NCBI GenBank assembly: GCA_019114205.1
Contig: DXFY01000067.1
Span: forward strand, 1-64,000
DNA: 64,000 bases
Direction: 5' to 3'
Source of the DNA: Candidatus Tidjanibacter gallistercoris
Lineage (GTDB): Bacteria; Bacteroidota; Bacteroidia; Bacteroidales; Rikenellaceae
Shown here piece by piece: positions 1-64,000 of this stretch (positions are counted from its first letter, which is position 1; each line of letters starts with the position of its first letter). The translations under genes and the position numbers were made by a program. Below the pieces are notes generated by a model. That model had not been told where the DNA came from. It saw only the letters and a list, made by a program, of their open reading frames with translations, and searched no databases.

Positions 1-295
1 TAATATGAGAAGTCGCGTAACAAATATACGCTATTTTTCGATAACAACAAATATTGCCGCAAATAAACATCGCTCCTCGCCATCGCGTTACCGCATGCGC
101 ATCCCTTCCGCCAGAAAAGGCAACCTTCGGATGTCCCATTATTGAAAACGGTAACCGACACGCAAATACGGAGCGACCGCAATACGGGCGGAACGACAAA
201 TGGCGCAGGGATGTCCCAAACAAATATCCGTACGGCCTTCCGAAAAAAATATTAATTTTGTTCCGTTGCTACCCGAAATTCAAAACAGTCACCAA

Positions 296-1216
296 ATGGA
301 TATATTGAGAGTCGAAAACGTCACCAAACGTTTCGCCAACCACACCGCCCTCGACGACGTGTCGCTCGCCATACCGCGCGGTTCGGTTTACGGTCTGCTG
401 GGCCCCAACGGTGCGGGCAAGACTACGCTCATCAGAATCATCAACCGCATCACCGCTCCCGACAGCGGCAGGGTACTGCTCGACGGACGGGAACTCGCTC
501 CGGAAGACGTTTACAAGATAGGCTACCTGCCCGAAGAACGCGGGCTTTACAAACAGATGAAGGTGGGCGAACAGGCCATCTATTTCGCCCAGCTCAAAGG
601 ACTCCCGCGCAGGGAAGCGACCGCCCGACTGAAGGTATGGTTCAAAAAGTTCGGCATCGAATACTGGTGGGACAAGAAAGTCAGCGAACTGAGCAAGGGT
701 ATGGCGCAGAAGGTACAGTTCATCGTCACCGTGCTGCATGAACCCGAACTGCTCATTTTCGACGAACCTTTCAGCGGTTTCGACCCCATCAACGCCAACC
801 TGCTGAAGGAGGAGATTCTCGCACTCCGGGACAAGGGGGCGACGGTCATTTTCTCGACGCACAACATGGCATCGGTCGAGGAGCTGTGCGACCACATCAC
901 GCTCATCAACAAGTCGCACAACATCCTCAGCGGCCGCCTCGACGACATCCGCCACGAACACGGTACGAACATCTTCGAGGTGGAATTCCGCGGCGACCGC
1001 GAAGAGCTGAAGGCGCTCCTCTCGCCACGATTCACGATACTGGAAACGGAAGGCGAAGACGCGCTCCGCAATTCGCTCAAGATACATCTGACCGAACACG
1101 ACCAAATACGGAATCTGGTAACCGCCATCAATTCCGCAGTGGAAATCCGTTCCTTCAGGGAAATCATTCCCAGCATGAACGACATATTCATCAAGGCCGT
1201 CGGCGGCCAGCTTTAA
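296..1216 (+). CDS. ABC transporter ATP-binding protein (NatA-like)
   Basis: Walker A GPNGAGKTT, signature LSKGMAQK, Walker B LLIFDEPFSG; start chosen at MDILRVENVTKRF inside the 200..1216 ORF; followed at once by a permease. Confidence 0.93.
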   Translation: MDILRVENVTKRFANHTALDDVSLAIPRGSVYGLLGPNGAGKTTLIRIINRITAPDSGRVLLDGRELAPEDVYKIGYLPEERGLYKQMKVGEQAIYFAQLKGLPRREATARLKVWFKKFGIEYWWDKKVSELSKGMAQKVQFIVTVLHEPELLIFDEPFSGFDPINANLLKEEILALRDKGATVIFSTHNMASVEELCDHITLINKSHNILSGRLDDIRHEHGTNIFEVEFRGDREELKALLSPRFTILETEGEDALRNSLKIHLTEHDQIRNLVTAINSAVEIRSFREIIPSMNDIFIKAVGGQL

Positions 1217-1229
1217 GGAGGGAAAGACA

Positions 1230-2546
1230 ATGGGAAAAATAGGACTTATCGCACGCAGGGAATTCAACGAACGCGTACGCAAGAAAAGTTTTATCATCAC
1301 CACCATCCTGATGCCCCTGTGCATGGTCGGCATCATCGTACTGATGGCATGGCTGATGACGCGCGAGAGCGACGAGGAACGCAAAATCATCGTCGTGGAC
1401 GAAAGCGGCATCGTGGCTCCGCGCCTCGCCGATGAAGGCAACATCCGCTACCGGCAGGCCGACCGGCCACTCGACCGGATACGGGAAGAGGCTCCGGAAG
1501 GCATCTTCGGCATTCTGGTCATCGGCGGGGACATCATGACCAATCCGCGGGCCGTGCAACTCTACACATACGAATCCTCGACGGTGGCGATTGAAGAATC
1601 CATCTCCGGACAGATACGCAAAATCGTGGAGAACGAAAAGCTCAAGGCTTACGACATCGACAACCTGGACGCGATACTCGAAGAGGTCAAGACGCCCATC
1701 GTCATCCAGACGAAGGAGATTACCGAATCGGGCGAAACGCGGGATTCGTCGAGTACTTTGGCCCTTGCCGCGGCCTACGTCTTCGGCCTGCTGATATACA
1801 TGTTCGTCTTCTTCTACGGTACGATGGTCATGCAGGGCGTCATCGAAGAGAAAAGCAACAAGGTGCTGGAGCTAATCGTCTCTTCCGTCCGGCCGTTCCA
1901 ACTGATGATGGGCAAAATCCTCGGCATCGCGTCCGTGGCCCTCACGCAACTGCTCATCTGGGTGGTGTTCATCGCCGTGGCGGGCGGCGCGGCCATGAAC
2001 TATTTCGCCGGCGACGCGATGGAGGCGGCCGCAGCCATGAATGCGGGCGGCGCCATGCCGGTCGATATGAGCAGCATGAACATGGACGAGATGGCCATCC
2101 TCAGCCGGCTGACCGACCTGCGGTACATCCTGACCATGGTCATAGGCTTCATCGTCTACTTCATCGGCGGTTACCTGCTCTATGCCGCCATGTTCGCCGC
2201 AGTGGGCAGCGCCGTGGACAACGAGAAGGATACCCAGAACCTGCAAATGCCCATCACCATACCGCTCATCCTCGCCATCGTGGTCATGGTCAGCGCCATG
2301 CAGGACCCCAACAGCCAGATGGCCTTCTGGTTCAGCATGATTCCGTTCACCTCGCCCGTCATCATGATGGCACGCCTGCCCTACGGCGTTCCCGTGTGGG
2401 AGGTAGCCGTTTCGGCCGGTCTGCTCTACCTGACGTTCGTCGGCATGGTTTGGCTGGCGGGAAAAATATACCGCGTGGGCATCTTCATGTACGGCAAGAA
2501 ACCGTCGTTCAGGGAGCTGTTCAAATGGGTCAGGTACAAATACTGA
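1230..2546 (+). CDS. ABC-2 type transporter permease (NatB-like)
   Basis: N-terminal TM, large extracytoplasmic region, multiple C-terminal TM helices, motif GVIEEKSNKVLELIVSSVRPFQLMMGKILG; 14 bp after the ATPase gene. Confidence 0.92.
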   Translation: MGKIGLIARREFNERVRKKSFIITTILMPLCMVGIIVLMAWLMTRESDEERKIIVVDESGIVAPRLADEGNIRYRQADRPLDRIREEAPEGIFGILVIGGDIMTNPRAVQLYTYESSTVAIEESISGQIRKIVENEKLKAYDIDNLDAILEEVKTPIVIQTKEITESGETRDSSSTLALAAAYVFGLLIYMFVFFYGTMVMQGVIEEKSNKVLELIVSSVRPFQLMMGKILGIASVALTQLLIWVVFIAVAGGAAMNYFAGDAMEAAAAMNAGGAMPVDMSSMNMDEMAILSRLTDLRYILTMVIGFIVYFIGGYLLYAAMFAAVGSAVDNEKDTQNLQMPITIPLILAIVVMVSAMQDPNSQMAFWFSMIPFTSPVIMMARLPYGVPVWEVAVSAGLLYLTFVGMVWLAGKIYRVGIFMYGKKPSFRELFKWVRYKY

Positions 2547-2677
2547 CGTTTCACCCGCCGCACCGTACAGGCTTACCCCTTCGCATCGTATCTTCGATAC
2601 GGCGGCAGGAAAGGTACGGATTTTGCCCTCCGGCAGTAAGGAACGAAACACGCATTAACCGATAAATTTCCAGACCA

Positions 2678-3118
2678 ATGAAAAAATTGCTCATTCTGAC
2701 AGGAATCGTGATGCTCGCATTCGGGTGCACGGGACCGCAAGGACCTCCCGGCCCCCAGGGCCCTCAGGGAGATGGTTCGCAAACCTTCACGCTGACCTAC
2801 AAGCTGGCCTCGGCCGACTGGGTGAAGAACACCGATACCGCCGGCAACTTCATCGGCTGGTGGCACGAAATCCAGTTGCCCGAACTGAGCACCTACGTAT
2901 ACGAGTACGGCATGTACAACGCCTACCTGTGGGACGGCAATGTACAGGTACCGCTTCCCGTGATTGTCTACAACGAAACCGACAATACGTTGTGGGAAAA
3001 GAAAATCTCCTGCGACTTCGCGGTCGGCTCGGTCGCCGTGTACTATCAGGAGAACGACTTCCAAAACGAAGGTTACCGTCCGGAAGACATGACCTTCCGC
3101 ATACACCTCGTCTGGTAA
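2678..3118 (+). CDS. Small lipoprotein with short collagen-like (Gly-X-Y) segment
   Basis: Lipobox MLAFGC, then GPQGPPGPQGPQGDG directly after the lipid-anchoring Cys. Confidence 0.8.
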   Translation: MKKLLILTGIVMLAFGCTGPQGPPGPQGPQGDGSQTFTLTYKLASADWVKNTDTAGNFIGWWHEIQLPELSTYVYEYGMYNAYLWDGNVQVPLPVIVYNETDNTLWEKKISCDFAVGSVAVYYQENDFQNEGYRPEDMTFRIHLVW

Positions 3119-3176
3119 ATCCCGGCTGCGGACGGAAACGCTCCGATTCGCCGGCCCGAGGCGGCAAATATGAATA

Positions 3177-3222
3177 TCGAAGACGGAAAGCGACAGTCGT
3201 TTCCCGTCTTCGATTTATTTTT
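3177..3222 (+). terminator. Rho-independent terminator candidate downstream of the 2678-3118 CDS
   Basis: TCGAAGACGGAAAGCGAC / GTCGTTTCCCGTCTTCGA near-perfect 18-nt arms followed by TTTATTTTT. Confidence 0.6.
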
Positions 3223-3258
3223 CCCCGCCGCATATTGTCTTCCGGAAGGGATGGCCCG

Positions 3259-3282
3259 GCTTCGGATGCATGCATCCGAAGC
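3259..3282. repeat. 24-bp perfect palindrome
   Basis: GCTTCGGATGCATGCATCCGAAGC, no spacer, intergenic. Confidence 0.9.
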
Positions 3283-3454
3283 GCCTCTTCCGCGGACGGT
3301 CCGGTCACAAAAACCCCGCTTTTATCCTGTCGCTGCAACCGAAACGAATCACCGAAGAAGAACCATATATATTGAGTTGCACCGTCGGAAATTATGCGTT
3401 ATTTTTGCACCCGTTTATCATGCTGCTATCCGGCAGCGCTAAAAACCAAATGCA

Positions 3455-4729
3455 ATGAAAAGACTGTTTTCGATTTGTACCGCATGCCTCGCCCTGCTGG
3501 CGACCGCATGCGACGGAAGCGGAAAAGAAAGCGGAACGAACGGCGCCATCGCCGTCGAAAACCGGGAGTCCCTGCAACAGACTCTTGGGGCGAAAGATAC
3601 GGCAGCCGAAGCCATTCGCTTCCATGCAGCGGATGCCTGGTCGGCATCCGTGACCGAAAAGGACGGTGCCGCTGCGCCGGAATGGATAACCGTCACCCCG
3701 GCGGGCGCCGACGAGGCGGGAGACTATACGCTCGAAATCGCTCTCGCGCAGAACGACACCGAAGCCGACAGGACGGCGGTCGTCACCATCGCCTGCATGG
3801 GCGAAAACGTATCGGCAACGCTGGCGCAGAAGCAAGCCGGAGCGACACCCGACCCCGCCCCTGACCCCGTACCTACGGACAAGACACTGGTCAGGAGCAT
3901 CCGAAACGAATTCGAAACGGACAACGGCACCGAAATCATATTCGACTACGACTCTGAAGGACGTATCGTGAAAATAACCTCCGACAGTTATGGCGAGGAC
4001 GACGGGACGAATGAAATCTCCGTATCCTATTCCGGAAACGACGTTACGCTCAGGATGGAATCCACCTGGGAAGGAGAGGAAGCGGAACCCATGCCGAACC
4101 CCACCGCGAGCATAGGCGGCAAAATGGTGCAGGAAGCCACCGCGACGCTCGACGAAAACGGTTATGTAGCATCCGTCTCCGCCACATCGACGTATTACGA
4201 CGAATCCGGAGCCATTCACGAACAGGAAGAAACGCGCATGACCGCAACGTACGACAACGGCCGACTCGCAACGGTACGCACGGAAGAAAATATTTCCCGC
4301 GAGGGAGATACGGCACACACGTACGTATACGAATACGCATGCTCGTGGACGAACGGCAACATGACGGCCGTGGATTACCGTTACAGCGGAACGGGCGATG
4401 CAACCGGCGGTATCGACGGAACCGCCACGTACGACACGTCCGTACGGAATGACGAATCGATGAGCATCGACCTCAACTACGTCGTATGTTCCGCCGAGAG
4501 TTTCGCGCTCATAGACGAATTCGGATTCTCCATCCTCGGACTGTTCGGACAGCGGAGTGCCAACATGTTCGCAAGCACGCACGAGACCGACAAGAACAAC
4601 TCCCAGTACGAAAACACCAGCAACTATTCGTACGAAAAGGACGACTTGGGACGCATCGTCAAAATCACGGTAACCGACCCGTCCCTGCCGGACGACGGAG
4701 ACATCTACACCGTCACCTACATGGACTAA
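3455..4729 (+). CDS. Putative BACON-domain lipoprotein
   Basis: Signal peptide with lipobox (CLALLATAC), BACON-like segment (WSASVTEKD...WITVTPAGADEAGDYTLEIALAQNDTEADRTAVVTIAC), C-terminal YDSEGRIVKIT-type repeats. Confidence 0.75.
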   Translation: MKRLFSICTACLALLATACDGSGKESGTNGAIAVENRESLQQTLGAKDTAAEAIRFHAADAWSASVTEKDGAAAPEWITVTPAGADEAGDYTLEIALAQNDTEADRTAVVTIACMGENVSATLAQKQAGATPDPAPDPVPTDKTLVRSIRNEFETDNGTEIIFDYDSEGRIVKITSDSYGEDDGTNEISVSYSGNDVTLRMESTWEGEEAEPMPNPTASIGGKMVQEATATLDENGYVASVSATSTYYDESGAIHEQEETRMTATYDNGRLATVRTEENISREGDTAHTYVYEYACSWTNGNMTAVDYRYSGTGDATGGIDGTATYDTSVRNDESMSIDLNYVVCSAESFALIDEFGFSILGLFGQRSANMFASTHETDKNNSQYENTSNYSYEKDDLGRIVKITVTDPSLPDDGDIYTVTYMD

Positions 4730-4769
4730 CACGCAGCGGTTGCCTTCCGCGGAAAAGCCGCATCGGTAC

Positions 4770-4810
4770 AGTCCCTTTCTGGAACCGAACGACTGCCGGA
4801 AAGGGACTTT
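4770..4810 (+). terminator. Hairpin terminator candidate
   Basis: AGTCCCTTTC...GAAAGGGACT with following TT, just after the CDS ending 4729. Confidence 0.5.
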
Positions 4811-5038
4811 CCATTCCTTCCGGTACGTTCGGTGGAACCTGAAAACGCATCCCCGCAGAAGCGGGCTAACAAGACACCCGGCCGGTAAACCGAATCCGGG
4901 GCCGACCGAAGTGTCCGCCCTCTGAAGGTACGGTACGTCCTTCCGCCGGCAGTTCTCCAGCATACCCCGCAGGCCGATACGGGAAGCGGCGGAACCGATG
5001 GTTCCGCCGCCCTCTTTTAAAGAACCGGTTGCCTGTCG

Positions 5039-5995
5039 TCAGATAAGACCTTTCTCTTTCTTCTCCCGCACGGCACGGAGCATGTCGTCCGTCATGGATT
5101 TCATGTCCCACTTCGGCTTCCACCCCCATTCTTCGCGGGCGCAGGAATCGTCGAGGCTGTCGGGCCAACTGCGTGCGATGGACTCTTTCACCGGGTCGAT
5201 GTCGTAGGTCATGGTGAATCCGGGCACGGCCTTGCGGAGTTCGGCATACAGCATCTCCGGAGTAAAGCTCATGGAGGTCACATTGAAACTGTTGCGGTGC
5301 ACCAGTTTCGCCGGGTCGGCTTCCATAAGTTGCACGCACGCGTCCAGCGCATCGGGCATGTACATCATATCCATATAGACATCCCCCGGTATCGGGCACA
5401 CGTACGACCCTTTCTTGACCGCCTCGTAATAAATCTCGACGGCATAATCGGTGGTACCGCCGCCCGGAAGCGTTACGTTGGAAATAAGACCGGGGAAACG
5501 GACACTGCGCGTATCCACGCCGAAACGCTTGTGGTAGTAGTCGCCGAGCAATTCGCCCGTCACCTTGCACACGCCGTAAATGGTGGTCGGCCGCATCACC
5601 GTATCCTGCGGCGTCTTCTCCTTGGGCGAATTGGGCCCGAAAGCGCCGATTGAGCTCGGAGTAAACAGCGCACAGTTGTGTTCGCGCGCTATTTCGAGCG
5701 AATTCATCAGGGCCCCCATGTTGATTTGCCATGCCTTCTGCGTATTGGCCTCGCCTACGGCAGAGAGCAGCGCCACGAGGTTGAATATGGAATCCACCTT
5801 GTACTTCCTGACCGTTTCGGCATACGCATCGCCGTCGAGCGCATTAAGCTGTACGAACGGCCCGTCGGCCCCCAGTACGGGACAGTCGCGCATGTCGGTA
5901 GCCACCACATTGTCGTTGCCGTACACGCTCCGCAACTTCATTGTAAGCTCGGAACCGATTTGGCCGCCGGCCCCGATGATAAGAATTTTTTTCAT
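5039..5995 (-). CDS. NAD-dependent epimerase/dehydratase (L-threonine 3-dehydrogenase-like)
   Basis: N-terminal Rossmann motif MKKILIIGAGGQIGSEL, YGVCK motif; start at 5995 chosen over upstream in-frame ATG. Confidence 0.85.
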   Translation of the reverse strand: MKKILIIGAGGQIGSELTMKLRSVYGNDNVVATDMRDCPVLGADGPFVQLNALDGDAYAETVRKYKVDSIFNLVALLSAVGEANTQKAWQINMGALMNSLEIAREHNCALFTPSSIGAFGPNSPKEKTPQDTVMRPTTIYGVCKVTGELLGDYYHKRFGVDTRSVRFPGLISNVTLPGGGTTDYAVEIYYEAVKKGSYVCPIPGDVYMDMMYMPDALDACVQLMEADPAKLVHRNSFNVTSMSFTPEMLYAELRKAVPGFTMTYDIDPVKESIARSWPDSLDDSCAREEWGWKPKWDMKSMTDDMLRAVREKKEKGLI

Positions 5996-6058
5996 TTGAC
6001 GTTTTCGTATTTTAAACTTCGTCCCCCCTCCATGGACGGACAAATACCGTAATATCCA

Positions 6059-6274
6059 TCATTCACCGTCCCTGTCCCGCTCTTCCGCTTCCCTGACGAG
6101 CCCCAGAGAGAGCGCCACGAAATAGACGACCACGACGGCCTGAACGACCGCCACGCCCCATGTCAGGAAAGTACGTACCGGAATCATCCATACGAGCAAT
6201 ACCAAATCCAGTACGAACAGCACCGTCAGCAGTACAATCACCCTGCGTAGTTTCCCGAATCTGTCCATCGTCAC
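6059..6274 (-). CDS. Small two-TM membrane protein
   Basis: 71 aa, two hydrophobic segments, charged C-terminus (EAEERDRDGE); intergenic context. Confidence 0.55.
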   Translation of the reverse strand: MTMDRFGKLRRVIVLLTVLFVLDLVLLVWMIPVRTFLTWGVAVVQAVVVVYFVALSLGLVREAEERDRDGE

Positions 6275-6557
6275 AATTTTGGCCCAAAATTAACAATAAT
6301 TCTTACGTTTTATTACCGACCCGTCGAAAAAGCGCAGGGCTGCCGGCTCCGTCCGCCGCCGCCCGGATACGAAGGAAACGAACCGCCGGACGACCGCCGC
6401 CGTACCCTTTCCGCGAACCTCCTCCGGCAAAACAAAACCTGCCCCTCCCCGCCGGAAACATCCCTTATTTACGGCAACGGAACGACGGAACGGTGCATTC
6501 TCCGGCAGAAACTCCCGACCGCCGTACAAAAACATGCCGCAATCTGCGCGTGCATTA

Positions 6558-6588
6558 TTGGAAAATTGGAAAATGATAACTACTTTTG
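6558..6588 (+). promoter_or_regulatory. Predicted Bacteroidetes promoter of tRNA-Thr
   Basis: TTGG-N19-TACTTTTG, about 30 bp upstream of the tRNA. Confidence 0.6.
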
Positions 6589-6620
6589 TCCCGCTCGCAG
6601 GGAATACCCGCGGCAACCAT

Positions 6621-6692
<72 letters not shown>

Positions 6693-6918
6693 CAAAGATT
6701 CGAAAACTGCCCAAAACAGTGTGAGGAAATAAGAGAGCCGTTCACGTTTACCTGTGAGCGGCTTTCTTATTGAAGAACGTGTATCGCACACGGCGATTCC
6801 CAAACCTCCGGCAGCCCCGGCAGCAGCATCGGAGCAAGAACGAGCCTGCCGACTGCACGGATTGCATCATGCAGCGCTGCATCGTGCAGCCGCACAGCAA
6901 GTGTCCATAGGGTACGGC

Positions 6919-9591
6919 TCAGGCACCTTTCTTTCCGCGCCGTGCGAACATCCGGACGAATACCTTCACGATTTCCGTTACGGCGAGCGGCAGAACCGAC
7001 AGACCGATAACCCAAGCCCACTGTACACCGTCGAGGTCCGCCACGTGGAAAATACCCTTCAGGGCAGGAATCTCCAATACCGCCCACATCATGGCGGAAA
7101 CGATGACGAACGCCCCTGTCAGGTACTTGTTTCCGAACATTCCCCGGAATGCGGAATGAATATCCGACCGAATGCAGAATACCAGTACGAGCTGGGTAAA
7201 GGCCACGACGGCGAACGTCATGGTTCGGGCGACTTCGATGCTCTCGCGAATGCCTATCCGGTAGGCGGTCAGGGAAAGGGCGCCGACCATGATACCCTGC
7301 AACAGAATTCGCAGGACGAAAGTCCCGGTCATGATGCCCCGACGCGAGTCGAGCGGTTTGCGCCGCATGATATCGGGCTCAGCAGCGTCCACGCTGAGCG
7401 CCAGTGCGGGAAGGCTGTCCGTCACGAGGTTAATCCAGAGAATATGTATCGGGAGCAGCGGAGTCACCCAGTTGAAAAGCACCGCCACGAACAGGACGAG
7501 CACTTCCCCGATATTGGTCGATACGAGGAACTGTATCGCCTTAAGCACATTGTCGTATATCCGACGGCCTTCTTCGACCGCCGTAACGATGGTCGAAAAG
7601 TTGTCGTCGGCCAGCACCACATCCGCTGCTTCCTTCGCCACGTCCGTTCCCGTAATCCCCATCGCCACTCCGATGTCGGCCAGTTTCAGCGCCGGAGCGT
7701 CGTTCACCCCGTCGCCGGTCATGGCGACCACCTTGCCGTCCTTCTGAAAAGCCTTCACGATACGTACCTTATGTTCCGGAGAAACGCGTGCACAGACCGC
7801 CACATGCTCTATTTCCGACTGCAGCCGTTCGTCCGTCATACCGTCGAGTTCGAGCCCGGTGAGGGCTATATCGCCCTCCTGCCGGATACCGAGCGCATCG
7901 GCAATCGCCACAGCGGTAATCCTGTGGTCGCCGGTAATCATCACCGGTTTGATACCGGCCTCGCGGCATCGTACCACGGCGTTGCGTACCCCGACGCGCG
8001 GCGGGTCTATCATCCCCAGCATGCCGACGAACACCAGTTCCCGCTCCACAGCAGCGGGCGATACTTCGGCCGGCAGTTCCGGAAGCTCCTTCATGGCGAC
8101 GGCGAGTACGCGCAGGGCCTTGCGAGCCATCTCCGCATTCGCGGCCGCGATACGCTCCCGGTCGTCATCGTCAAGAGCACGTATCCTACCGTTTTCGTAC
8201 ATACCGCCGCAGGCGGCCAGCACTTCGTCGAGGCCTCCCTTGACGGCTACAAACACCTCCTTTCCCTTCCGGTGGAGCGTGCTCATCATCTTGCGTTCCG
8301 AGTCGAAAGGAATCTCGGCAATCCGCGGATACCCGGCGTCGAGCTTTTCCTTGTCGATACCGACACGCAGCCCCAAATCGAGCATGGCCGTTTCGGTAGG
8401 GTCACCTTCGGCACGACGTTTTCCTTCCCTGACGGTGAATGCGGCATCGTTCGCCAGCACGGAAATCGTTACGGGCAGTTCGAACTCTCCGCTCCGCAGG
8501 CCGGCTGCATCCTCTCCTTCCGCTGCGAAAAACCGGCCGTCGTACCAGAGTTCCACGACCGTCATGCGATTCTGGGTAAGGGTTCCCGTCTTGTCCGTAC
8601 AAATCACCTGCGTGCTCCCCAGCGTTTCGACCGAGGGGAGCTTGCGCACGATGGCATTCTTTCGGGCAAGTCGCTGCACGCCGACAGCCAGCACGATGGT
8701 GGATACCGCCGGCAGTCCTTCCGGAATCGCGGCGGCCGCAAGGCTCACCGCCGTCATGAACATTTCCAGCACGGGACGGCCGTACAACAACCCGATGATG
8801 AAAATCGCTGCGCAGATGACGACGGCTCCGATAGCCAACACCCTGCCGAGTTTGTCGAGTCTTTTCTGCAACGGCGTCTGCATGTCGGGCACCGACTGTA
8901 TCATCGAGGCGATTTTCCCCACTTCGGACGACATGCCCGTAGCAGTCACGATACCCTTTCCGCGGCCGTAAACGATGCTGCTCGATGCAAAGACCATATT
9001 GTCCCTGTCGCCGAGCACCGCTTCGCCCGCAACCGGCCGGACGAACTTTTCTTCGGGTACCGATTCGCCCGTCAGGGCCGCCTCCTGTACCTTGAGATTC
9101 ACCGCCTCGGTCAGGCGCATGTCAGCCGGAACGGAATCTCCCGTTTCGAGCACCACGAGGTCGCCCGGCACCAGCTCCTGCGACTCGACAACACGCATCC
9201 GACCGTCGCGTACCACCTTGCTGTGGGGCGCAGACATGCGTTCCAACGCATCGAGCGACTTCTCCGCCCTGGCTTCCTGAAACACGCCGATACAGGCATT
9301 CAATACCACGATGCCGAGGATAATCACCGCATCCGTAAAACCTTCGCCGTGCATGTACCCCACGACACCGGAGATGACCGCCGCCACGAGCAGGACGATA
9401 ATCATGAAACTCCTGAACTGTGCGAAGAACTTCACGAGAAGACTTTTACGCTTCGCCCTGCGAAATTCGTTGCGTCCGTATTCCGTCAGACGTTTCCGCG
9501 CCTCCTCCCCGGACAGACCGCGCACCGTATCGGTACCCAACATTTCGGCGGTCTCCTCAGCCGTAGCATTGTAATACGGTTCCTGTGACAT
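6919..9591 (-). CDS. Cation-translocating P-type ATPase (PMCA/SERCA-type calcium pump family)
   Basis: 890 aa; ICTDKTGTLTQN phosphorylation motif, TGES, MTGDGVNDAPALKLADIGVAMG hinge motif. Confidence 0.95.
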   Translation of the reverse strand: MSQEPYYNATAEETAEMLGTDTVRGLSGEEARKRLTEYGRNEFRRAKRKSLLVKFFAQFRSFMIIVLLVAAVISGVVGYMHGEGFTDAVIILGIVVLNACIGVFQEARAEKSLDALERMSAPHSKVVRDGRMRVVESQELVPGDLVVLETGDSVPADMRLTEAVNLKVQEAALTGESVPEEKFVRPVAGEAVLGDRDNMVFASSSIVYGRGKGIVTATGMSSEVGKIASMIQSVPDMQTPLQKRLDKLGRVLAIGAVVICAAIFIIGLLYGRPVLEMFMTAVSLAAAAIPEGLPAVSTIVLAVGVQRLARKNAIVRKLPSVETLGSTQVICTDKTGTLTQNRMTVVELWYDGRFFAAEGEDAAGLRSGEFELPVTISVLANDAAFTVREGKRRAEGDPTETAMLDLGLRVGIDKEKLDAGYPRIAEIPFDSERKMMSTLHRKGKEVFVAVKGGLDEVLAACGGMYENGRIRALDDDDRERIAAANAEMARKALRVLAVAMKELPELPAEVSPAAVERELVFVGMLGMIDPPRVGVRNAVVRCREAGIKPVMITGDHRITAVAIADALGIRQEGDIALTGLELDGMTDERLQSEIEHVAVCARVSPEHKVRIVKAFQKDGKVVAMTGDGVNDAPALKLADIGVAMGITGTDVAKEAADVVLADDNFSTIVTAVEEGRRIYDNVLKAIQFLVSTNIGEVLVLFVAVLFNWVTPLLPIHILWINLVTDSLPALALSVDAAEPDIMRRKPLDSRRGIMTGTFVLRILLQGIMVGALSLTAYRIGIRESIEVARTMTFAVVAFTQLVLVFCIRSDIHSAFRGMFGNKYLTGAFVIVSAMMWAVLEIPALKGIFHVADLDGVQWAWVIGLSVLPLAVTEIVKVFVRMFARRGKKGA

Positions 9592-9779
9592 ATACCTCTA
9601 TATTGCCTTTTCATCCGCCCCCCTTTACGGGGCCGCCGGAACGACATGCAAATTGCCTGCCTGTCATTCCCCTCCCGGTCGGCACCGGCTGCAAAGCGAC
9701 AGCGGATTCCTCTGCCGCAGAAGGTCTGGCGAACGGACAACATGTTCCGGCAGCCTCAATCATGGAAATCGTTACGAAC

Positions 9780-9807
9780 AAAAAAGCGGGTACCCGCAGG
9801 TACCCGC
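9780..9807 (-). terminator. Rho-independent terminator for the PorV-like gene
   Basis: GCGGGTACC-CGCA-GGTACCCGC perfect hairpin with A-run on its left (U-run on minus transcript). Confidence 0.7.
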
Positions 9808-9834
9808 CGTTCCGCACCGCAAGCGGTGGTATTG

Positions 9835-10836
9835 TCAAAAGAAAAGGCTCAGACCGACTGCCCACGTATTCTTTACGGGGCTGTCCTTGCCGGCAATCCA
9901 ATACGAACCGTCGATTCTTACCGGACCTACCGAAGCGCCGAGACCTACCGTAGCATAGCTTCCGCCGATGGATTTCTTATCGCCGTAATGATAACCGGCA
10001 CGAAGGAATCCGTGTTTGAGGAAATTGTATTCGAGACCGAGCGCTGCAATGAACGAAGCGTCGTTCGAAGGCATGAAGGTGTAACCGAGGTCGAGCGCTG
10101 CGAGAAGCTTGTGGTTCTCGGAGAAGGGCATGTCAATCGAACCGCCCAGGCGTGCATATGCAGGCATGGCGATGGGATTCGACGGAACCGAAATGTCGAG
10201 CTTCGTACCTACGTTGCTGACGTTCAGGCCCACGGCCCAAGTCGAACCGTAGAAGGACTCGATGGTGTTTTCATAGTAGAAGCCCAGGTCGAACGCGAAA
10301 GCATTGCCGGCCTTGAAAGCATCGCTGTCGAACTTCGTATAGTCCGAACGGATGTACCGCGCCGTAAGGGAGATGGCGAAGTTGTCCACAATCCTGCGGG
10401 TATAACCGATGCTGACGGCCATGTCGTTGGGACGTACCGATTCGCCCAGGGTACCGTCCCCTCCTGCGATGATGCTCTTCGGGCCGTTGAAGTAACGGAA
10501 ACCGAGCGAGAAGCCGTTGTTCTCATCGAGGTTGAAGTAACCGCCTACGGCATGGGTGGCCACTCCTTTGTTAAAATCGGGCATGACGGGATTGTATGAA
10601 TACCCGAAGCCCATCCTTTTCTCACTGAGCAGGTTGGAAGCAGCGTTGCCGAAAATTCCGAAAGGATTGTCGTTCACCGCCGTAGTTGCCATACCCATAC
10701 CGGCCGCACGAGGGTCTGCACTGTTAAGCAGAGAAGATGCCGCGCCGGTCGGACCGTCGTTCTGAGCCGATACGGTTGCGGAAATGCCGCAGAAAAGAGC
10801 CGTACAGATTGCTCCGAGCAAGATTTTTTTACTCAT
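9835..10836 (-). CDS. PorV/PorQ-family outer-membrane beta-barrel protein
   Basis: Signal peptide ending SAQN; DPRAAGMGMATTAVNDNPFGIFGNAASN motif typical of PorV/PorQ (UPF0164) proteins; C-terminal aromatic residues. Confidence 0.8.
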   Translation of the reverse strand: MSKKILLGAICTALFCGISATVSAQNDGPTGAASSLLNSADPRAAGMGMATTAVNDNPFGIFGNAASNLLSEKRMGFGYSYNPVMPDFNKGVATHAVGGYFNLDENNGFSLGFRYFNGPKSIIAGGDGTLGESVRPNDMAVSIGYTRRIVDNFAISLTARYIRSDYTKFDSDAFKAGNAFAFDLGFYYENTIESFYGSTWAVGLNVSNVGTKLDISVPSNPIAMPAYARLGGSIDMPFSENHKLLAALDLGYTFMPSNDASFIAALGLEYNFLKHGFLRAGYHYGDKKSIGGSYATVGLGASVGPVRIDGSYWIAGKDSPVKNTWAVGLSLFF

Positions 10837-10900
10837 AGTCAGAGATTTAGATTAATATAATTCGCTTCAGTTAATGACATGATGTGTAAGTCACAATAGA

Positions 10901-10908
10901 CAAAAATA
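10901..10908 (-). promoter_or_regulatory. Possible -7 box (TATTTTTG on minus strand) of the PorV-like gene
   Basis: CAAAAATA on + strand, about 65 bp upstream of the start codon; no strong -33 box. Confidence 0.35.
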
Positions 10909-11127
10909 GTAATTTTTCCTTAACTTGTCTAAACAACGTACAAAAATACTCGAAAACAGGAAACGCCCCGGAAAACAGCCCCCGGTGCCGAACGGACGAT
11001 AACGGCGCCGGATATCGGAAAACGACTGAAAGCGACACAAATGAGACCAGAACACGACGCTATGTCACAATGGAAAAAACATATTTCGGACGCTTCGTAC
11101 AACACTGAACGTCCGAAAATAACACAT

Positions 11128-11150
11128 GCCGTTACTTTATAGGTAACGGC
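11128..11150 (+). repeat. Left inverted repeat / recombinase core site of inverton
   Basis: GCCGTTACTTTATAGGTAACGGC; reverse complement matches 12541-12562 over 22 nt. Confidence 0.88.
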
Positions 11151-11433
11151 ATACGGCCTGCAGGCCCTTCCGGGGGCGTTTTGAGGATTTCGGAAAAACG
11201 GGGATGCGCAGACGGCATCCGCAGGCAACAGTGCGAATGCGGAGGGGGGGACGGGAATGCGGCCCGTCGGGCAGTAGCATGGGAAAGGCATGCCGGAAGG
11301 AGCGGAAGATGTTCCCGGCGTGTATGGAACGCGGTGCCGTATGAGGCCCTGCGGTTATGTCATGGAAGCGGCACGCAAGGGTGCCAGGGGGATGCCGGAT
11401 TCGGTATCCCCTTCGTATTGCGATTGGAGCGTG

Positions 11434-12399
11434 TTACGGCCGGCCGGATTCGGACGGTGTTTTCCGTTTCGCCTTTCTCTTTACGAACGATATGACTGCC
11501 CGGTTGGCATCGTCGATGCGGTCGTCGCGGAACGGTTTGAGGTAGGTTTCCGTGACCGCGATGGAAGAGTGCCCCATGGCTTCCGAGATGATACCGGGAT
11601 GGATTTCGCAGTAGTAAGCCATCGTGGCCCATGTATGGCGAATCGTATAGGTACTGATGGGGGTGGCGCCTCCCAGGTATTCCCGCAGGGCAGCCAGGCG
11701 TCGGTTGAAGCTGCGCAGCGCCCGCTGGTATTCGCGGTAGGCCTCCTCGGTTCCTTCGGGGCTGGACAGGAATGAAAATAGATAGGGCGAATCGGCATTT
11801 CGGTTCGCTACCTTGTCGATGAGCCGACGGGCTTCGGGCGTCAGTATTACGGTGAGCTGCCGGCCCGTCTTGCGGCGCCGGTACCTTAATATATTGTCCT
11901 GTATGTCCGACCTGTGCAGGTAGGCGAGGTCCACGAACGGGATGCCGCGCAGCAGGAACATCAGCCGGAGCATGTTTCTCGTATATTCCAGCCCGGCGGG
12001 CAGGGCGTTCTCCCTTTTTTCGCCTGTACCGAGCAGGCCACCCATATCCGCAGCATCGAGAGCCTTTTTCCGTTGGGAGGACACACCCGTGTGCACGTGT
12101 CGGAAAAGGCGGGGAACATAGGCGGCGGAACCTTCCTCGACGGCCCGGTTGTACGTGGCCCGCACCACTTTCATGTAGGTGGATACCGTATTCCAGCTGC
12201 ATTTGCGTTCGCGCAGGTGTATTTCGAAGCCCTTCAGCAGTGCCGGCGTGAGCTTAGCGAAGGGAATGTCCCTGCGGCGGACGAATAGTTCGAATGCGTT
12301 GTACGCACTCCGGTACACGTGGGCGGTTCCCCATTGGCCGTTCGATTCAAGTTCCTGTATGATAGATGATAACATCTGCAATAATGATTTCTGTTCCAT
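11434..12399 (-). CDS. Tyrosine-type site-specific recombinase
   Basis: SAM-like N-terminal domain; catalytic residues visible in LRGIPFVDLAYLHRSDI, TIRHTWATMAYY, EAMGHSSIAVTETYLK (Arg, His-x-x-x, Gly-His, Tyr). Confidence 0.95.
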   Translation of the reverse strand: MEQKSLLQMLSSIIQELESNGQWGTAHVYRSAYNAFELFVRRRDIPFAKLTPALLKGFEIHLRERKCSWNTVSTYMKVVRATYNRAVEEGSAAYVPRLFRHVHTGVSSQRKKALDAADMGGLLGTGEKRENALPAGLEYTRNMLRLMFLLRGIPFVDLAYLHRSDIQDNILRYRRRKTGRQLTVILTPEARRLIDKVANRNADSPYLFSFLSSPEGTEEAYREYQRALRSFNRRLAALREYLGGATPISTYTIRHTWATMAYYCEIHPGIISEAMGHSSIAVTETYLKPFRDDRIDDANRAVISFVKRKAKRKTPSESGRP

Positions 12400-12496
12400 A
12401 ATGCGGTTTGTTTTGGTCGAATATGTCGTTCCGCTCCGATTCGGAAAAATCGGGGCCCGTTGATTGTTCTTGCGTGTGAGAAAAAACAGTGATAAT

Positions 12497-12527
12497 TTTG
12501 TGCGGTTGCAAAAAACAATTATATTTG
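12497..12527 (+). promoter_or_regulatory. Consensus Bacteroidetes promoter inside the invertible segment, firing rightward
   Basis: TTTG (12497-12500) - N19 - TATATTTG (12520-12527); expected TSS about 12534, just inside the right IR. Confidence 0.8.
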
Positions 12528-12540
12528 CGTTGTATTATGT

Positions 12541-12562
12541 GCCGTTACCTATAAAGTAACGG
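12541..12562 (-). repeat. Right inverted repeat / recombinase core site of inverton
   Basis: GCCGTTACCTATAAAGTAACGG, inverted copy of 11128-11150. Confidence 0.88.
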
Positions 12563-12642
12563 AAAAACGGACGGAAGTATTGAGTGACGGAACAAGGCCA
12601 CATTATCTTTTTTAAAATTTATAAATTTTAATTCTTTGTGTC

Positions 12643-15336
12643 ATGAACAAAAAATTTCTAAGCGTCCTTTTGTGCGGGGCTATCATGTCCGGTTCTACGG
12701 GGGTGTTCACATCCTGTAAGAACTACGACAGCGACATCGCAAGCCTGGACGAACGCGTAACAGCAGTCGAAAAATCGGTCAGCGAGCTGAAAGCACAAAT
12801 CAGCGGCGGAGCCGTCATCACGGACGTACAGTCCACCGCGAACGGCGTTACCGTGACATTGAGCAACGGCAAAACGTTCGAACTCACGAACGGCAAGGAT
12901 GGAGCGAACGGCTCGAACGGTCAGGATGGCAAACCGGGTTCGGTCGTAACCATCGGCGACAACGGAAACTGGTTCATCGACGGTGTCGATACGGGCAAAC
13001 CATCTCAGGGAGAAAAGGGTGACAAAGGTGACCAGGGCGACCCCGGAACTCCAGGAACTCCAGGCGGTAACGGCAACAAGGGAGATAAAGGCGATACCAT
13101 ATATTATTATCCCGGCACCGAAGGCGAAGAATCCGGTTTCTGGGTGAAAGTAACACGCGACGGTGCAACGGGCAACGAAACGAAAGAGGTAACGACGGAC
13201 TCCTGGATGCCGACCGGCACCGTAACCGCCGTATGGGATACGGAAGAAGGATACCTCATTCTCAACAATGTGGAAGGTTCCGAAGAAGCCATCCGCATCC
13301 AGCTTTTCAGCACGTTGCAGTCGCTGGCATTCGTACCGCAGGTCATCGACACGAAACTGGGCATGGGCGTCATCGATTTCTATACGATTACCAAGGACAA
13401 CGCCTTCGTCGCTTCCAACACGGCGCTGGCAACGTACCGCCTGAACCCGACCAATGCGAAGGTTTCCGACATCGAATGGTCGTTCATCGACCGCACGGTA
13501 GCAACCCGCGTGGCAGGCGATAACTACACACTGCTCGCCATCGACGGCGAACCGGAAGTGCTTGCAGGCAGCGTGAATTTCAATGTCATCGCCGAAGACG
13601 ACCTGTCCGACCTGAAAGCCGACCAGGAAGCCATCGTAGCCCTCCGGGCGGTAGATACTGATGATGCGGAAATCGTATCCGACTACGCAGCGGTAAAGGT
13701 TACCGAGTTGACGGATTTCGCCATCATCAATAAAGAAAAGCTGAAATACGACGAGGACAACAACGTGGATTACACCGAATCCCTCCCCGTAGTCGAACTC
13801 AGCACGACCCTTCCCGCTATCGGTGCAACAGCTGATGCATACTTCAAATACGACGAGTCGAAAGACCTCCACGATGTCGTAGAAACGTGGGCAGAGGAGA
13901 TAAGCAAAGTCCTCACCGATGCTTCCGTGCGTTTCACTCCCGTTTACGCATTCGAGAAAGTAGACAAATACCTCGGTACGGACGGTGCTACCGACCAGCA
14001 GCAGTTCGTAACCCTCGACGAGGAAACGGGCATCGTGACCGTAAACAAGGAATGGCTCGCACAGGGTACCGCAGCAGTAGGCCGTACCCCCGTATTCAAG
14101 GTAACGTCGCTCGTGAACAACACCGCGATAGCTTCCGCCTACATCAAACTCGAAATCACCAAAGAAGCCGTTTCCCAGGAGGAGAAAGAAGACTTCGAAA
14201 AGACCTGGAACGTCAATCAGGGCGTTGCTATCGAATACAGCGACATCGACCCGACTCTCGGATTCACCGAGAAGTACTCCTGGGCTACGTTCAATGCCGA
14301 AATCCTCGACGTACTCGGAATAACGCCGGATGAATTCATGAATCGGTACGACATAGCAAACTATACCATCGTTCCGAACAACGGCACGGTAACAGGCGTA
14401 ACGATAACCTCCAACGTGGTGGACGGAACCACCGAGACGGAAATCGCAAACATCCATATCAAAAATACGGCAGCATTCGGCGCGAAGACTTTCACGCTTA
14501 CCTATCCTGCAAAGAACAATTATCAGGACCCGAACATCGTCATCACGATTGCATACACCATCGAGCATGACGACAGCCACATGCCTGCACTCAACCCCGA
14601 CTACCTCCTCGCAGGTACGACCAATACGGTACAGGTAAAGGGCCGGGAAGTAAACGACACCTGGAAGCTGAATGCAGCGATGAAAGAATTCTGCAAAGAC
14701 TACCTCAACAATTACGATGTAACGGCGGGCAACCATACCGACCTGTATTTCCGCTTCAAAGACAACCAACCCGTAACCGGCGTTGCCATCACGGGCTCGA
14801 ACTGGAGCGACCAGGAAATCGCACTGACTACTCCGCTGACACAGAACGAAGATGCGAGAACTTACGAGGTCGAAATGGTCGCTAAGTGCGTCAACGGCGA
14901 ACTTTGCACGAAGGCATTCATCGTACGCTTCGTAAGGCCGTTCAATGCTACGATAGACGCAACAGTCCTCAAGACGCTCACCGCAACAGCGGATACCGAA
15001 GACATAGCCAAACTGGTGGTCATCAGGGATACGGACAACCGGGTGGTATATGAAAACGGCGCACTGACGACGCTCGGCACGCAGACGTACAAGCTGAATG
15101 CCTCGACGCTGACCTTCGCCTATTCGATAGACTACACCAACGACAGCGAAGCATCGTTCGGCGGCGGCCTGACTATCGACGCAACCAACGGAATGCTGAC
15201 GTGGCTCAACCAGGGAGGCGACCTGCAAACCGACAAAAAAGCCACTTCCGTAGCCGTCATCACGATACCCGACTTGGCCGATATCAAGGCGACCGGTACG
15301 ATAACCGTGCTTTCTACCGCGAACAGCAAAGAATAA
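12643..15336 (+). CDS. Large S-layer-like surface lipoprotein with coiled-coil and collagen-like N-terminal region
   Basis: 897 aa; MNKKFLSVLLCGAIMSGSTGVFTSCKNYDSDI resembles the N-terminus of Bacteroides BT1927-type S-layer-like lipoproteins; heptad region then GEKGDKGDQGDPGTPGTPGGNGNKGDKGD. Confidence 0.85.
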   Translation: MNKKFLSVLLCGAIMSGSTGVFTSCKNYDSDIASLDERVTAVEKSVSELKAQISGGAVITDVQSTANGVTVTLSNGKTFELTNGKDGANGSNGQDGKPGSVVTIGDNGNWFIDGVDTGKPSQGEKGDKGDQGDPGTPGTPGGNGNKGDKGDTIYYYPGTEGEESGFWVKVTRDGATGNETKEVTTDSWMPTGTVTAVWDTEEGYLILNNVEGSEEAIRIQLFSTLQSLAFVPQVIDTKLGMGVIDFYTITKDNAFVASNTALATYRLNPTNAKVSDIEWSFIDRTVATRVAGDNYTLLAIDGEPEVLAGSVNFNVIAEDDLSDLKADQEAIVALRAVDTDDAEIVSDYAAVKVTELTDFAIINKEKLKYDEDNNVDYTESLPVVELSTTLPAIGATADAYFKYDESKDLHDVVETWAEEISKVLTDASVRFTPVYAFEKVDKYLGTDGATDQQQFVTLDEETGIVTVNKEWLAQGTAAVGRTPVFKVTSLVNNTAIASAYIKLEITKEAVSQEEKEDFEKTWNVNQGVAIEYSDIDPTLGFTEKYSWATFNAEILDVLGITPDEFMNRYDIANYTIVPNNGTVTGVTITSNVVDGTTETEIANIHIKNTAAFGAKTFTLTYPAKNNYQDPNIVITIAYTIEHDDSHMPALNPDYLLAGTTNTVQVKGREVNDTWKLNAAMKEFCKDYLNNYDVTAGNHTDLYFRFKDNQPVTGVAITGSNWSDQEIALTTPLTQNEDARTYEVEMVAKCVNGELCTKAFIVRFVRPFNATIDATVLKTLTATADTEDIAKLVVIRDTDNRVVYENGALTTLGTQTYKLNASTLTFAYSIDYTNDSEASFGGGLTIDATNGMLTWLNQGGDLQTDKKATSVAVITIPDLADIKATGTITVLSTANSKE

Positions 15337-15391
15337 CGGTAAAAAGACTGTTCCCCGAATAGTCTGGTTTCAGGATTATTAATTGCAGGAA

Positions 15392-15421
15392 GGGAAGGCT
15401 CCGACGGGGCCTTCCCTTTTT
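15392..15421 (+). terminator. Rho-independent terminator of the S-layer-like gene
   Basis: GGGAAGGC-TCCGACGGG-GCCTTCCC-TTTTT. Confidence 0.85.
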
Positions 15422-15524
15422 GTCGTCCGTGTCCGGAACCGCAGCACAGAGCAGCACGTTACAGTGCAGGGCAGCGCCCCGGCCGCAGGACAACGGCCGC
15501 AAGGATGCCGCCTGCCGTACCGCC

Positions 15525-15690
15525 ACTCGTACCGTCCCACGCTGCCCGTTGTTCTGCCCTGCATACCATCCCGCGCACTGCCTCTGTACCATCCCTCATG
15601 CTGCCTTGCGTACCGTCCCCCGCGTTATCTTACGCAGCGCCCCCATATTATCGCTCCCGTGCTGCCCTGCGCACCACCCGACAAAACGCA
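15525..15690. repeat. Degenerate 23-24 bp tandem repeat, unit roughly GTACCRTCCC..GCTGCC
   Basis: ACCRTCCC cores at 15531, 15565, 15588 and 15612, with a weaker copy near 15673. Confidence 0.45.
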
Positions 15691-15747
15691 GCGGGAACCC
15701 TGTCGGGGCTCCCGCTGCATGCGTATCCGTCCGGAGCAGTGTCCGGA

Positions 15748-16923
15748 CTATTGCAGTCCGTAGGCGTACATCTTCACGTCCGCAGCCGTTATCGTATCGT
15801 CGCACAGAATGACGAGCCGTTCCACCACATTGCGCAGCTCTCGGATATTGCCCGTCCACGGCAGCTTCTTCAGCTCGTCCAGCGCACGGTGCTCTATCTT
15901 CTTGACCGGCACGTTGTATTCGCCGCAGATGACTTCGAGAAAATGGTCCACCAATATCGGAATGTCGTCGATTCGCTCGGCCAGCGTCGGTACATGAATG
16001 ACGATAACGCTCAGCCGGTGGAACAGGTCTTCACGGAAATTTCCATGCGTTATTTCACTGGGAATATCCTTGTTCGTAGCAGCCAGCACACGGACGTTCA
16101 CGTCTATGTCGCGGTCGCTGCCCACGCGCGTTATCTTACGCTCCTGCAAAACGCGCAGTACTTTTGCCTGCGCCGGAAGGGACATGTCCCCTATCTCGTC
16201 CAGGAACAGCGTTCCGTTATGAGCCTGCTCGAACTTTCCCTTGCGCTGCTTGATGGCCGATGTGAAGGCTCCCTTCTCGTGCCCGAACAGTTCGCTCTCG
16301 ATGAGCTCGGAAGGGATGGCTGCACAGTTCACTTCGACGAAAGGGCCGTCGCGGCGGCGGCTCTTTTCATGGAGCCACCGCGCCACGAGTTCTTTGCCCG
16401 TTCCGTTAGCGCCCATGATGAGTACCCGCGCATCGGTCGGCGCCACCTTGTCGATAAGTCGGTTCAAATGCATGACGGGGGCCGATTCACCTACGATTCG
16501 TCCCACCCGGAACGCACCTGCACGCACCTTGCACACCGGTACCGCCTCTTCGACGGGCGGTACGGGGGCGTCGGCCACCTCCGCAGCAGCGGCGCCCGGC
16601 GTTTTGGCAAGCCCTTTCTTTATGGCATCCAGCAGCCTGTTCATGTTCACGGGTTTCGTGATGAAATCCACGGCACCCTGCTGCATGGCAAGCACGGCGC
16701 TTTCGGGGCTGCTGTCATGGGACAGTCTTATCCACGGTGTGGAAGTTCTCAGCGGGGAATCCGGTTGGCCGCACAGCAACAAGTCGAAATTCCTATGCGC
16801 ATAGGCGGTCATCCCGGCAATGGTGTCTTCGGCGACTTCTACCGCATGGCCCTCATACTCCAAACGCTCTTTCAGAGTATTGCGCATGCTGCGCGAAGGA
16901 TCTATTACCAGAATATTGGCCAT
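15748..16923 (-). CDS. Sigma-54 interaction (AAA+) domain protein with degenerate receiver domain, NtrC-like
   Basis: Walker A GANGTGKE, GHEKGAFTSA, FLDEIGDM, WTGNIRELRNVVER; protein ends just after the AAA+ domain. Confidence 0.9.
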   Translation of the reverse strand: MANILVIDPSRSMRNTLKERLEYEGHAVEVAEDTIAGMTAYAHRNFDLLLCGQPDSPLRTSTPWIRLSHDSSPESAVLAMQQGAVDFITKPVNMNRLLDAIKKGLAKTPGAAAAEVADAPVPPVEEAVPVCKVRAGAFRVGRIVGESAPVMHLNRLIDKVAPTDARVLIMGANGTGKELVARWLHEKSRRRDGPFVEVNCAAIPSELIESELFGHEKGAFTSAIKQRKGKFEQAHNGTLFLDEIGDMSLPAQAKVLRVLQERKITRVGSDRDIDVNVRVLAATNKDIPSEITHGNFREDLFHRLSVIVIHVPTLAERIDDIPILVDHFLEVICGEYNVPVKKIEHRALDELKKLPWTGNIRELRNVVERLVILCDDTITAADVKMYAYGLQ

Positions 16924-17167
16924 AGTCGGAGGTTAAAATGTTACGGTAAAATTTGATTTCCCCAAAAAATCACACTAACTTTGTACAAAGTTAAGTAATT
17001 AGTTTTTCTTGTCAAAAGACATGCTGTTTTTTTTCTCTTACCTATCAGCATTTTTGACCTTCATATTTCACATATTTTACCGGACAGGCCCCCTGAAAGG
17101 GCACGGACCGGGCGCTATCGTGAAAAGGGGGCCGAGTCTTGCGGCATGCGACGACTGAACACCTTTT

Positions 17168-17815
17168 ATGGAAAAGAACTACAATATCTATCGGAAAAAC
17201 CTGCAACTGCCCGAATACGGCAGGCACATCCACCAAATGGTGGACAACCTCATGGCCATCGAAGACCGCGAGGAGCGCAACCGCAAGGCCCGCGTGGTAA
17301 TAAACGTCATGGGGAACCTCAACCCGCTGCTGCGCGACACCCCGGAGTTCACCCACAAGCTCTGGGACCACATGTTCCTCATGTCGGATTTCAAACTGGA
17401 CGTGGACTCGCCCTACCCGATACCCACCTCCATGACGCTCACGCCCGTGCCGCGGCGCATGGAATACCCCGACGACAAGGTGGGGCTGAAACACTACGGC
17501 AAGTATGTAAAGAGAGTCATCCGTTCGCTCGAAGGAGTGGAAGACCAGGAGGCGGTCCAGGAAGTTCTCGGCGACATCGCGCGGTACATGCGCACCAAAA
17601 GTTACGAATACAACCAGGAGCATCCCAACAACGAGGCCATCATCAAGGACATAAAGAAAATGTCGGACTACCGCATCAGCGTGGACGAAGATGCCCTGAG
17701 CCTCATCAAGAGCGAATACAAACAGGCCCCCGTCCGCAACAAAAAGCCGATGTACGCCAACAAGAAGAACGGCAAGAACAACAAGGGGCCGCAGCGGCAC
17801 GGCTTCCAGAAATAA
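17168..17815 (+). CDS. DUF4290 domain-containing protein
   Basis: MEKNYNIYRKNLQLPEYGRHIHQMVDNLMAIEDREERN pattern typical of this Bacteroidetes family. Confidence 0.8.
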   Translation: MEKNYNIYRKNLQLPEYGRHIHQMVDNLMAIEDREERNRKARVVINVMGNLNPLLRDTPEFTHKLWDHMFLMSDFKLDVDSPYPIPTSMTLTPVPRRMEYPDDKVGLKHYGKYVKRVIRSLEGVEDQEAVQEVLGDIARYMRTKSYEYNQEHPNNEAIIKDIKKMSDYRISVDEDALSLIKSEYKQAPVRNKKPMYANKKNGKNNKGPQRHGFQK

Positions 17816-17903
17816 ACGTCCGGGCCACGGCGCCGCGTAATACGGCGCCCCTTTTTACGTTTTCATATCAATCAGGTTATCTTTGCATATCAAACCGACA
17901 CGT

Positions 17904-19070
17904 ATGAAAAACAATCCATGGCTCCCCGCACTGGCCGCATGCGCCGCACTGCTGGCCGCATCCTGCGACCGCGACAGGGCGAGCGTTACCGGGCGCATCG
18001 CAGGGCCCGACCGGCACACGGTCGTGCTCGAACGGATAACGGCCGCGGGCGCCGTATCGGTGGACTCCGCCGCCACCGACCGCAAGGGCAACTTCCGCTT
18101 CCGCATCGACCTTCCCGACTGCGGGACGACCTTTTACAACCTGAAGATAGGCAGTGACCGGATTCCGCTGTTCGTCTCGCCGGGCGAGAAGATTACGATT
18201 TCGTCCATGTACGGCAACCCGAACAACTACGTACTGCGGGGGTCTCGCGAATCGATGCTCGTCAAGGAACTGAACGACATGATGAATGCCGGCGTCGCGA
18301 GGCTCGATTCCCTCTCGCAGCTCATCTCCTCCCCGACCACGGACGCGCCCCGGCGGAAGGAATACATCCGGCAGTACGGCAGGGAATACAGCCGCCTGAA
18401 ACGGGAACAAATCAAGTTCATCGTGACCAATTGCGGTACGCTGGCCGCGCTGTACGGCCTCTACCAGCGCCTGCCCGATGACAAGACGCTCTTCAACGGC
18501 GAATCGGACATCATCTATTACAGGCTGGTCGCCGACTCCGTAGCCAAATACTACCCCGACTCCCCCTACCTGGCGGCTCTCCGGCAACAGGTCGACCGAA
18601 GCGATGCGAACGAGGAACTGGCACGCATGGTCAGCGAAAGCATCTGCAATCCGGCGCCCTTTCCCGATATCGCACTGCCGGACATGTACGGCGAAATACG
18701 CAGGCTGTCCTCCGTCCGGGGAAAGGTCATCCTGCTCGATTTCTGGTCGGCCTCCCTACCGGCATCGGCCCTCTACAATGCCGAACTAAAGGAAGTGTAC
18801 GACGCTTTTGCCGACCGGGGGTTCGAAATATACCAGGTAGGAACGGACACCGACCGGCAGGTATGGATAAACGCCGTCCAGCAGCAGGCGCTGCCGTGGA
18901 TTTCGGTATGCGACTTCAAGGGACTGGAGGGCATCGCACCGCGGGTGTACAATGTCGGCAAAGTGCCCGCCAACTACCTGATAGATGGGCAGGGAGAAAT
19001 CGTGGGACGCGACGTGCCGATGGAAAAACTCCGGACCGAGGTAGGCCGGCTGGTCGGAAAACTCAAATAA
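17904..19070 (+). CDS. Thioredoxin-like (TlpA/AhpC-TSA type, DUF4369-like N-terminus) lipoprotein
   Basis: Lipobox LAASC; DUF4369-like N-terminus; C-terminal thioredoxin fold GKVILLDFWSASLPAS...; start at 17904. Confidence 0.8.
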   Translation: MKNNPWLPALAACAALLAASCDRDRASVTGRIAGPDRHTVVLERITAAGAVSVDSAATDRKGNFRFRIDLPDCGTTFYNLKIGSDRIPLFVSPGEKITISSMYGNPNNYVLRGSRESMLVKELNDMMNAGVARLDSLSQLISSPTTDAPRRKEYIRQYGREYSRLKREQIKFIVTNCGTLAALYGLYQRLPDDKTLFNGESDIIYYRLVADSVAKYYPDSPYLAALRQQVDRSDANEELARMVSESICNPAPFPDIALPDMYGEIRRLSSVRGKVILLDFWSASLPASALYNAELKEVYDAFADRGFEIYQVGTDTDRQVWINAVQQQALPWISVCDFKGLEGIAPRVYNVGKVPANYLIDGQGEIVGRDVPMEKLRTEVGRLVGKLK

Positions 19071-19077
19071 CGCGGGC

Positions 19078-19851
19078 ATGTACTACTTTGCATCGGACAT
19101 GCATCTCGGCCTGGGCCCCGCAGCGGAATCGCGCAGACGCGAAAGGCTGCTGATACGGTGGCTGTGCGAGGTATCGGCCGATGCCGAAGGCATCTTCATC
19201 GTCGGCGACCTGTTCGACTTCTGGTACGAATACCGGCGCGTGGTACCGAAAGGCTTCACTCGCCTGCTGGGTACGCTGTCCGAACTGACCGACCGCGGAA
19301 CCGAAATACATTTCTTCAAGGGCAACCACGACATGTGGGCCTACGACTACCTCGCGACGGAATGCGGCGTGACCGTTCACGACGGACCGCTCGAAACCGT
19401 CCTGCACGGGAAACGGGTATTCATCACCCACGGAGACGACATCACCGCCCGCGAGCACGGCCTCCCGACGCGGCTGATGAACCGAACGTTCCGGTCGCCG
19501 GTCGTACGGTGGCTCTTCTCGCACCTGCTGCATCCCGATGCCGCGCTGCGCTTCGGGCACGGATGGTCGTCGCACAGCAGGAAATCCAAAGCCGTCGCGC
19601 ACCGTTTCCTTGCCGAAGAGGAGCCCATGGTACGCTACGCCCGCCGGTACGCTGCTGCCGAACCCGTAGACTACTTCGTTTTCGGACACAACCACTGCGC
19701 CGAAATTTATCCGCTGGGGAACGGCTCCACCGCCGTATTCCTCGGCGAATGGATAGAACATCCCACCTATGCGGCGCTCGGTGCGGAAGGCACGATACGC
19801 CTCGAAAGGTATTCTCCCTCCGAAACCGCCGGCAACGGACAGGAGCGGTAA
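19078..19851 (+). CDS. lpxH: UDP-2,3-diacylglucosamine diphosphatase
   Basis: Metallophosphatase motifs SDMHLG, GDLFDFW, GNHD, THGD, GHNH. Confidence 0.88.
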   Translation: MYYFASDMHLGLGPAAESRRRERLLIRWLCEVSADAEGIFIVGDLFDFWYEYRRVVPKGFTRLLGTLSELTDRGTEIHFFKGNHDMWAYDYLATECGVTVHDGPLETVLHGKRVFITHGDDITAREHGLPTRLMNRTFRSPVVRWLFSHLLHPDAALRFGHGWSSHSRKSKAVAHRFLAEEEPMVRYARRYAAAEPVDYFVFGHNHCAEIYPLGNGSTAVFLGEWIEHPTYAALGAEGTIRLERYSPSETAGNGQER

Positions 19852-19890
19852 AGAGCGAGGGAATGCACTGCGGCATTCCCTCGCTCTTTA
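19849..19890. terminator. Bidirectional terminator between convergent genes
   Basis: TAAAGAGCGAGGGAATGC-ACTGCG-GCATTCCCTCGCTCTTTA perfect 18-bp stem. Confidence 0.9.
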
Positions 19891-19908
19891 TTACCCCGAA
19901 CGGAACCG

Positions 19909-21303
19909 TCATTCCGCCATTTTCCCCTTTATATAAGCATCGATGGCTGCCGCGGCCCTGCGGCCCGCCCCCATGGCGAGGATTACGGTCGCCGCCCCGG
20001 TCACGGCATCGCCCCCGGCGAATACGCCCTCCCGTGTGGTAGCTCCCTCCTCGTTCGCTATCAGTCCGCCCCAGCGTGTGGTCTGGAGCCCTTCGGTCGT
20101 GGAGGCAATCAACGGATTCGGAGAGGTACCCAACGACATGATGACGGTATCGCACGGTATCTCGAATTCCGAACCCGGTACCGCTTTCGGCGACCGGCGT
20201 CCCGATTCGTCGGGTTCGCCCAACTCCATGCGGATGCAGCGCACACCGCGCACCCAGCCCTCCTCGGTGCCGAGTATCTCCAACGGATTGGCGAGCATCA
20301 CGAACTGCACGCCCTCCTCCTTGGCATGATGCACCTCTTCCAGACGGGCCGGAAGTTCCGCTTCCGAACGGCGGTAAACGATGTAGGCGTCCGCCCCCAG
20401 CCGCTTGGCCGTGCGCACGGCATCCATGGCGACATTGCCGCCGCCTACGACCACCGTCCGCGCGCCCACGTATACGGGCGTGTCGGAATCCGCGAGGTAG
20501 GCTTTCATCAGGTTGTTGCGCGTCAGGAACTCGTTGGCCGAGAGTACGCCGTTCAGGTTCTCGCCCGGAATCCCCATAAACTTGGGCAGGCCGGCTCCCG
20601 AACCGATGAAAACCGCCTCGAACCCTTCGTCGCACATCAGTCCGTCGATGGTGACCGTCCTTCCGACAATGGTGTCGGTCTCGAACCGGACACCCAACGC
20701 CTTCACCTTCTCTATTTCCCGTGCCACCACCTTGTCCTTAGGCAGACGGAATTCCGGGATACCGTACTGGAGCACGCCGCCGAGTTTGTGCAGCGCCTCG
20801 AACACCGTGACTTCATACCCTAACTTGGCCAGGTCCGCCGCACACGCCAGTCCCGAAGGGCCGCTGCCGATTACGGCCACCTTGTGGCCGTTAGACGCTG
20901 TCGCCGCATGCGCTCCGCTGCCGTGGTCGAGCTCCCAGTCGCCGACGAACCGCTCCAGCTTGCCAATGGCCACCGGCTCGCCCTTGATGCCGAGCACGCA
21001 GGCACCTTCACATTGCGCCTCCTGCGGACATACGCGGCCGCATACGGAAGGCAGCGAAGAGTCTGCGGCGATGACCGCCGCAGCTCCGGCCATATCGCCG
21101 GCCAGTACTTTAGCGATAAAATCGGGTATCTTTACCGAAACCGGACAGTGCGCCACGCACTGCGGTTTTTTGCAGTTCAGACAGCGCGAGGCTTCGAGCT
21201 GCGCCTCGCTCAGGTCGTAACCGTAACAAACTTCGTCGAAATTCGTAGCCCTTATTTTCGGGTCCTGTTCCCGTACCGGGACACGAGGAATCTTGTTAGC
21301 CAT
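19909..21303 (-). CDS. gltA: NfnB/GltD-like NADPH-dependent flavoprotein oxidoreductase (annotated family: NADPH-dependent glutamate synthase, GltA)
   Basis: Cysteine-rich ferredoxin-like N-terminus (CLNCKKPQCVAHCPV, CGRVCPQEAQCEGAC) and two Rossmann motifs (VIGSGPSGLACAADLAKLGYEVTVFEA; VVVGGGNVAMDA). Confidence 0.9.
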   Translation of the reverse strand: MANKIPRVPVREQDPKIRATNFDEVCYGYDLSEAQLEASRCLNCKKPQCVAHCPVSVKIPDFIAKVLAGDMAGAAAVIAADSSLPSVCGRVCPQEAQCEGACVLGIKGEPVAIGKLERFVGDWELDHGSGAHAATASNGHKVAVIGSGPSGLACAADLAKLGYEVTVFEALHKLGGVLQYGIPEFRLPKDKVVAREIEKVKALGVRFETDTIVGRTVTIDGLMCDEGFEAVFIGSGAGLPKFMGIPGENLNGVLSANEFLTRNNLMKAYLADSDTPVYVGARTVVVGGGNVAMDAVRTAKRLGADAYIVYRRSEAELPARLEEVHHAKEEGVQFVMLANPLEILGTEEGWVRGVRCIRMELGEPDESGRRSPKAVPGSEFEIPCDTVIMSLGTSPNPLIASTTEGLQTTRWGGLIANEEGATTREGVFAGGDAVTGAATVILAMGAGRRAAAAIDAYIKGKMAE

Positions 21304-21389
21304 ATTCTTTTTACGATATATTTATTGCGGGACGCCCCGCCGTTCATTCAAATCCCAGCCCGCTGCCGTGCGGTACGCATGCGGGCAGC

Positions 21390-22247
21390 CTATTCGCCCC
21401 GTCCGATGCGGCAGCGGTGGTCCGCCTCGACCTCCTTGGACTTGTACATCCTCTGACGGCGCATGGCCTCGTCGAAGTCTATCAGCGAAGCATCGAACTC
21501 CGGACCGTCCACGCATGCGAACTTCATCTTCCCGCCGATGCTCACGCGGCAGGCGCCGCACATGCCCGTCCCGTCTATCATCAGCGTATTGAGGCTGGCG
21601 ATAGTCCGGATGCCGTACTCGCGGGCGGCCTGTGCCACGAACTTCATCATTATCATCGGTCCGATGGTCACTATCTCGTCGTAACGCTTGCCGCGGTTGT
21701 CAATCAAGTCTTTCATCAGGGCAGTGACATTGCCGTGGAAACCCGCGCTCCCGTCGTCGGTGGAGAGGTAAAGGTTCCCGGACACCCGGCGCAGTTCGTC
21801 CGTGATAATCAGCATTTCGCTGCTGCGCGCACCCACGATTACGTCCGCATCGATGCCGTGTTCGTGCAGCCACTTCACCTGCGGATAGACCGGTGCGGCA
21901 CCCACCCCCCCGGCAATGAACAGGAATTTGCGGGTACTGAGCGCCTCCGCGTCCTCATGGATGAACTCCGATGCCTGACCGAGCGGCCCGGCGAAATCGG
22001 CCAGGCCGCTCCCTTCCCCGACAGCCACAATCTTGCGCGTGGAAGCGCCGACAGCCTGAATCACGATGCTGACCGTTCCTTTCTCCCTGTCGTAATCGGC
22101 GACCGTCAGCGGAATGCGCTCCCCGTCGTCGGTTCCCCGGACGATGACGAACTGTCCCGGCTGCGCCGCCTTGGCTACGCGCGGGGCTTCGACATTCATC
22201 AGCCAGATGTCCGGCGCAAGCAGCCTTTTTTCAACTATCCTGAACAT
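21390..22247 (-). CDS. NfnA-like sulfide/dihydroorotate dehydrogenase-type FAD/NAD-binding subunit
   Basis: PGQFVIVRGTDDGERIPLTVADYD FAD-binding, GGVGAAPVYPQVKWL, C-terminal 2Fe-2S cysteines (GTGMCGACRVSIGGKMKFACVDGPEFD); in operon with 19909-21303. Confidence 0.88.
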   Translation of the reverse strand: MFRIVEKRLLAPDIWLMNVEAPRVAKAAQPGQFVIVRGTDDGERIPLTVADYDREKGTVSIVIQAVGASTRKIVAVGEGSGLADFAGPLGQASEFIHEDAEALSTRKFLFIAGGVGAAPVYPQVKWLHEHGIDADVIVGARSSEMLIITDELRRVSGNLYLSTDDGSAGFHGNVTALMKDLIDNRGKRYDEIVTIGPMIMMKFVAQAAREYGIRTIASLNTLMIDGTGMCGACRVSIGGKMKFACVDGPEFDASLIDFDEAMRRQRMYKSKEVEADHRCRIGRGE

Positions 22248-22301
22248 AATTTCGTATTTGGTTTATTTCCTCCTTTTCAAAAAAACGCGCCGCCGTCCCG
22301 G

Positions 22302-23387
22302 TCAATAGGCCTCGGCTCCGAGCCGTACTTCCCGGAACGGCCGCATGGGGTCGTTCACCACGAACGACATGCCTCCCGCGACTCTTCCGTAAGCCTCCTC
22401 GCTCACGGTCAGCGTCACGGGCACCGACAGTGCCGCTCCCGGAGCGATGACCGTACCCGGTTCGAGGGGGCACGACGTATCGCGCCGCAGCGACACGCTG
22501 CGTATTATCAGGTCGCTCTGCCCGACATTCGACAGTACCACTTCGACCTCGAGGACGCTGCCCGGCTGCACATCGCCGAAATCGCGGTTCATGGGCGATA
22601 CTTCGCAGCGGGCGGCCCGTGCAGCATCCGTCCCGCTGAAATCGTCCACGGCGATGGCATTCGCCGTAAACGGCAGACCGGCCTGTTCGCCGTCCACCGA
22701 AACCAGCACCCGGTCGGTGAGCAGTCCGTACGCCTCCCCGCCTTCGGTCAGGTCGTAGGTAAAGGTCACGAGCCCTTTTTCACCGGGCGCCAACCGCTCC
22801 GGAGCAGCTATGCGCAACTTCCCGCTGCCGTAAACCGGCGTCACCGCGAGGGCGACCGTACGGTCCGACGTGTTCGCCATGCCGACCGCAACGGACTTCG
22901 CCGCTCCGTTTTCCACATAACCGAACGCGGCATGCATCGCCTCCGCCCGTACGCCGCCCGCCACCTCGAAGGGATAGTCCTCCTCAACAGTACGCGGACG
23001 CCCTATGACGCTCCCTTTTACCGTCAGCAGGTTGCGGTTGCCTCCGCTGCTGTATACCGTAACGCTCTTCGAGAAACGACCGGAATAGCGTTCCGGGTCG
23101 AACACCACGTCCACCGTACCCTGCCCGCCCGGAAGCACCGGCTCCCGGCTGTAATCGACCGCCGTACATCCGCAGTCTACCCTGATGCGCGTGACGACCG
23201 CCGGCTCCGTTCCCGTGTTGGTAAAGGTGAAACGATGGCTGACCTTGCCGTCCACCTCGCGCAGCGTACCGAAATCCCATTCGTACGCATCGAACACGAG
23301 CGCGGAAGTAGTGTTCTGCGCACGCCCCGCCAGACAGACCAGCACCGCGGCCGCCAACAATCCCAACCTCTTTCCGATACCGTACAT
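22302..23387 (-). CDS. DUF1573 domain-containing protein (multiple repeats)
   Basis: Repeated F..GTL/DVQPG...F.NTG..P..I.....CGC pattern (WDFGTLREVDGKVSHRFTFTNTGTEPAVVTRIRVDCGCTA). Confidence 0.85.
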   Translation of the reverse strand: MYGIGKRLGLLAAAVLVCLAGRAQNTTSALVFDAYEWDFGTLREVDGKVSHRFTFTNTGTEPAVVTRIRVDCGCTAVDYSREPVLPGGQGTVDVVFDPERYSGRFSKSVTVYSSGGNRNLLTVKGSVIGRPRTVEEDYPFEVAGGVRAEAMHAAFGYVENGAAKSVAVGMANTSDRTVALAVTPVYGSGKLRIAAPERLAPGEKGLVTFTYDLTEGGEAYGLLTDRVLVSVDGEQAGLPFTANAIAVDDFSGTDAARAARCEVSPMNRDFGDVQPGSVLEVEVVLSNVGQSDLIIRSVSLRRDTSCPLEPGTVIAPGAALSVPVTLTVSEEAYGRVAGGMSFVVNDPMRPFREVRLGAEAY

Positions 23388-23617
23388 CTTTATAAAAATA
23401 AGACGCCGCAAAGCTATAAAATATTAACGTAAAGAAGAACGCCCGCTGCACGAAGGAAGCGCATTTCGCGCTTCGGGCTTCCGTTCCGGTACCCGCACGG
23501 TACCGGACAGACGTTCCGCCGGAGTGTCCGCACCTACACCCTCCTTTCCGCTATATACTGATTGACAATATATTCGAACAAATGATTCCCGAACCGGATG
23601 CAGTTTTCCAAAAAAAT

Positions 23618-23648
23618 TTTGCACAAACAAATATTTGCTATATATTTG
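23618..23648 (+). promoter_or_regulatory. Consensus promoter of tRNA-Asn
   Basis: TTTG-N19-TATATTTG, identical in spacing to the inverton promoter. Confidence 0.75.
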
Positions 23649-23712
23649 CATCCCGAAACGGGAAGGTTGCGGTACGCAAACGAACGGCGCCTCTCTTTTC
23701 GACAAGACATAT

Positions 23713-23786
23713 TCCTCAATAGCTCAGTTGGTTAGAGCACCTGACTGTTAATCAGGGGGTCCCAGGTTCAAGTCCTGGTTGAGGAG
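23713..23786 (+). tRNA. tRNA-Asn (GTT anticodon)
   Basis: TCCTCAA/TTGAGGA acceptor, anticodon loop CCTGA-CTGTTAA-TCAGG, T-arm CCAGG-TTCAAGT-CCTGG. Confidence 0.96.
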
Positions 23787-24141
23787 CCGGGAGCGGACGA
23801 CACGAGTCGTCCGCTTTTGTTTTTACAATAGATAGAACCTCAACGAGCTGCCACCTGCGAACGGTGTCGGTCCGCCATGAACCGGCCGGGACAGCGATGC
23901 CGGTCGGTCGTGCTCTTTTCCTCTTTTCCCTTCTGTCTGCTCCCCGCAGTGGGAAACCGTACACGGCAATACGCCGCAATGAAAATTCGTCCCGAATGCA
24001 TACGTACGCACTTTCCGAATCCCGCCTGCCGCATAAAGGCGAAAAGAAGAACCGCCCTTAATCCCCAAAATCAGGTATCCGCCTCCCGCCGCATGCATAG
24101 TTTTTAGTAATAAATGCCGTCAATATCCCCACAAATAGGAA

Positions 24142-24172
24142 TTGCCGCCCCCGACGGGAGCCGATATTTTTG
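24142..24172 (+). promoter_or_regulatory. Predicted promoter of hmu-type heme operon
   Basis: TTGC-N19-TATTTTTG, start codon at 24199. Confidence 0.6.
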
Positions 24173-24198
24173 CACCGGAATTCAAAAACAGCTCCTCA

Positions 24199-26343
24199 AT
24201 GAAAATACATACGCTCATCTGCTTTCTTTTGCTGACGATTCCGTTCGCGGAATCGAAAGCCCAAACGAGGACATACACCATTTCGGGGACGGTGGTGGAC
24301 TCGCTTTCGTCCGAGCCCCTGCCCGGCGTTTACGTCATGGCAGGCAACAAGGGCGGACAGACCAACGGCAACGGTCGTTACGTCATCAAGAACGTCCCCG
24401 CAGGGAAGGTCTCCCTGAAGACCATGTATTACTCGTCCTATCCCACGGTTACCCGCGAACTGGAACTCTCGCGCGATACGACCGCAAATTTCGTGCTCGC
24501 CGAACAAATATTCAACATCAACGAAGTGGTGGTGACGGGTACGAGAACGGAAAAACGACTCGCCGAGGCCCCCGTACTCACGACCGTCATCGGGGAAAGG
24601 GATATCGAAAAGGCCGGTTCGGTGTCCATGCTCGAATCGCTTCAGGACAACATCCCCGGCATCGTCATTTCGCCCAACGCGATGGGCAACAACATGCGTA
24701 TCAAGGGCCTCAACAGCCGGTACATCCTGATGCTCGTCGACGGCGAACGCCTCGTATCGGAAGGGGCGGGCGGCAATGTCAATCTCGACCAAATCGATGT
24801 GAACAACATCGAACGCATCGAGATGATAAACGGCGCCGCCTCGGCGCTCTACGGCTCCAATGCCGTGGGAGCGGTCATCAACATCATCACCAAAAAACCG
24901 GTGCACAAATTCGAAGCGGACGCCAACGCATCCTGGGCGAGCCACAATACGTGGCGGACACGCGTGAGCGCGGGAACGAATCTCAAGAAATTCTCGGCAC
25001 GCGTGAGCGGCTTCCGCAACTCCTCGGACGGTTTCGGCGCCGACGGAGACGGTGCATATGCGGCCGCCTACGAAGATTACGGAGCGACGCTCAACGCCGG
25101 GTACCGTCCCACGGACCGGTCCGACGTAAACATAGTGGGACGTTTCTTCAGCCATGAAACGTTCAATCCGGCCGGCAGCATGAACGTTTCGCATGCCCTG
25201 GCGCACAACCTATCGCTGGGAGCGAACGGCGGCCTCATCTCCGCAGACAAGCGCAACAGCATGCGGCTCAGCGTGAACTTCGACAAATATTTCGACTACG
25301 AGGTACTCGAAAAGAAGAACAACGCGAAGAACAAGGACAACACGTCGAGCTACATCTCCGCACGGTTCATAGACACCTTCACCCCCACGAAGAAATGGGA
25401 GCTCATCGGCGGACTGGAATACAATCACGAAGAGAATTTCGCCACCTCCACGCTGGGTTCCACTCCCACCACGAAAACGCTCGACGATGCCAACGTCTTC
25501 GCCCAGGCGGAATACGAAATCCTGAAGAATTTCGACGCAGTGGCCGGCGCACGCTATACCTACAACAACCAGTTCGGTTCGGCCTTTACGCCCAAACTGT
25601 CGCTCATGTACGAAGTGGCCGAATGGCGCTTCAGGGGCGGTGTGGGTACGGCGTTCCGCGCACCGAGCATCAAGGAACTCTATTACGATTTCGACCACCA
25701 GGGTATGTTCTGGGTGTACGGCAATCCCGACCTGAAGGCGGAGAAAGGGCTCTACTCTTCGCTGTCGGCGGAATACACCGAAGGATTGCTCAACGTCTCG
25801 GTATCGGCCTACTACAACAACATCAACAACAAAATTACCCAGTACGACGTAATCAACGCGGCGGGAGGCAACGAGAAATACTATAAGAACGTGAGCAGCG
25901 CCACCCTGCGCGGCATCGACGTCACGTTCTCCTATCTCTTTTCCAAGCAGCTTGCAGTAAGGGCCAACTACAGTTACTGCGATGCGGTGGACAACTCCAC
26001 GGGACTTCAGCTCGAAGACAACGTGAAGCACAGCGGTACCGTCTCCCTCACCTGGAACGGACGCATCGCCCGCAGTCCCTTCTCGCTTCAGATAGCAGGC
26101 CGCATGAACTCCCCGAAACTTTACCAGCAGGTGGTCACGGGCAGCGACGGCGAGGAAACGGTCTCGATGGAGCAATCGGACCCGTACTCGATTTGGAAAA
26201 TCGTACTGGTCAAACCGTTCCGCATCAAGAAGCACACCATCGAGGTGACCTTCAAGGTGGACAACCTGTTCAACTTCCGCGAAGCCTCGTTCGTGGACCC
26301 CGGCCGTCAGTTCCTTATCGGCATACGATACGCATTCAAATAG
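24199..26343 (+). CDS. hmuR: TonB-dependent heme receptor (HmuR-like)
   Basis: Carboxypeptidase-D-like N-terminal domain, plug domain (VVVTGTRTEKRLAEAPVLTTVI), beta-barrel, C-terminal aromatic; followed by HmuY- and HmuS-like genes. Confidence 0.88.
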   Translation: MKIHTLICFLLLTIPFAESKAQTRTYTISGTVVDSLSSEPLPGVYVMAGNKGGQTNGNGRYVIKNVPAGKVSLKTMYYSSYPTVTRELELSRDTTANFVLAEQIFNINEVVVTGTRTEKRLAEAPVLTTVIGERDIEKAGSVSMLESLQDNIPGIVISPNAMGNNMRIKGLNSRYILMLVDGERLVSEGAGGNVNLDQIDVNNIERIEMINGAASALYGSNAVGAVINIITKKPVHKFEADANASWASHNTWRTRVSAGTNLKKFSARVSGFRNSSDGFGADGDGAYAAAYEDYGATLNAGYRPTDRSDVNIVGRFFSHETFNPAGSMNVSHALAHNLSLGANGGLISADKRNSMRLSVNFDKYFDYEVLEKKNNAKNKDNTSSYISARFIDTFTPTKKWELIGGLEYNHEENFATSTLGSTPTTKTLDDANVFAQAEYEILKNFDAVAGARYTYNNQFGSAFTPKLSLMYEVAEWRFRGGVGTAFRAPSIKELYYDFDHQGMFWVYGNPDLKAEKGLYSSLSAEYTEGLLNVSVSAYYNNINNKITQYDVINAAGGNEKYYKNVSSATLRGIDVTFSYLFSKQLAVRANYSYCDAVDNSTGLQLEDNVKHSGTVSLTWNGRIARSPFSLQIAGRMNSPKLYQQVVTGSDGEETVSMEQSDPYSIWKIVLVKPFRIKKHTIEVTFKVDNLFNFREASFVDPGRQFLIGIRYAFK

Positions 26344-26374
26344 CGAATTTCAATAATCAAAAACAATGATAGCA

Positions 26375-26995
26375 ATGAAAAAGGTAGTTTATTTCATGGC
26401 GGTTGCGGCAGCAATATGCGCACTGTCATCCTGTTCCAAGGAAAAAGGCGAAGGTACGGGCGAAGGAGGAAACGTCCTGGAAGCTTCGGTAGACGCAACG
26501 GAAAGCGGTGTATGGCAATACTTCTCGTTCGCCGAAGGCAAGGTGGTCGGTTCGGGCAAGGAAGATGAAACCGACAATGCCGCTTGGGCCGCGCGTACCG
26601 ACTGGGATATCGCCATCAACCGGTACAACATCCGTACCAACAGCGGCGAGGCTACAACGGCCGGAGCCAAAGGGGGCGTCTATACGTTCGACAGCAGCAT
26701 TTCTTTCGATTCCGTTGCAGAAATACCTTCGGGAGCCACTTTCAATACCGACAAGGCGATAACCTCCGAGGGGATGAGCGGTACGACCACAACGGTAAAA
26801 TCGGAAGCTACCGTCATCCTGTTCAAGACCGATGCCGAAGGCAACAAGGTGATGCCGCCTGTATACCTGCAGGCGCCCGTATATCTGTTCCGCACGGCGG
26901 ACGGCGGCCATTATTATAAGGTACTGTTCACCCAGTATCAGGACGAAAACAAAGAGTCCGGACACGTAATATTCTCTTTTGCCGAAGTTAAATAG
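26375..26995 (+). CDS. hmuY: HmuY-family heme-binding lipoprotein
   Basis: Lipobox LSSCS; WQYFSFAEGKVV, TDWDIAINRYNIRTNSG typical of HmuY. Confidence 0.9.
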   Translation: MKKVVYFMAVAAAICALSSCSKEKGEGTGEGGNVLEASVDATESGVWQYFSFAEGKVVGSGKEDETDNAAWAARTDWDIAINRYNIRTNSGEATTAGAKGGVYTFDSSISFDSVAEIPSGATFNTDKAITSEGMSGTTTTVKSEATVILFKTDAEGNKVMPPVYLQAPVYLFRTADGGHYYKVLFTQYQDENKESGHVIFSFAEVK

Positions 26996-27103
26996 ACGAT
27001 TATTTGCTGCACGGATTGCGGTTACCGGAGGGATGCACGCTGTCGAAAGGGTACGGCATGCTCCCTTCGGTAAACGCGTTTAACACTATTCCCGACAATC
27101 GAT

Positions 27104-30100
27104 ATGAAGAAAAAGAAACTCCTGTATACCATCGGAAGCATTGTCGCGGCGGCAGCGGTCATCGCCTTGCTTTACTGCCGTTACGCTTCCGTAACGAGGA
27201 TAGCGACCCTCAACTTCCCCGATTTCACCGTCGAGAAATTCATCCGCTCGAACGACAATTCTTTTATTAAAATCAAACCCATCGGGCTCGACGAAGCCGA
27301 CAAGATAGCGAAATACGACATCGTCCTGGTACGCATCCATGGCAGCAGCCTCGACGGAACGCACCTGAACGCCATAAAAAAAGCGATTGCGAAAGGCGTG
27401 CCGGTTTATTCCACCGAAAGCGACAATCCGGAAATCAACTCGCTGTCGGGCCGCGAACTCGAATACATCGATGCGCTGATGGCCAACGGTTCGGTGCGGA
27501 ACTACCGCAGCATGTTCAACTATCTGCGGAAGCATGTGGACCGCAAGGCCTTCTTCAACAAACCCTACGCGGAACCGATACCGATACCGGAAGACTACTA
27601 CTTCCATCTGGGCGACGACCAGTTCTTCGCCACCTATGAAGCGTACCAGAAATTCTACGAGGAATCGGGACGCTACAAGGAGGGCGCTCCGCGCGTGGCG
27701 CTGCTTTCGGGCAACATCAACATGCAGAACTCCAACGAGGAGCACATGGCCGCCATCATCAATTCCCTCGAAGAACGCGGGCTGAACGTCTATCCCATCA
27801 ATTCGTTCGGCATGAAGAAAATCGGCATGATACGGGCGGTGGCTCCGGATGTCATCATCAACCGTCCCCACGGCCGGCTCGTCATGGGCGGCGGCGAGAG
27901 CGGTACGCGGATGCTCCGGGAACTCAACGTGCCCATCCTCGCACCGGTCACCGTCAGCGACCTGTACGAAAACTGGCTGACCGACAAGCAGGGAATGGCA
28001 TCGGGCGGCATGACCTCCATGAGCATCGTGATGCCCGAACTGGACGGTGCCGTCGCACCGTACGCCGTGGCCGCACAGTTCGAGCGCAACGGCATGAAGC
28101 TCTTCGACGCCATTCCCGTCCACACGGACAAATTCTGCAGCCTCGTGGAACACTATGCACGGCTGCACGCCATTCCCAACAAGGACAAGAAAGTCGCCAT
28201 CTATTACTACAAGGGAGCCGGCAAGGGTGCCGTTTCGGCGGCCGACATCGAAGGCGTACAGTCGCTCTACAATACGTTGAAAGCGCTGCGCGATGCAGGA
28301 TACGACGTTTCGGGACTTCCTGCCGACGCGGCGGCGCTCGAACGGATGATACAGACGCAGGGCTCCGTACTCGGCCCCTATGCACTCGGCGCATACGACG
28401 AATTTCTGAAGCACGGCAATCCGGAACTCGTCGATGTGGAGACCTTCACGGAATGGACTGAGGAAATCCTTCCCGAAAAGCTGCGCCAGGATATGCGCGA
28501 CACGTACGGCGAGGCTCCGGGCGAATACATGGGCGTCGAGAAGGACGGCCGGAAATACATCGCCGTGGCGCGCATCGTGTTCGGCAACGTCGCCATTCTG
28601 CCGCAGCCGCTGCCGGCCGTCGGCGAGGACACGGAAAAAATCGTGCACGGCGTCGAAGGGGCTCCCGCCTATCCCTACGTAGCCTCCTATCTCTGGACGC
28701 GCAAGGGCTTCGGTGCGGACGCGCTCATCCATTTCGGGACGCACGGCAGCCTCGAATTCATTCCCGGCAAGCAGGTGGCCCTGTCGGATTACGACTGGAC
28801 CGATGTACTCGTCGGAGACATGCCCCATTTCTACATCTACACCATCAACAATATCGGCGAAGGCATCATCGCCAAGCGACGCAGCTATGCCACGCTCGTG
28901 ACGCATCTTACCGCACCGTTCATGCAGAGCGAACTGTACGACGAACTGAAAATCCTGAAAGACCGCATCCACCGCATCGAGAACATGGAGGAGGGCAGCG
29001 TGAAGCAGAACTACCGCGAAACCATCACGGAGATGGCAGCCCGGCAGAACATCCTCTCCGCGCTGGACATCGACTCCACGCGCACGATGACCGATGCCGA
29101 CATCGACCGCGTACACATCTACCTCGAAGAGATAGACGGCGCCAAGGTGAACGACGGACTCTACACGCTCGGCGTACCGTACAGCGACGAGAACCTGCGC
29201 AATACGGCCCGTCTGATGAGCATCGACCCCATACGCTATTCGCTCGCCTCGCTCGATGCGGCGAAAGGGATAATCGACAACGACCGGCTCGACGACATCG
29301 CCTTCATCAACCACCGCTACGGAGCAGCCACCGAGGAGGCGATAGCGCGCGCACTCAACGGGGAAGACCCCGACCGGTTGCTGCGCCGGCTGGCCGGTGA
29401 GGAGGGGCTCGCCATGCTCGAAGCGGACGACGCGGCACAACGGCAGCGACAGGAAGCGATGATGCAAATGATGCGGACGATGGCCGCCGTCCCCGAAAAG
29501 AAACTGCCGCGCTTCCTCGACGAGCAGGGGAACATCATCCCCGCCGAGCCGCAGGAACAGGCTGCGGAAAATGCGGCCCAGCCGGCAGCCTCCATGATGG
29601 AGATGATGGCGCAGGCCACTCCCGCGGGGGTAGATGCGGGCAGCGAAGAACGCCGCGAGGAACGCATCCTTTCGGCACTGAAAACCCTTCGGGAAGCGCT
29701 TCAGGGCGTGAAGGGATATTATGCGGCGCTGAAGAACAGCACGGCCGCGGAACCGGCCGCACTCCTCAACGCCCTGAACGGCGGTTATGTGGAACCCTGT
29801 TCGGCGGGAGACCCCATCGTGAATCCGCAGGCCGTTCCCACCGGACGCAACTTCTACTCCATCAATCCGGAAACGACGCCTTCGGCCGAAGCGTGGAAAG
29901 TGGGCAAACGGCTGGCCGAAGACCTGCTCGCCGCCGAAATGACGGCCAACGGCAAATACCCCGAAAAGGTCAGCTTCACGCTGTGGTCCACCGACTTCAT
30001 ATCGAGCGAGGGAGCTACCATCGCACAGATATTCTACCTGCTGGGCGTGGAACCGATGCGCGACGGATTCGGTTATATCCGTTCGCTGCGGCTCATTCCC

Positions 30101-31363
30101 TCCGAACAGCTCGGCCGGCCGCGCATCGACGTGGTGGTCCAGACCTCCGGACAGCTTCGCGACATCGCCGCATCGCGGCTGAAACTCATCAACGACGCCA
30201 TCGCCATGGCAGCCGAAGCACGCGACGAAGAATACGGCAACTACGTTCGGAAAGGGTTCGAGGATGCCGAACGCCTGCTGCTCGAAAAGGGATTCTCCCC
30301 AGTCGATGCACGCAAATATGCGGGCGAACGGATATTCGGCGGTCTGAACGGCAGCTATGGAACCGGCATCATGAGCCTCGTCGAGAAGGGCGACGCATGG
30401 GAAACGGAAGAAGAGATAGCACGTCAATACATCCACAATATGGGAGCCCTCTACTCCTCCAACGGTTCGGAGGCCTGGGGCGAAGCCCGCGAAGGCGTGT
30501 TCGAAGCAGCGCTGCTCAACACCTCGGTAGTGGTCCAGCCCCGTTCGAGCAACACGTGGGGACCGCTCAGTCTCGACCACGTGTACGAATTCATGGGCGG
30601 CATGTCGGCAGCGGTGCGGCATGTCACGGGCAACGACCCGACGGGATATTTCAACGATTTCCGCAATACGGGCCGCCCGAAGGTACAGGGCCTCAAGGAA
30701 GCCATCGGCGTGGAGACCAACTCGACGGTATTCAATCCGAAATACATCCGCGAAATGATGAAGGGCGAAGCGAGCAGCATGGAGACGTTCGCCGAGACCT
30801 TCCGCAACACGTACGGATGGAACGCCATGAAACCCTCGGCCATCGACCAGCACATCTGGAACAAATACTATGACGTGTACGTCGAGGACGCATACGACCT
30901 CGGACTGGAAAAGACCTTCTCCGAGAAGAATCCCTACGCCCTGCAGGAAATGACTGCGGTGATGCTCGAATCGGCCCGCAAGGGAATGTGGCACGCCACG
31001 GATGCACAGCTGCGCGAAGTGGCCGAGCTGCACACGCGCCTCGTCTCGGAACATGCGGCAGGATGCAGCGGATTCATCTGCGACAACGCCAAACTGCGCG
31101 ACTTCATCGCATCCAAGGTAGACAAGGATGCGGCCGAGAGCTACAACAAAAACATAGATGCCGCACGGCAGATACAGCTCGAAGAGGTGAACGAAAACAA
31201 CGTCGTTCTGCAAAAGGAGGAACAGCAGCTCGAACGCCGCAGGGATGCCCGCAGCGAAGAAGCGACGGCCGACCGCAGCAGTACGATATACTGGATAGCG
31301 GGCATCGTCGTCGGCCTCATCGTCGTATGGCTGATTGTACGTCGCAAACAGAACGGTAAGTAA
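27104..31363 (+). CDS. hmuS: CobN/magnesium-chelatase H-like protein, membrane anchored (HmuS-like)
   Basis: 1419 aa, CobN-like motifs (FGTHGSLEFIPGKQVALSDYDWTDVLVGDMPHFYIYTINNIGEG; GRPRIDVVVQTSGQLRD), TM at both termini. Confidence 0.92.
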   Translation: MKKKKLLYTIGSIVAAAAVIALLYCRYASVTRIATLNFPDFTVEKFIRSNDNSFIKIKPIGLDEADKIAKYDIVLVRIHGSSLDGTHLNAIKKAIAKGVPVYSTESDNPEINSLSGRELEYIDALMANGSVRNYRSMFNYLRKHVDRKAFFNKPYAEPIPIPEDYYFHLGDDQFFATYEAYQKFYEESGRYKEGAPRVALLSGNINMQNSNEEHMAAIINSLEERGLNVYPINSFGMKKIGMIRAVAPDVIINRPHGRLVMGGGESGTRMLRELNVPILAPVTVSDLYENWLTDKQGMASGGMTSMSIVMPELDGAVAPYAVAAQFERNGMKLFDAIPVHTDKFCSLVEHYARLHAIPNKDKKVAIYYYKGAGKGAVSAADIEGVQSLYNTLKALRDAGYDVSGLPADAAALERMIQTQGSVLGPYALGAYDEFLKHGNPELVDVETFTEWTEEILPEKLRQDMRDTYGEAPGEYMGVEKDGRKYIAVARIVFGNVAILPQPLPAVGEDTEKIVHGVEGAPAYPYVASYLWTRKGFGADALIHFGTHGSLEFIPGKQVALSDYDWTDVLVGDMPHFYIYTINNIGEGIIAKRRSYATLVTHLTAPFMQSELYDELKILKDRIHRIENMEEGSVKQNYRETITEMAARQNILSALDIDSTRTMTDADIDRVHIYLEEIDGAKVNDGLYTLGVPYSDENLRNTARLMSIDPIRYSLASLDAAKGIIDNDRLDDIAFINHRYGAATEEAIARALNGEDPDRLLRRLAGEEGLAMLEADDAAQRQRQEAMMQMMRTMAAVPEKKLPRFLDEQGNIIPAEPQEQAAENAAQPAASMMEMMAQATPAGVDAGSEERREERILSALKTLREALQGVKGYYAALKNSTAAEPAALLNALNGGYVEPCSAGDPIVNPQAVPTGRNFYSINPETTPSAEAWKVGKRLAEDLLAAEMTANGKYPEKVSFTLWSTDFISSEGATIAQIFYLLGVEPMRDGFGYIRSLRLIPSEQLGRPRIDVVVQTSGQLRDIAASRLKLINDAIAMAAEARDEEYGNYVRKGFEDAERLLLEKGFSPVDARKYAGERIFGGLNGSYGTGIMSLVEKGDAWETEEEIARQYIHNMGALYSSNGSEAWGEAREGVFEAALLNTSVVVQPRSSNTWGPLSLDHVYEFMGGMSAAVRHVTGNDPTGYFNDFRNTGRPKVQGLKEAIGVETNSTVFNPKYIREMMKGEASSMETFAETFRNTYGWNAMKPSAIDQHIWNKYYDVYVEDAYDLGLEKTFSEKNPYALQEMTAVMLESARKGMWHATDAQLREVAELHTRLVSEHAAGCSGFICDNAKLRDFIASKVDKDAAESYNKNIDAARQIQLEEVNENNVVLQKEEQQLERRRDARSEEATADRSSTIYWIAGIVVGLIVVWLIVRRKQNGK

Positions 31364-32067
31364 TGGAATTGTACATTCAAATCATCTTCGTACTCGCACT
31401 GGCGAAATTCTGTCTGAAAGCGGCCATGACCGGCCGCTTTTGGACGATGGCCTGCTACGCAGCCCTGGCCGCCATCGTATCGTTGGCCGTCTACCCCGTC
31501 GTCATCAGGCAACCCGCCAATGCGATAACCGCCCTGCTGGCCGACCGCGAACTGGTCACGGACGGAGCGGTACTCACAACGCTGGAGGCCACGCTGGGGA
31601 TATTCGTATCGATTTTCCTGCTGGACAACTATTTCAAACCGAAAGGAGAACGGCGGAAATCGGTGTTCGTCGTGAAGGTGATTCCGGGCATTATCTGGAT
31701 ACTCGCCGTCGCCTATTTCGAAATGCTCTTCTTCACGCATAGAGTGGGTGCGGACTTCGGAGCCACGGCGGCCATCTATGCAGGCATCGTCTTCGGCACC
31801 GTCCTGCTGGCGGCCGGCCTCATCCACCTGCTGGTGCGGCACGAAAGCATGAAACTCGAACTGAAAATCATGCTCAACATGGGCATCCTCCTCATCGGCC
31901 TGCTGGTCAATGCGTCGGTAGCCGACAGCACCGTCGTGTACGCCACCGTGAGCCACGTCGAATGGGGTGCGCTCGCAGCTCTGGCCGTCGGAGGAGCCGT
32001 ATGCTTCCTGTCGGGATTGCTGCTTTCGAAAATCGACATTAAAAAACTCATTAAAAGACATAATTGA
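31363..32067 (+). CDS. Multi-TM membrane protein of heme operon (HmuT-like)
   Basis: About 6 TM segments; start overlaps the hmuS stop (TAATGG). Confidence 0.75.
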   Translation: MELYIQIIFVLALAKFCLKAAMTGRFWTMACYAALAAIVSLAVYPVVIRQPANAITALLADRELVTDGAVLTTLEATLGIFVSIFLLDNYFKPKGERRKSVFVVKVIPGIIWILAVAYFEMLFFTHRVGADFGATAAIYAGIVFGTVLLAAGLIHLLVRHESMKLELKIMLNMGILLIGLLVNASVADSTVVYATVSHVEWGALAALAVGGAVCFLSGLLLSKIDIKKLIKRHN

Positions 32068-32660
32068 AAATGGAATTCATTTCTAACATGTTGTTCTGGC
32101 TCTCCAACGGGATGCTGATACCGGACATCATTTTTCTGCTTTTCTTCTTCATCAAGGCGCTGCTCATGATTGGCGGCTTCTACGGCACGTACATCGCCCG
32201 CACCAAAATCAACGTCAAACTCAACCGCGAAATCGGCAAAACCGGCGTAGCGGAGTTTCTCGACACAATTCCCGAAAACAACGGCAAAAGCAAACTGCTG
32301 GAATACCTCAACCGAATAAAGGCGGCCCCGCAGGACCGGGCGCTCCGCGAAAAGCTCCTCGGCGATTACGAAATAGCCGCGGACAAGGAGCTGGGACAGT
32401 CGAAACTGTTGGTCAAAATCGGCCCGATGCTCGGTCTTATGGGTACGCTCATCCCGATGGGCCCTGCACTCGTGGGGCTCGCTACGGGCGACATCGGCTC
32501 GATGGCCTACAACATGCAGGTGGCCTTCGCCACCACCGTGGTAGGTATCGTCATCGGCGCAATCGGTTTCATTACGCTCCAGGTAAAACAGCGCTGGGTG
32601 GCGGACGACATGAACATACTGGAATACGTTGTCGAATCCCTTAACGAAGAAAAGGAATAA
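32064..32660 (+). CDS. MotA/TolQ/ExbB proton channel family protein (HmuU-like)
   Basis: KIGPMLGLMGTLIPMGPALVGLATGDIGSMAYNMQVAFATTVVGIVIG typical TolQ/ExbB core; overlaps upstream gene by 4 bp. Confidence 0.9.
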   Translation: MKMEFISNMLFWLSNGMLIPDIIFLLFFFIKALLMIGGFYGTYIARTKINVKLNREIGKTGVAEFLDTIPENNGKSKLLEYLNRIKAAPQDRALREKLLGDYEIAADKELGQSKLLVKIGPMLGLMGTLIPMGPALVGLATGDIGSMAYNMQVAFATTVVGIVIGAIGFITLQVKQRWVADDMNILEYVVESLNEEKE

Positions 32661-32661
32661 G

Positions 32662-32991
32662 ATGGCACGCAAACGAAGACTCATCAAGAACGACGAGGAC
32701 CACGACCCGATGGCGGTGCTCACCAACCTCTTCGACGTGGCGATGGTATTCGCCGTGGCGCTGATGGTCGCGCTGGTGACACGGTTCGACATGACCGAAA
32801 TGTTCTCGCAGGAGGATTTCACGGTAGTGAAGAACCCCGGTACCGAGCAGATGGAAATCATCACCAAGAAGGGAGAGAAAATCGAAAAGTACACTCCGTC
32901 GGAAGACCAGAGCGGCAAGAACTCGCGCGGCAAACGCGTGGGTACCGCCTACCAGTTGGAAAACGGCGAAATCATCTACGTTCCCGAATAA
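32662..32991 (+). CDS. DUF2149 domain-containing protein (HmuV-like)
   Basis: DPMAVLTNLFDVAMVFAVALMVALVTRF; last gene of the heme operon. Confidence 0.85.
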   Translation: MARKRRLIKNDEDHDPMAVLTNLFDVAMVFAVALMVALVTRFDMTEMFSQEDFTVVKNPGTEQMEIITKKGEKIEKYTPSEDQSGKNSRGKRVGTAYQLENGEIIYVPE

Positions 32992-33656
32992 GGGTACGGC
33001 CGTACAGGACGGGGGCCGGGGCATACGCTCCGGCCCCTGCCGTTTGCGGGCGCTCTCCTTTCCGGCACGGCAGCAACCGCATCCCGTACCGAAGAAACAG
33101 GACGGCTGCCGGACGAAAACCGCCCCGCACCGGTACAACCCCGCCCGGAAGCTGTTATCTTTGCGGCCGAATCGCAAACGGAAACGACAAGGGGGCGAAA
33201 GGCTTCGCGGTCAGCGATGTCCGCATCCGCCGTCCCGGAGCGCCGGCCGGAATGTATCCCGCGCGGCTTCCCGTACGGACGGAGCGATTCCGGCCCGGCA
33301 CATCGCCGGAGCGCACAGTGCATCGGGAATACCGCAGCCCCTTCCGGTCCGGAACGATTCGTAACGCAGGAGGTTTAGGCGAAAATTGCCAGCGAAAGAA
33401 GAAAAAAACGGCGGCACGGATAATTATTTTCGACTTTCGACGCTTGTTATCCGTAGCTTTTGCAGGAAAATTGCGGAATAACGAACCGGGACGGAAACGA
33501 CGAACGACCGGAACGCAACCGGAACGAGACCACCGGATTTCGGCAGCGGGGGATGCGCTCAATCGGGAACTTTTCCGTAACTTAGCCTCATGGCTCCGAC
33601 CGGCGCGAACCATTGTGCCCCGCGTAAGGAGTGCCCGAAAACATACCAAGACAGAG

Positions 33657-34949
33657 ATGAAACGCATCGCATGTATCCTACTGCTGCTGACGGGAACGGT
33701 ACTCTGCCGCGCCCAGACGGTCACGCTCGAAGCATGTCAGCTCGCCGCACGGGAACATTATCCCGTCGTGGCCCAGCAGGGACTTATCGACAAGCTCGAA
33801 GAGTTCAACATATCCAACGCCCGCCGCAACTGGCTGCCCAAAATATCGCTCTCGGCCATGGCAGCCTACCTGTCGGAAGTCCCCGAATTCCCGGCGACGC
33901 TCAGCGACCTGTTCGGACAGTTGGGAATCGACTTCGGCGCCATGCCCCATTCCCTGTACGGCGCCGCCGTGCAGGTACAGCAACCGGTATGGGACGGAGG
34001 GCTGATAAAGGCCCAGACCGATGCGGCGAAGGCCGAAGGAGAAGTGGCCCGCCGCAGTTGGGAAACGGAGATGTACGCGCTCGGCGAACGCGTGAACCAG
34101 CTCTATTTCGGCTCCCTGCTCCTACAGGAAAACATCGCCACGGCAGACCTGATGATAGCCGACCTGCGGCGCAACCGCAAAATGCTCGAATCCATGGCGG
34201 CGTTCGGCACGGCCGAAAAGAACGACCTCGACATGCTTCAGGTGGAAATCCTCGGCGCAGAGCAGCAACGGGCGCAGTTGGAATCCACCCGTACCGCCTA
34301 CATCGCCATGCTGAGCCTCATGACGGGGCTCGACCTGACCGCAGAGACGGTGCTCGAAAAGCCGTCGCCGGCGGGTATCCCTTCCGGTGCAGAGAACGGC
34401 AGGCCGGAACTCGCGCTGCTCGACGCCCAGTCGGGACTGCTCGACGCCCAGCGCAAAGCGGTACGCGCGAGCGTCATGCCCCAAATAGGCGCCTTCGTGC
34501 TGGGGGCCTATTCCAGTCCCAGCCCCAACATCTTCAACAGCATGACGGGCAGCCGCAAATGGTCGCCCTACTTCTTCGCGGGCATCAGCCTGAAGTGGAA
34601 CATCGACGGTTTCTACACCAAAAAGAACCGGATGGCGCAAATCGAGCTGAACAGACGGAAACTGGAATCGCAGCGCGAAACGTTCCTGTACAACATCCGG
34701 CTGCAAAGCACGCAGGAGCGTGCGGCGATCCGACAAATGGAGGAGGTGATGCGCTACGACGACGAAATCATCGAACTGCGCAGCACGATACGCAGGCGCA
34801 CCGAGGCGCAGGTAACCAACGGCGAGGGCAGCGTGAACGACCTGCTGCGCGACATCAACGCCGAAGACCGCGCACGCCAGAACCGAACGGCCCACGAAGT
34901 GGAATGGCTGAAAAACATCTATGACCTAAAATACACGGTAAACCAATAA
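33657..34949 (+). CDS. TolC-family outer membrane efflux protein
   Basis: Signal peptide ending CRAQ, long coiled-coil helices, LEACQLAAREHYPVV start pattern; next to HlyD/ABC genes. Confidence 0.85.
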   Translation: MKRIACILLLLTGTVLCRAQTVTLEACQLAAREHYPVVAQQGLIDKLEEFNISNARRNWLPKISLSAMAAYLSEVPEFPATLSDLFGQLGIDFGAMPHSLYGAAVQVQQPVWDGGLIKAQTDAAKAEGEVARRSWETEMYALGERVNQLYFGSLLLQENIATADLMIADLRRNRKMLESMAAFGTAEKNDLDMLQVEILGAEQQRAQLESTRTAYIAMLSLMTGLDLTAETVLEKPSPAGIPSGAENGRPELALLDAQSGLLDAQRKAVRASVMPQIGAFVLGAYSSPSPNIFNSMTGSRKWSPYFFAGISLKWNIDGFYTKKNRMAQIELNRRKLESQRETFLYNIRLQSTQERAAIRQMEEVMRYDDEIIELRSTIRRRTEAQVTNGEGSVNDLLRDINAEDRARQNRTAHEVEWLKNIYDLKYTVNQ

Positions 34950-34952
34950 GAT

Positions 34953-35858
34953 ATGAATATAAAGACGATAGGCGCGGCAACCCTGGCCGCAGCCGTACTT
35001 CTTGCGACGGGCGGTTGTGCGGGCGACCGGAACCAGTACGACGCCACGGGCACTTTCGAGGCTACCGAGGTGGTCGTATCGAGCGAAGTGAACGGACGCA
35101 TCCTCGAATTTCCCGTCACCGAAGGCAGCACCGTGCGCAGCGGCCAGCAGGTGGGCCTCATCGACTCCACCCAGCTCCACCTGCAGCGCATGCAGGTGGA
35201 AAGCAACATCGCGGCACTGGAGAGCAGCCGCCCCGACGTGAAGGGTCAGCTCGCTCCGCTGGAGGCACAGCTCGCCAAACAGCAACGCGAAAGGCAGCGC
35301 GTGGAGAACCTGATGAAAGCCGATGTGACGACCGAAAAACAGCTCGACGACATCACCTCTTCGATAACGGTGCTCGAAAAACAGCTCGACGCGCAGCGCT
35401 CCGCCCTCGACAACTCGCTCAAAAGCATCGACGCACAGATAGCGGCGGCACGGGCGCAGGCGGGCCAGCTCGACGAGCAGCTCGCCCGGTGCCGCATCGC
35501 CTCGCCCATCGACGGTACGGTACTCGCCAAATATGCGCAGGCAGGCGAACTCGCCGTAGCCGGCAAACCGCTCATGAAAGTGGCCGACGTGAACAACATC
35601 TACCTGAAGGCATACCTCGTCTCATCGCAGCTTCCGCAGGTGGCGCTCGGACAACAGGTGAAGGTCTATGCCGATTTCGGAGACGACCAGCGGCGCGAAT
35701 ACGACGGTACGGTGACATGGATATCCGACCGGAGCGAGTTCACGCCCAAAAACATCGTGACTTCGGACGACCGGGCCAACATGGTGTATGCGGTCAGGAT
35801 AGCCGTCCGGAACGACGGTTACCTGAAGATAGGAATGTACGGAGGAATCAATCTGTAA
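34953..35858 (+). CDS. HlyD-family periplasmic adaptor (YbhG-like)
   Basis: Lipobox ATGGC; VSSEVNGRILEFPVTEGSTVRSGQQVGLID and CRIASPIDGTVLAKYAQAGELA. Confidence 0.9.
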   Translation: MNIKTIGAATLAAAVLLATGGCAGDRNQYDATGTFEATEVVVSSEVNGRILEFPVTEGSTVRSGQQVGLIDSTQLHLQRMQVESNIAALESSRPDVKGQLAPLEAQLAKQQRERQRVENLMKADVTTEKQLDDITSSITVLEKQLDAQRSALDNSLKSIDAQIAAARAQAGQLDEQLARCRIASPIDGTVLAKYAQAGELAVAGKPLMKVADVNNIYLKAYLVSSQLPQVALGQQVKVYADFGDDQRREYDGTVTWISDRSEFTPKNIVTSDDRANMVYAVRIAVRNDGYLKIGMYGGINL

Positions 35859-35862
35859 GGCC

Positions 35863-36768
35863 ATGCCTGCGGTCAGTGTCGCGCATATCGTCAAACGGTA
35901 CGGAAAGACCGTCGCCCTGGACGGGGTGAGTTTCGAAGTGGAGAAGGGGGAGCTGTTCGGCATCATCGGTCCCGACGGCGCCGGCAAGACCACCCTCTTC
36001 CGCATCATCGCCACGCTCATCCTCGCCGACAGCGGGACGGCCACCGTCGACGGGTTCGACGTGGTGCGGGACTACAAGGAGCTGCGCAAACGCATCGGCT
36101 ACATGCCCGGACGTTTCTCGCTCTACCAAGACCTCACCGTGGAAGAGAACCTGTCGTTTTTCGCCGCGGTATTCGGTACGACCATCGAGGAGAACTACCG
36201 CCTCGTGGAAGGCATCTACAAATTCCTCGAACCGTTCCGCAAACGCCGGGCGGGCAAGCTGTCGGGCGGCATGAAACAGAAGCTCGCCCTCTGTTGCGCC
36301 CTGATACACAAACCCGACATCCTCTACCTCGACGAGCCGACTACCGGCGTGGACCCCGTCTCGCGCAAAGAGTTCTGGGAGATGCTGGGAAAACTCCAGC
36401 AGGAAGGCATCACCATCGTCGTTTCGACCCCCTACATGGACGAAGCCAACCTGTGCGACCGCATCGCCCTAATCAAGGGGGGCCGGTTCCTCGAAATAGA
36501 CACGCCGCAGAACATCCGCGAAAGTTTCTCGGTACCGCTCTGGGCGGTACGCTCCGACCGAATGCACCGTCTGCTCGACGATGTACGGGCCTTCCCCGGA
36601 GTGGACAACTGCTACGCATTCGGCGAAACGCACCATTTCACCTCCGACGCGGCATTCGATGCAGCGAAACTCTGCGACTACCTGCACGGACTCGGCCACG
36701 GGGATGTGGCGCTGTGTCCGGCCAGCGCCACCATAGAAGACTGTTACATGCTGCTCGCCAGACAATAG
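35863..36768 (+). CDS. ABC transporter ATP-binding protein
   Basis: GPDGAGKTT, LSGGMKQKLALC, DILYLDEPTTGVDP. Confidence 0.93.
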   Translation: MPAVSVAHIVKRYGKTVALDGVSFEVEKGELFGIIGPDGAGKTTLFRIIATLILADSGTATVDGFDVVRDYKELRKRIGYMPGRFSLYQDLTVEENLSFFAAVFGTTIEENYRLVEGIYKFLEPFRKRRAGKLSGGMKQKLALCCALIHKPDILYLDEPTTGVDPVSRKEFWEMLGKLQQEGITIVVSTPYMDEANLCDRIALIKGGRFLEIDTPQNIRESFSVPLWAVRSDRMHRLLDDVRAFPGVDNCYAFGETHHFTSDAAFDAAKLCDYLHGLGHGDVALCPASATIEDCYMLLARQ

Positions 36769-36777
36769 GGAACGACG

Positions 36778-37521
36778 ATGGAAAAGGAAATCGTGATACA
36801 TGCCGACCGCCTGACCAAACAGTTCGGGAACTTCACGGCCGTGGACCGCATATCGTTCGACGTGGCCCGCGGAGAGGTCTTCGGCTTCCTCGGCGCCAAC
36901 GGTGCAGGCAAGACCACCGCGATGCGTATGCTCTGCGGGCTGAGCCGCCCCACATCGGGTACGGGTACCGTGGCGGGGTACGACATCGCGCGGCAACACG
37001 AAAAGATAAAACGCAACATCGGTTACATGAGCCAGAAGTTTTCCCTTTACGAAGACCTGAAAGTGTGGGAGAACATACGGCTCTACGCCGGCATATACGG
37101 CATGAAGGATGCCGAAATCGCCCGCAAGACCGACGAGCTGCTCGAACGGCTCGACTTCACGCGCGAACGCAACACGATGGTGAAGGCGCTCCCGCTGGGC
37201 TGGAAACAGAAACTCGCCTTCTCGGTCTCCATCTTCCACGACCCGGCCATCGTCTTTCTCGACGAGCCCACCGGAGGCGTGGACCCCTATACCAGACGGC
37301 AGTTCTGGGAGATGATTTACGAGGCGGCCGACCGGGGCATCACGGTATTCGTCACCACGCACTACATGGACGAGGCGGAATACTGCGACCGCGTGTCGAT
37401 TATGGTGGACGGACGCATCGACGCGCTCGATACGCCCCGCAGCCTCAAGGCGCAATTCGGAGTACATTCCATGGAGGAGGTATTCCAGGCGCTCGCAAGA
37501 AAGGCGGAAAGAACGGAATAA
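36778..37521 (+). CDS. ABC transporter ATP-binding protein
   Basis: GANGAGKTT, LPLGWKQKLAFS, AIVFLDEPTGGVDP. Confidence 0.93.
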   Translation: MEKEIVIHADRLTKQFGNFTAVDRISFDVARGEVFGFLGANGAGKTTAMRMLCGLSRPTSGTGTVAGYDIARQHEKIKRNIGYMSQKFSLYEDLKVWENIRLYAGIYGMKDAEIARKTDELLERLDFTRERNTMVKALPLGWKQKLAFSVSIFHDPAIVFLDEPTGGVDPYTRRQFWEMIYEAADRGITVFVTTHYMDEAEYCDRVSIMVDGRIDALDTPRSLKAQFGVHSMEEVFQALARKAERTE

Positions 37522-37528
37522 GGAGGGT

Positions 37529-38632
37529 ATGAGAGAGTTCGGAGCATTCGTAAAGAAAGAGTTCTACCACATCCTGCGCGACAGGCGGACGATGCTCATC
37601 GTGCTGGTCATGCCCGTCGTGCTCATCATCCTGTTCGGGTTCGCGCTTTCGACCGAGGTGCGCAACGTGAACATCGCCATTCTGTCCCCTTCGCCCGACC
37701 CGACCGTCCGGCAGATAGCCGAACGGCTCGACGCGAGCGAATACTTCACCGTGACGCAGTGGCTCAGCACCCCGGAAGAGATAAACGATGCGATGAAGTC
37801 GGGCGCGGTACAGCTCGTCATCGCCTTCGGCCCGCACTTTTCGGGCGGCATGCTCTCGCCGGAGGGTTCGCAAATGCAGATGATAGTGGATGCGAGCGAT
37901 GCCAACATGGCGCAGAGCTACACGTCCTACGCGAGCGGTATCATATCGGCTTTCGCCGGGGAACTGGCAGCAGCCGGAGACGAGAACGGTATCCTCACGC
38001 AGGTGCAGTTCCTCTACAACCCGCAAATGAAGTCGGCCTACAACTTCGTTCCCGGCATCATGGGCCTCATCATGATGCTCATCTGCGCCATGATGACCTC
38101 CATATCCATCGTCCGCGAAAAGGAGATGGGTACGATGGAAGTACTGCTCGTATCGCCCGTGCGCCCCATCTACATCGTGGTATCGAAAATGGTGCCCTAC
38201 TTCGTGCTCTCGTGCATCAACCTGGCGACCATCCTGCTGCTCTCGGTCTTCGTGCTCGGCGTCCCCGTGGCGGGAAGCCTCGCGGCGCTGTGGCTCGTGT
38301 CGCTCATTTACATCGTCGCCAACCTGTCCCTCGGCCTGCTCATCTCGACCATGGCGCAGCAGCAGGTCATCGCACTGATGTTTTCCGGACTGCTGCTCAT
38401 GATGCCGACCATGCTGCTTTCGGGAATGATATTCCCCATCGAAAGCATGCCCTGGCCGCTGCGGGGCATTTCGTGCATCCTCCCGGCCCGGTGGTACATC
38501 ACCGCCGTGCGGAAGCTGATGATACAGGGACTCCCCATGATGTACGCATGGAAGGAAATCGTCATACTCGCGTCCATGGCCGTGGTGCTGATAGGCGCGA
38601 GCCTCAAGAAACTGAATAACCGGCTCGAATAA
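37529..38632 (+). CDS. ABC-2 type permease (YbhS/YbhR-like)
   Basis: EFYHILRDRRTMLIVLVMPVVLIILFGFAL; REKEMGTMEVLLVSPVRP. Confidence 0.92.
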   Translation: MREFGAFVKKEFYHILRDRRTMLIVLVMPVVLIILFGFALSTEVRNVNIAILSPSPDPTVRQIAERLDASEYFTVTQWLSTPEEINDAMKSGAVQLVIAFGPHFSGGMLSPEGSQMQMIVDASDANMAQSYTSYASGIISAFAGELAAAGDENGILTQVQFLYNPQMKSAYNFVPGIMGLIMMLICAMMTSISIVREKEMGTMEVLLVSPVRPIYIVVSKMVPYFVLSCINLATILLLSVFVLGVPVAGSLAALWLVSLIYIVANLSLGLLISTMAQQQVIALMFSGLLLMMPTMLLSGMIFPIESMPWPLRGISCILPARWYITAVRKLMIQGLPMMYAWKEIVILASMAVVLIGASLKKLNNRLE

Positions 38633-39741
38633 TGACACTCAAGTATCTGCTCGAAAAAGAGTTCAAACAGTTCTTCCGGCATCAGTTCATGCCGAAGCTC
38701 GTCGTGCTTTTCCCCCTGATGATTATGGTGCTCATGCCGTGGGCCACCACGCTCGACATAAAGGACATCAACACCATCGTGGTGGACCACGACGCAACGG
38801 GGATGTCCGGCGACCTGGTGCAGGCCGTCAATGCCTCGTCGTATTTCCGGCTGCGGGACGTCACGGACAGCTACGAACAGGTGGCGGACGCCATGGAGTT
38901 CGGCGATGCCGACCTCATCGTGGAAATACCCTCCGGTTTCGAGCAGGACTACGTGCGCAACGGCTCAGCCGACCTGCTCGTCTCCATCAACACGGTCAAT
39001 ACCACCAAAGGCGTCCTGGGCCGGGCCTACATCCAGATGCTGACCGCCGAGTTTTCGGCCAGAGAACCCTCGCCGGCACAGGCGGCCCCGGCGCTCGTCC
39101 CCCGGCTGGAGATGTTCGTCAAGAACATGTACAACCCCCTGCTGGACTACAAGCACACGATGGTGCCCGGCCTCATGGTGGTGGTCATCATGCTCCTGTG
39201 CGGCTTCATGCCCGCCGTCAACATCGTACAGGAAAAAGAACTCGGCACCATCGAACAAATCAACGTGACGCCCGTCACCAAGATGTCGTTCATCCTCGCC
39301 AAGCTGATTCCGTTTTGGATAATCGGCATATTCGCCCTGATTGTCAGCATGCTGCTCGCATGGCTGATTTACGGGCTCTGGCCGGTGGGCAGCCTCTGGA
39401 ACATCCTGCTCTTCGCGGGTCTCTTCATCCTCACCATGACGGGCATGGGCCTCATCATATCCAACAGTTCGTCCACCATGCAGCAGGCGACGTTCGTGAT
39501 GCTCTTCTTCATCATGATATTCGTCATGATGTGCGGGCTGCTGACTCCGGTGGCGAGCATGCCCGACTGGGCGCAGGCCATCGCAGCGTTCAACCCGACC
39601 AAATATATGGTGGATGCCATGCGGGGCATCTATCTGAAAGGAAGCGACCTTGCCGACCTGTGGCGGGAAGCCGCCGCGCTCGCGGCCATGGCTGTCATCC
39701 TGAACGTCTGGGCGATTCTGAGCTACCGCAAAAACCGCTGA
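38632..39741 (+). CDS. ABC-2 type permease (YbhS/YbhR-like)
   Basis: QEKELGTIEQINVTPVTKMSFILAKLIPFW; start overlaps upstream stop. Confidence 0.92.
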   Translation: MTLKYLLEKEFKQFFRHQFMPKLVVLFPLMIMVLMPWATTLDIKDINTIVVDHDATGMSGDLVQAVNASSYFRLRDVTDSYEQVADAMEFGDADLIVEIPSGFEQDYVRNGSADLLVSINTVNTTKGVLGRAYIQMLTAEFSAREPSPAQAAPALVPRLEMFVKNMYNPLLDYKHTMVPGLMVVVIMLLCGFMPAVNIVQEKELGTIEQINVTPVTKMSFILAKLIPFWIIGIFALIVSMLLAWLIYGLWPVGSLWNILLFAGLFILTMTGMGLIISNSSSTMQQATFVMLFFIMIFVMMCGLLTPVASMPDWAQAIAAFNPTKYMVDAMRGIYLKGSDLADLWREAAALAAMAVILNVWAILSYRKNR

Positions 39742-39941
39742 TACGGCCCCGGCAGTTTTCCGGACACACCCGGCAGTTCAGCCGGGACAGACGGGAGCCA
39801 TCGGGAACGAATAGGGACGACGTGCCGCAAGCGCCCGTCCACAGCGCTGCGTTCTGCATTCGGACCGCATCCGTGCCGTGTACATCGCCCAATTTCCGCC
39901 GCCATCTTCAACACCCTGCCTTTCGCATACGCCACACGCTA

Positions 39942-39983
39942 AAAGAGGCCGGGCCGAAATTTCGATTTCGGCCCGGCCTCTTT
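39942..39983. terminator. Bidirectional terminator between convergent genes
   Basis: AAAGAGGCCGGGCCGAAAT-TTCG-ATTTCGGCCCGGCCTCTTT perfect 19-bp stem, TTCG tetraloop. Confidence 0.92.
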
Positions 39984-40018
39984 GTTTCCCAATGCTCCAT
40001 CCGTTGCAGACACCGCGC

Positions 40019-40453
40019 TTAAACCGGCTCGACCTGCGTCACCTCGATACCGATGCGCCGCAACAACTGTACCCCCTCGTCGCTGTGGTAATCGTCGCAG
40101 TACACCACACGCCGGATACCCGCCTGTATAATCAGCTTCGCGCATTCGATGCACGGGGCGGCTGTAATATAGAGCGTGGCGCCGTCGCCGTTGTTCGCGC
40201 TTTTGGCCAGCTTCGTGATGGCGTTCGCCTCGGCATGCAGCACATAAGGTTTGGTCTTGCCCGTCACTTCATCCTCGCAAACGTTTTCGAATCCGGACGG
40301 CGTACCGTTATAACCGTCCGAGATAATCATCTTGTCTTTGACAATCAACGCGCCGACCTGACGCCGCACGCAATAGGAATTTTCCGCCCATATCTTCGCC
40401 ATGCGGATGTACCGCATGTCCAACTGCCGCTGTTTCTCCTCGTGGTAACCCAT
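40019..40453 (-). CDS. dCMP deaminase (ComEB-like)
   Basis: HAEANAI and PCxxC (PCIECAKLI) zinc-binding deaminase motifs. Confidence 0.9.
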   Translation of the reverse strand: MGYHEEKQRQLDMRYIRMAKIWAENSYCVRRQVGALIVKDKMIISDGYNGTPSGFENVCEDEVTGKTKPYVLHAEANAITKLAKSANNGDGATLYITAAPCIECAKLIIQAGIRRVVYCDDYHSDEGVQLLRRIGIEVTQVEPV

Positions 40454-40475
40454 CGCCTTTCTTTCTCCAATCCCT

Positions 40476-41186
40476 CTAAAACAACTTCTTCTTTCCCGCC
40501 GTTACGACGAAATCCTTCAAATAGGCCGGTTCGAAATAAGCGATATCCTCCGTCCGTCCCGCGTCCAGCTGCGCTTGGGCGAGCCGGCAAAGCCCCCTGG
40601 CCGAAGGCCGGATGTCGATAAGCCGTACACCTGCATTCGGGAGCACTCCGACCGTCTTGGCCGCGCCGTTCCCGAAAACGAAAAACTCCCCGTCGGGACG
40701 GATGAAGCCGCCGAAACTCTCCGGCGTCACCACCTCGGCGGCAACCTGCGAACGGCGCTCCAGCGAAGTGTCGAAAACTTCGGCATAGACCTCCATGCGG
40801 CGGGCATCTATCATAGGGCACAGCAGGGCCGTCGTCCAGTCCGCGGCACGGAACACGCCCGCCCGATAGTCGTCCTGCGCGATGGCCGCCATCGCCGCAA
40901 GCGAATCCACCGCCAGCAGCGGAACGTCCAGCGCATAACAGAGCCCCTTGGCGAACGAGGTGCCTATCCGCAATCCGGTGTAGGAACCGGGGCCGCGCCC
41001 GACAGCCACCGCATCCAGGTCTTTCGGCCCCGTGCCCGACTCCCGGAACAGTTCTTCGGTGAAAACGGCGACTTTCCGCGCATGGTCGCGCCCGGCCTCC
41101 TCGCGCACGGACACGGGCCGGCCGTCGGCCGAAAGCGCGACGGAACAGACATCCGTTCCGGTCTCTATGCAAAGTATCAGGGACAT
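40476..41186 (-). CDS. tsaB: tRNA N6-threonylcarbamoyladenosine biosynthesis protein TsaB
   Basis: MSLILCIETGTDVCSVALS; GRGPGSYTGLRIGTSFAKGL. Confidence 0.92.
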   Translation of the reverse strand: MSLILCIETGTDVCSVALSADGRPVSVREEAGRDHARKVAVFTEELFRESGTGPKDLDAVAVGRGPGSYTGLRIGTSFAKGLCYALDVPLLAVDSLAAMAAIAQDDYRAGVFRAADWTTALLCPMIDARRMEVYAEVFDTSLERRSQVAAEVVTPESFGGFIRPDGEFFVFGNGAAKTVGVLPNAGVRLIDIRPSARGLCRLAQAQLDAGRTEDIAYFEPAYLKDFVVTAGKKKLF

Positions 41187-41265
41187 TCCTTTCTCGTATG
41201 AAACTGACTGTAGGTTCGGCCGCCGGGACTGTACGGCCGCACCGAACATGCCGCCGGAACAGCCG

Positions 41266-41724
41266 TCACCGCTTCATGGCGCGGTCCATCTCCCGACGGG
41301 CATCCTTTTCCTTAATATAATCGCGTTTGTCGTACCGTTTGCGTCCGCGCGCCAGACCGATAACCGCCTTGGCGAGCCCACGCTCGTTCAGGAAAATGCG
41401 GAGCCCCACGACGGTAACCGACTTGTCCTGCGCGGCCCGCTCCAGCTTGTCGAGCTCGTGCCGGTTGAGCAGCAGCTTCCGGTCGCGCTTGGGCTGATGG
41501 TTGTTGTAGGTGCCCCAGTGGTATTCGGAAATGTTCAGCCCCCGGATGTAGAGTTCGTGGCGGTCGAAATAGCAGTAACAGTCCACCATCGACGCCTTTC
41601 CGAGCCGCAGGGATTTGATTTCCGTACCGGTCAGCACGATGCCCGCGACATACTCTTCGAGTATCTCGTAATCGAACGCGGCACGCTTGTTCCTTATATT
41701 GATTTTCTTGTTGTACTCCGCCAT
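41266..41724 (-). CDS. smpB: SsrA-binding protein SmpB
   Basis: [53 protein letters not shown]. Confidence 0.96.
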
Positions 41725-42078
41725 ACCTTATCGTGCAAAGGTACATATTCCGCAGCGATAAACAAAAACCGTGCGCACGGGCAGCGAAGGGTATGCTCCG
41801 AAATGAGCCGCATCCGATGACCGGACGAACGCCGGCCTTCCGAGTGCAAAGATTCGGCCGGGCCGCCCCGGTACCGCAGACAGCTCCCTGAAACAGACCG
41901 CAGCCCTTCCCGCCGCACGGGAGGAACGATGCGGGCGGTACACAGGCCCGACCGGGCGAACGACCGCCGAATGGCTCCTTCCCGGCCCTGCCGCCGCACC
42001 GGAAGCCGGAAACGGGCGGAACGCCTACACACCGCCGGGAACCCCTGCCGCCGAAAACGGCGATACGGAAAACAGACA

Positions 42079-42100
42079 GGGAAAGGGAAAGGGAAAGGAA
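42079..42100. repeat. Short (GGGAAA)n hexanucleotide repeat, about 3.7 copies
   Basis: GGGAAAGGGAAAGGGAAAGGAA read directly. Confidence 0.7.
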
Positions 42101-42131
42101 CAGCCGGAGCGTGCCGGCCCCCCGCACGCGG

Positions 42132-44099
42132 TCAGAGAATCAGCCGCGATATTTTCTTCGCAATTCGGGTGCGTACCTCGTTGAGGGCGGCGATGTTCTC
42201 CATGATGGACATCTGCTCCTCCTCGGAAAGGTGCTCGTCGGCGAGCTGCTCCTTGAGTCCGGCGATGATGGCCTCGATGGTCTTCGACTTGTACAGCGTA
42301 ACCACGCGCGGAATCAGCTCCGACAGGCGTTCCTCCTCGCTGTCGAGGTAGATGTCGTGCCGCTTCCACAGTTCGCTCATCACGTAATTGGTATCCGAAG
42401 TGAGGATATCGACCGCCGCATTGCACACCAGCGGGTCGGGATGGTTCGTGAAAAAGTGCTCCGGCACCTTGACGCCCTCGCCCAGTTCGGCATAGTGCTG
42501 TTCGTAACACTCGTAAATCGCCCGGTACTGCGGATTCCGAATGGATACGTCGTCGCGCAGGTCGCTGAAGATGGTTTCCGCCACATTGAATTTCACGAGG
42601 TTTCGCCCCTCCCTGTGCTCGAAATAGAGGTGGCCGTATTTCATCAGGTATCCCACGATTTCCTTTTCCAGTTCGTCCATGCTGCTACCCGCAACGACTC
42701 CTTTCAGCGAGACCAGCCGCCCGGCCGCCCGCTCTTCGCTGCGCCGGCGGGCCTGCATGCTGCGCATGAAGTCCCCCGTCCGGCGGTCGTACTGCACCGA
42801 ATGGCGCTTGCGGGCCACCTCGGCGACGAGCACCTGCTCGTCCACATCCATGCTTTTCGCACAGTCCTTGATGAAGACCGACCGGATGATGGGGTCGGGT
42901 ATCTCGGAAATGGACTGCACGATATCGGTCACGAGCCCGGCCTTCTTCAGCGGGTCGCCCCCCGCGTCGGCCAGCAGCAGGCGCGTCTTGAACCGGATGA
43001 AATCCTCCTCGTGCTCCTCGATGTAGGCCCGCACCTGGGCAGCCGAATGCGCACGCCCGAACGAATCGGGGTCTTCGCCGTCGGGCAGCAGCACCACCCG
43101 CACGTTCAGCCCCTCGCGCAGTATCATGTCGATGCCGCGCAGCGACGCCTTGATGCCCGCCGAATCGCCGTCGTAAATGACGGTGATGTTTTTCGTGAAC
43201 CGGGCGATGAGCTTTATCTGGTCCACCGTCAGGGAGGTTCCCGACGAAGCCACGACATTCTCCACTCCCGTCTGGTGCATCCGCATCACATCGGTATATC
43301 CCTCGACGAGAATGCAGTAATTTTCGCGCACGATGGCGTTCTTCGCATGATAGATACCGTACAGGCTGTGGCTCTTGCTGTAAATGATGCTTTCGGGCGA
43401 ATTGAGGTACTTCGCCGTCCGCTCGCCCGTCTTCAGCACGCGCCCACCGAAGGCGATGACACGGCCGCTGATGGAATAGACGGGAAAGATGACGCGCCCG
43501 GTGAAACGGTCGTAATACCCGCCCGTCTCGCGTTTGATGGTCAGCCCCGTTTCGGTGAGGAACCGCTCCTTGTAACCGGCGCCGAGCGCCGCCGCGGTCA
43601 TCGCATCCCCCTTGGCGGGACAGTATCCCAACGCGAACTTGCGTATCGTAGCGTCCGTGAATCCGCGTTCGCGGAAATAGCCCATACCGACGCTCAGCCC
43701 CTCGTCCGTATCGTGCAGCATGCGCTGGAAATAGTCGGCCGCCCAACTACTGACCACCATCATGCTCTCGCGGTCGTCGTTCCGTTTGGCTTCCTCCGGA
43801 GTGAGCTCCTTTTCCTGCACCTCGATGCCGTACTTCTTGGCCACGTACTTGAGCGCCTCGACATAGGTCATCTTTTCGTGCTCCATGACGAACGTCACGG
43901 CATTTCCGCCCTTTCCGCAGCCGAAGCACTTGAACAGTCCCTTGGCCGGGGAGACGACGAACGAAGGCGTACGCTCGCTGTGGAACGGACAGCATGCCTG
44001 ATAGTTCGCCCCCTTTCTTTTCAGCGTGACGAAATCGCTTACCACCTCCACGATGTTGGCGGCGGCATAGATGCGGTCCACGGTATCCTTGTCTATCAT
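42132..44099 (-). CDS. dnaG: DNA primase
   Basis: CHC2 zinc finger (CCPFHSERTPSFVVSPAKGLFKCFGCGKGG), TOPRIM (ILVEGYTDVM). Confidence 0.97.
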   Translation of the reverse strand: MIDKDTVDRIYAAANIVEVVSDFVTLKRKGANYQACCPFHSERTPSFVVSPAKGLFKCFGCGKGGNAVTFVMEHEKMTYVEALKYVAKKYGIEVQEKELTPEEAKRNDDRESMMVVSSWAADYFQRMLHDTDEGLSVGMGYFRERGFTDATIRKFALGYCPAKGDAMTAAALGAGYKERFLTETGLTIKRETGGYYDRFTGRVIFPVYSISGRVIAFGGRVLKTGERTAKYLNSPESIIYSKSHSLYGIYHAKNAIVRENYCILVEGYTDVMRMHQTGVENVVASSGTSLTVDQIKLIARFTKNITVIYDGDSAGIKASLRGIDMILREGLNVRVVLLPDGEDPDSFGRAHSAAQVRAYIEEHEEDFIRFKTRLLLADAGGDPLKKAGLVTDIVQSISEIPDPIIRSVFIKDCAKSMDVDEQVLVAEVARKRHSVQYDRRTGDFMRSMQARRRSEERAAGRLVSLKGVVAGSSMDELEKEIVGYLMKYGHLYFEHREGRNLVKFNVAETIFSDLRDDVSIRNPQYRAIYECYEQHYAELGEGVKVPEHFFTNHPDPLVCNAAVDILTSDTNYVMSELWKRHDIYLDSEEERLSELIPRVVTLYKSKTIEAIIAGLKEQLADEHLSEEEQMSIMENIAALNEVRTRIAKKISRLIL

Positions 44100-44265
44100 C
44101 GGTCGGTAATCGGAATTGAGGAATTGAAGCCTGCAAATTTACTAATTTTCCGGGGCCCTTCCCAGCACGCAGCCGATTTCGCCCGCATCCCGCCCCGCAC
44201 TTCCGTGACGGCGGCAGACCGGTGAGCGCAACGGCCGCCGGATACGCCGCCCGCAAAAATACGGG

Positions 44266-46110
44266 TCAGAAGGGAAACAGCAGCGGCAGTACGAAAATCA
44301 TGACCGCGCCCATGACGACCTGAAGGGGCAGCCCCACCCGGATATAATCCGCGAACTTGTATGTTCCCGCATTCATCACCAGCGCATTGGGAGGCGTGGA
44401 GAAGGGCGAGGCGAAACACATGCTCGCCGACACGGCCACGGCGAACAGGAAAGGATAGGGACTGACGCCCATCCGCAGTGCGGCATCCATGGCGATGGGT
44501 GCGAAAAGTACCGCGGTCGCGGTGTTGCTGATGAACATGGTCGTCAGCGAAGTGGCGAAATAGACCATGGCGAGCAGTCCCTGCGGCCCGATGTCGCCCA
44601 GGCCGTGCAGCAGAAAACCGGATATGGCGGCCGTGATGCCGGTCTTGTCGAAAGCGATGGACATGGGAATCATGGATGCAATCAGCACGATGCTGCTCCA
44701 ATTGATGCTCGTGTAGGCCTCTTCCATGTTGCGCAGGCAGCCGGTCAGCACCATCAGCACCGCCGCCGTCAGCACGGCGGCGACACCCGGAACAACATCG
44801 AGTACCATGAGCAGTATCATGCCCGCCATGATAAGCGCCGCCACGGGCGCCTTTTTGTCGAGCGTCACGCGGGCGGCCCGTTTCTCCGGCTGCCCCAGCA
44901 GCACGAATTCGTCGGTATATTCCTCCAGCCCGGTCAGGTTGTCCCACGTTCCCTGTATCAGCAGCGAATCGCCGGCATGCATCCTCACGTCGCGCATGTC
45001 GCCCAGGTCGTATTCCCCGTGTCTCTTGATACCGAGCACATTCACGTTATACAGTTCCCTGAAACGGCTGTCCGCCACCGTATGGTTTATCAACTGGGAA
45101 TTCGGCATGATGAAGGCTTCGGCGAATCCGAGTTCGGCAGTTTCACCGGACATTTTGGGACTCCCCTCGGTCACCCTGAGGCCCTGTTCCGCCACGAGGC
45201 GGTTCGCATTGGCCTCGCTGCCGTGCAGGTACAGCACGTCGTCCGCCTGTATCACGCTGTCGGGCCCGGCCACCTCCTCGGTGGTCGTCCGGCGAAACCG
45301 GTTCTGCGAAGTATGGATGATGCGCCCGACGCTCACTTCGTAAAGCGACCCGATGCGCAGCTCCTTCAACGAACGGCCTACCATAGGCGATGCGGCGGGC
45401 ACCTCTGCCTGGAAGCTCCGATGCCTGAGGTCGTACTCGGCCACGAGTTCGGCGAGCGTCTTGGGTTTCTTTTGCTTCTTCCGGCTTCCGTCGCCCCTGC
45501 GGACGAGCAGCCGGCTCAGGAAGTAGAGTATACCTACTCCGACGGCCACCACCACGGCCCCGACCGGAGCGAAAGAGAAGAAACCGAGCGGTTCCATACC
45601 CGCATCGACGAGGGCCTCCTGTATGACGAGGTTGGGCGGAGTGCTTATCAGCGTGAAGAGCCCCATGCTGCTGGCGAACGCCATAGGCATCAGGTAACGG
45701 CGCGAACTGATACCCGACGAGGCGGCCATGCTCATTACGATGGGCATCATCACCGCCACCGTTCCCGTATTGCTCACGAAAGCGCCTATGAGTGCCGTCA
45801 CGAGCATCACGAGAACGAAAAGGACGTTCTCGTTCTTCCCTCCGATACGCAGGATGCGGCTGCTTATCATTTTGGCGAGCCCCGTTCGGAAGATGCCGGC
45901 ACCCACGACGAACAGGCCGACCATCATGACCACCACCGAACTGGAAAAACCGGAAAGCGCCTCGTCGGGCGTAAGGATACCGAAGACGAGCAAGGCGAGC
46001 AGGGCGCAGAGCGCGACGATATCCGACCTGACCTTACCGCTCATGAAAAAGAAACACGATACGATAAGTATGGCCAGGGTCATTACAGAGGGGGATAGTA
46101 AGGACGCCAT
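44266..46110 (-). CDS. SLC13-family (Na+/sulfate or dicarboxylate) permease with two TrkA-C-like domains
   Basis: Duplicated SNTGTVAVMMPIVMSMA / SNTATAVLFAPIAMDAA motifs; central RCK_C-like segments; start at 46110 chosen over the upstream-extended ORF. Confidence 0.85.
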   Translation of the reverse strand: MASLLSPSVMTLAILIVSCFFFMSGKVRSDIVALCALLALLVFGILTPDEALSGFSSSVVVMMVGLFVVGAGIFRTGLAKMISSRILRIGGKNENVLFVLVMLVTALIGAFVSNTGTVAVMMPIVMSMAASSGISSRRYLMPMAFASSMGLFTLISTPPNLVIQEALVDAGMEPLGFFSFAPVGAVVVAVGVGILYFLSRLLVRRGDGSRKKQKKPKTLAELVAEYDLRHRSFQAEVPAASPMVGRSLKELRIGSLYEVSVGRIIHTSQNRFRRTTTEEVAGPDSVIQADDVLYLHGSEANANRLVAEQGLRVTEGSPKMSGETAELGFAEAFIMPNSQLINHTVADSRFRELYNVNVLGIKRHGEYDLGDMRDVRMHAGDSLLIQGTWDNLTGLEEYTDEFVLLGQPEKRAARVTLDKKAPVAALIMAGMILLMVLDVVPGVAAVLTAAVLMVLTGCLRNMEEAYTSINWSSIVLIASMIPMSIAFDKTGITAAISGFLLHGLGDIGPQGLLAMVYFATSLTTMFISNTATAVLFAPIAMDAALRMGVSPYPFLFAVAVSASMCFASPFSTPPNALVMNAGTYKFADYIRVGLPLQVVMGAVMIFVLPLLFPF

Positions 46111-46308
46111 AAACCGTTCACCGTAAGGATTGATTGGCAAGATACGCATTAACCGCGAATAATACAACCGGCCGCAGTCTGCCGGGGCACCGCTACGCCT
46201 CCGCTCCGCATTTCCCGTCCCCCGCCCGGTCGATTGGCCCCCTTTTTGAAGAAAACGCATGCGAACGGCCCCGGATGCGGGGCATACGGCTAAAATACAA
46301 TCGGAATC

Positions 46309-46785
46309 ATGAAAGAAGAATACAGGAAAGCGCGCAAGGAATTTGCAGAGGCTGCTTCCGGACTGGAAAAGGAAGCGCGTACGAACGCCCGCGAAGCGTA
46401 CGAACGCATCAAGGAATGCGCCGACGAGCGCATGCAGGCAATCAAGGAAGGGCTTCGCGAGCAGGTGCGCGAAGAGAAGGAAACGGGAGACGCATCCGCC
46501 CGAAGCAACATCCGGGCGGCACGCGAAGCGGCGCGTAAGGCGCGCGACCGCGTCAATATGGAAGTCATCACAGCCCGTGCCGACCTCGAAGGCGACCGTG
46601 CAGACCTCAGGGCGGACGTGGCCGATGTGAAACGCAGCATCCGCGAAGCGGCGAAGGAGGAGCGGCCCGTGGGCACCTATGACGTCTCCGGCGAGGCTCG
46701 GCACACCGAAGAGGCGATAGCCTCCGATACGGCGGCCTCGCTGGACAGAATCTGCCGTACCGGTCGGGAAACGACCGACAGATAA
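46309..46785 (+). CDS. Highly charged Ala/Arg/Glu-rich helical protein, unknown function
   Basis: 158 aa, continuous helix-forming composition, own start after an intergenic gap. Confidence 0.6.
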   Translation: MKEEYRKARKEFAEAASGLEKEARTNAREAYERIKECADERMQAIKEGLREQVREEKETGDASARSNIRAAREAARKARDRVNMEVITARADLEGDRADLRADVADVKRSIREAAKEERPVGTYDVSGEARHTEEAIASDTAASLDRICRTGRETTDR

Positions 46786-46989
46786 CGGGACAGGCACGCC
46801 GCACCACCGCCTTCCGCTGTCCCGCACGGCTGGCCGGCAGAAGGGAACGGTACCGGAACCACGGACTGCAACGCAAAAAACGCAGGCGAACTTCCCAGCT
46901 TGCCTGCGCACCATTTTAAAATCCTACCTAAAACTTAAACTCCCGTCCGCCGCTGCGGGCGGGTATATCGCTGCAGCACGATGTCCGCG

Positions 46990-47763
46990 TCACACGATGG
47001 AGAATCCTCCGTCCACGATGATGTGCTGTCCCGTCACATAGCTCGAAGCCTGCGAGGAGAAATAGATTATCGTTCCGTTCAGCTCGCCCTTCGCACCGGG
47101 TCGCGACGCAGGCGTCAACGTATTGTACATCTGCATGAACGCCTCGTGTTTGAAGAGCGTGTCCGCCGTCATTTCGCTCTCGAACAACCCCGGCCCTATG
47201 GAATTGACCGTAATGTTGTCCGCCGCATAGGAGGCCGCCATGCCTACGGTAAGTCCCCGCACGGCCGCCTTGGAGGCGTTGTACGCATGCCGCCACAACT
47301 CCGGCACCTTGTCGGCGAGCGAAGCATTGACCGATGCGATGTTCACTATCTTGCCGTACTTCCGTTCGCGCATGTGGGGCACGACGTATTTGCTCATCAG
47401 GAACATCCCCTTGACATTGATATCCATCGACCGGTTCCACTCCTCGACGGAAAGCGTTTCCACGCCTCCCGGTACGGCCACTCCTGCATCGTTGAGCAGA
47501 ATATCCACCCTGCCGAAAAACGACACGATATCTTTTACGGCCGACCGTACGTCTTCTTCCCGCGAAACGTCGCAGGCAACCGGCAGCGCCCTCACGCCCT
47601 CCCTGCGGAGTTCCTCCGCGAGGTTTTCGAGCCGCTCCTTCCGCCTGGCCACCAACGCCACATCGGCGCCGTAGGCCGCATAGGCACGCGCGGCATCCGC
47701 ACCCAGTCCGCTCGAGGCTCCGGTAACTACCGCTACCTGCCCCTTCAATCCGAACAAATCCAT
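46990..47763 (-). CDS. SDR-family NAD(P)-dependent oxidoreductase
   Basis: VTGASSGLGADAARAYAAYGADVAL, NDAGVAVPG, YNASKAAV. Confidence 0.92.
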   Translation of the reverse strand: MDLFGLKGQVAVVTGASSGLGADAARAYAAYGADVALVARRKERLENLAEELRREGVRALPVACDVSREEDVRSAVKDIVSFFGRVDILLNDAGVAVPGGVETLSVEEWNRSMDINVKGMFLMSKYVVPHMRERKYGKIVNIASVNASLADKVPELWRHAYNASKAAVRGLTVGMAASYAADNITVNSIGPGLFESEMTADTLFKHEAFMQMYNTLTPASRPGAKGELNGTIIYFSSQASSYVTGQHIIVDGGFSIV

Positions 47764-48072
47764 AATCCCTCCGTTTTGATAAAACCCGTACAGCGACGCG
47801 ACGCGCCGGCTGCACCGGAAAAAGAGGACAATTTCTTTGCCAAATTCGGAAAACCTGCAAGACGGTGTCCGACGCGGTCGGACGAATATCTTTCCTGTCC
47901 TGCAAAGAACCTGCGGGGAACCATCTCCCCTGTGTTTCGTGCGGGCACGGTTTCATGCCGCACCCGCACTACCCACTTCTAACCTAACTTACTATCCTAA
48001 CTATTGCGTTCCCGAACTTCACAGTGCGGGTGAAACACTTCTGTTACACGAATAACTGTTATTTCGATAACA

Positions 48073-48101
48073 CAAAAGTATCGCTTATTTTTTAATTCCA
48101 A
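48073..48101 (-). promoter_or_regulatory. Possible minus-strand promoter about 300 bp upstream of the SDR gene
   Basis: TACTTTTG -7 box (CAAAAGTA on +) at 48073-48080, weak TTGG at 48098-48101; TGTTAT-TTCG-ATAACA hairpin just downstream. Confidence 0.35.
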
Positions 48102-48759
48102 TAACAAATCATAATTTTTTTGCTCTCTCCCCCGAAAAAAAAGAAGAAAACCCTTTCCAAGGCGGTCGAACAGGAAACGCCGACGCCATGTATTCGATGC
48201 GCGGCAGCCGCCCCGCAAAGGATTCTGGAGATACCGAACGGGCGGTGCCGCACAGCGAATATCCGCACAACCCGACATGCCTGCTGTCCGCATCCCGCAA
48301 CCGAGCATTCCACCGCCCTGCCCGCACTTCGCGACCGGATGCCTTATTGCTTATCCGCCGATGCGAAGCGAACGCACAGTTTCCTCCGCCTTCCCGGAAC
48401 GGACAGAAGGACAGCCTCCGACTCCGTATCGCGTCCAACCCGCTTCCGCATTCCATAAAAGCGTACATCCTATAAAATGAGGGCGCCGATACAATGAATT
48501 TTCCGAAGCACCGCAACTGCATGCACCGCCAGCCATAGCCCCGCGCACATCCGCAGCGGCTGGTACAGCACGTCCGACGGCTGGCCGCGTCCCCCAGCCT
48601 TCCGACACCGCAATACCTTCCAACCGACACACCGTCAAAGGAAATGCTGCGGGTCGTTTTTTCTACTGCAAGCTCCGCCCGACACCGCTCCGGTCCCATA
48701 TTTCGGTCTCTGCAAAATTCCCCGATTCCATGCACCGCGGCACGATTCTTGAAAAAAAT

Positions 48760-48780
48760 ATACTATGCAATACATAGTAT
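48760..48780. promoter_or_regulatory. Perfect inverted repeat, candidate PadR-type operator
   Basis: ATACTATG-CAATA-CATAGTAT immediately upstream of the TATATTTG -7 box. Confidence 0.6.
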
Positions 48781-48793
48781 TAAAAAATATTCG

Positions 48794-48801
48794 TATATTT
48801 G
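48794..48801 (+). promoter_or_regulatory. -7 box of the pspC/padR operon promoter
   Basis: TATATTTG, 32 bp upstream of the ATG; -33 region coincides with the inverted repeat. Confidence 0.6.
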
Positions 48802-48832
48802 CGATACAAGACAACATCAAACCGCATGAACC

Positions 48833-49306
48833 ATGAAAAAAACGCTTAATGTCAATATAGGCTCCATCGCCTTCGTCATTGACGAGGATGCCTATTATAT
48901 ACTGCGGAAATACCTCGACGATGTGGGAGACCGTTTCGAACCGGTGGAAGCGGCTGAAACGCTCAACGACCTGGAAATGCGCATCGCCGACATTTTCAGC
49001 GAACAGCTCGCCTCGCCGCGACAGGTGGTGAACGCCGACCTCGTGCGGCGGGCCATCGCCATTCTGGGCCGTGCCGACGAATTCGGCGAGCCGCGCAGCG
49101 ACCGTACCCGCGGCCAGGCCGACATCCGAAGGCTGCGCCGTTCGCGCAGCAACCGGGTCATCGGCGGCGTATGCGGCGGTCTGGCCTCCTACTTCGGAAT
49201 CGACGTCGCCGTCGTGCGCATCCTGATGTTCCTGCTGATATTCTTCGGCGGCATCAGCTTGTGGGTGTACATCATTCTGTGGATAGTGATTCCGTCCGAA
49301 CCGTGA
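48833..49306 (+). CDS. PspC domain-containing protein
   Basis: SRSNRVIGGVCGGLASYFGIDVAVVRILMFLLIFFGGISLWVYIILWIVIPSEP. Confidence 0.92.
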   Translation: MKKTLNVNIGSIAFVIDEDAYYILRKYLDDVGDRFEPVEAAETLNDLEMRIADIFSEQLASPRQVVNADLVRRAIAILGRADEFGEPRSDRTRGQADIRRLRRSRSNRVIGGVCGGLASYFGIDVAVVRILMFLLIFFGGISLWVYIILWIVIPSEP

Positions 49307-49499
49307 ACCGGATACGCCGTCCGGGTACCGATGCCCCCGGAAACGGCCTCACGCCCCGGCGATACATACGCATCATACGAACCGGCACTTGCGGCCCGCG
49401 GCCGTAACGGTCGCAGCCGTCCGGCGCCCGCCCTGCTTTCCCTTCGCAGCGTGCGCCGACAAGAATACCGAAGGGAACTACCGCCAAAAACAAGAAACA

Positions 49500-49739
49500 A
49501 TGGAAATCATCAAAGACGATAGGGAGCCCAAACGGCTCTACCGCAGCCGCCGGCGCATCATCGGCGGCGTATGCCAGGGACTGGCCGACTATTTCAACGT
49601 GGACGTCGTTCTCGTACGTATCATCGCACTGTTCGCCCTGTTCTGCCTCTCGGCAGGATTCTGGGTATACCTCGTACTGTGGATAGCCGTTCCGCTCGAA
49701 CCGGTTTCCGGGAGCGGAGACAATTACCGAAGGAAATGA
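49500..49739 (+). CDS. Short PspC domain protein
   Basis: RRIIGGVCQGLADYFNVDVVLVRIIALFALFCLSAGFWVYLVLWIAVPLEP. Confidence 0.9.
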   Translation: MEIIKDDREPKRLYRSRRRIIGGVCQGLADYFNVDVVLVRIIALFALFCLSAGFWVYLVLWIAVPLEPVSGSGDNYRRK

Positions 49740-50077
49740 CCATGGAACCCATCAATGTAGACAACGTAAAGGCGCAGATGCGCAAGGGCATCCTGGAGTA
49801 CTGCATCCTCCTGATACTTTCGCGCGGCGACTCCTACGCCCCGAAAATCATCGCAGAGCTGAAAAACGCACGGATGATTGTCGTGGAAGGTACGCTCTAC
49901 CCCATCCTGACGCGCCAGAAGAACCAAGGGCTCCTCTCCTACCGCTGGGAGGAATCCCCGCAGGGTCCGCCCCGCAAATACTATTCGATAACGGACAAGG
50001 GCCGCGAGGCGCTCGCACAGCTGGATGCCTCGTGGGACGAACTCATCGGACAAATCGAACTGATACGCGGCCGGTAA
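49736..50077 (+). CDS. PadR-family transcriptional regulator
   Basis: MRKGILEYCILLILSRGDSYAPKIIAELKNARMIVVEGTLYPILTRQKNQGLLSYRWEESPQGPPRKYYSITDKG; start overlaps preceding stop. Confidence 0.93.
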   Translation: MTMEPINVDNVKAQMRKGILEYCILLILSRGDSYAPKIIAELKNARMIVVEGTLYPILTRQKNQGLLSYRWEESPQGPPRKYYSITDKGREALAQLDASWDELIGQIELIRGR

Positions 50078-50105
50078 AGGCAGGCCGGAAAAACTTTCCG
50101 CAAAG

Positions 50106-51479
50106 ATGAAAGAAGTTGTAAAAGTGAGCATATCGGGCATCGCGTTCTCGTTCGACGCGGATGCCTACAAGGTAATGAAGGATTACCTCGACAAACTGGA
50201 GGCCGGGTACGCCAAAAAGCCCGACGGCCGCGAAATCATCGCCGACATCGAGGCACGTATCGCGGAACTCATTCTGAACGAACAGGAAAGCGACAGCGTG
50301 GTGGGCCGCGGGCTCGCCGAATCGGTCATCGCGCAGCTCGGTTTTCCGGACGACCTGGAGACGGACGAGGAGCCGGCGGCCGAAAAGCTGCCCAAAAGAC
50401 TCTACCGAAACCCCGACGGGGCGGTACTCGGCGGGGTATGCTCCGGACTCGGCGCATACTTCAACATAGACCCCGTATGGATAAGGCTCGCATTTTTCCT
50501 GCCGGTACTGCTCGCCATCCTGCCGATATACGACACATCGGGATTCTTCGGCTCGCTGTTCGGGATGTTCGTCATCCTGTACGTCATCCTGTGGATTGCC
50601 ATTCCCATGGCTCGTACGCCGCGGCAGAAACTCGAAATGCGCGGCGAAAAGGTGACCGCATCGTCCATTCATCAAACCTTCGCGGACGATGCTTCGGCCA
50701 TGCCTCCTTCTCCCAAACGCCAACGCTCGGCTTCCGTATGGGCCGATATCGTTTACGGTATCGGGCGCATCCTGCTGTTCCTGCTGAAAGCCGTGGTATT
50801 CCTGATTGTCCTGGTGGCAGGCATCGCGGCGATTTCCTGTCTGGTGGCCATCCTGGCCGTACTGTTCGGTACGGAAATCATCGGCGGACAGGTGTTTGCC
50901 GATTCTTTCTCCGGACTGGAAGGCATCACGCCCGGTCTTTACGCCGTACTCGCAATCCTCGCCGTGCTGATTCCGCTGATTGTCCTCGGCTACTTCCTGC
51001 TGAAAGTGCTTTTCAGCTCGAAAATCAACCGTACATTCATGATTATCGCATCGGTCGTCTGGATTATGCTCGTGGTCTATCTTTCCGTAGTCACCCTTCA
51101 CAACGCGGACAATCTTCGCGAAGGCTCCCGGAGGTTCGAATACGAAATCGAACATTACGACGACACGTACGGCCGCCGCTGGTTGCAGCTGTTCCGGAGC
51201 GATTGGGATGACTGGACAGACGACTGGGATGACTGGGACGACTGGAAGGAAGAAGAGCGCGGGCACCGGGACGGTTACGACATCGATGACCTGTACCGCG
51301 AATACCGCGAAGACGACTGGGACGACGACAACGTACACGTGGAAATAACCGAACACGGCGGCAAGGTCACCATCCGCAAAATCGTGGTCAGCCCCGACAA
51401 CCCGGCCGACACGCTCAGCGACGAACGAATCGTCACGGGCAGGCACCGCGGCAGACATTGCTGCCGGAGCAACGATTGA
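50106..51479 (+). CDS. PspC domain-containing membrane protein, extended
   Basis: N-terminus resembles that of 48833-49306 (VKVSISGIAFSFDADAYKVMKDYLDKLE), PspC core KRLYRNPDGAVLGGVCSGLGAYFNIDPVWIR, further TM segments, acidic WDDW tail. Confidence 0.9.
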   Translation: MKEVVKVSISGIAFSFDADAYKVMKDYLDKLEAGYAKKPDGREIIADIEARIAELILNEQESDSVVGRGLAESVIAQLGFPDDLETDEEPAAEKLPKRLYRNPDGAVLGGVCSGLGAYFNIDPVWIRLAFFLPVLLAILPIYDTSGFFGSLFGMFVILYVILWIAIPMARTPRQKLEMRGEKVTASSIHQTFADDASAMPPSPKRQRSASVWADIVYGIGRILLFLLKAVVFLIVLVAGIAAISCLVAILAVLFGTEIIGGQVFADSFSGLEGITPGLYAVLAILAVLIPLIVLGYFLLKVLFSSKINRTFMIIASVVWIMLVVYLSVVTLHNADNLREGSRRFEYEIEHYDDTYGRRWLQLFRSDWDDWTDDWDDWDDWKEEERGHRDGYDIDDLYREYREDDWDDDNVHVEITEHGGKVTIRKIVVSPDNPADTLSDERIVTGRHRGRHCCRSND

Positions 51480-51505
51480 ACGATAACCGATAACACTGCG
51501 ATAAC

Positions 51506-51877
51506 ATGGAAGTAATCAATGACAGCAGACTGCCGGAGCGTCCCCGCAAAACGGACGAGGCAAGCACGGCAGGCAACATTTACCTCGGAATCATCCTTCT
51601 GGCCGTCGGCCTCGTATGGCTCTTCTACAACACCGGCTGGATTGGCTACGGACTCTTCAGCGCGCTCTTCTCGTGGCAGATGTTTCTCGTGGCGACAGGG
51701 GGTTACCTGCTGGCCGTCCGGCGCTGGACCGCGGGACTGATTGTCGGCGGACTCGGAATCTGTTTCGTCCTGCTGAACGTGCTGGACATCGACCTATCGT
51801 TCAAAAAGGTCGTGCTGCCCATCCTGGTCATGGCGGCAGGCGTCGCGCTGATTGCGTCGCGGCTGGGTAGAAAATGA
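51506..51877 (+). CDS. LiaF-like/DUF5668 membrane protein
   Basis: Four TM segments, YLGIILLAVGLVWLFYNTGWIGYGLFSALFSWQMFLVATG pattern. Confidence 0.7.
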   Translation: MEVINDSRLPERPRKTDEASTAGNIYLGIILLAVGLVWLFYNTGWIGYGLFSALFSWQMFLVATGGYLLAVRRWTAGLIVGGLGICFVLLNVLDIDLSFKKVVLPILVMAAGVALIASRLGRK

Positions 51878-51966
51878 CGGAACGCCCCTCCCGCTGCGTA
51901 TGCAGCGGGAAAAGGGACGGAATCTTCCGCACGGAACGGAAACGGTACGGTGTTGCCGGGAACGCA

Positions 51967-52515
51967 TCATTTGGCGGAGCATTTGCCCGCCCGGTCGAAA
52001 AAGATGTTTTTCCCGCTCACGGAGAGCGGCACGGCATAAACAATCGGGCAGTCGTCGAGGAATCCCAGCTCCCTGGCAGCGACACCGGCGGAATACAGAA
52101 TGCGGTTGTCGACACGGCATTCCGCCGCGACGGAAACGGCCGAACCGACGGCGATGCCGAGGTCCGTAACATCGAACACGCAGGGAACGGACGGTGCCCC
52201 GTCGCGCTTCTCGCGGCAGGTGGGATAGCCGCACAGGGCACAGTTCAGCCCGCGCACCGCATGACGGGTACCGATTAAGACGACAGCCTGCGCATGTTCG
52301 ACATTGTCCGCATCGCGCAGGAAAAATGCCTTGCCGTCGCGCTCGCCCACCTCCCGCATCTTGCGGGCGAGGCGTGCGATACGCGAAAGTCCCAGTGCGG
52401 CGATTTCGAGGTTGTCCACCCCGCACCCTTTGGGGGCGGTACGTGCGGCGGTCATCATCGCACGGGCCACCGACATGACGTATTCTTCTCTCGATTCGTT
52501 TTCTCTCAATATCAT
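51967..52515 (-). CDS. DUF2148 ferredoxin-like domain protein
   Basis: ARTAPKGCGVDNLE; GLNCALCGYPTCREK; CVFDVTDLGIAVGSA. Confidence 0.85.
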   Translation of the reverse strand: MILRENESREEYVMSVARAMMTAARTAPKGCGVDNLEIAALGLSRIARLARKMREVGERDGKAFFLRDADNVEHAQAVVLIGTRHAVRGLNCALCGYPTCREKRDGAPSVPCVFDVTDLGIAVGSAVSVAAECRVDNRILYSAGVAARELGFLDDCPIVYAVPLSVSGKNIFFDRAGKCSAK

Positions 52516-52875
52516 ACGCTGAAAATTTATGACGACTACATACTTTCCTGCTCGTCCCGTACCTGCGACTGCTTCCGGTCGCCTCGCCGTCCGAACTGTC
52601 CGCAGGGCAGCGGACGAACGAAATACATGAACAGCAAGAGAGGATAAAATCGTATATAATTACCAAATTTATATCACAGACCTACGCGCCGCCCGACGGC
52701 GGCACGATGCAAAGATACCGGTAATGCACCCGAATGCCCAAACGAACCCTCCATGAAAATCCGCACGGGCGTACATGTTCGTCCGGAGTTCGGAACATAA
52801 ATTGCAATACGGTATCCGCAGCGGAACGAAACAGAAAACCTTATGTTCAACCAATACTTTAAAATCGTTAAAGAC

Positions 52876-53313
52876 ATGAAAAAGTTAGCATTTCTTCTTG
52901 CCGGCCTGGTCGTTTTCCAGGCAGCGGCATTTGCATCGGACGACAAGCCCATCCAGGTGAGCGAACTCCCGCAGACGGCGCAGCAGTTCATCACGACTCA
53001 TTTTCCCGACCACAAGGTAGCGATGGCCAAAGTGGATTCGGAACTTTTCGAAAAGAGCTACGAAGTCGTCTTCACCAACGGCGACAAGGTGGAATTCGAC
53101 CGCTCCGGAGAATGGACGGAGGTACAGTACAGGAACGGTGCGGTACCCTCCGCAATCGTTCCCGCCGAAATCACGAAATATGTCGCAGCGAATTATCCGG
53201 ACGCATTTATCAGGAGCATCGAACGCGACCGCCACGACTACGAAGTGAAACTTTCCAACCGCTGGGAAATCAAGTTCGACCTCAACTTCAACGTCATCGA
53301 CCTGGATAATTGA
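52876..53313 (+). CDS. PepSY-like periplasmic protein
   Basis: Signal peptide, then two PepSY-like repeats (ELPQTAQQFITTHFPDHKVAMAKVDSE; VPAEITKYVAANYPDAFIRSIERDRHDYEVKLSN). Confidence 0.8.
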   Translation: MKKLAFLLAGLVVFQAAAFASDDKPIQVSELPQTAQQFITTHFPDHKVAMAKVDSELFEKSYEVVFTNGDKVEFDRSGEWTEVQYRNGAVPSAIVPAEITKYVAANYPDAFIRSIERDRHDYEVKLSNRWEIKFDLNFNVIDLDN

Positions 53314-53363
53314 CCCGAACGCAGGTTTGAACCTGCGCATATCGATAACTCCGTTACAAGAGC

Positions 53364-53393
53364 CATCGGTCGGCAGCGTGCTGCCGACCGATG
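53364..53393. repeat. Strong palindrome
   Basis: CATCGGTCGGCAGC-GT-GCTGCCGACCGATG, 14-bp perfect arms with 2-nt center. Confidence 0.8.
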
Positions 53394-53582
53394 ACGTATG
53401 AACGACACGGGAACCTCCGTTTTTGCTTCTTCCCGATTTCCGTCATCACCCGATACGACCGTATATTTTTTCATAGATACACATAAAAAATCGACATATC
53501 TCTTTGTCTATTCTTATATTTTGCCTAACTTAGTCCAAAACAACACCGCATTTATACACAAATATTCTAAACAGCTTTTAAA

Positions 53583-54062
53583 ATGAAAAGGTTTTTGTTA
53601 CCGGTATTGGCAGCGGTGCTGCTGGTGCCGACAGCCTGCAACAAGAGCAACAACTGCGACCATATCGAACCGACGGAACCGCTTCCGCGCGGGTTGAGCT
53701 ACTTTTACATTCAGAATGACTGGGACCAAGACATGCAGTTTTTAACATGGAACTCATCCCAAGACCCTAATCACCCTACCTTGCCAGCAACATTCCAAGT
53801 AAACAGGTATATGCAAATTCTTCTTCCGGCAAAGACAAGAACCCTTATACGCGTCTTTCAAAGTCCCGAAAATGTCGAACCTTTCAATTGTTTCTATTAT
53901 GGCGACATTACCGGTAGATGCGTAGTATGGATAGCGCCACTCGATAACGCCAATGTACATACCGACGACCTTTGGGCATATGAATATTGGCACTATACGC
54001 GTACCGGTCAATGGACGGCAGAGTACGTAATGACCGTCGACCATGATATCTGGAACGACTAG
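53583..54062 (+). CDS. Hypothetical lipoprotein
   Basis: MKRFLLPVLAAVLLVPTACNKSN lipobox; separate from the next CDS by 50 bp. Confidence 0.75.
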   Translation: MKRFLLPVLAAVLLVPTACNKSNNCDHIEPTEPLPRGLSYFYIQNDWDQDMQFLTWNSSQDPNHPTLPATFQVNRYMQILLPAKTRTLIRVFQSPENVEPFNCFYYGDITGRCVVWIAPLDNANVHTDDLWAYEYWHYTRTGQWTAEYVMTVDHDIWND

Positions 54063-54112
54063 GAATAAACCGATAATGCCTACATAAACCTTTAAATTTA
54101 AACCTTAAAATT

Positions 54113-55849
54113 ATGAAACCTGTTTCCAAATTCACCGCAGCATTATTGGCTGCATGCGCTTCGTTTTCCTGTACAGCAGATAAGGAAAACGCAGTAGTTC
54201 GACACGAGCCGCTGCCGGCTGTCGAATACAATCAAGACCTGCTCGTCGGAGATTTTGCCGAGGCTCTGAGCGGAGCTATCCGTGAAAACGCAGCATTCCG
54301 TACTCTGATAAAGGAGAATGTCATGCTGCAGTTCGACGGTGATTACGACTTGCTGCTTTCTCAGGCAGCGGATTTAGTCGTAGAAGATGCTGTAACGGCG
54401 AATGGTACGAGGTCCGGCGGCAGCCCGGTTACGGTAAAGAACCTTATCGAATCCTATTATCCGGCTACTCGTTCCGCCGCTTCGCCGCTGGATGAACTTC
54501 AGAACATGTATCCGTTATTACAGATATCGGTACCCGTGCATGCGGAAGAATGGGACCCTGAAACCTATGTTCCTACCGTATGTTTTATCCCGTCCGATTA
54601 TCAAGACCTTGTTACGGAGAGCGTGACAGGTATCGATGCTGACGGTAATATTATAGCAGTCGATGCCATCAACGAACCGGATGTGCCGGTCATCGTTGTC
54701 GGCATGAACGAAAGGACAGCCAGCGGAGGAGGACCGCTCGGACCTATTGGAGGAGGCACCGGATTGAAGCCCATTCAATATCTTGCCCCGTCTGTCGTGA
54801 GCGGCAATTATCAGGCAGGAGCCGTGAGGTTATCATGGGAAAACCATTCGATGGGCATCAGCCCCGCCGGATACCGTATTTACCGGGCAGGGCCGAACAA
54901 CAGCACGGATTTCACGTTGCTTGCTACAACCGGCAGCACAACCAAAAGTTATGTAGACTGGAATACCGTAGCCAACAAAGAATACGTCTATAAAGTCACT
55001 GCATACTATGGTCTCAACACAGCAGATTCGGAATTGTTGTTCATTACTACGAATTACACCAAACCTAAGAAAGTCGAAGATCTGAATGTCGTTGCTGTCG
55101 GGAAAAGACGTATCGAAATCAGTTGGACCAACCCGGTCGGAGAAATGTATGACACGCATATCGAAAGAACGTCGGGCAGCACCAACGACGATTACGAAAC
55201 CATAGCCGTCCTCGGCCCGAACGAAGATACCTATTTCGACACGGAGGTGAATCCGGGCGAGAAATATACGTATATCGTAAGAAAGGTAGACCATCAGCAG
55301 CGGGTATCGGATGCAGTACGTCAATACACCTATGCAACGTACCGCAATCCGGACGGTCCTTCCGGTGTTTATCTGAAACAGATTTCATGCGACCTGCACG
55401 CCGTCGAGGGGTGGCTTGCGGGCAAACCGGAATTTTACGTACAAGTGGTCGGAGTTACCATGTCGTCGGATAATAAGACCATAGAGACTCCCTTGGGTAC
55501 TATGTGTGATGTACAGTTCGCCTCGCGTAGCGGCAACTCGCAGACACTCAACCACGCATTGCTTTACAGCTGGTCTTATTTCAATCATCAAACCCTTTAT
55601 CCTGCCTTGACGTTCAGCCTTGTAGAGTATGACATACCGAGTGCGACGTTCGATACGACGATTAGCGTCAAAGCCGGTTATAAACATAAGGATTTTATAG
55701 AGCTGAGTGCTGCGGCAACACTCACGCTGCATTTCCCGCACACCGACAAGCATTGCGGGGAAAGCTCCATACTCTATTTCGAGAATCCGGAACAATGGCT
55801 GGATTTCCCGAATTACGGGGCACAGATACTGCTCAGCGAGCAACCGTAA
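54113..55849 (+). CDS. Fibronectin type III-containing lipoprotein
   Basis: Lipobox CASFSC; FN3-like segments (GAVRLSWENHSMGISPAGYRIYRAGPN...; RRIEISWTNPVGEMYDTHIERTSGS). Confidence 0.78.
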   Translation: MKPVSKFTAALLAACASFSCTADKENAVVRHEPLPAVEYNQDLLVGDFAEALSGAIRENAAFRTLIKENVMLQFDGDYDLLLSQAADLVVEDAVTANGTRSGGSPVTVKNLIESYYPATRSAASPLDELQNMYPLLQISVPVHAEEWDPETYVPTVCFIPSDYQDLVTESVTGIDADGNIIAVDAINEPDVPVIVVGMNERTASGGGPLGPIGGGTGLKPIQYLAPSVVSGNYQAGAVRLSWENHSMGISPAGYRIYRAGPNNSTDFTLLATTGSTTKSYVDWNTVANKEYVYKVTAYYGLNTADSELLFITTNYTKPKKVEDLNVVAVGKRRIEISWTNPVGEMYDTHIERTSGSTNDDYETIAVLGPNEDTYFDTEVNPGEKYTYIVRKVDHQQRVSDAVRQYTYATYRNPDGPSGVYLKQISCDLHAVEGWLAGKPEFYVQVVGVTMSSDNKTIETPLGTMCDVQFASRSGNSQTLNHALLYSWSYFNHQTLYPALTFSLVEYDIPSATFDTTISVKAGYKHKDFIELSAAATLTLHFPHTDKHCGESSILYFENPEQWLDFPNYGAQILLSEQP

Positions 55850-55878
55850 ATTCAGTTCGCATCGGTACGGGATATACG

Positions 55879-55904
55879 AAAGGCCGGCTGTCCGCCGGCC
55901 TTTT
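55879..55904 (+). terminator. Rho-independent terminator
   Basis: AAAGGCCGGC-TGTCC-GCCGGCCTTTT. Confidence 0.85.
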
Positions 55905-56027
55905 GCATTCGGACGAGCCATGCGAGGCAAAGCCTGCGGACGCAGGGACGAAACGAACGGGGGAAAGCGATATCGCCTTCCCCCGAAGATGCTGTCGGCC
56001 GTTCCGACCGGACATGACTTTATGCTG

Positions 56028-57299
56028 TCATTTCGCCTGTTCTTCGAAATACTTGTCCGCCACGCGGGGCATCTCCTTCTGGTATTCGCCCTTGAGGAGC
56101 TTCTCGCGGCATGCTTCGAAACAGTCGAGCGTGTACTGCACGTCTTCGAGGGTGTGCACTGCGGTCGGGATGATGCGCAGGATGATTTCGCCCTTGGGGA
56201 TTACCGGATAGGTCACCACCGAGCAGAACAGGTTGAACCGTTCGCGCAGGTCGTAAACGAGGTTCGTGGCCTCGTTCACGCCGCCCTTCATGTAAACGGG
56301 CGTCACGGGCGAGAGCGTACCGCCTATGTCGAACCCCTTGTCGCGGAATCCCTGTTGCAGGGCACGGGTGATGGTCCAGAGCCGTTCGCGGTATTCGGGA
56401 TGCGTTTCGATGAGTTCGAGGCGTTTGAGCGCACCGATGACCATCGGCATCGGCAGGCTCTTGGCGAACTGCTGCGAACGCATGTTGTAACGGAAAAAGT
56501 CAATCAGGTATTTGTCGCCGCAGACGAAAGCCCCGATTCCGGCCATCGATTTGGCGAAGGTGTTGAAAAGCACGTCCACCCCGTCCACACAGTTGAAATG
56601 GTGCGCCGTGCCGCGTCCGTCGGGCCCCATCGTCCCGAAACCGTGTGCGTCGTCCACGAGGAAAGTGAAGTCGAAATCCTTCTTCATCGCCACGATTTCG
56701 TCCAGCTTGCCCAGGTCGCCCTTCATGCCGAACACACCCTCGGTAATGACGAGAATGCCGCCGCCGGTCTCCCGGACGAGTTCCGTCGCACGGGCGAGCT
56801 CCACACGGAGCCGGTCCATGTCGTTGTGGGGATAGACGAACCGTTTGCCCATGTGCATGCGCAGTCCGTCGATAATGCAGGCGTGCGCCTCGGAGTCATA
56901 GACCACGGCATCGCGGCGCGTCAGCAGACAGTCGATGATGGATATCATCCCCTGATAGCCGAAGTTGAGCAGGAAGGCATCCTTCTTGCCCACGAAACGG
57001 GCCAGGCGCCGCTCCAGTTCTTCGTGGTATTTGGTCTGGCCGCTCATCATGCGGGCGCCCATGGGCGCCGCCATGCCGAACTCCACCGCACCGATGGCAT
57101 CGGCCTTGCGGACTTCCGGATGGTTGGCCAGCCCGAGGTAATTGTTCAGGCTCCAGTTGAGGACTTCCTTGCCGCGGAATTTCATACGGGGGCCTATGTC
57201 GCCCTCAAGTTTGGGAAATGCGAAATAGCCGTGGGCATAGTCGATATACTGCCCTATCGGGCCGCCGGAATTATTCCTGATTCTCTCTAAGATATTCAC
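56028..57299 (-). CDS. PLP-dependent alpha-oxoamine synthase family acyltransferase (serine palmitoyltransferase / cysteate acyltransferase-like)
   Basis: NNYLGLANHPEVRKA, DAFLLNFGYQGM, LVDDAHGFGTMGPDGRG, TFAKSMAGIGAFV (catalytic Lys). Confidence 0.85.
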   Translation of the reverse strand: MNILERIRNNSGGPIGQYIDYAHGYFAFPKLEGDIGPRMKFRGKEVLNWSLNNYLGLANHPEVRKADAIGAVEFGMAAPMGARMMSGQTKYHEELERRLARFVGKKDAFLLNFGYQGMISIIDCLLTRRDAVVYDSEAHACIIDGLRMHMGKRFVYPHNDMDRLRVELARATELVRETGGGILVITEGVFGMKGDLGKLDEIVAMKKDFDFTFLVDDAHGFGTMGPDGRGTAHHFNCVDGVDVLFNTFAKSMAGIGAFVCGDKYLIDFFRYNMRSQQFAKSLPMPMVIGALKRLELIETHPEYRERLWTITRALQQGFRDKGFDIGGTLSPVTPVYMKGGVNEATNLVYDLRERFNLFCSVVTYPVIPKGEIILRIIPTAVHTLEDVQYTLDCFEACREKLLKGEYQKEMPRVADKYFEEQAK

Positions 57300-57474
57300 G
57301 TGAATAGGTTTTTGAAGTTATAATCGCACCGTTCGGCCATCGGCCGAAGAAGCCGGACAAATTTAGCCATTATTACTGAAAGTAAGAGAAAGTGCAATAA
57401 ACTTTTTCGCATCTCGTTAAAGTTGCGTAACTTTGTGCGCATTTGTACGTGCGCGCCTGTAAACCATCACAGCT

Positions 57475-58293
57475 ATGATAAAACCGGTCCTGAAAATAAC
57501 GGTCTGCTCCGCGATCCTGCTGCTGGCAGCGGGATGCAGCGGCTACAACAGGCTGCTCAAAAGTAACGACAGGGAACGGATGTACCGGGCCGCGCTCGAC
57601 TACTTCGAGAAGGGAAAGTTCGACAAGACGCTCCAGCTATTCGAAGAGATAGCGCCCTATTATCAGGGTACCGCCCGTGAGGACACCATCCTGTTCTACA
57701 CGGCGGATTCCCATTTCCGGTCGGGCGACTACCAGCTCAGTTCGATGGAGTTCGACGATTTGCGGAAACGCTTCGGGAGGAGCCCGTTCGTGGAGGAGGC
57801 GGAATACAAATACGCGATGGGCTTCTACTACCTGTCGCCTCCGGCCAACCGCGACCAATCATCGACCTACATGGCCATCAGCAGCATCAACGAATACCTG
57901 CAACGCTATCCCAATTCGCTGAAAAAGCAACTGTGCCTCGTCCGCCTCGACGAACTGCAACAGACGCTTTACGACAAGTCCTACCTCAACGCGAGAACCT
58001 ACTACAAAATCGGCCGTTACAAATCGGCCGTGGTAGCGCTGCGGAACGCCCTGCGGGAATATCCCGAATCGCCGCACCGGGAAGAAATTCTCTACCTGAC
58101 CGTTAAATCGTGTTACGAGTTGGCGGCCAATTCGGTACGTGCACTCCAGCGGGACAGGTACCTCGACATGCTGGACGTCTACTACACCTTCGTGGCCGAG
58201 TATCCGGAAAGCAAATACCGCCGCGAGCTCGACCGGCTGCAAAAGACGGCCCGCGCATACCTGGACGCCGACCGGAGCGAAGCGACAGAATAA
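57475..58293 (+). CDS. bamD: Outer membrane protein assembly factor BamD
   Basis: Lipobox LAAGC; NRLLKSNDRERMYRAALDYFEKGKFDKTLQLFEEI TPR-like repeats. Confidence 0.9.
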   Translation: MIKPVLKITVCSAILLLAAGCSGYNRLLKSNDRERMYRAALDYFEKGKFDKTLQLFEEIAPYYQGTAREDTILFYTADSHFRSGDYQLSSMEFDDLRKRFGRSPFVEEAEYKYAMGFYYLSPPANRDQSSTYMAISSINEYLQRYPNSLKKQLCLVRLDELQQTLYDKSYLNARTYYKIGRYKSAVVALRNALREYPESPHREEILYLTVKSCYELAANSVRALQRDRYLDMLDVYYTFVAEYPESKYRRELDRLQKTARAYLDADRSEATE

Positions 58294-58314
58294 AACCAGA
58301 CATCAAAGACAGAT

Positions 58315-58650
58315 ATGGACATCAAGAAAAACAATGTGCCCAACAATACGGTAACGCGCAAACTGACCGACCTCGACGGACAGACGGGCAACATCTACGA
58401 ATCGGTAGTCATCATATCGCGCCGCGCCAACCAGATAGCCACCCAACTGAAGCAGGAGCTGAACCGCAAGCTGGCCGATTTTTCGAGCACGACCGATACG
58501 CTGGAGGAGACGTTCGAAAACCGGGAACAGATAGAAATCTCGCGTTATTACGAACGGCTTCCGAAACCGGCGCTCATCGCTACCGAGGAATTCCTCGAAG
58601 GCGAAGTCTATTTCCGCAACGCCGCATCCGACACCGAACAGCCGCAATAA
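58315..58650 (+). CDS. rpoZ: DNA-directed RNA polymerase omega subunit (Bacteroidetes form)
   Basis: NIYESVVIISRRANQIATQLKQELNRKLADF; follows bamD. Confidence 0.85.
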   Translation: MDIKKNNVPNNTVTRKLTDLDGQTGNIYESVVIISRRANQIATQLKQELNRKLADFSSTTDTLEETFENREQIEISRYYERLPKPALIATEEFLEGEVYFRNAASDTEQPQ

Positions 58651-58786
58651 CCTGCGCACTTACCGGACAGGGAAAAAACCGGCGCGGAAGCCCCCTGCGG
58701 GACGCCGCACAGCCGCGTTCGGGCAGGAGAAAGACAAGACCGGGCCCCGTCCGCATAACCGCGGAACCGGACTTAGCGACAAAGAA

Positions 58787-59329
58787 ATGGTTTCAGGAAA
58801 ACACATACTGCTGGGTGTGACGGGCAGCATCGCCGCTTACAAGGCCGCCGTGCTCGCGCGCGGATTAGTCAGGGAAGGAGCCCAGGTGCAGGTCGTCATG
58901 ACGCCGCTGGCCAGGGAGTTCATCACGCCCCTGACGATGGCTACGCTCTCCCGCAATCCCATTCTCGTGGACTTTTTCGACCCGGAGAACGGCGCATGGA
59001 ACAGCCATGTCGGTCTCGGCGAATGGGCCGACCTCTACCTCATTGCGCCCGCCACGGCCAACACGATGGCGAAAATGGCGCACGGCATCGCGGATAACCT
59101 GCTGCTTACCTGCTATCTGTCGGCCCGGTGCCCCGTAGCCGTCGCTCCCGCCATGGACCTCGACATGTACGCACACCCGGCCACGCAGGAAAACATCGCC
59201 CGGCTCCGCATGCTCGGTGTGCACGTCATCGAACCCGACTCCGGCGAACTGGCGAGCGGGCTGAACGGCAAAGGCCGCATGGCCGAACCGGAAGCAATCA
59301 TCGAACAGGTGCGCGGACTTCTGCGCTAA
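58787..59329 (+). CDS. coaC: Phosphopantothenoylcysteine decarboxylase (CoaC domain, stand-alone)
   Basis: ILLGVTGSIAAYKAAVLARGLVREGAQVQVVMTPLA; PAMDLDMYAHPATQENI. Confidence 0.9.
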   Translation: MVSGKHILLGVTGSIAAYKAAVLARGLVREGAQVQVVMTPLAREFITPLTMATLSRNPILVDFFDPENGAWNSHVGLGEWADLYLIAPATANTMAKMAHGIADNLLLTCYLSARCPVAVAPAMDLDMYAHPATQENIARLRMLGVHVIEPDSGELASGLNGKGRMAEPEAIIEQVRGLLR

Positions 59330-59333
59330 CATC

Positions 59334-60002
59334 ATGTCGCTCCAGGACAAATACATCATCGTCACCGCAGGGCCTACCATCGAACCGCTGGACCCGGTGC
59401 GCTTCCTTTCCAACCACTCCACGGGCAAGATGGGCTATGCGATAGCCGGCGAGCTGGCCTCGCGCGGCGCCCGCGTCGTGCTCGTCAGCGGCCGTACCTG
59501 CCTCGCCGCTCCGGAGGGAACCGAACGCGTCGACATACTGACGGCAGAGGAGATGTACCGGGCCGTCATGGAACGGTTTCCGGAGGCGGACGGCGCGGTG
59601 ATGTGTGCGGCGGTAGCCGACTATACGCCGGTCGAGGTAAGTCCGACCAAAATCAAAAAGGGCGACGGCGACATGGTCGTCCGCCTCAGACGCACGAAGG
59701 ACATCGCAGCAGAAGCCGGACGCATCAAGGAGGGCAGACTGCTGGTCGGTTTCGCCCTCGAAACGGACAACGAACGCAGCAACGCCCTGGAGAAAATGCA
59801 CCGCAAAAATTTCGATTTCATCGTACTCAATTCGCTGCGCGACGAGGGGGCGGGATTTGCGGGCGACACGAACCGAATCACGATAATGGAACCGGACGGA
59901 CGGACGGAAGCCTGTCCGCTGGAAACCAAGACCGCCGCTGCACGGCGCATCGCCGAGCGTATGGAACGGTGGTTCGCAGCCCGCGATGCGGCACGACGGT
60001 AA
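59334..60002 (+). CDS. coaB: Phosphopantothenate-cysteine ligase (CoaB domain, stand-alone)
   Basis: YIIVTAGPTIEPLDPVRFLSNHSTGKMGYAIA; AAVADYTPVEVSPTKIKK; GFALETDN. Confidence 0.92.
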   Translation: MSLQDKYIIVTAGPTIEPLDPVRFLSNHSTGKMGYAIAGELASRGARVVLVSGRTCLAAPEGTERVDILTAEEMYRAVMERFPEADGAVMCAAVADYTPVEVSPTKIKKGDGDMVVRLRRTKDIAAEAGRIKEGRLLVGFALETDNERSNALEKMHRKNFDFIVLNSLRDEGAGFAGDTNRITIMEPDGRTEACPLETKTAAARRIAERMERWFAARDAARR

Positions 60003-60404
60003 CCCGCAGGAACCGTTCCGCTCCTGTTTCCGCCGCTCCCTTTCCGTACTTTAAACCGTCCAGCACGCGCTGCCGCCGTCCGACTTTCACACAACTCACC
60101 CGCTTGCAACCTGCTGCTTGAAGCAGCATAACGAACGAACCGGAAGCATCCGTCCCCATTCGCAGCATGCGGGATGCGTTCGCCGCATCTTGCGCCGTCC
60201 GGCCTACGAAGGAGCCTTCCGCTTATTGGCGAACAACCGAATCTAAGCGATACAGCGACCGAATCCGCAATATCCGCTCTCATCCGTATACCACACGAAA
60301 TACGCCCGGCACACTCCAAAAAAGCGCGTTTCTCTCCCGGCGGCGCCCGTCTTTTTCGTACCTTTGTCTGGGGCCGGACTGCGGGCAACCCGGCCGTCAT
60401 ACGA

Positions 60405-61217
60405 ATGCACATGGCAACGGAACAGACAGGGAACGGCGGCGGATGGGCCGTCGTGACGGGGGCCGGTTCGGGAATCGGTTTCGCCATCGCACGCAGGCTC
60501 GCAATGCGGGGCTACAACATATTCGCCGCAGGGAAAGACACCGGGCATCTCGACGCATGCCGCCGAACGCTCGAAAGCGAATGCGGCATCCGCGTACGGA
60601 CTCATGCCGCCGACCTCGCTTTGCCCGGAGCGGCGGAGGCGCTCTTCGCGGCATGCCGGGAAGCCGGCATCAGGGCCGAGGTGCTGGTAAACGATGCGGG
60701 CGTATTCATTTACAACGACATCATCGAAACCGACCAAAAACGCATCGACGACATCATCTGCCTCCACATTCGTACCGTCACGACGTTGTGCCGCCTCTTC
60801 GCGGAGGAAATGGCGGCGGCCGGCGGCGGATACATCCTCAACATGGCTTCCTACTCCATGTGGATGCCGCTGCCGGGTATCGCGCTGTACAGCGCCACGA
60901 AAGCCTATGTCAAAACCTTCTCCGTCGCGTTCGCCAAAGAGGCCCGCGAATGCAACGTCTGGGTTACGGCCGTATCGCCCGCCGGAGTAGCGACCGACTT
61001 CTACGGACTGAGCCGCCGCCTGCAAAAGGTGGGACTTGTGGTCGGGGTACTCATGACGCCCGACAAGGTGGCCCGCAAAGCGCTTCGGGCACTCTTCGCC
61101 CACCGGAAGCACCTTATCCCCGGCTGGTACAACCGCCTGTTCATCCCGCTTTTCAAGTGCATGCCGGCCCCCTGCGTCCGCCTGCTGCGCGACAAGACCG
61201 CCCGTTTCAGACACTGA
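60405..61217 (+). CDS. SDR-family NAD(P)-dependent oxidoreductase
   Basis: VTGAGSGIGFAIARRLAMRGYNIFAAG, NDAGVFIYND, YSATKAYVKTFS. Confidence 0.9.
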   Translation: MHMATEQTGNGGGWAVVTGAGSGIGFAIARRLAMRGYNIFAAGKDTGHLDACRRTLESECGIRVRTHAADLALPGAAEALFAACREAGIRAEVLVNDAGVFIYNDIIETDQKRIDDIICLHIRTVTTLCRLFAEEMAAAGGGYILNMASYSMWMPLPGIALYSATKAYVKTFSVAFAKEARECNVWVTAVSPAGVATDFYGLSRRLQKVGLVVGVLMTPDKVARKALRALFAHRKHLIPGWYNRLFIPLFKCMPAPCVRLLRDKTARFRH

Positions 61218-61542
61218 CGGAAGCGGAACACCCCGCGCTGTTCCGGCACACGGAAACAAATCCGCGCCGCACGGCATATTCCGACCGCTCCGGAATGACC
61301 GTTCCGAGGGGACGGAACGGCATGCCGCACTCCGCTCCGCCGGGTAACGACACGCCGGACGACTGCCCGCCCGTTTACGGAACGAACCGCAACGGGCAGG
61401 ACGACCGGGACAGACCGCTTCCGGCAACCCCATCCGGTACGCTGCCGACCGCACGGTCCCGGACAGCGGTTCCGTTCCCGACAGGAAACGACAAGGGGGC
61501 TCCGGTTTCCCGGCGCCCCCTGTGCATATTCCCCGATACGGA

Positions 61543-62109
61543 TTATTTTATCCTTTCGTAATATTCGCGGGTACGCGTATCCACGCGAATCTTGTCGCCC
61601 GTGTTGATGAAGAGCGGTACCTTCACCGTAGCGCCCGTATTCACGGTAGCGGCCTTGAGCGAGTTGGAGGAGGCGGTATCGCCCTTGATGCCCGGTTCGG
61701 TATAGGTCACTTCCATGTCCACGATGGGGGGCAGTTCGGCCGACAGCACGATTTCCTTGTCGGTGTGGAACATGACCTCCACAATCTGGCCGTCCGTCAT
61801 CAGATCGGCATTTTCAATCATGTCCTTGTTTATGGTAATCTCCTCGAAGGTTTCCGTATGCATGAAATGCGCGCCGAGGTCGTCTTCATAGGTGAACTGG
61901 TACGGACGGCGCTCCACCCGCACGGGTTCGATGCGTTCGCCGGCCGAGAAGGTCTTGTCGAGAATGCGGCCGTTTTCGAGGTTCTTGAGTTTCGTCCTTA
62001 CGAAAGCGGGACCCTTTCCCGGCTTGACGTGCAGGAATTCCACGATGCTGAACGTCTTGCCGTCGAGCTCGATGCACATGCCGTTCTTTATGTCTGCGGT
62101 TGTAGCCAT
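61543..62109 (-). CDS. efp: Elongation factor P
   Basis: [58 protein letters not shown]. Confidence 0.97.
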
Positions 62110-62268
62110 TTGCTTGATGTGTTTTTATTGTTTAAAATCGTTTTCCGTAAGCGATGAAGATACGCGCGCCGGCACGAACCGGCATGCAAAATTACTATTT
62201 TTTTCACATTTACGAAAACGCCCCGCACGGCACCGGAACGCAGTGCGGAGCACGGCCGCAGGGATGCG

Positions 62269-62835
62269 TCACGACCGGCCGCCGTCCCATTCGTACCCTT
62301 CGGAAGCGATGCCGAGCAGCCGCACGGCACGGACGGCCACCGTATCGCACAGGGCGTCGATGTCCGCCGGCCGGGAATAGAACGAGGGCGAGGCGGGCAG
62401 AACGACGGCCCCGCATTCCGACAGGGAGGTCAGATTGCGCAGGTGTACCGTGCTGAACGGCGCCTCGCGCACTACCAACACCAGCCGCCGGCGCTCCTTC
62501 AGCATCACGTCGGCCGCCCGGCCAATCAGGTCGGCGGAAATTCCTGCTGCGATGCGCCCGGCGGTGCCCATCGTACAGGGAACGACCGCCATCCCGTCGT
62601 ATCCGGCCGAACCGGACGCGGGAGGGGCGAACAGGTCTTCATTGTCAAAATAAACCATGCGGGCATCGCCCTCAGGGAGGCGCTCCCGCTCGTACTCCAT
62701 AACCTTACGGCCGTTATCGCTGACCAGCACGGCCACCTGCTCCACTTCGTCCGACCGCAGGAGTCTCTCGACCACCTTGCGGGCATACACGGCGCCGCTC
62801 GCGCCGGTCACGGCAACTATTATCTTTTTCATCAT
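62269..62835 (-). CDS. ubiX: Flavin prenyltransferase UbiX
   Basis: MKKIIVAVTGASGAVYARKVVERLL; VPCTMGTAGRIAAGISADLIGRAADVMLKERRRLVLVVREAPFSTVHL. Confidence 0.95.
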   Translation of the reverse strand: MMKKIIVAVTGASGAVYARKVVERLLRSDEVEQVAVLVSDNGRKVMEYERERLPEGDARMVYFDNEDLFAPPASGSAGYDGMAVVPCTMGTAGRIAAGISADLIGRAADVMLKERRRLVLVVREAPFSTVHLRNLTSLSECGAVVLPASPSFYSRPADIDALCDTVAVRAVRLLGIASEGYEWDGGRS

Positions 62836-62851
62836 CCAATCGAAAAGCCGG

Positions 62852-63577
62852 CTATTCCGTCACGGCAAAATCCGCAGTTCCTGCTGCGGGCGCATGCACC
62901 TGCACCGCTCCGGCCGGGTCGGACAGCCCCGCCGCCGCACCGGCGATGCCGGCCGCAGGTTCGTCGGCGAACCCGATTGTTCCGAAGCCGAGTCCCAGGC
63001 CCATGATGTGTTCTATGGCACGCGGCAATGCATACCGCGTATTGCGGAACGCCTTGACCGAATCGTGGAATACCACAATCGAACCGCCCTTTACGTACTT
63101 CGTGACATTGCGCAGACACTGCTGCGGCGATACCGAAGGGCTGTAATCCTGGCTCACGATACCCCCCATCACGAGCCGGTACCGTTCCGACAGCACTTCC
63201 GCCTGACGCCTGCGAATCCGACCGTACGGCGGCCGGAACAGGTCGGAGGACACCGACTGGCCGGCGAGGTCCACATCGCCCACGTACTGTTCGGTAGACA
63301 TGCCCCAACCCCGGATATGACTGTAGGAATGGTTGCCGACCCTGTGCCCCGCATCCACGATGGCACGGTAGAGTTCCGGGTGCTGTTCCGCGTTCTTTCC
63401 CAAACAGAAAAAAGTCGCCCGGATGCCATATCCGGCCAGGGTATCGAGCACCCATTCCGTCACGCCCGGCGTCGGCCCGTCGTCGAAGGTAAGATATACG
63501 GAACTCCTGTCCGCCATCTCCCAGGTCATGTCGGGGAGCAGCGAACGCATCAATCGCAGCAAATAGGGTCTGAACAT
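62852..63577 (-). CDS. Polysaccharide deacetylase family protein
   Basis: VYLTFDDGPTPGVTEWVLDTL, GHRVGNHSYSH, FRPPYGRI (NodB homology motifs). Confidence 0.92.
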   Translation of the reverse strand: MFRPYLLRLMRSLLPDMTWEMADRSSVYLTFDDGPTPGVTEWVLDTLAGYGIRATFFCLGKNAEQHPELYRAIVDAGHRVGNHSYSHIRGWGMSTEQYVGDVDLAGQSVSSDLFRPPYGRIRRRQAEVLSERYRLVMGGIVSQDYSPSVSPQQCLRNVTKYVKGGSIVVFHDSVKAFRNTRYALPRAIEHIMGLGLGFGTIGFADEPAAGIAGAAAGLSDPAGAVQVHAPAAGTADFAVTE

Positions 63578-63868
63578 GGACGCATCGTTTGTTCGGGATG
63601 CAAAGTTAGCACCATTGCCGCATATATCCGCGGAATCGTGCCGCATCTTCGTCGTCCCGTATCCCTGCACCGGCCGATTCCGGCTTCCGCCGCCCTGCCC
63701 CGCGGCCGCGGGAACAGCGACGGCACGCCCGCATGCACCGCAGGACTGCGATGCCGCATGCCGTACCGACGGCCCGACTTTTGCTGTTCTTTTTCTGAAA
63801 ATTTTTTCGTTACTTTGTAAGGTGCGCCGCGTACCCGAAACCGTCGCAATCCATTCAATACATTGTTT

Positions 63869-64000
63869 ATGAAAAGAATAGCATCCATATCCCTGCTTCC
63901 GGCCGTCCTGCTCGCTGCGGCCGCCTGCATGCTGGCATCGTGCAAATCCAAAGGGGGCACGGGCGATTTCAACAACGCGGGCGGGAAACCCTACGAAATC
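63869..64000 (+). CDS. Lipoprotein, 5' end only, truncated by the window edge
   Basis: MKRIASISLLPAVLLAAAACMLASCKSKGG; reading frame open to the last base. Confidence 0.7.
   Translation, partial: MKRIASISLLPAVLLAAAACMLASCKSKGGTGDFNNAGGKPYEI

Follow-up and report, generated by a model that had tools for sequence, protein, structure and literature searches.

A candidate phase-variation cassette with an invertible promoter and its own recombinase gene upstream of a lipoprotein gene in Candidatus Tidjanibacter gallistercoris

The 64,000-nucleotide stretch of Candidatus Tidjanibacter gallistercoris DNA that was analysed here (the window, on contig C52 of a 2.03 Mb genome) carries a 1,434-bp segment between a PorV-family gene and a gene encoding a large lipoprotein (Table 1). 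The segment is bounded by a perfect inverted repeat (23/23 positions, 11129-11151 and 12540-12562) with 1,388 nt between the arms, and it contains a gene for a full-length tyrosine recombinase with intact catalytic residues. The active-site residues R151, K177, R254, H277 and Y286 of this enzyme are invariant across five genomes. By eye, no canonical promoter of the recombinase gene was recognised in 12400-12496. Its leader holds an 18-nt inverted repeat (CCGATTCGGAAAAATCGG) that was seen in the window only among the compared genomes, and a distant second tyrosine recombinase (27% identity) is encoded elsewhere in the same genome (G000:C8:1805-2623).

Table 1. Features of the invertible segment and its flanks in the window.
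Feature	Position	Strand	Remarks
PorV/PorQ-family outer-membrane protein gene, OFF side	9835..10836	-	
PorV's own -7 element TATTTTTG	10901..10908	-	outside the segment; conserved in six genomes
Second hairpin and U-run between segment and PorV	11074..11118	-	-17 kcal/mol, z -4.5
Terminator-like: PorV-side palindrome, then TTATTTT	11116..11155	-	reads out of the segment
PorV-side recombination site	11129..11151	-	core palindrome 11129-11149, CCGTTAC-TTTATAG-GTAACGG; 7-bp spacer 11136-11142
Tyrosine recombinase gene, 321 aa	11434..12399	-	Phage_int_SAM_5 and Phage_integrase; within the segment
-33 element TTTG of outward promoter	12497..12500	+	from sequence and conservation
-7 element TATATTTG	12520..12527	+	ends 14 bp before the core palindrome
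Expected transcription start	12533..12535	+	inferred from consensus spacing
5' leader of predicted ON transcript	12536..12642	+	site palindrome at its 5' end, forming a 7-bp hairpin; U-run absent in ON
Lipoprotein-side recombination site	12540..12562	+	core 12542-12562, CCGTTAC-CTATAAA-GTAACGG; spacer 12549-12555
DUF4988/collagen-like lipoprotein gene, 897 aa, putatively switched	12643..15336	+	predicted tandem beta-sandwich domains
Probable terminator after lipoprotein gene	15390..15424	+	hairpin and T-run

The ATG that the first-pass annotation of this DNA had placed at 12643 indeed opens the reading frame of the lipoprotein. The protein starts in the manner of lipoproteins (MNKKFLS...TSCKNYDSD) and continues with a coiled coil, a collagen-like stretch and then predicted beta-sandwich domains; DUF4988 is present in 12 of its 15 relatives. 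A structure model of fair quality (mean pLDDT 80, pTM 0.43) was used for a fold search, which returned tandem cadherin/Ig-like proteins, with one bacterial S-layer protein among many matches, at low global TM. At the level of the model, these matches speak for a long string of Ig-like domains and for nothing beyond that, and a search of solved structures by sequence gave no match to the lipoprotein. Since the fold matches are non-specific and no solved structure matched, what supports the designation S-layer-like is the common type of switch and the family resemblance; the protein family and the analogy to BT1927 of Bacteroides thetaiotaomicron make it plausible.

The inverted repeat is made of two palindromic core sites, CCGTTAC-7 bp-GTAACGG, rather than being a plain 23-bp repeat. 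A right recombination site had been proposed at 12541; the site is present, and its arm starts at 12540, which puts 12541 one base inside. The 7-bp spacer CTATAAA is itself non-palindromic, so the site has a direction and two opposed sites would be expected to invert the DNA between them. Spacers are identical within every pair of the paired loci that we compared, while about a dozen spacers differ between loci; pairs with the recombinase inside were accepted with up to one spacer difference and none showed any. The change to CTATTAA in the congener G019 affects both of its sites. Matching spacers are a requirement of strand exchange by tyrosine recombinases. The window site CCGTTACCTATAAAGTAAC fits CCGTTACCTABVRAGTAAC, the S-layer repeat consensus of B. 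thetaiotaomicron, at every position (PMC12118408).

An outward promoter had been read from the letters at the lipoprotein end of the segment, and both of its elements were found where they had been reported, with a gap of exactly 19 nt on the + strand. The usual promoter consensus of Bacteroidota is TTTG-N19-21-TAnnTTTG. This pattern has seven perfect matches in the 64 kb versus 0.25 in dinucleotide shuffles; a scan for the sigma-70 consensus gave no excess over shuffles, as is expected for this phylum. The likeness to the tRNA-Asn promoter was likewise confirmed, since TTTG-N19-TATATTTG recurs with equal spacing at 23618-23648, upstream of the tRNA at 23713. Within 12401-12642, a stretch of 242 bases ahead of the gene, any match of this kind would arise on the + strand with a probability of about 0.011. 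Moreover, neither element varies among five Tidjanibacter genomes, in which the remainder of that stretch diverges, and because of this conservation amid diverging surroundings a chance origin is excluded far more strongly than by the probability. The position of the promoter is plain from the letters, and it would be expected to be a strong Bacteroidota promoter. Elsewhere in the window, a regulator gene (15748-16923, - strand) and a gene at 17168 (+ strand) are separated by DNA with two perfect promoters that diverge and overlap (16952-17016); this promoter pair is present in G002 too.

Four further Tidjanibacter genomes share the locus order of PorV-family gene, recombinase-bearing segment and lipoprotein gene. 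The site was found in 5 of 268 genomes of the family, all of them Tidjanibacter and each with exactly one pair in opposite orientations; as a control, the backwards pattern matched two other genomes of the 268, once each. In all five Tidjanibacter the flanks are fixed and the orientation of the segment varies, with the promoter pointing to the lipoprotein gene in the window and in G022 and to PorV in G001, G002 and G019. The first-pass annotation had placed the promoter in invertible DNA and the gene outside it, which is what we see, the recombinase gene being inside as well. It had also held that inversion takes the promoter off the gene and that the window shows the ON state. This reading is well supported at the level of sequence, because the promoter orientation differs relative to fixed flanks among congeners (two towards the lipoprotein gene, three away). 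The outcome of inversion needs one addition: as proposed, the promoter would leave the lipoprotein gene, and it would then face the PorV-family gene, not nothing. The between-species orientations support inversion as a recurrent event, with the reservation that such differences could be old, rare events.

A scan based on recombinase alignment identified 37 loci, nearly all in Bacteroidales, and a relative of the window lipoprotein gene adjoins the segment in most of them. Two layouts can be distinguished: either the recombinase gene lies inside the segment, mostly of 1.15-1.55 kb (Tidjanibacter, B. stercorirosoris, B. cellulosilyticus, Muribaculaceae and others), or a segment of about 300 bp lies just past it (B. 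faecis and others). Where the recombinase is inside and a single lipoprotein gene is present, the promoter end points away from that gene in 13 loci and towards it in five, namely the window, G022, L043, L047 and L108; for L043 and L047, where the far side is cut by a contig end, the orientation was taken from the side adjoining the recombinase start, and a perfect promoter was looked for in both and not found. At L108 (G839:C1:1417000-1430000) a single site was found, the similarity to the recombinase stops at residue 150 and the promoter points towards the lipoprotein gene; this locus looks frozen ON. At L039, L041, L046/L109 and L056 the cassette has a lipoprotein gene on either side, the two being divergent, and is accompanied by perfect inverted repeats (75-1387 bp) that extend into or towards each of them; a flip there would exchange surface proteins instead of switching one ON and OFF. 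In L110 (G751:C27:1-8000), the sites are about 5 kb apart with a lipoprotein gene between them, giving a larger invertible segment.

In a search that allowed gaps of 0-60 bp and took in both layouts, the -7 element ended 12-16 bp short of the palindrome at each of the 28 true sites, the distance being exactly 14 bp at 20 of these; one extra promoter match, 8 bp away in L037, does not represent a true site. We give this spacing without a probability, since many of the loci are related. As it is fixed, transcription is expected to start a few bases upstream of the palindrome, which should form the beginning of the RNA. A recombinase bound to its site would, by the same geometry, overlap the initially transcribed region.

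The two sides of the segment differ in what such an RNA would form. In the window, the ON leader begins with a 7-bp stem (-8.6 kcal/mol) lacking a U-run, and the whole ON leader shows no unusual structure (z -0.5), whereas in the OFF leader a 13-bp stem (-16.4 kcal/mol) would form, with UUAUUUU after it. For each recombinase-inside locus, junction transcripts were derived in both directions and a terminator was called where a stem of at least 7 bp was accompanied by a U-run. Stem and U-run were found towards the non-lipoprotein side in 10 of 15 single-gene loci and towards the lipoprotein side in none of the 15. When two-headed loci were included, at least 6 U in 8 occurred at 2 of 23 lipoprotein-facing sites versus 10 of 15 sites facing the other way (Fisher p=0.0003), and by clade the U-run was present on the non-lipoprotein side in 5/7 and on the lipoprotein side in 0/7 (p=0.02); these p values are descriptive, because the seven clades were hand-drawn after the data had been seen and the hypothesis itself had arisen from these loci. 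G002 has a weak U-run (4/8), L048, L066 and L067 lack one, and the two-headed L046 has U-runs on both sides, each facing a lipoprotein gene. One-sided termination was also considered as a general property of the site and rejected, being mostly absent in the invertons of about 300 bp beside the recombinase. In the window, the crossover site seems to act as a transcriptional stop as well when the orientation is OFF, so that OFF is predicted to consist of immediate termination plus a moved promoter; the predicted terminator begins nearly at the start site, where the efficiency of termination is uncertain.

Taken together, we consider it very likely that the locus is a self-contained phase-variation cassette, with ON transcription into the lipoprotein gene, OFF by termination, and PorV insulated. 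Judging from family and anatomy, the recombinase made from within the segment would bind the half-sites CCGTTAC and GTAACGG at both ends, and strand exchange across the identical 7-bp spacers would invert the 1,434 bp. In the orientation of the window, the promoter would read through the weak hairpin into the lipoprotein gene; once flipped, the palindrome and the PorV flank would together form the stronger hairpin with its U-run, the transcript should stop within about 45 nt, and PorV would be run by its own promoter. For recombinase-inside S-layer-type invertons as a class, we see even prospects for a broader proposal: the palindrome would serve as recombinase site and, on the non-lipoprotein side only, as terminator stem, a flip would turn the promoter from productive to aborted, and the spacing of about 14 bp would put the recombinase on the initially transcribed region and couple flipping to transcription.

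The orientation found in G001, G002 and G019, where the promoter faces a PorV gene reading away from the segment, might instead suggest a two-gene toggle that makes the lipoprotein in one state and an extra PorV-family protein in the other, as might the like cassettes between two divergent lipoprotein genes (L039, L046, L056, L041). We regard such a toggle as unlikely. PorV has its own conserved -7 block, kept even in G020, which has no cassette there; a palindrome and T-run separate the flipped promoter from PorV in four of the five Tidjanibacter species, and the window has the second hairpin and U-run as well. Given these terminator-like structures and PorV's own -7 block, the flipped promoter probably yields only short RNA.

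Two further readings would deprive the segment of a present role. A decayed or frozen cassette, with ancestral inversions explaining both orientations and no flipping now in this strain, would agree with orientation varying only between species in our data, and L108 illustrates that such loci can lose one of their two sites together with half the recombinase gene; we think this very improbable here, where recombinase and catalytic residues are intact, both sites are perfect and the spacers match. The lipoprotein gene could also be driven by a fixed promoter in the leader at 12563-12642, leaving the segment without control. That leader is A/T-rich and has two -7-like octamers with a single mismatch (12604, 12622), but neither has TTTG 19-21 nt upstream and, unlike the segment promoter, no promoter-like element of the leader is conserved across the five species; we therefore give this explanation hardly any credence.

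On its anatomy, we file the cassette under the tyrosine-recombinase promoter invertons of Bacteroidales: an intact recombinase, paired sites with identical spacers, an outward promoter inside and both orientations between species are all present, and the window site also agrees with the BT1927-type repeat consensus. We do not classify it as an orthologue of BT1927, because no BT1926-like partner was recognised: up to the opposite-strand regulator (15748-16923), the ORF list offers no plausible gene on the strand of the lipoprotein gene, and in most relatives, again judged from ORF lists, none was recognised either. By analogy, the locus would work like the BT1927 switch of B. thetaiotaomicron, which also has an invertible promoter with consensus repeats before a large surface lipoprotein (PMC12548429, PMC12118408, PMC12578637). 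The BT1927 product is a surface lipoprotein of about 100 kDa, and the locus lies near a site-specific integrase and is mostly OFF (PMC12548429, PMC12118408, PMC12578637), and BT1927, with its inverting promoter, is reported to be expressed in about 1 in 1,000 cells (PMC12548429). The prevalence of OFF among the single-gene loci (13 versus 5) agrees with this. The window differs in having the recombinase inside a 1.4-kb segment, whereas Bacteroides relatives such as B. faecis have a segment of about 300 bp beside it, and in having no recognised BT1926-like barrel gene downstream.

Tsr19/BF2766 of B. fragilis is likewise a tyrosine recombinase that inverts promoters of surface genes, and in that species transcription is lower the more repeats separate a promoter from its gene (PMC4747536). 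Two promoters, one local and one distant, are targets of Tsr19, whereas the window genome has one site pair only. Hin is a serine recombinase, an enzyme unrelated to the tyrosine recombinases. The Hin flagellar switch of Salmonella is like the window in carrying its recombinase gene inside the invertible segment (PMC5903667). An orientation-dependent intrinsic terminator at a repeat has been proposed for the OFF state of cwpV in C. difficile (PMC2784873), which parallels the terminator predicted here; the cwpV promoter, however, lies outside the segment, while in the window both promoter and recombinase are inside.

This kind of switch is already known from Bacteroides, where the S-layer-type switch has been linked to phage and complement resistance, and the anatomy of the window adds details to it: the group of hosts, a recurring class of loci with the recombinase inside (possibly described earlier), the fixed spacing of promoter and site, and a predicted terminator on one side only. 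Our analysis thus extends the phase-variable S-layer-type switch from Bacteroides to Tidjanibacter (Rikenellaceae), in the form of a compact one-piece cassette. The model predicts short abortive RNAs and a coupling of recombination to transcription, and the one-sided terminator together with the fixed spacing would explain how the OFF state could be tight while neighbouring genes are spared.
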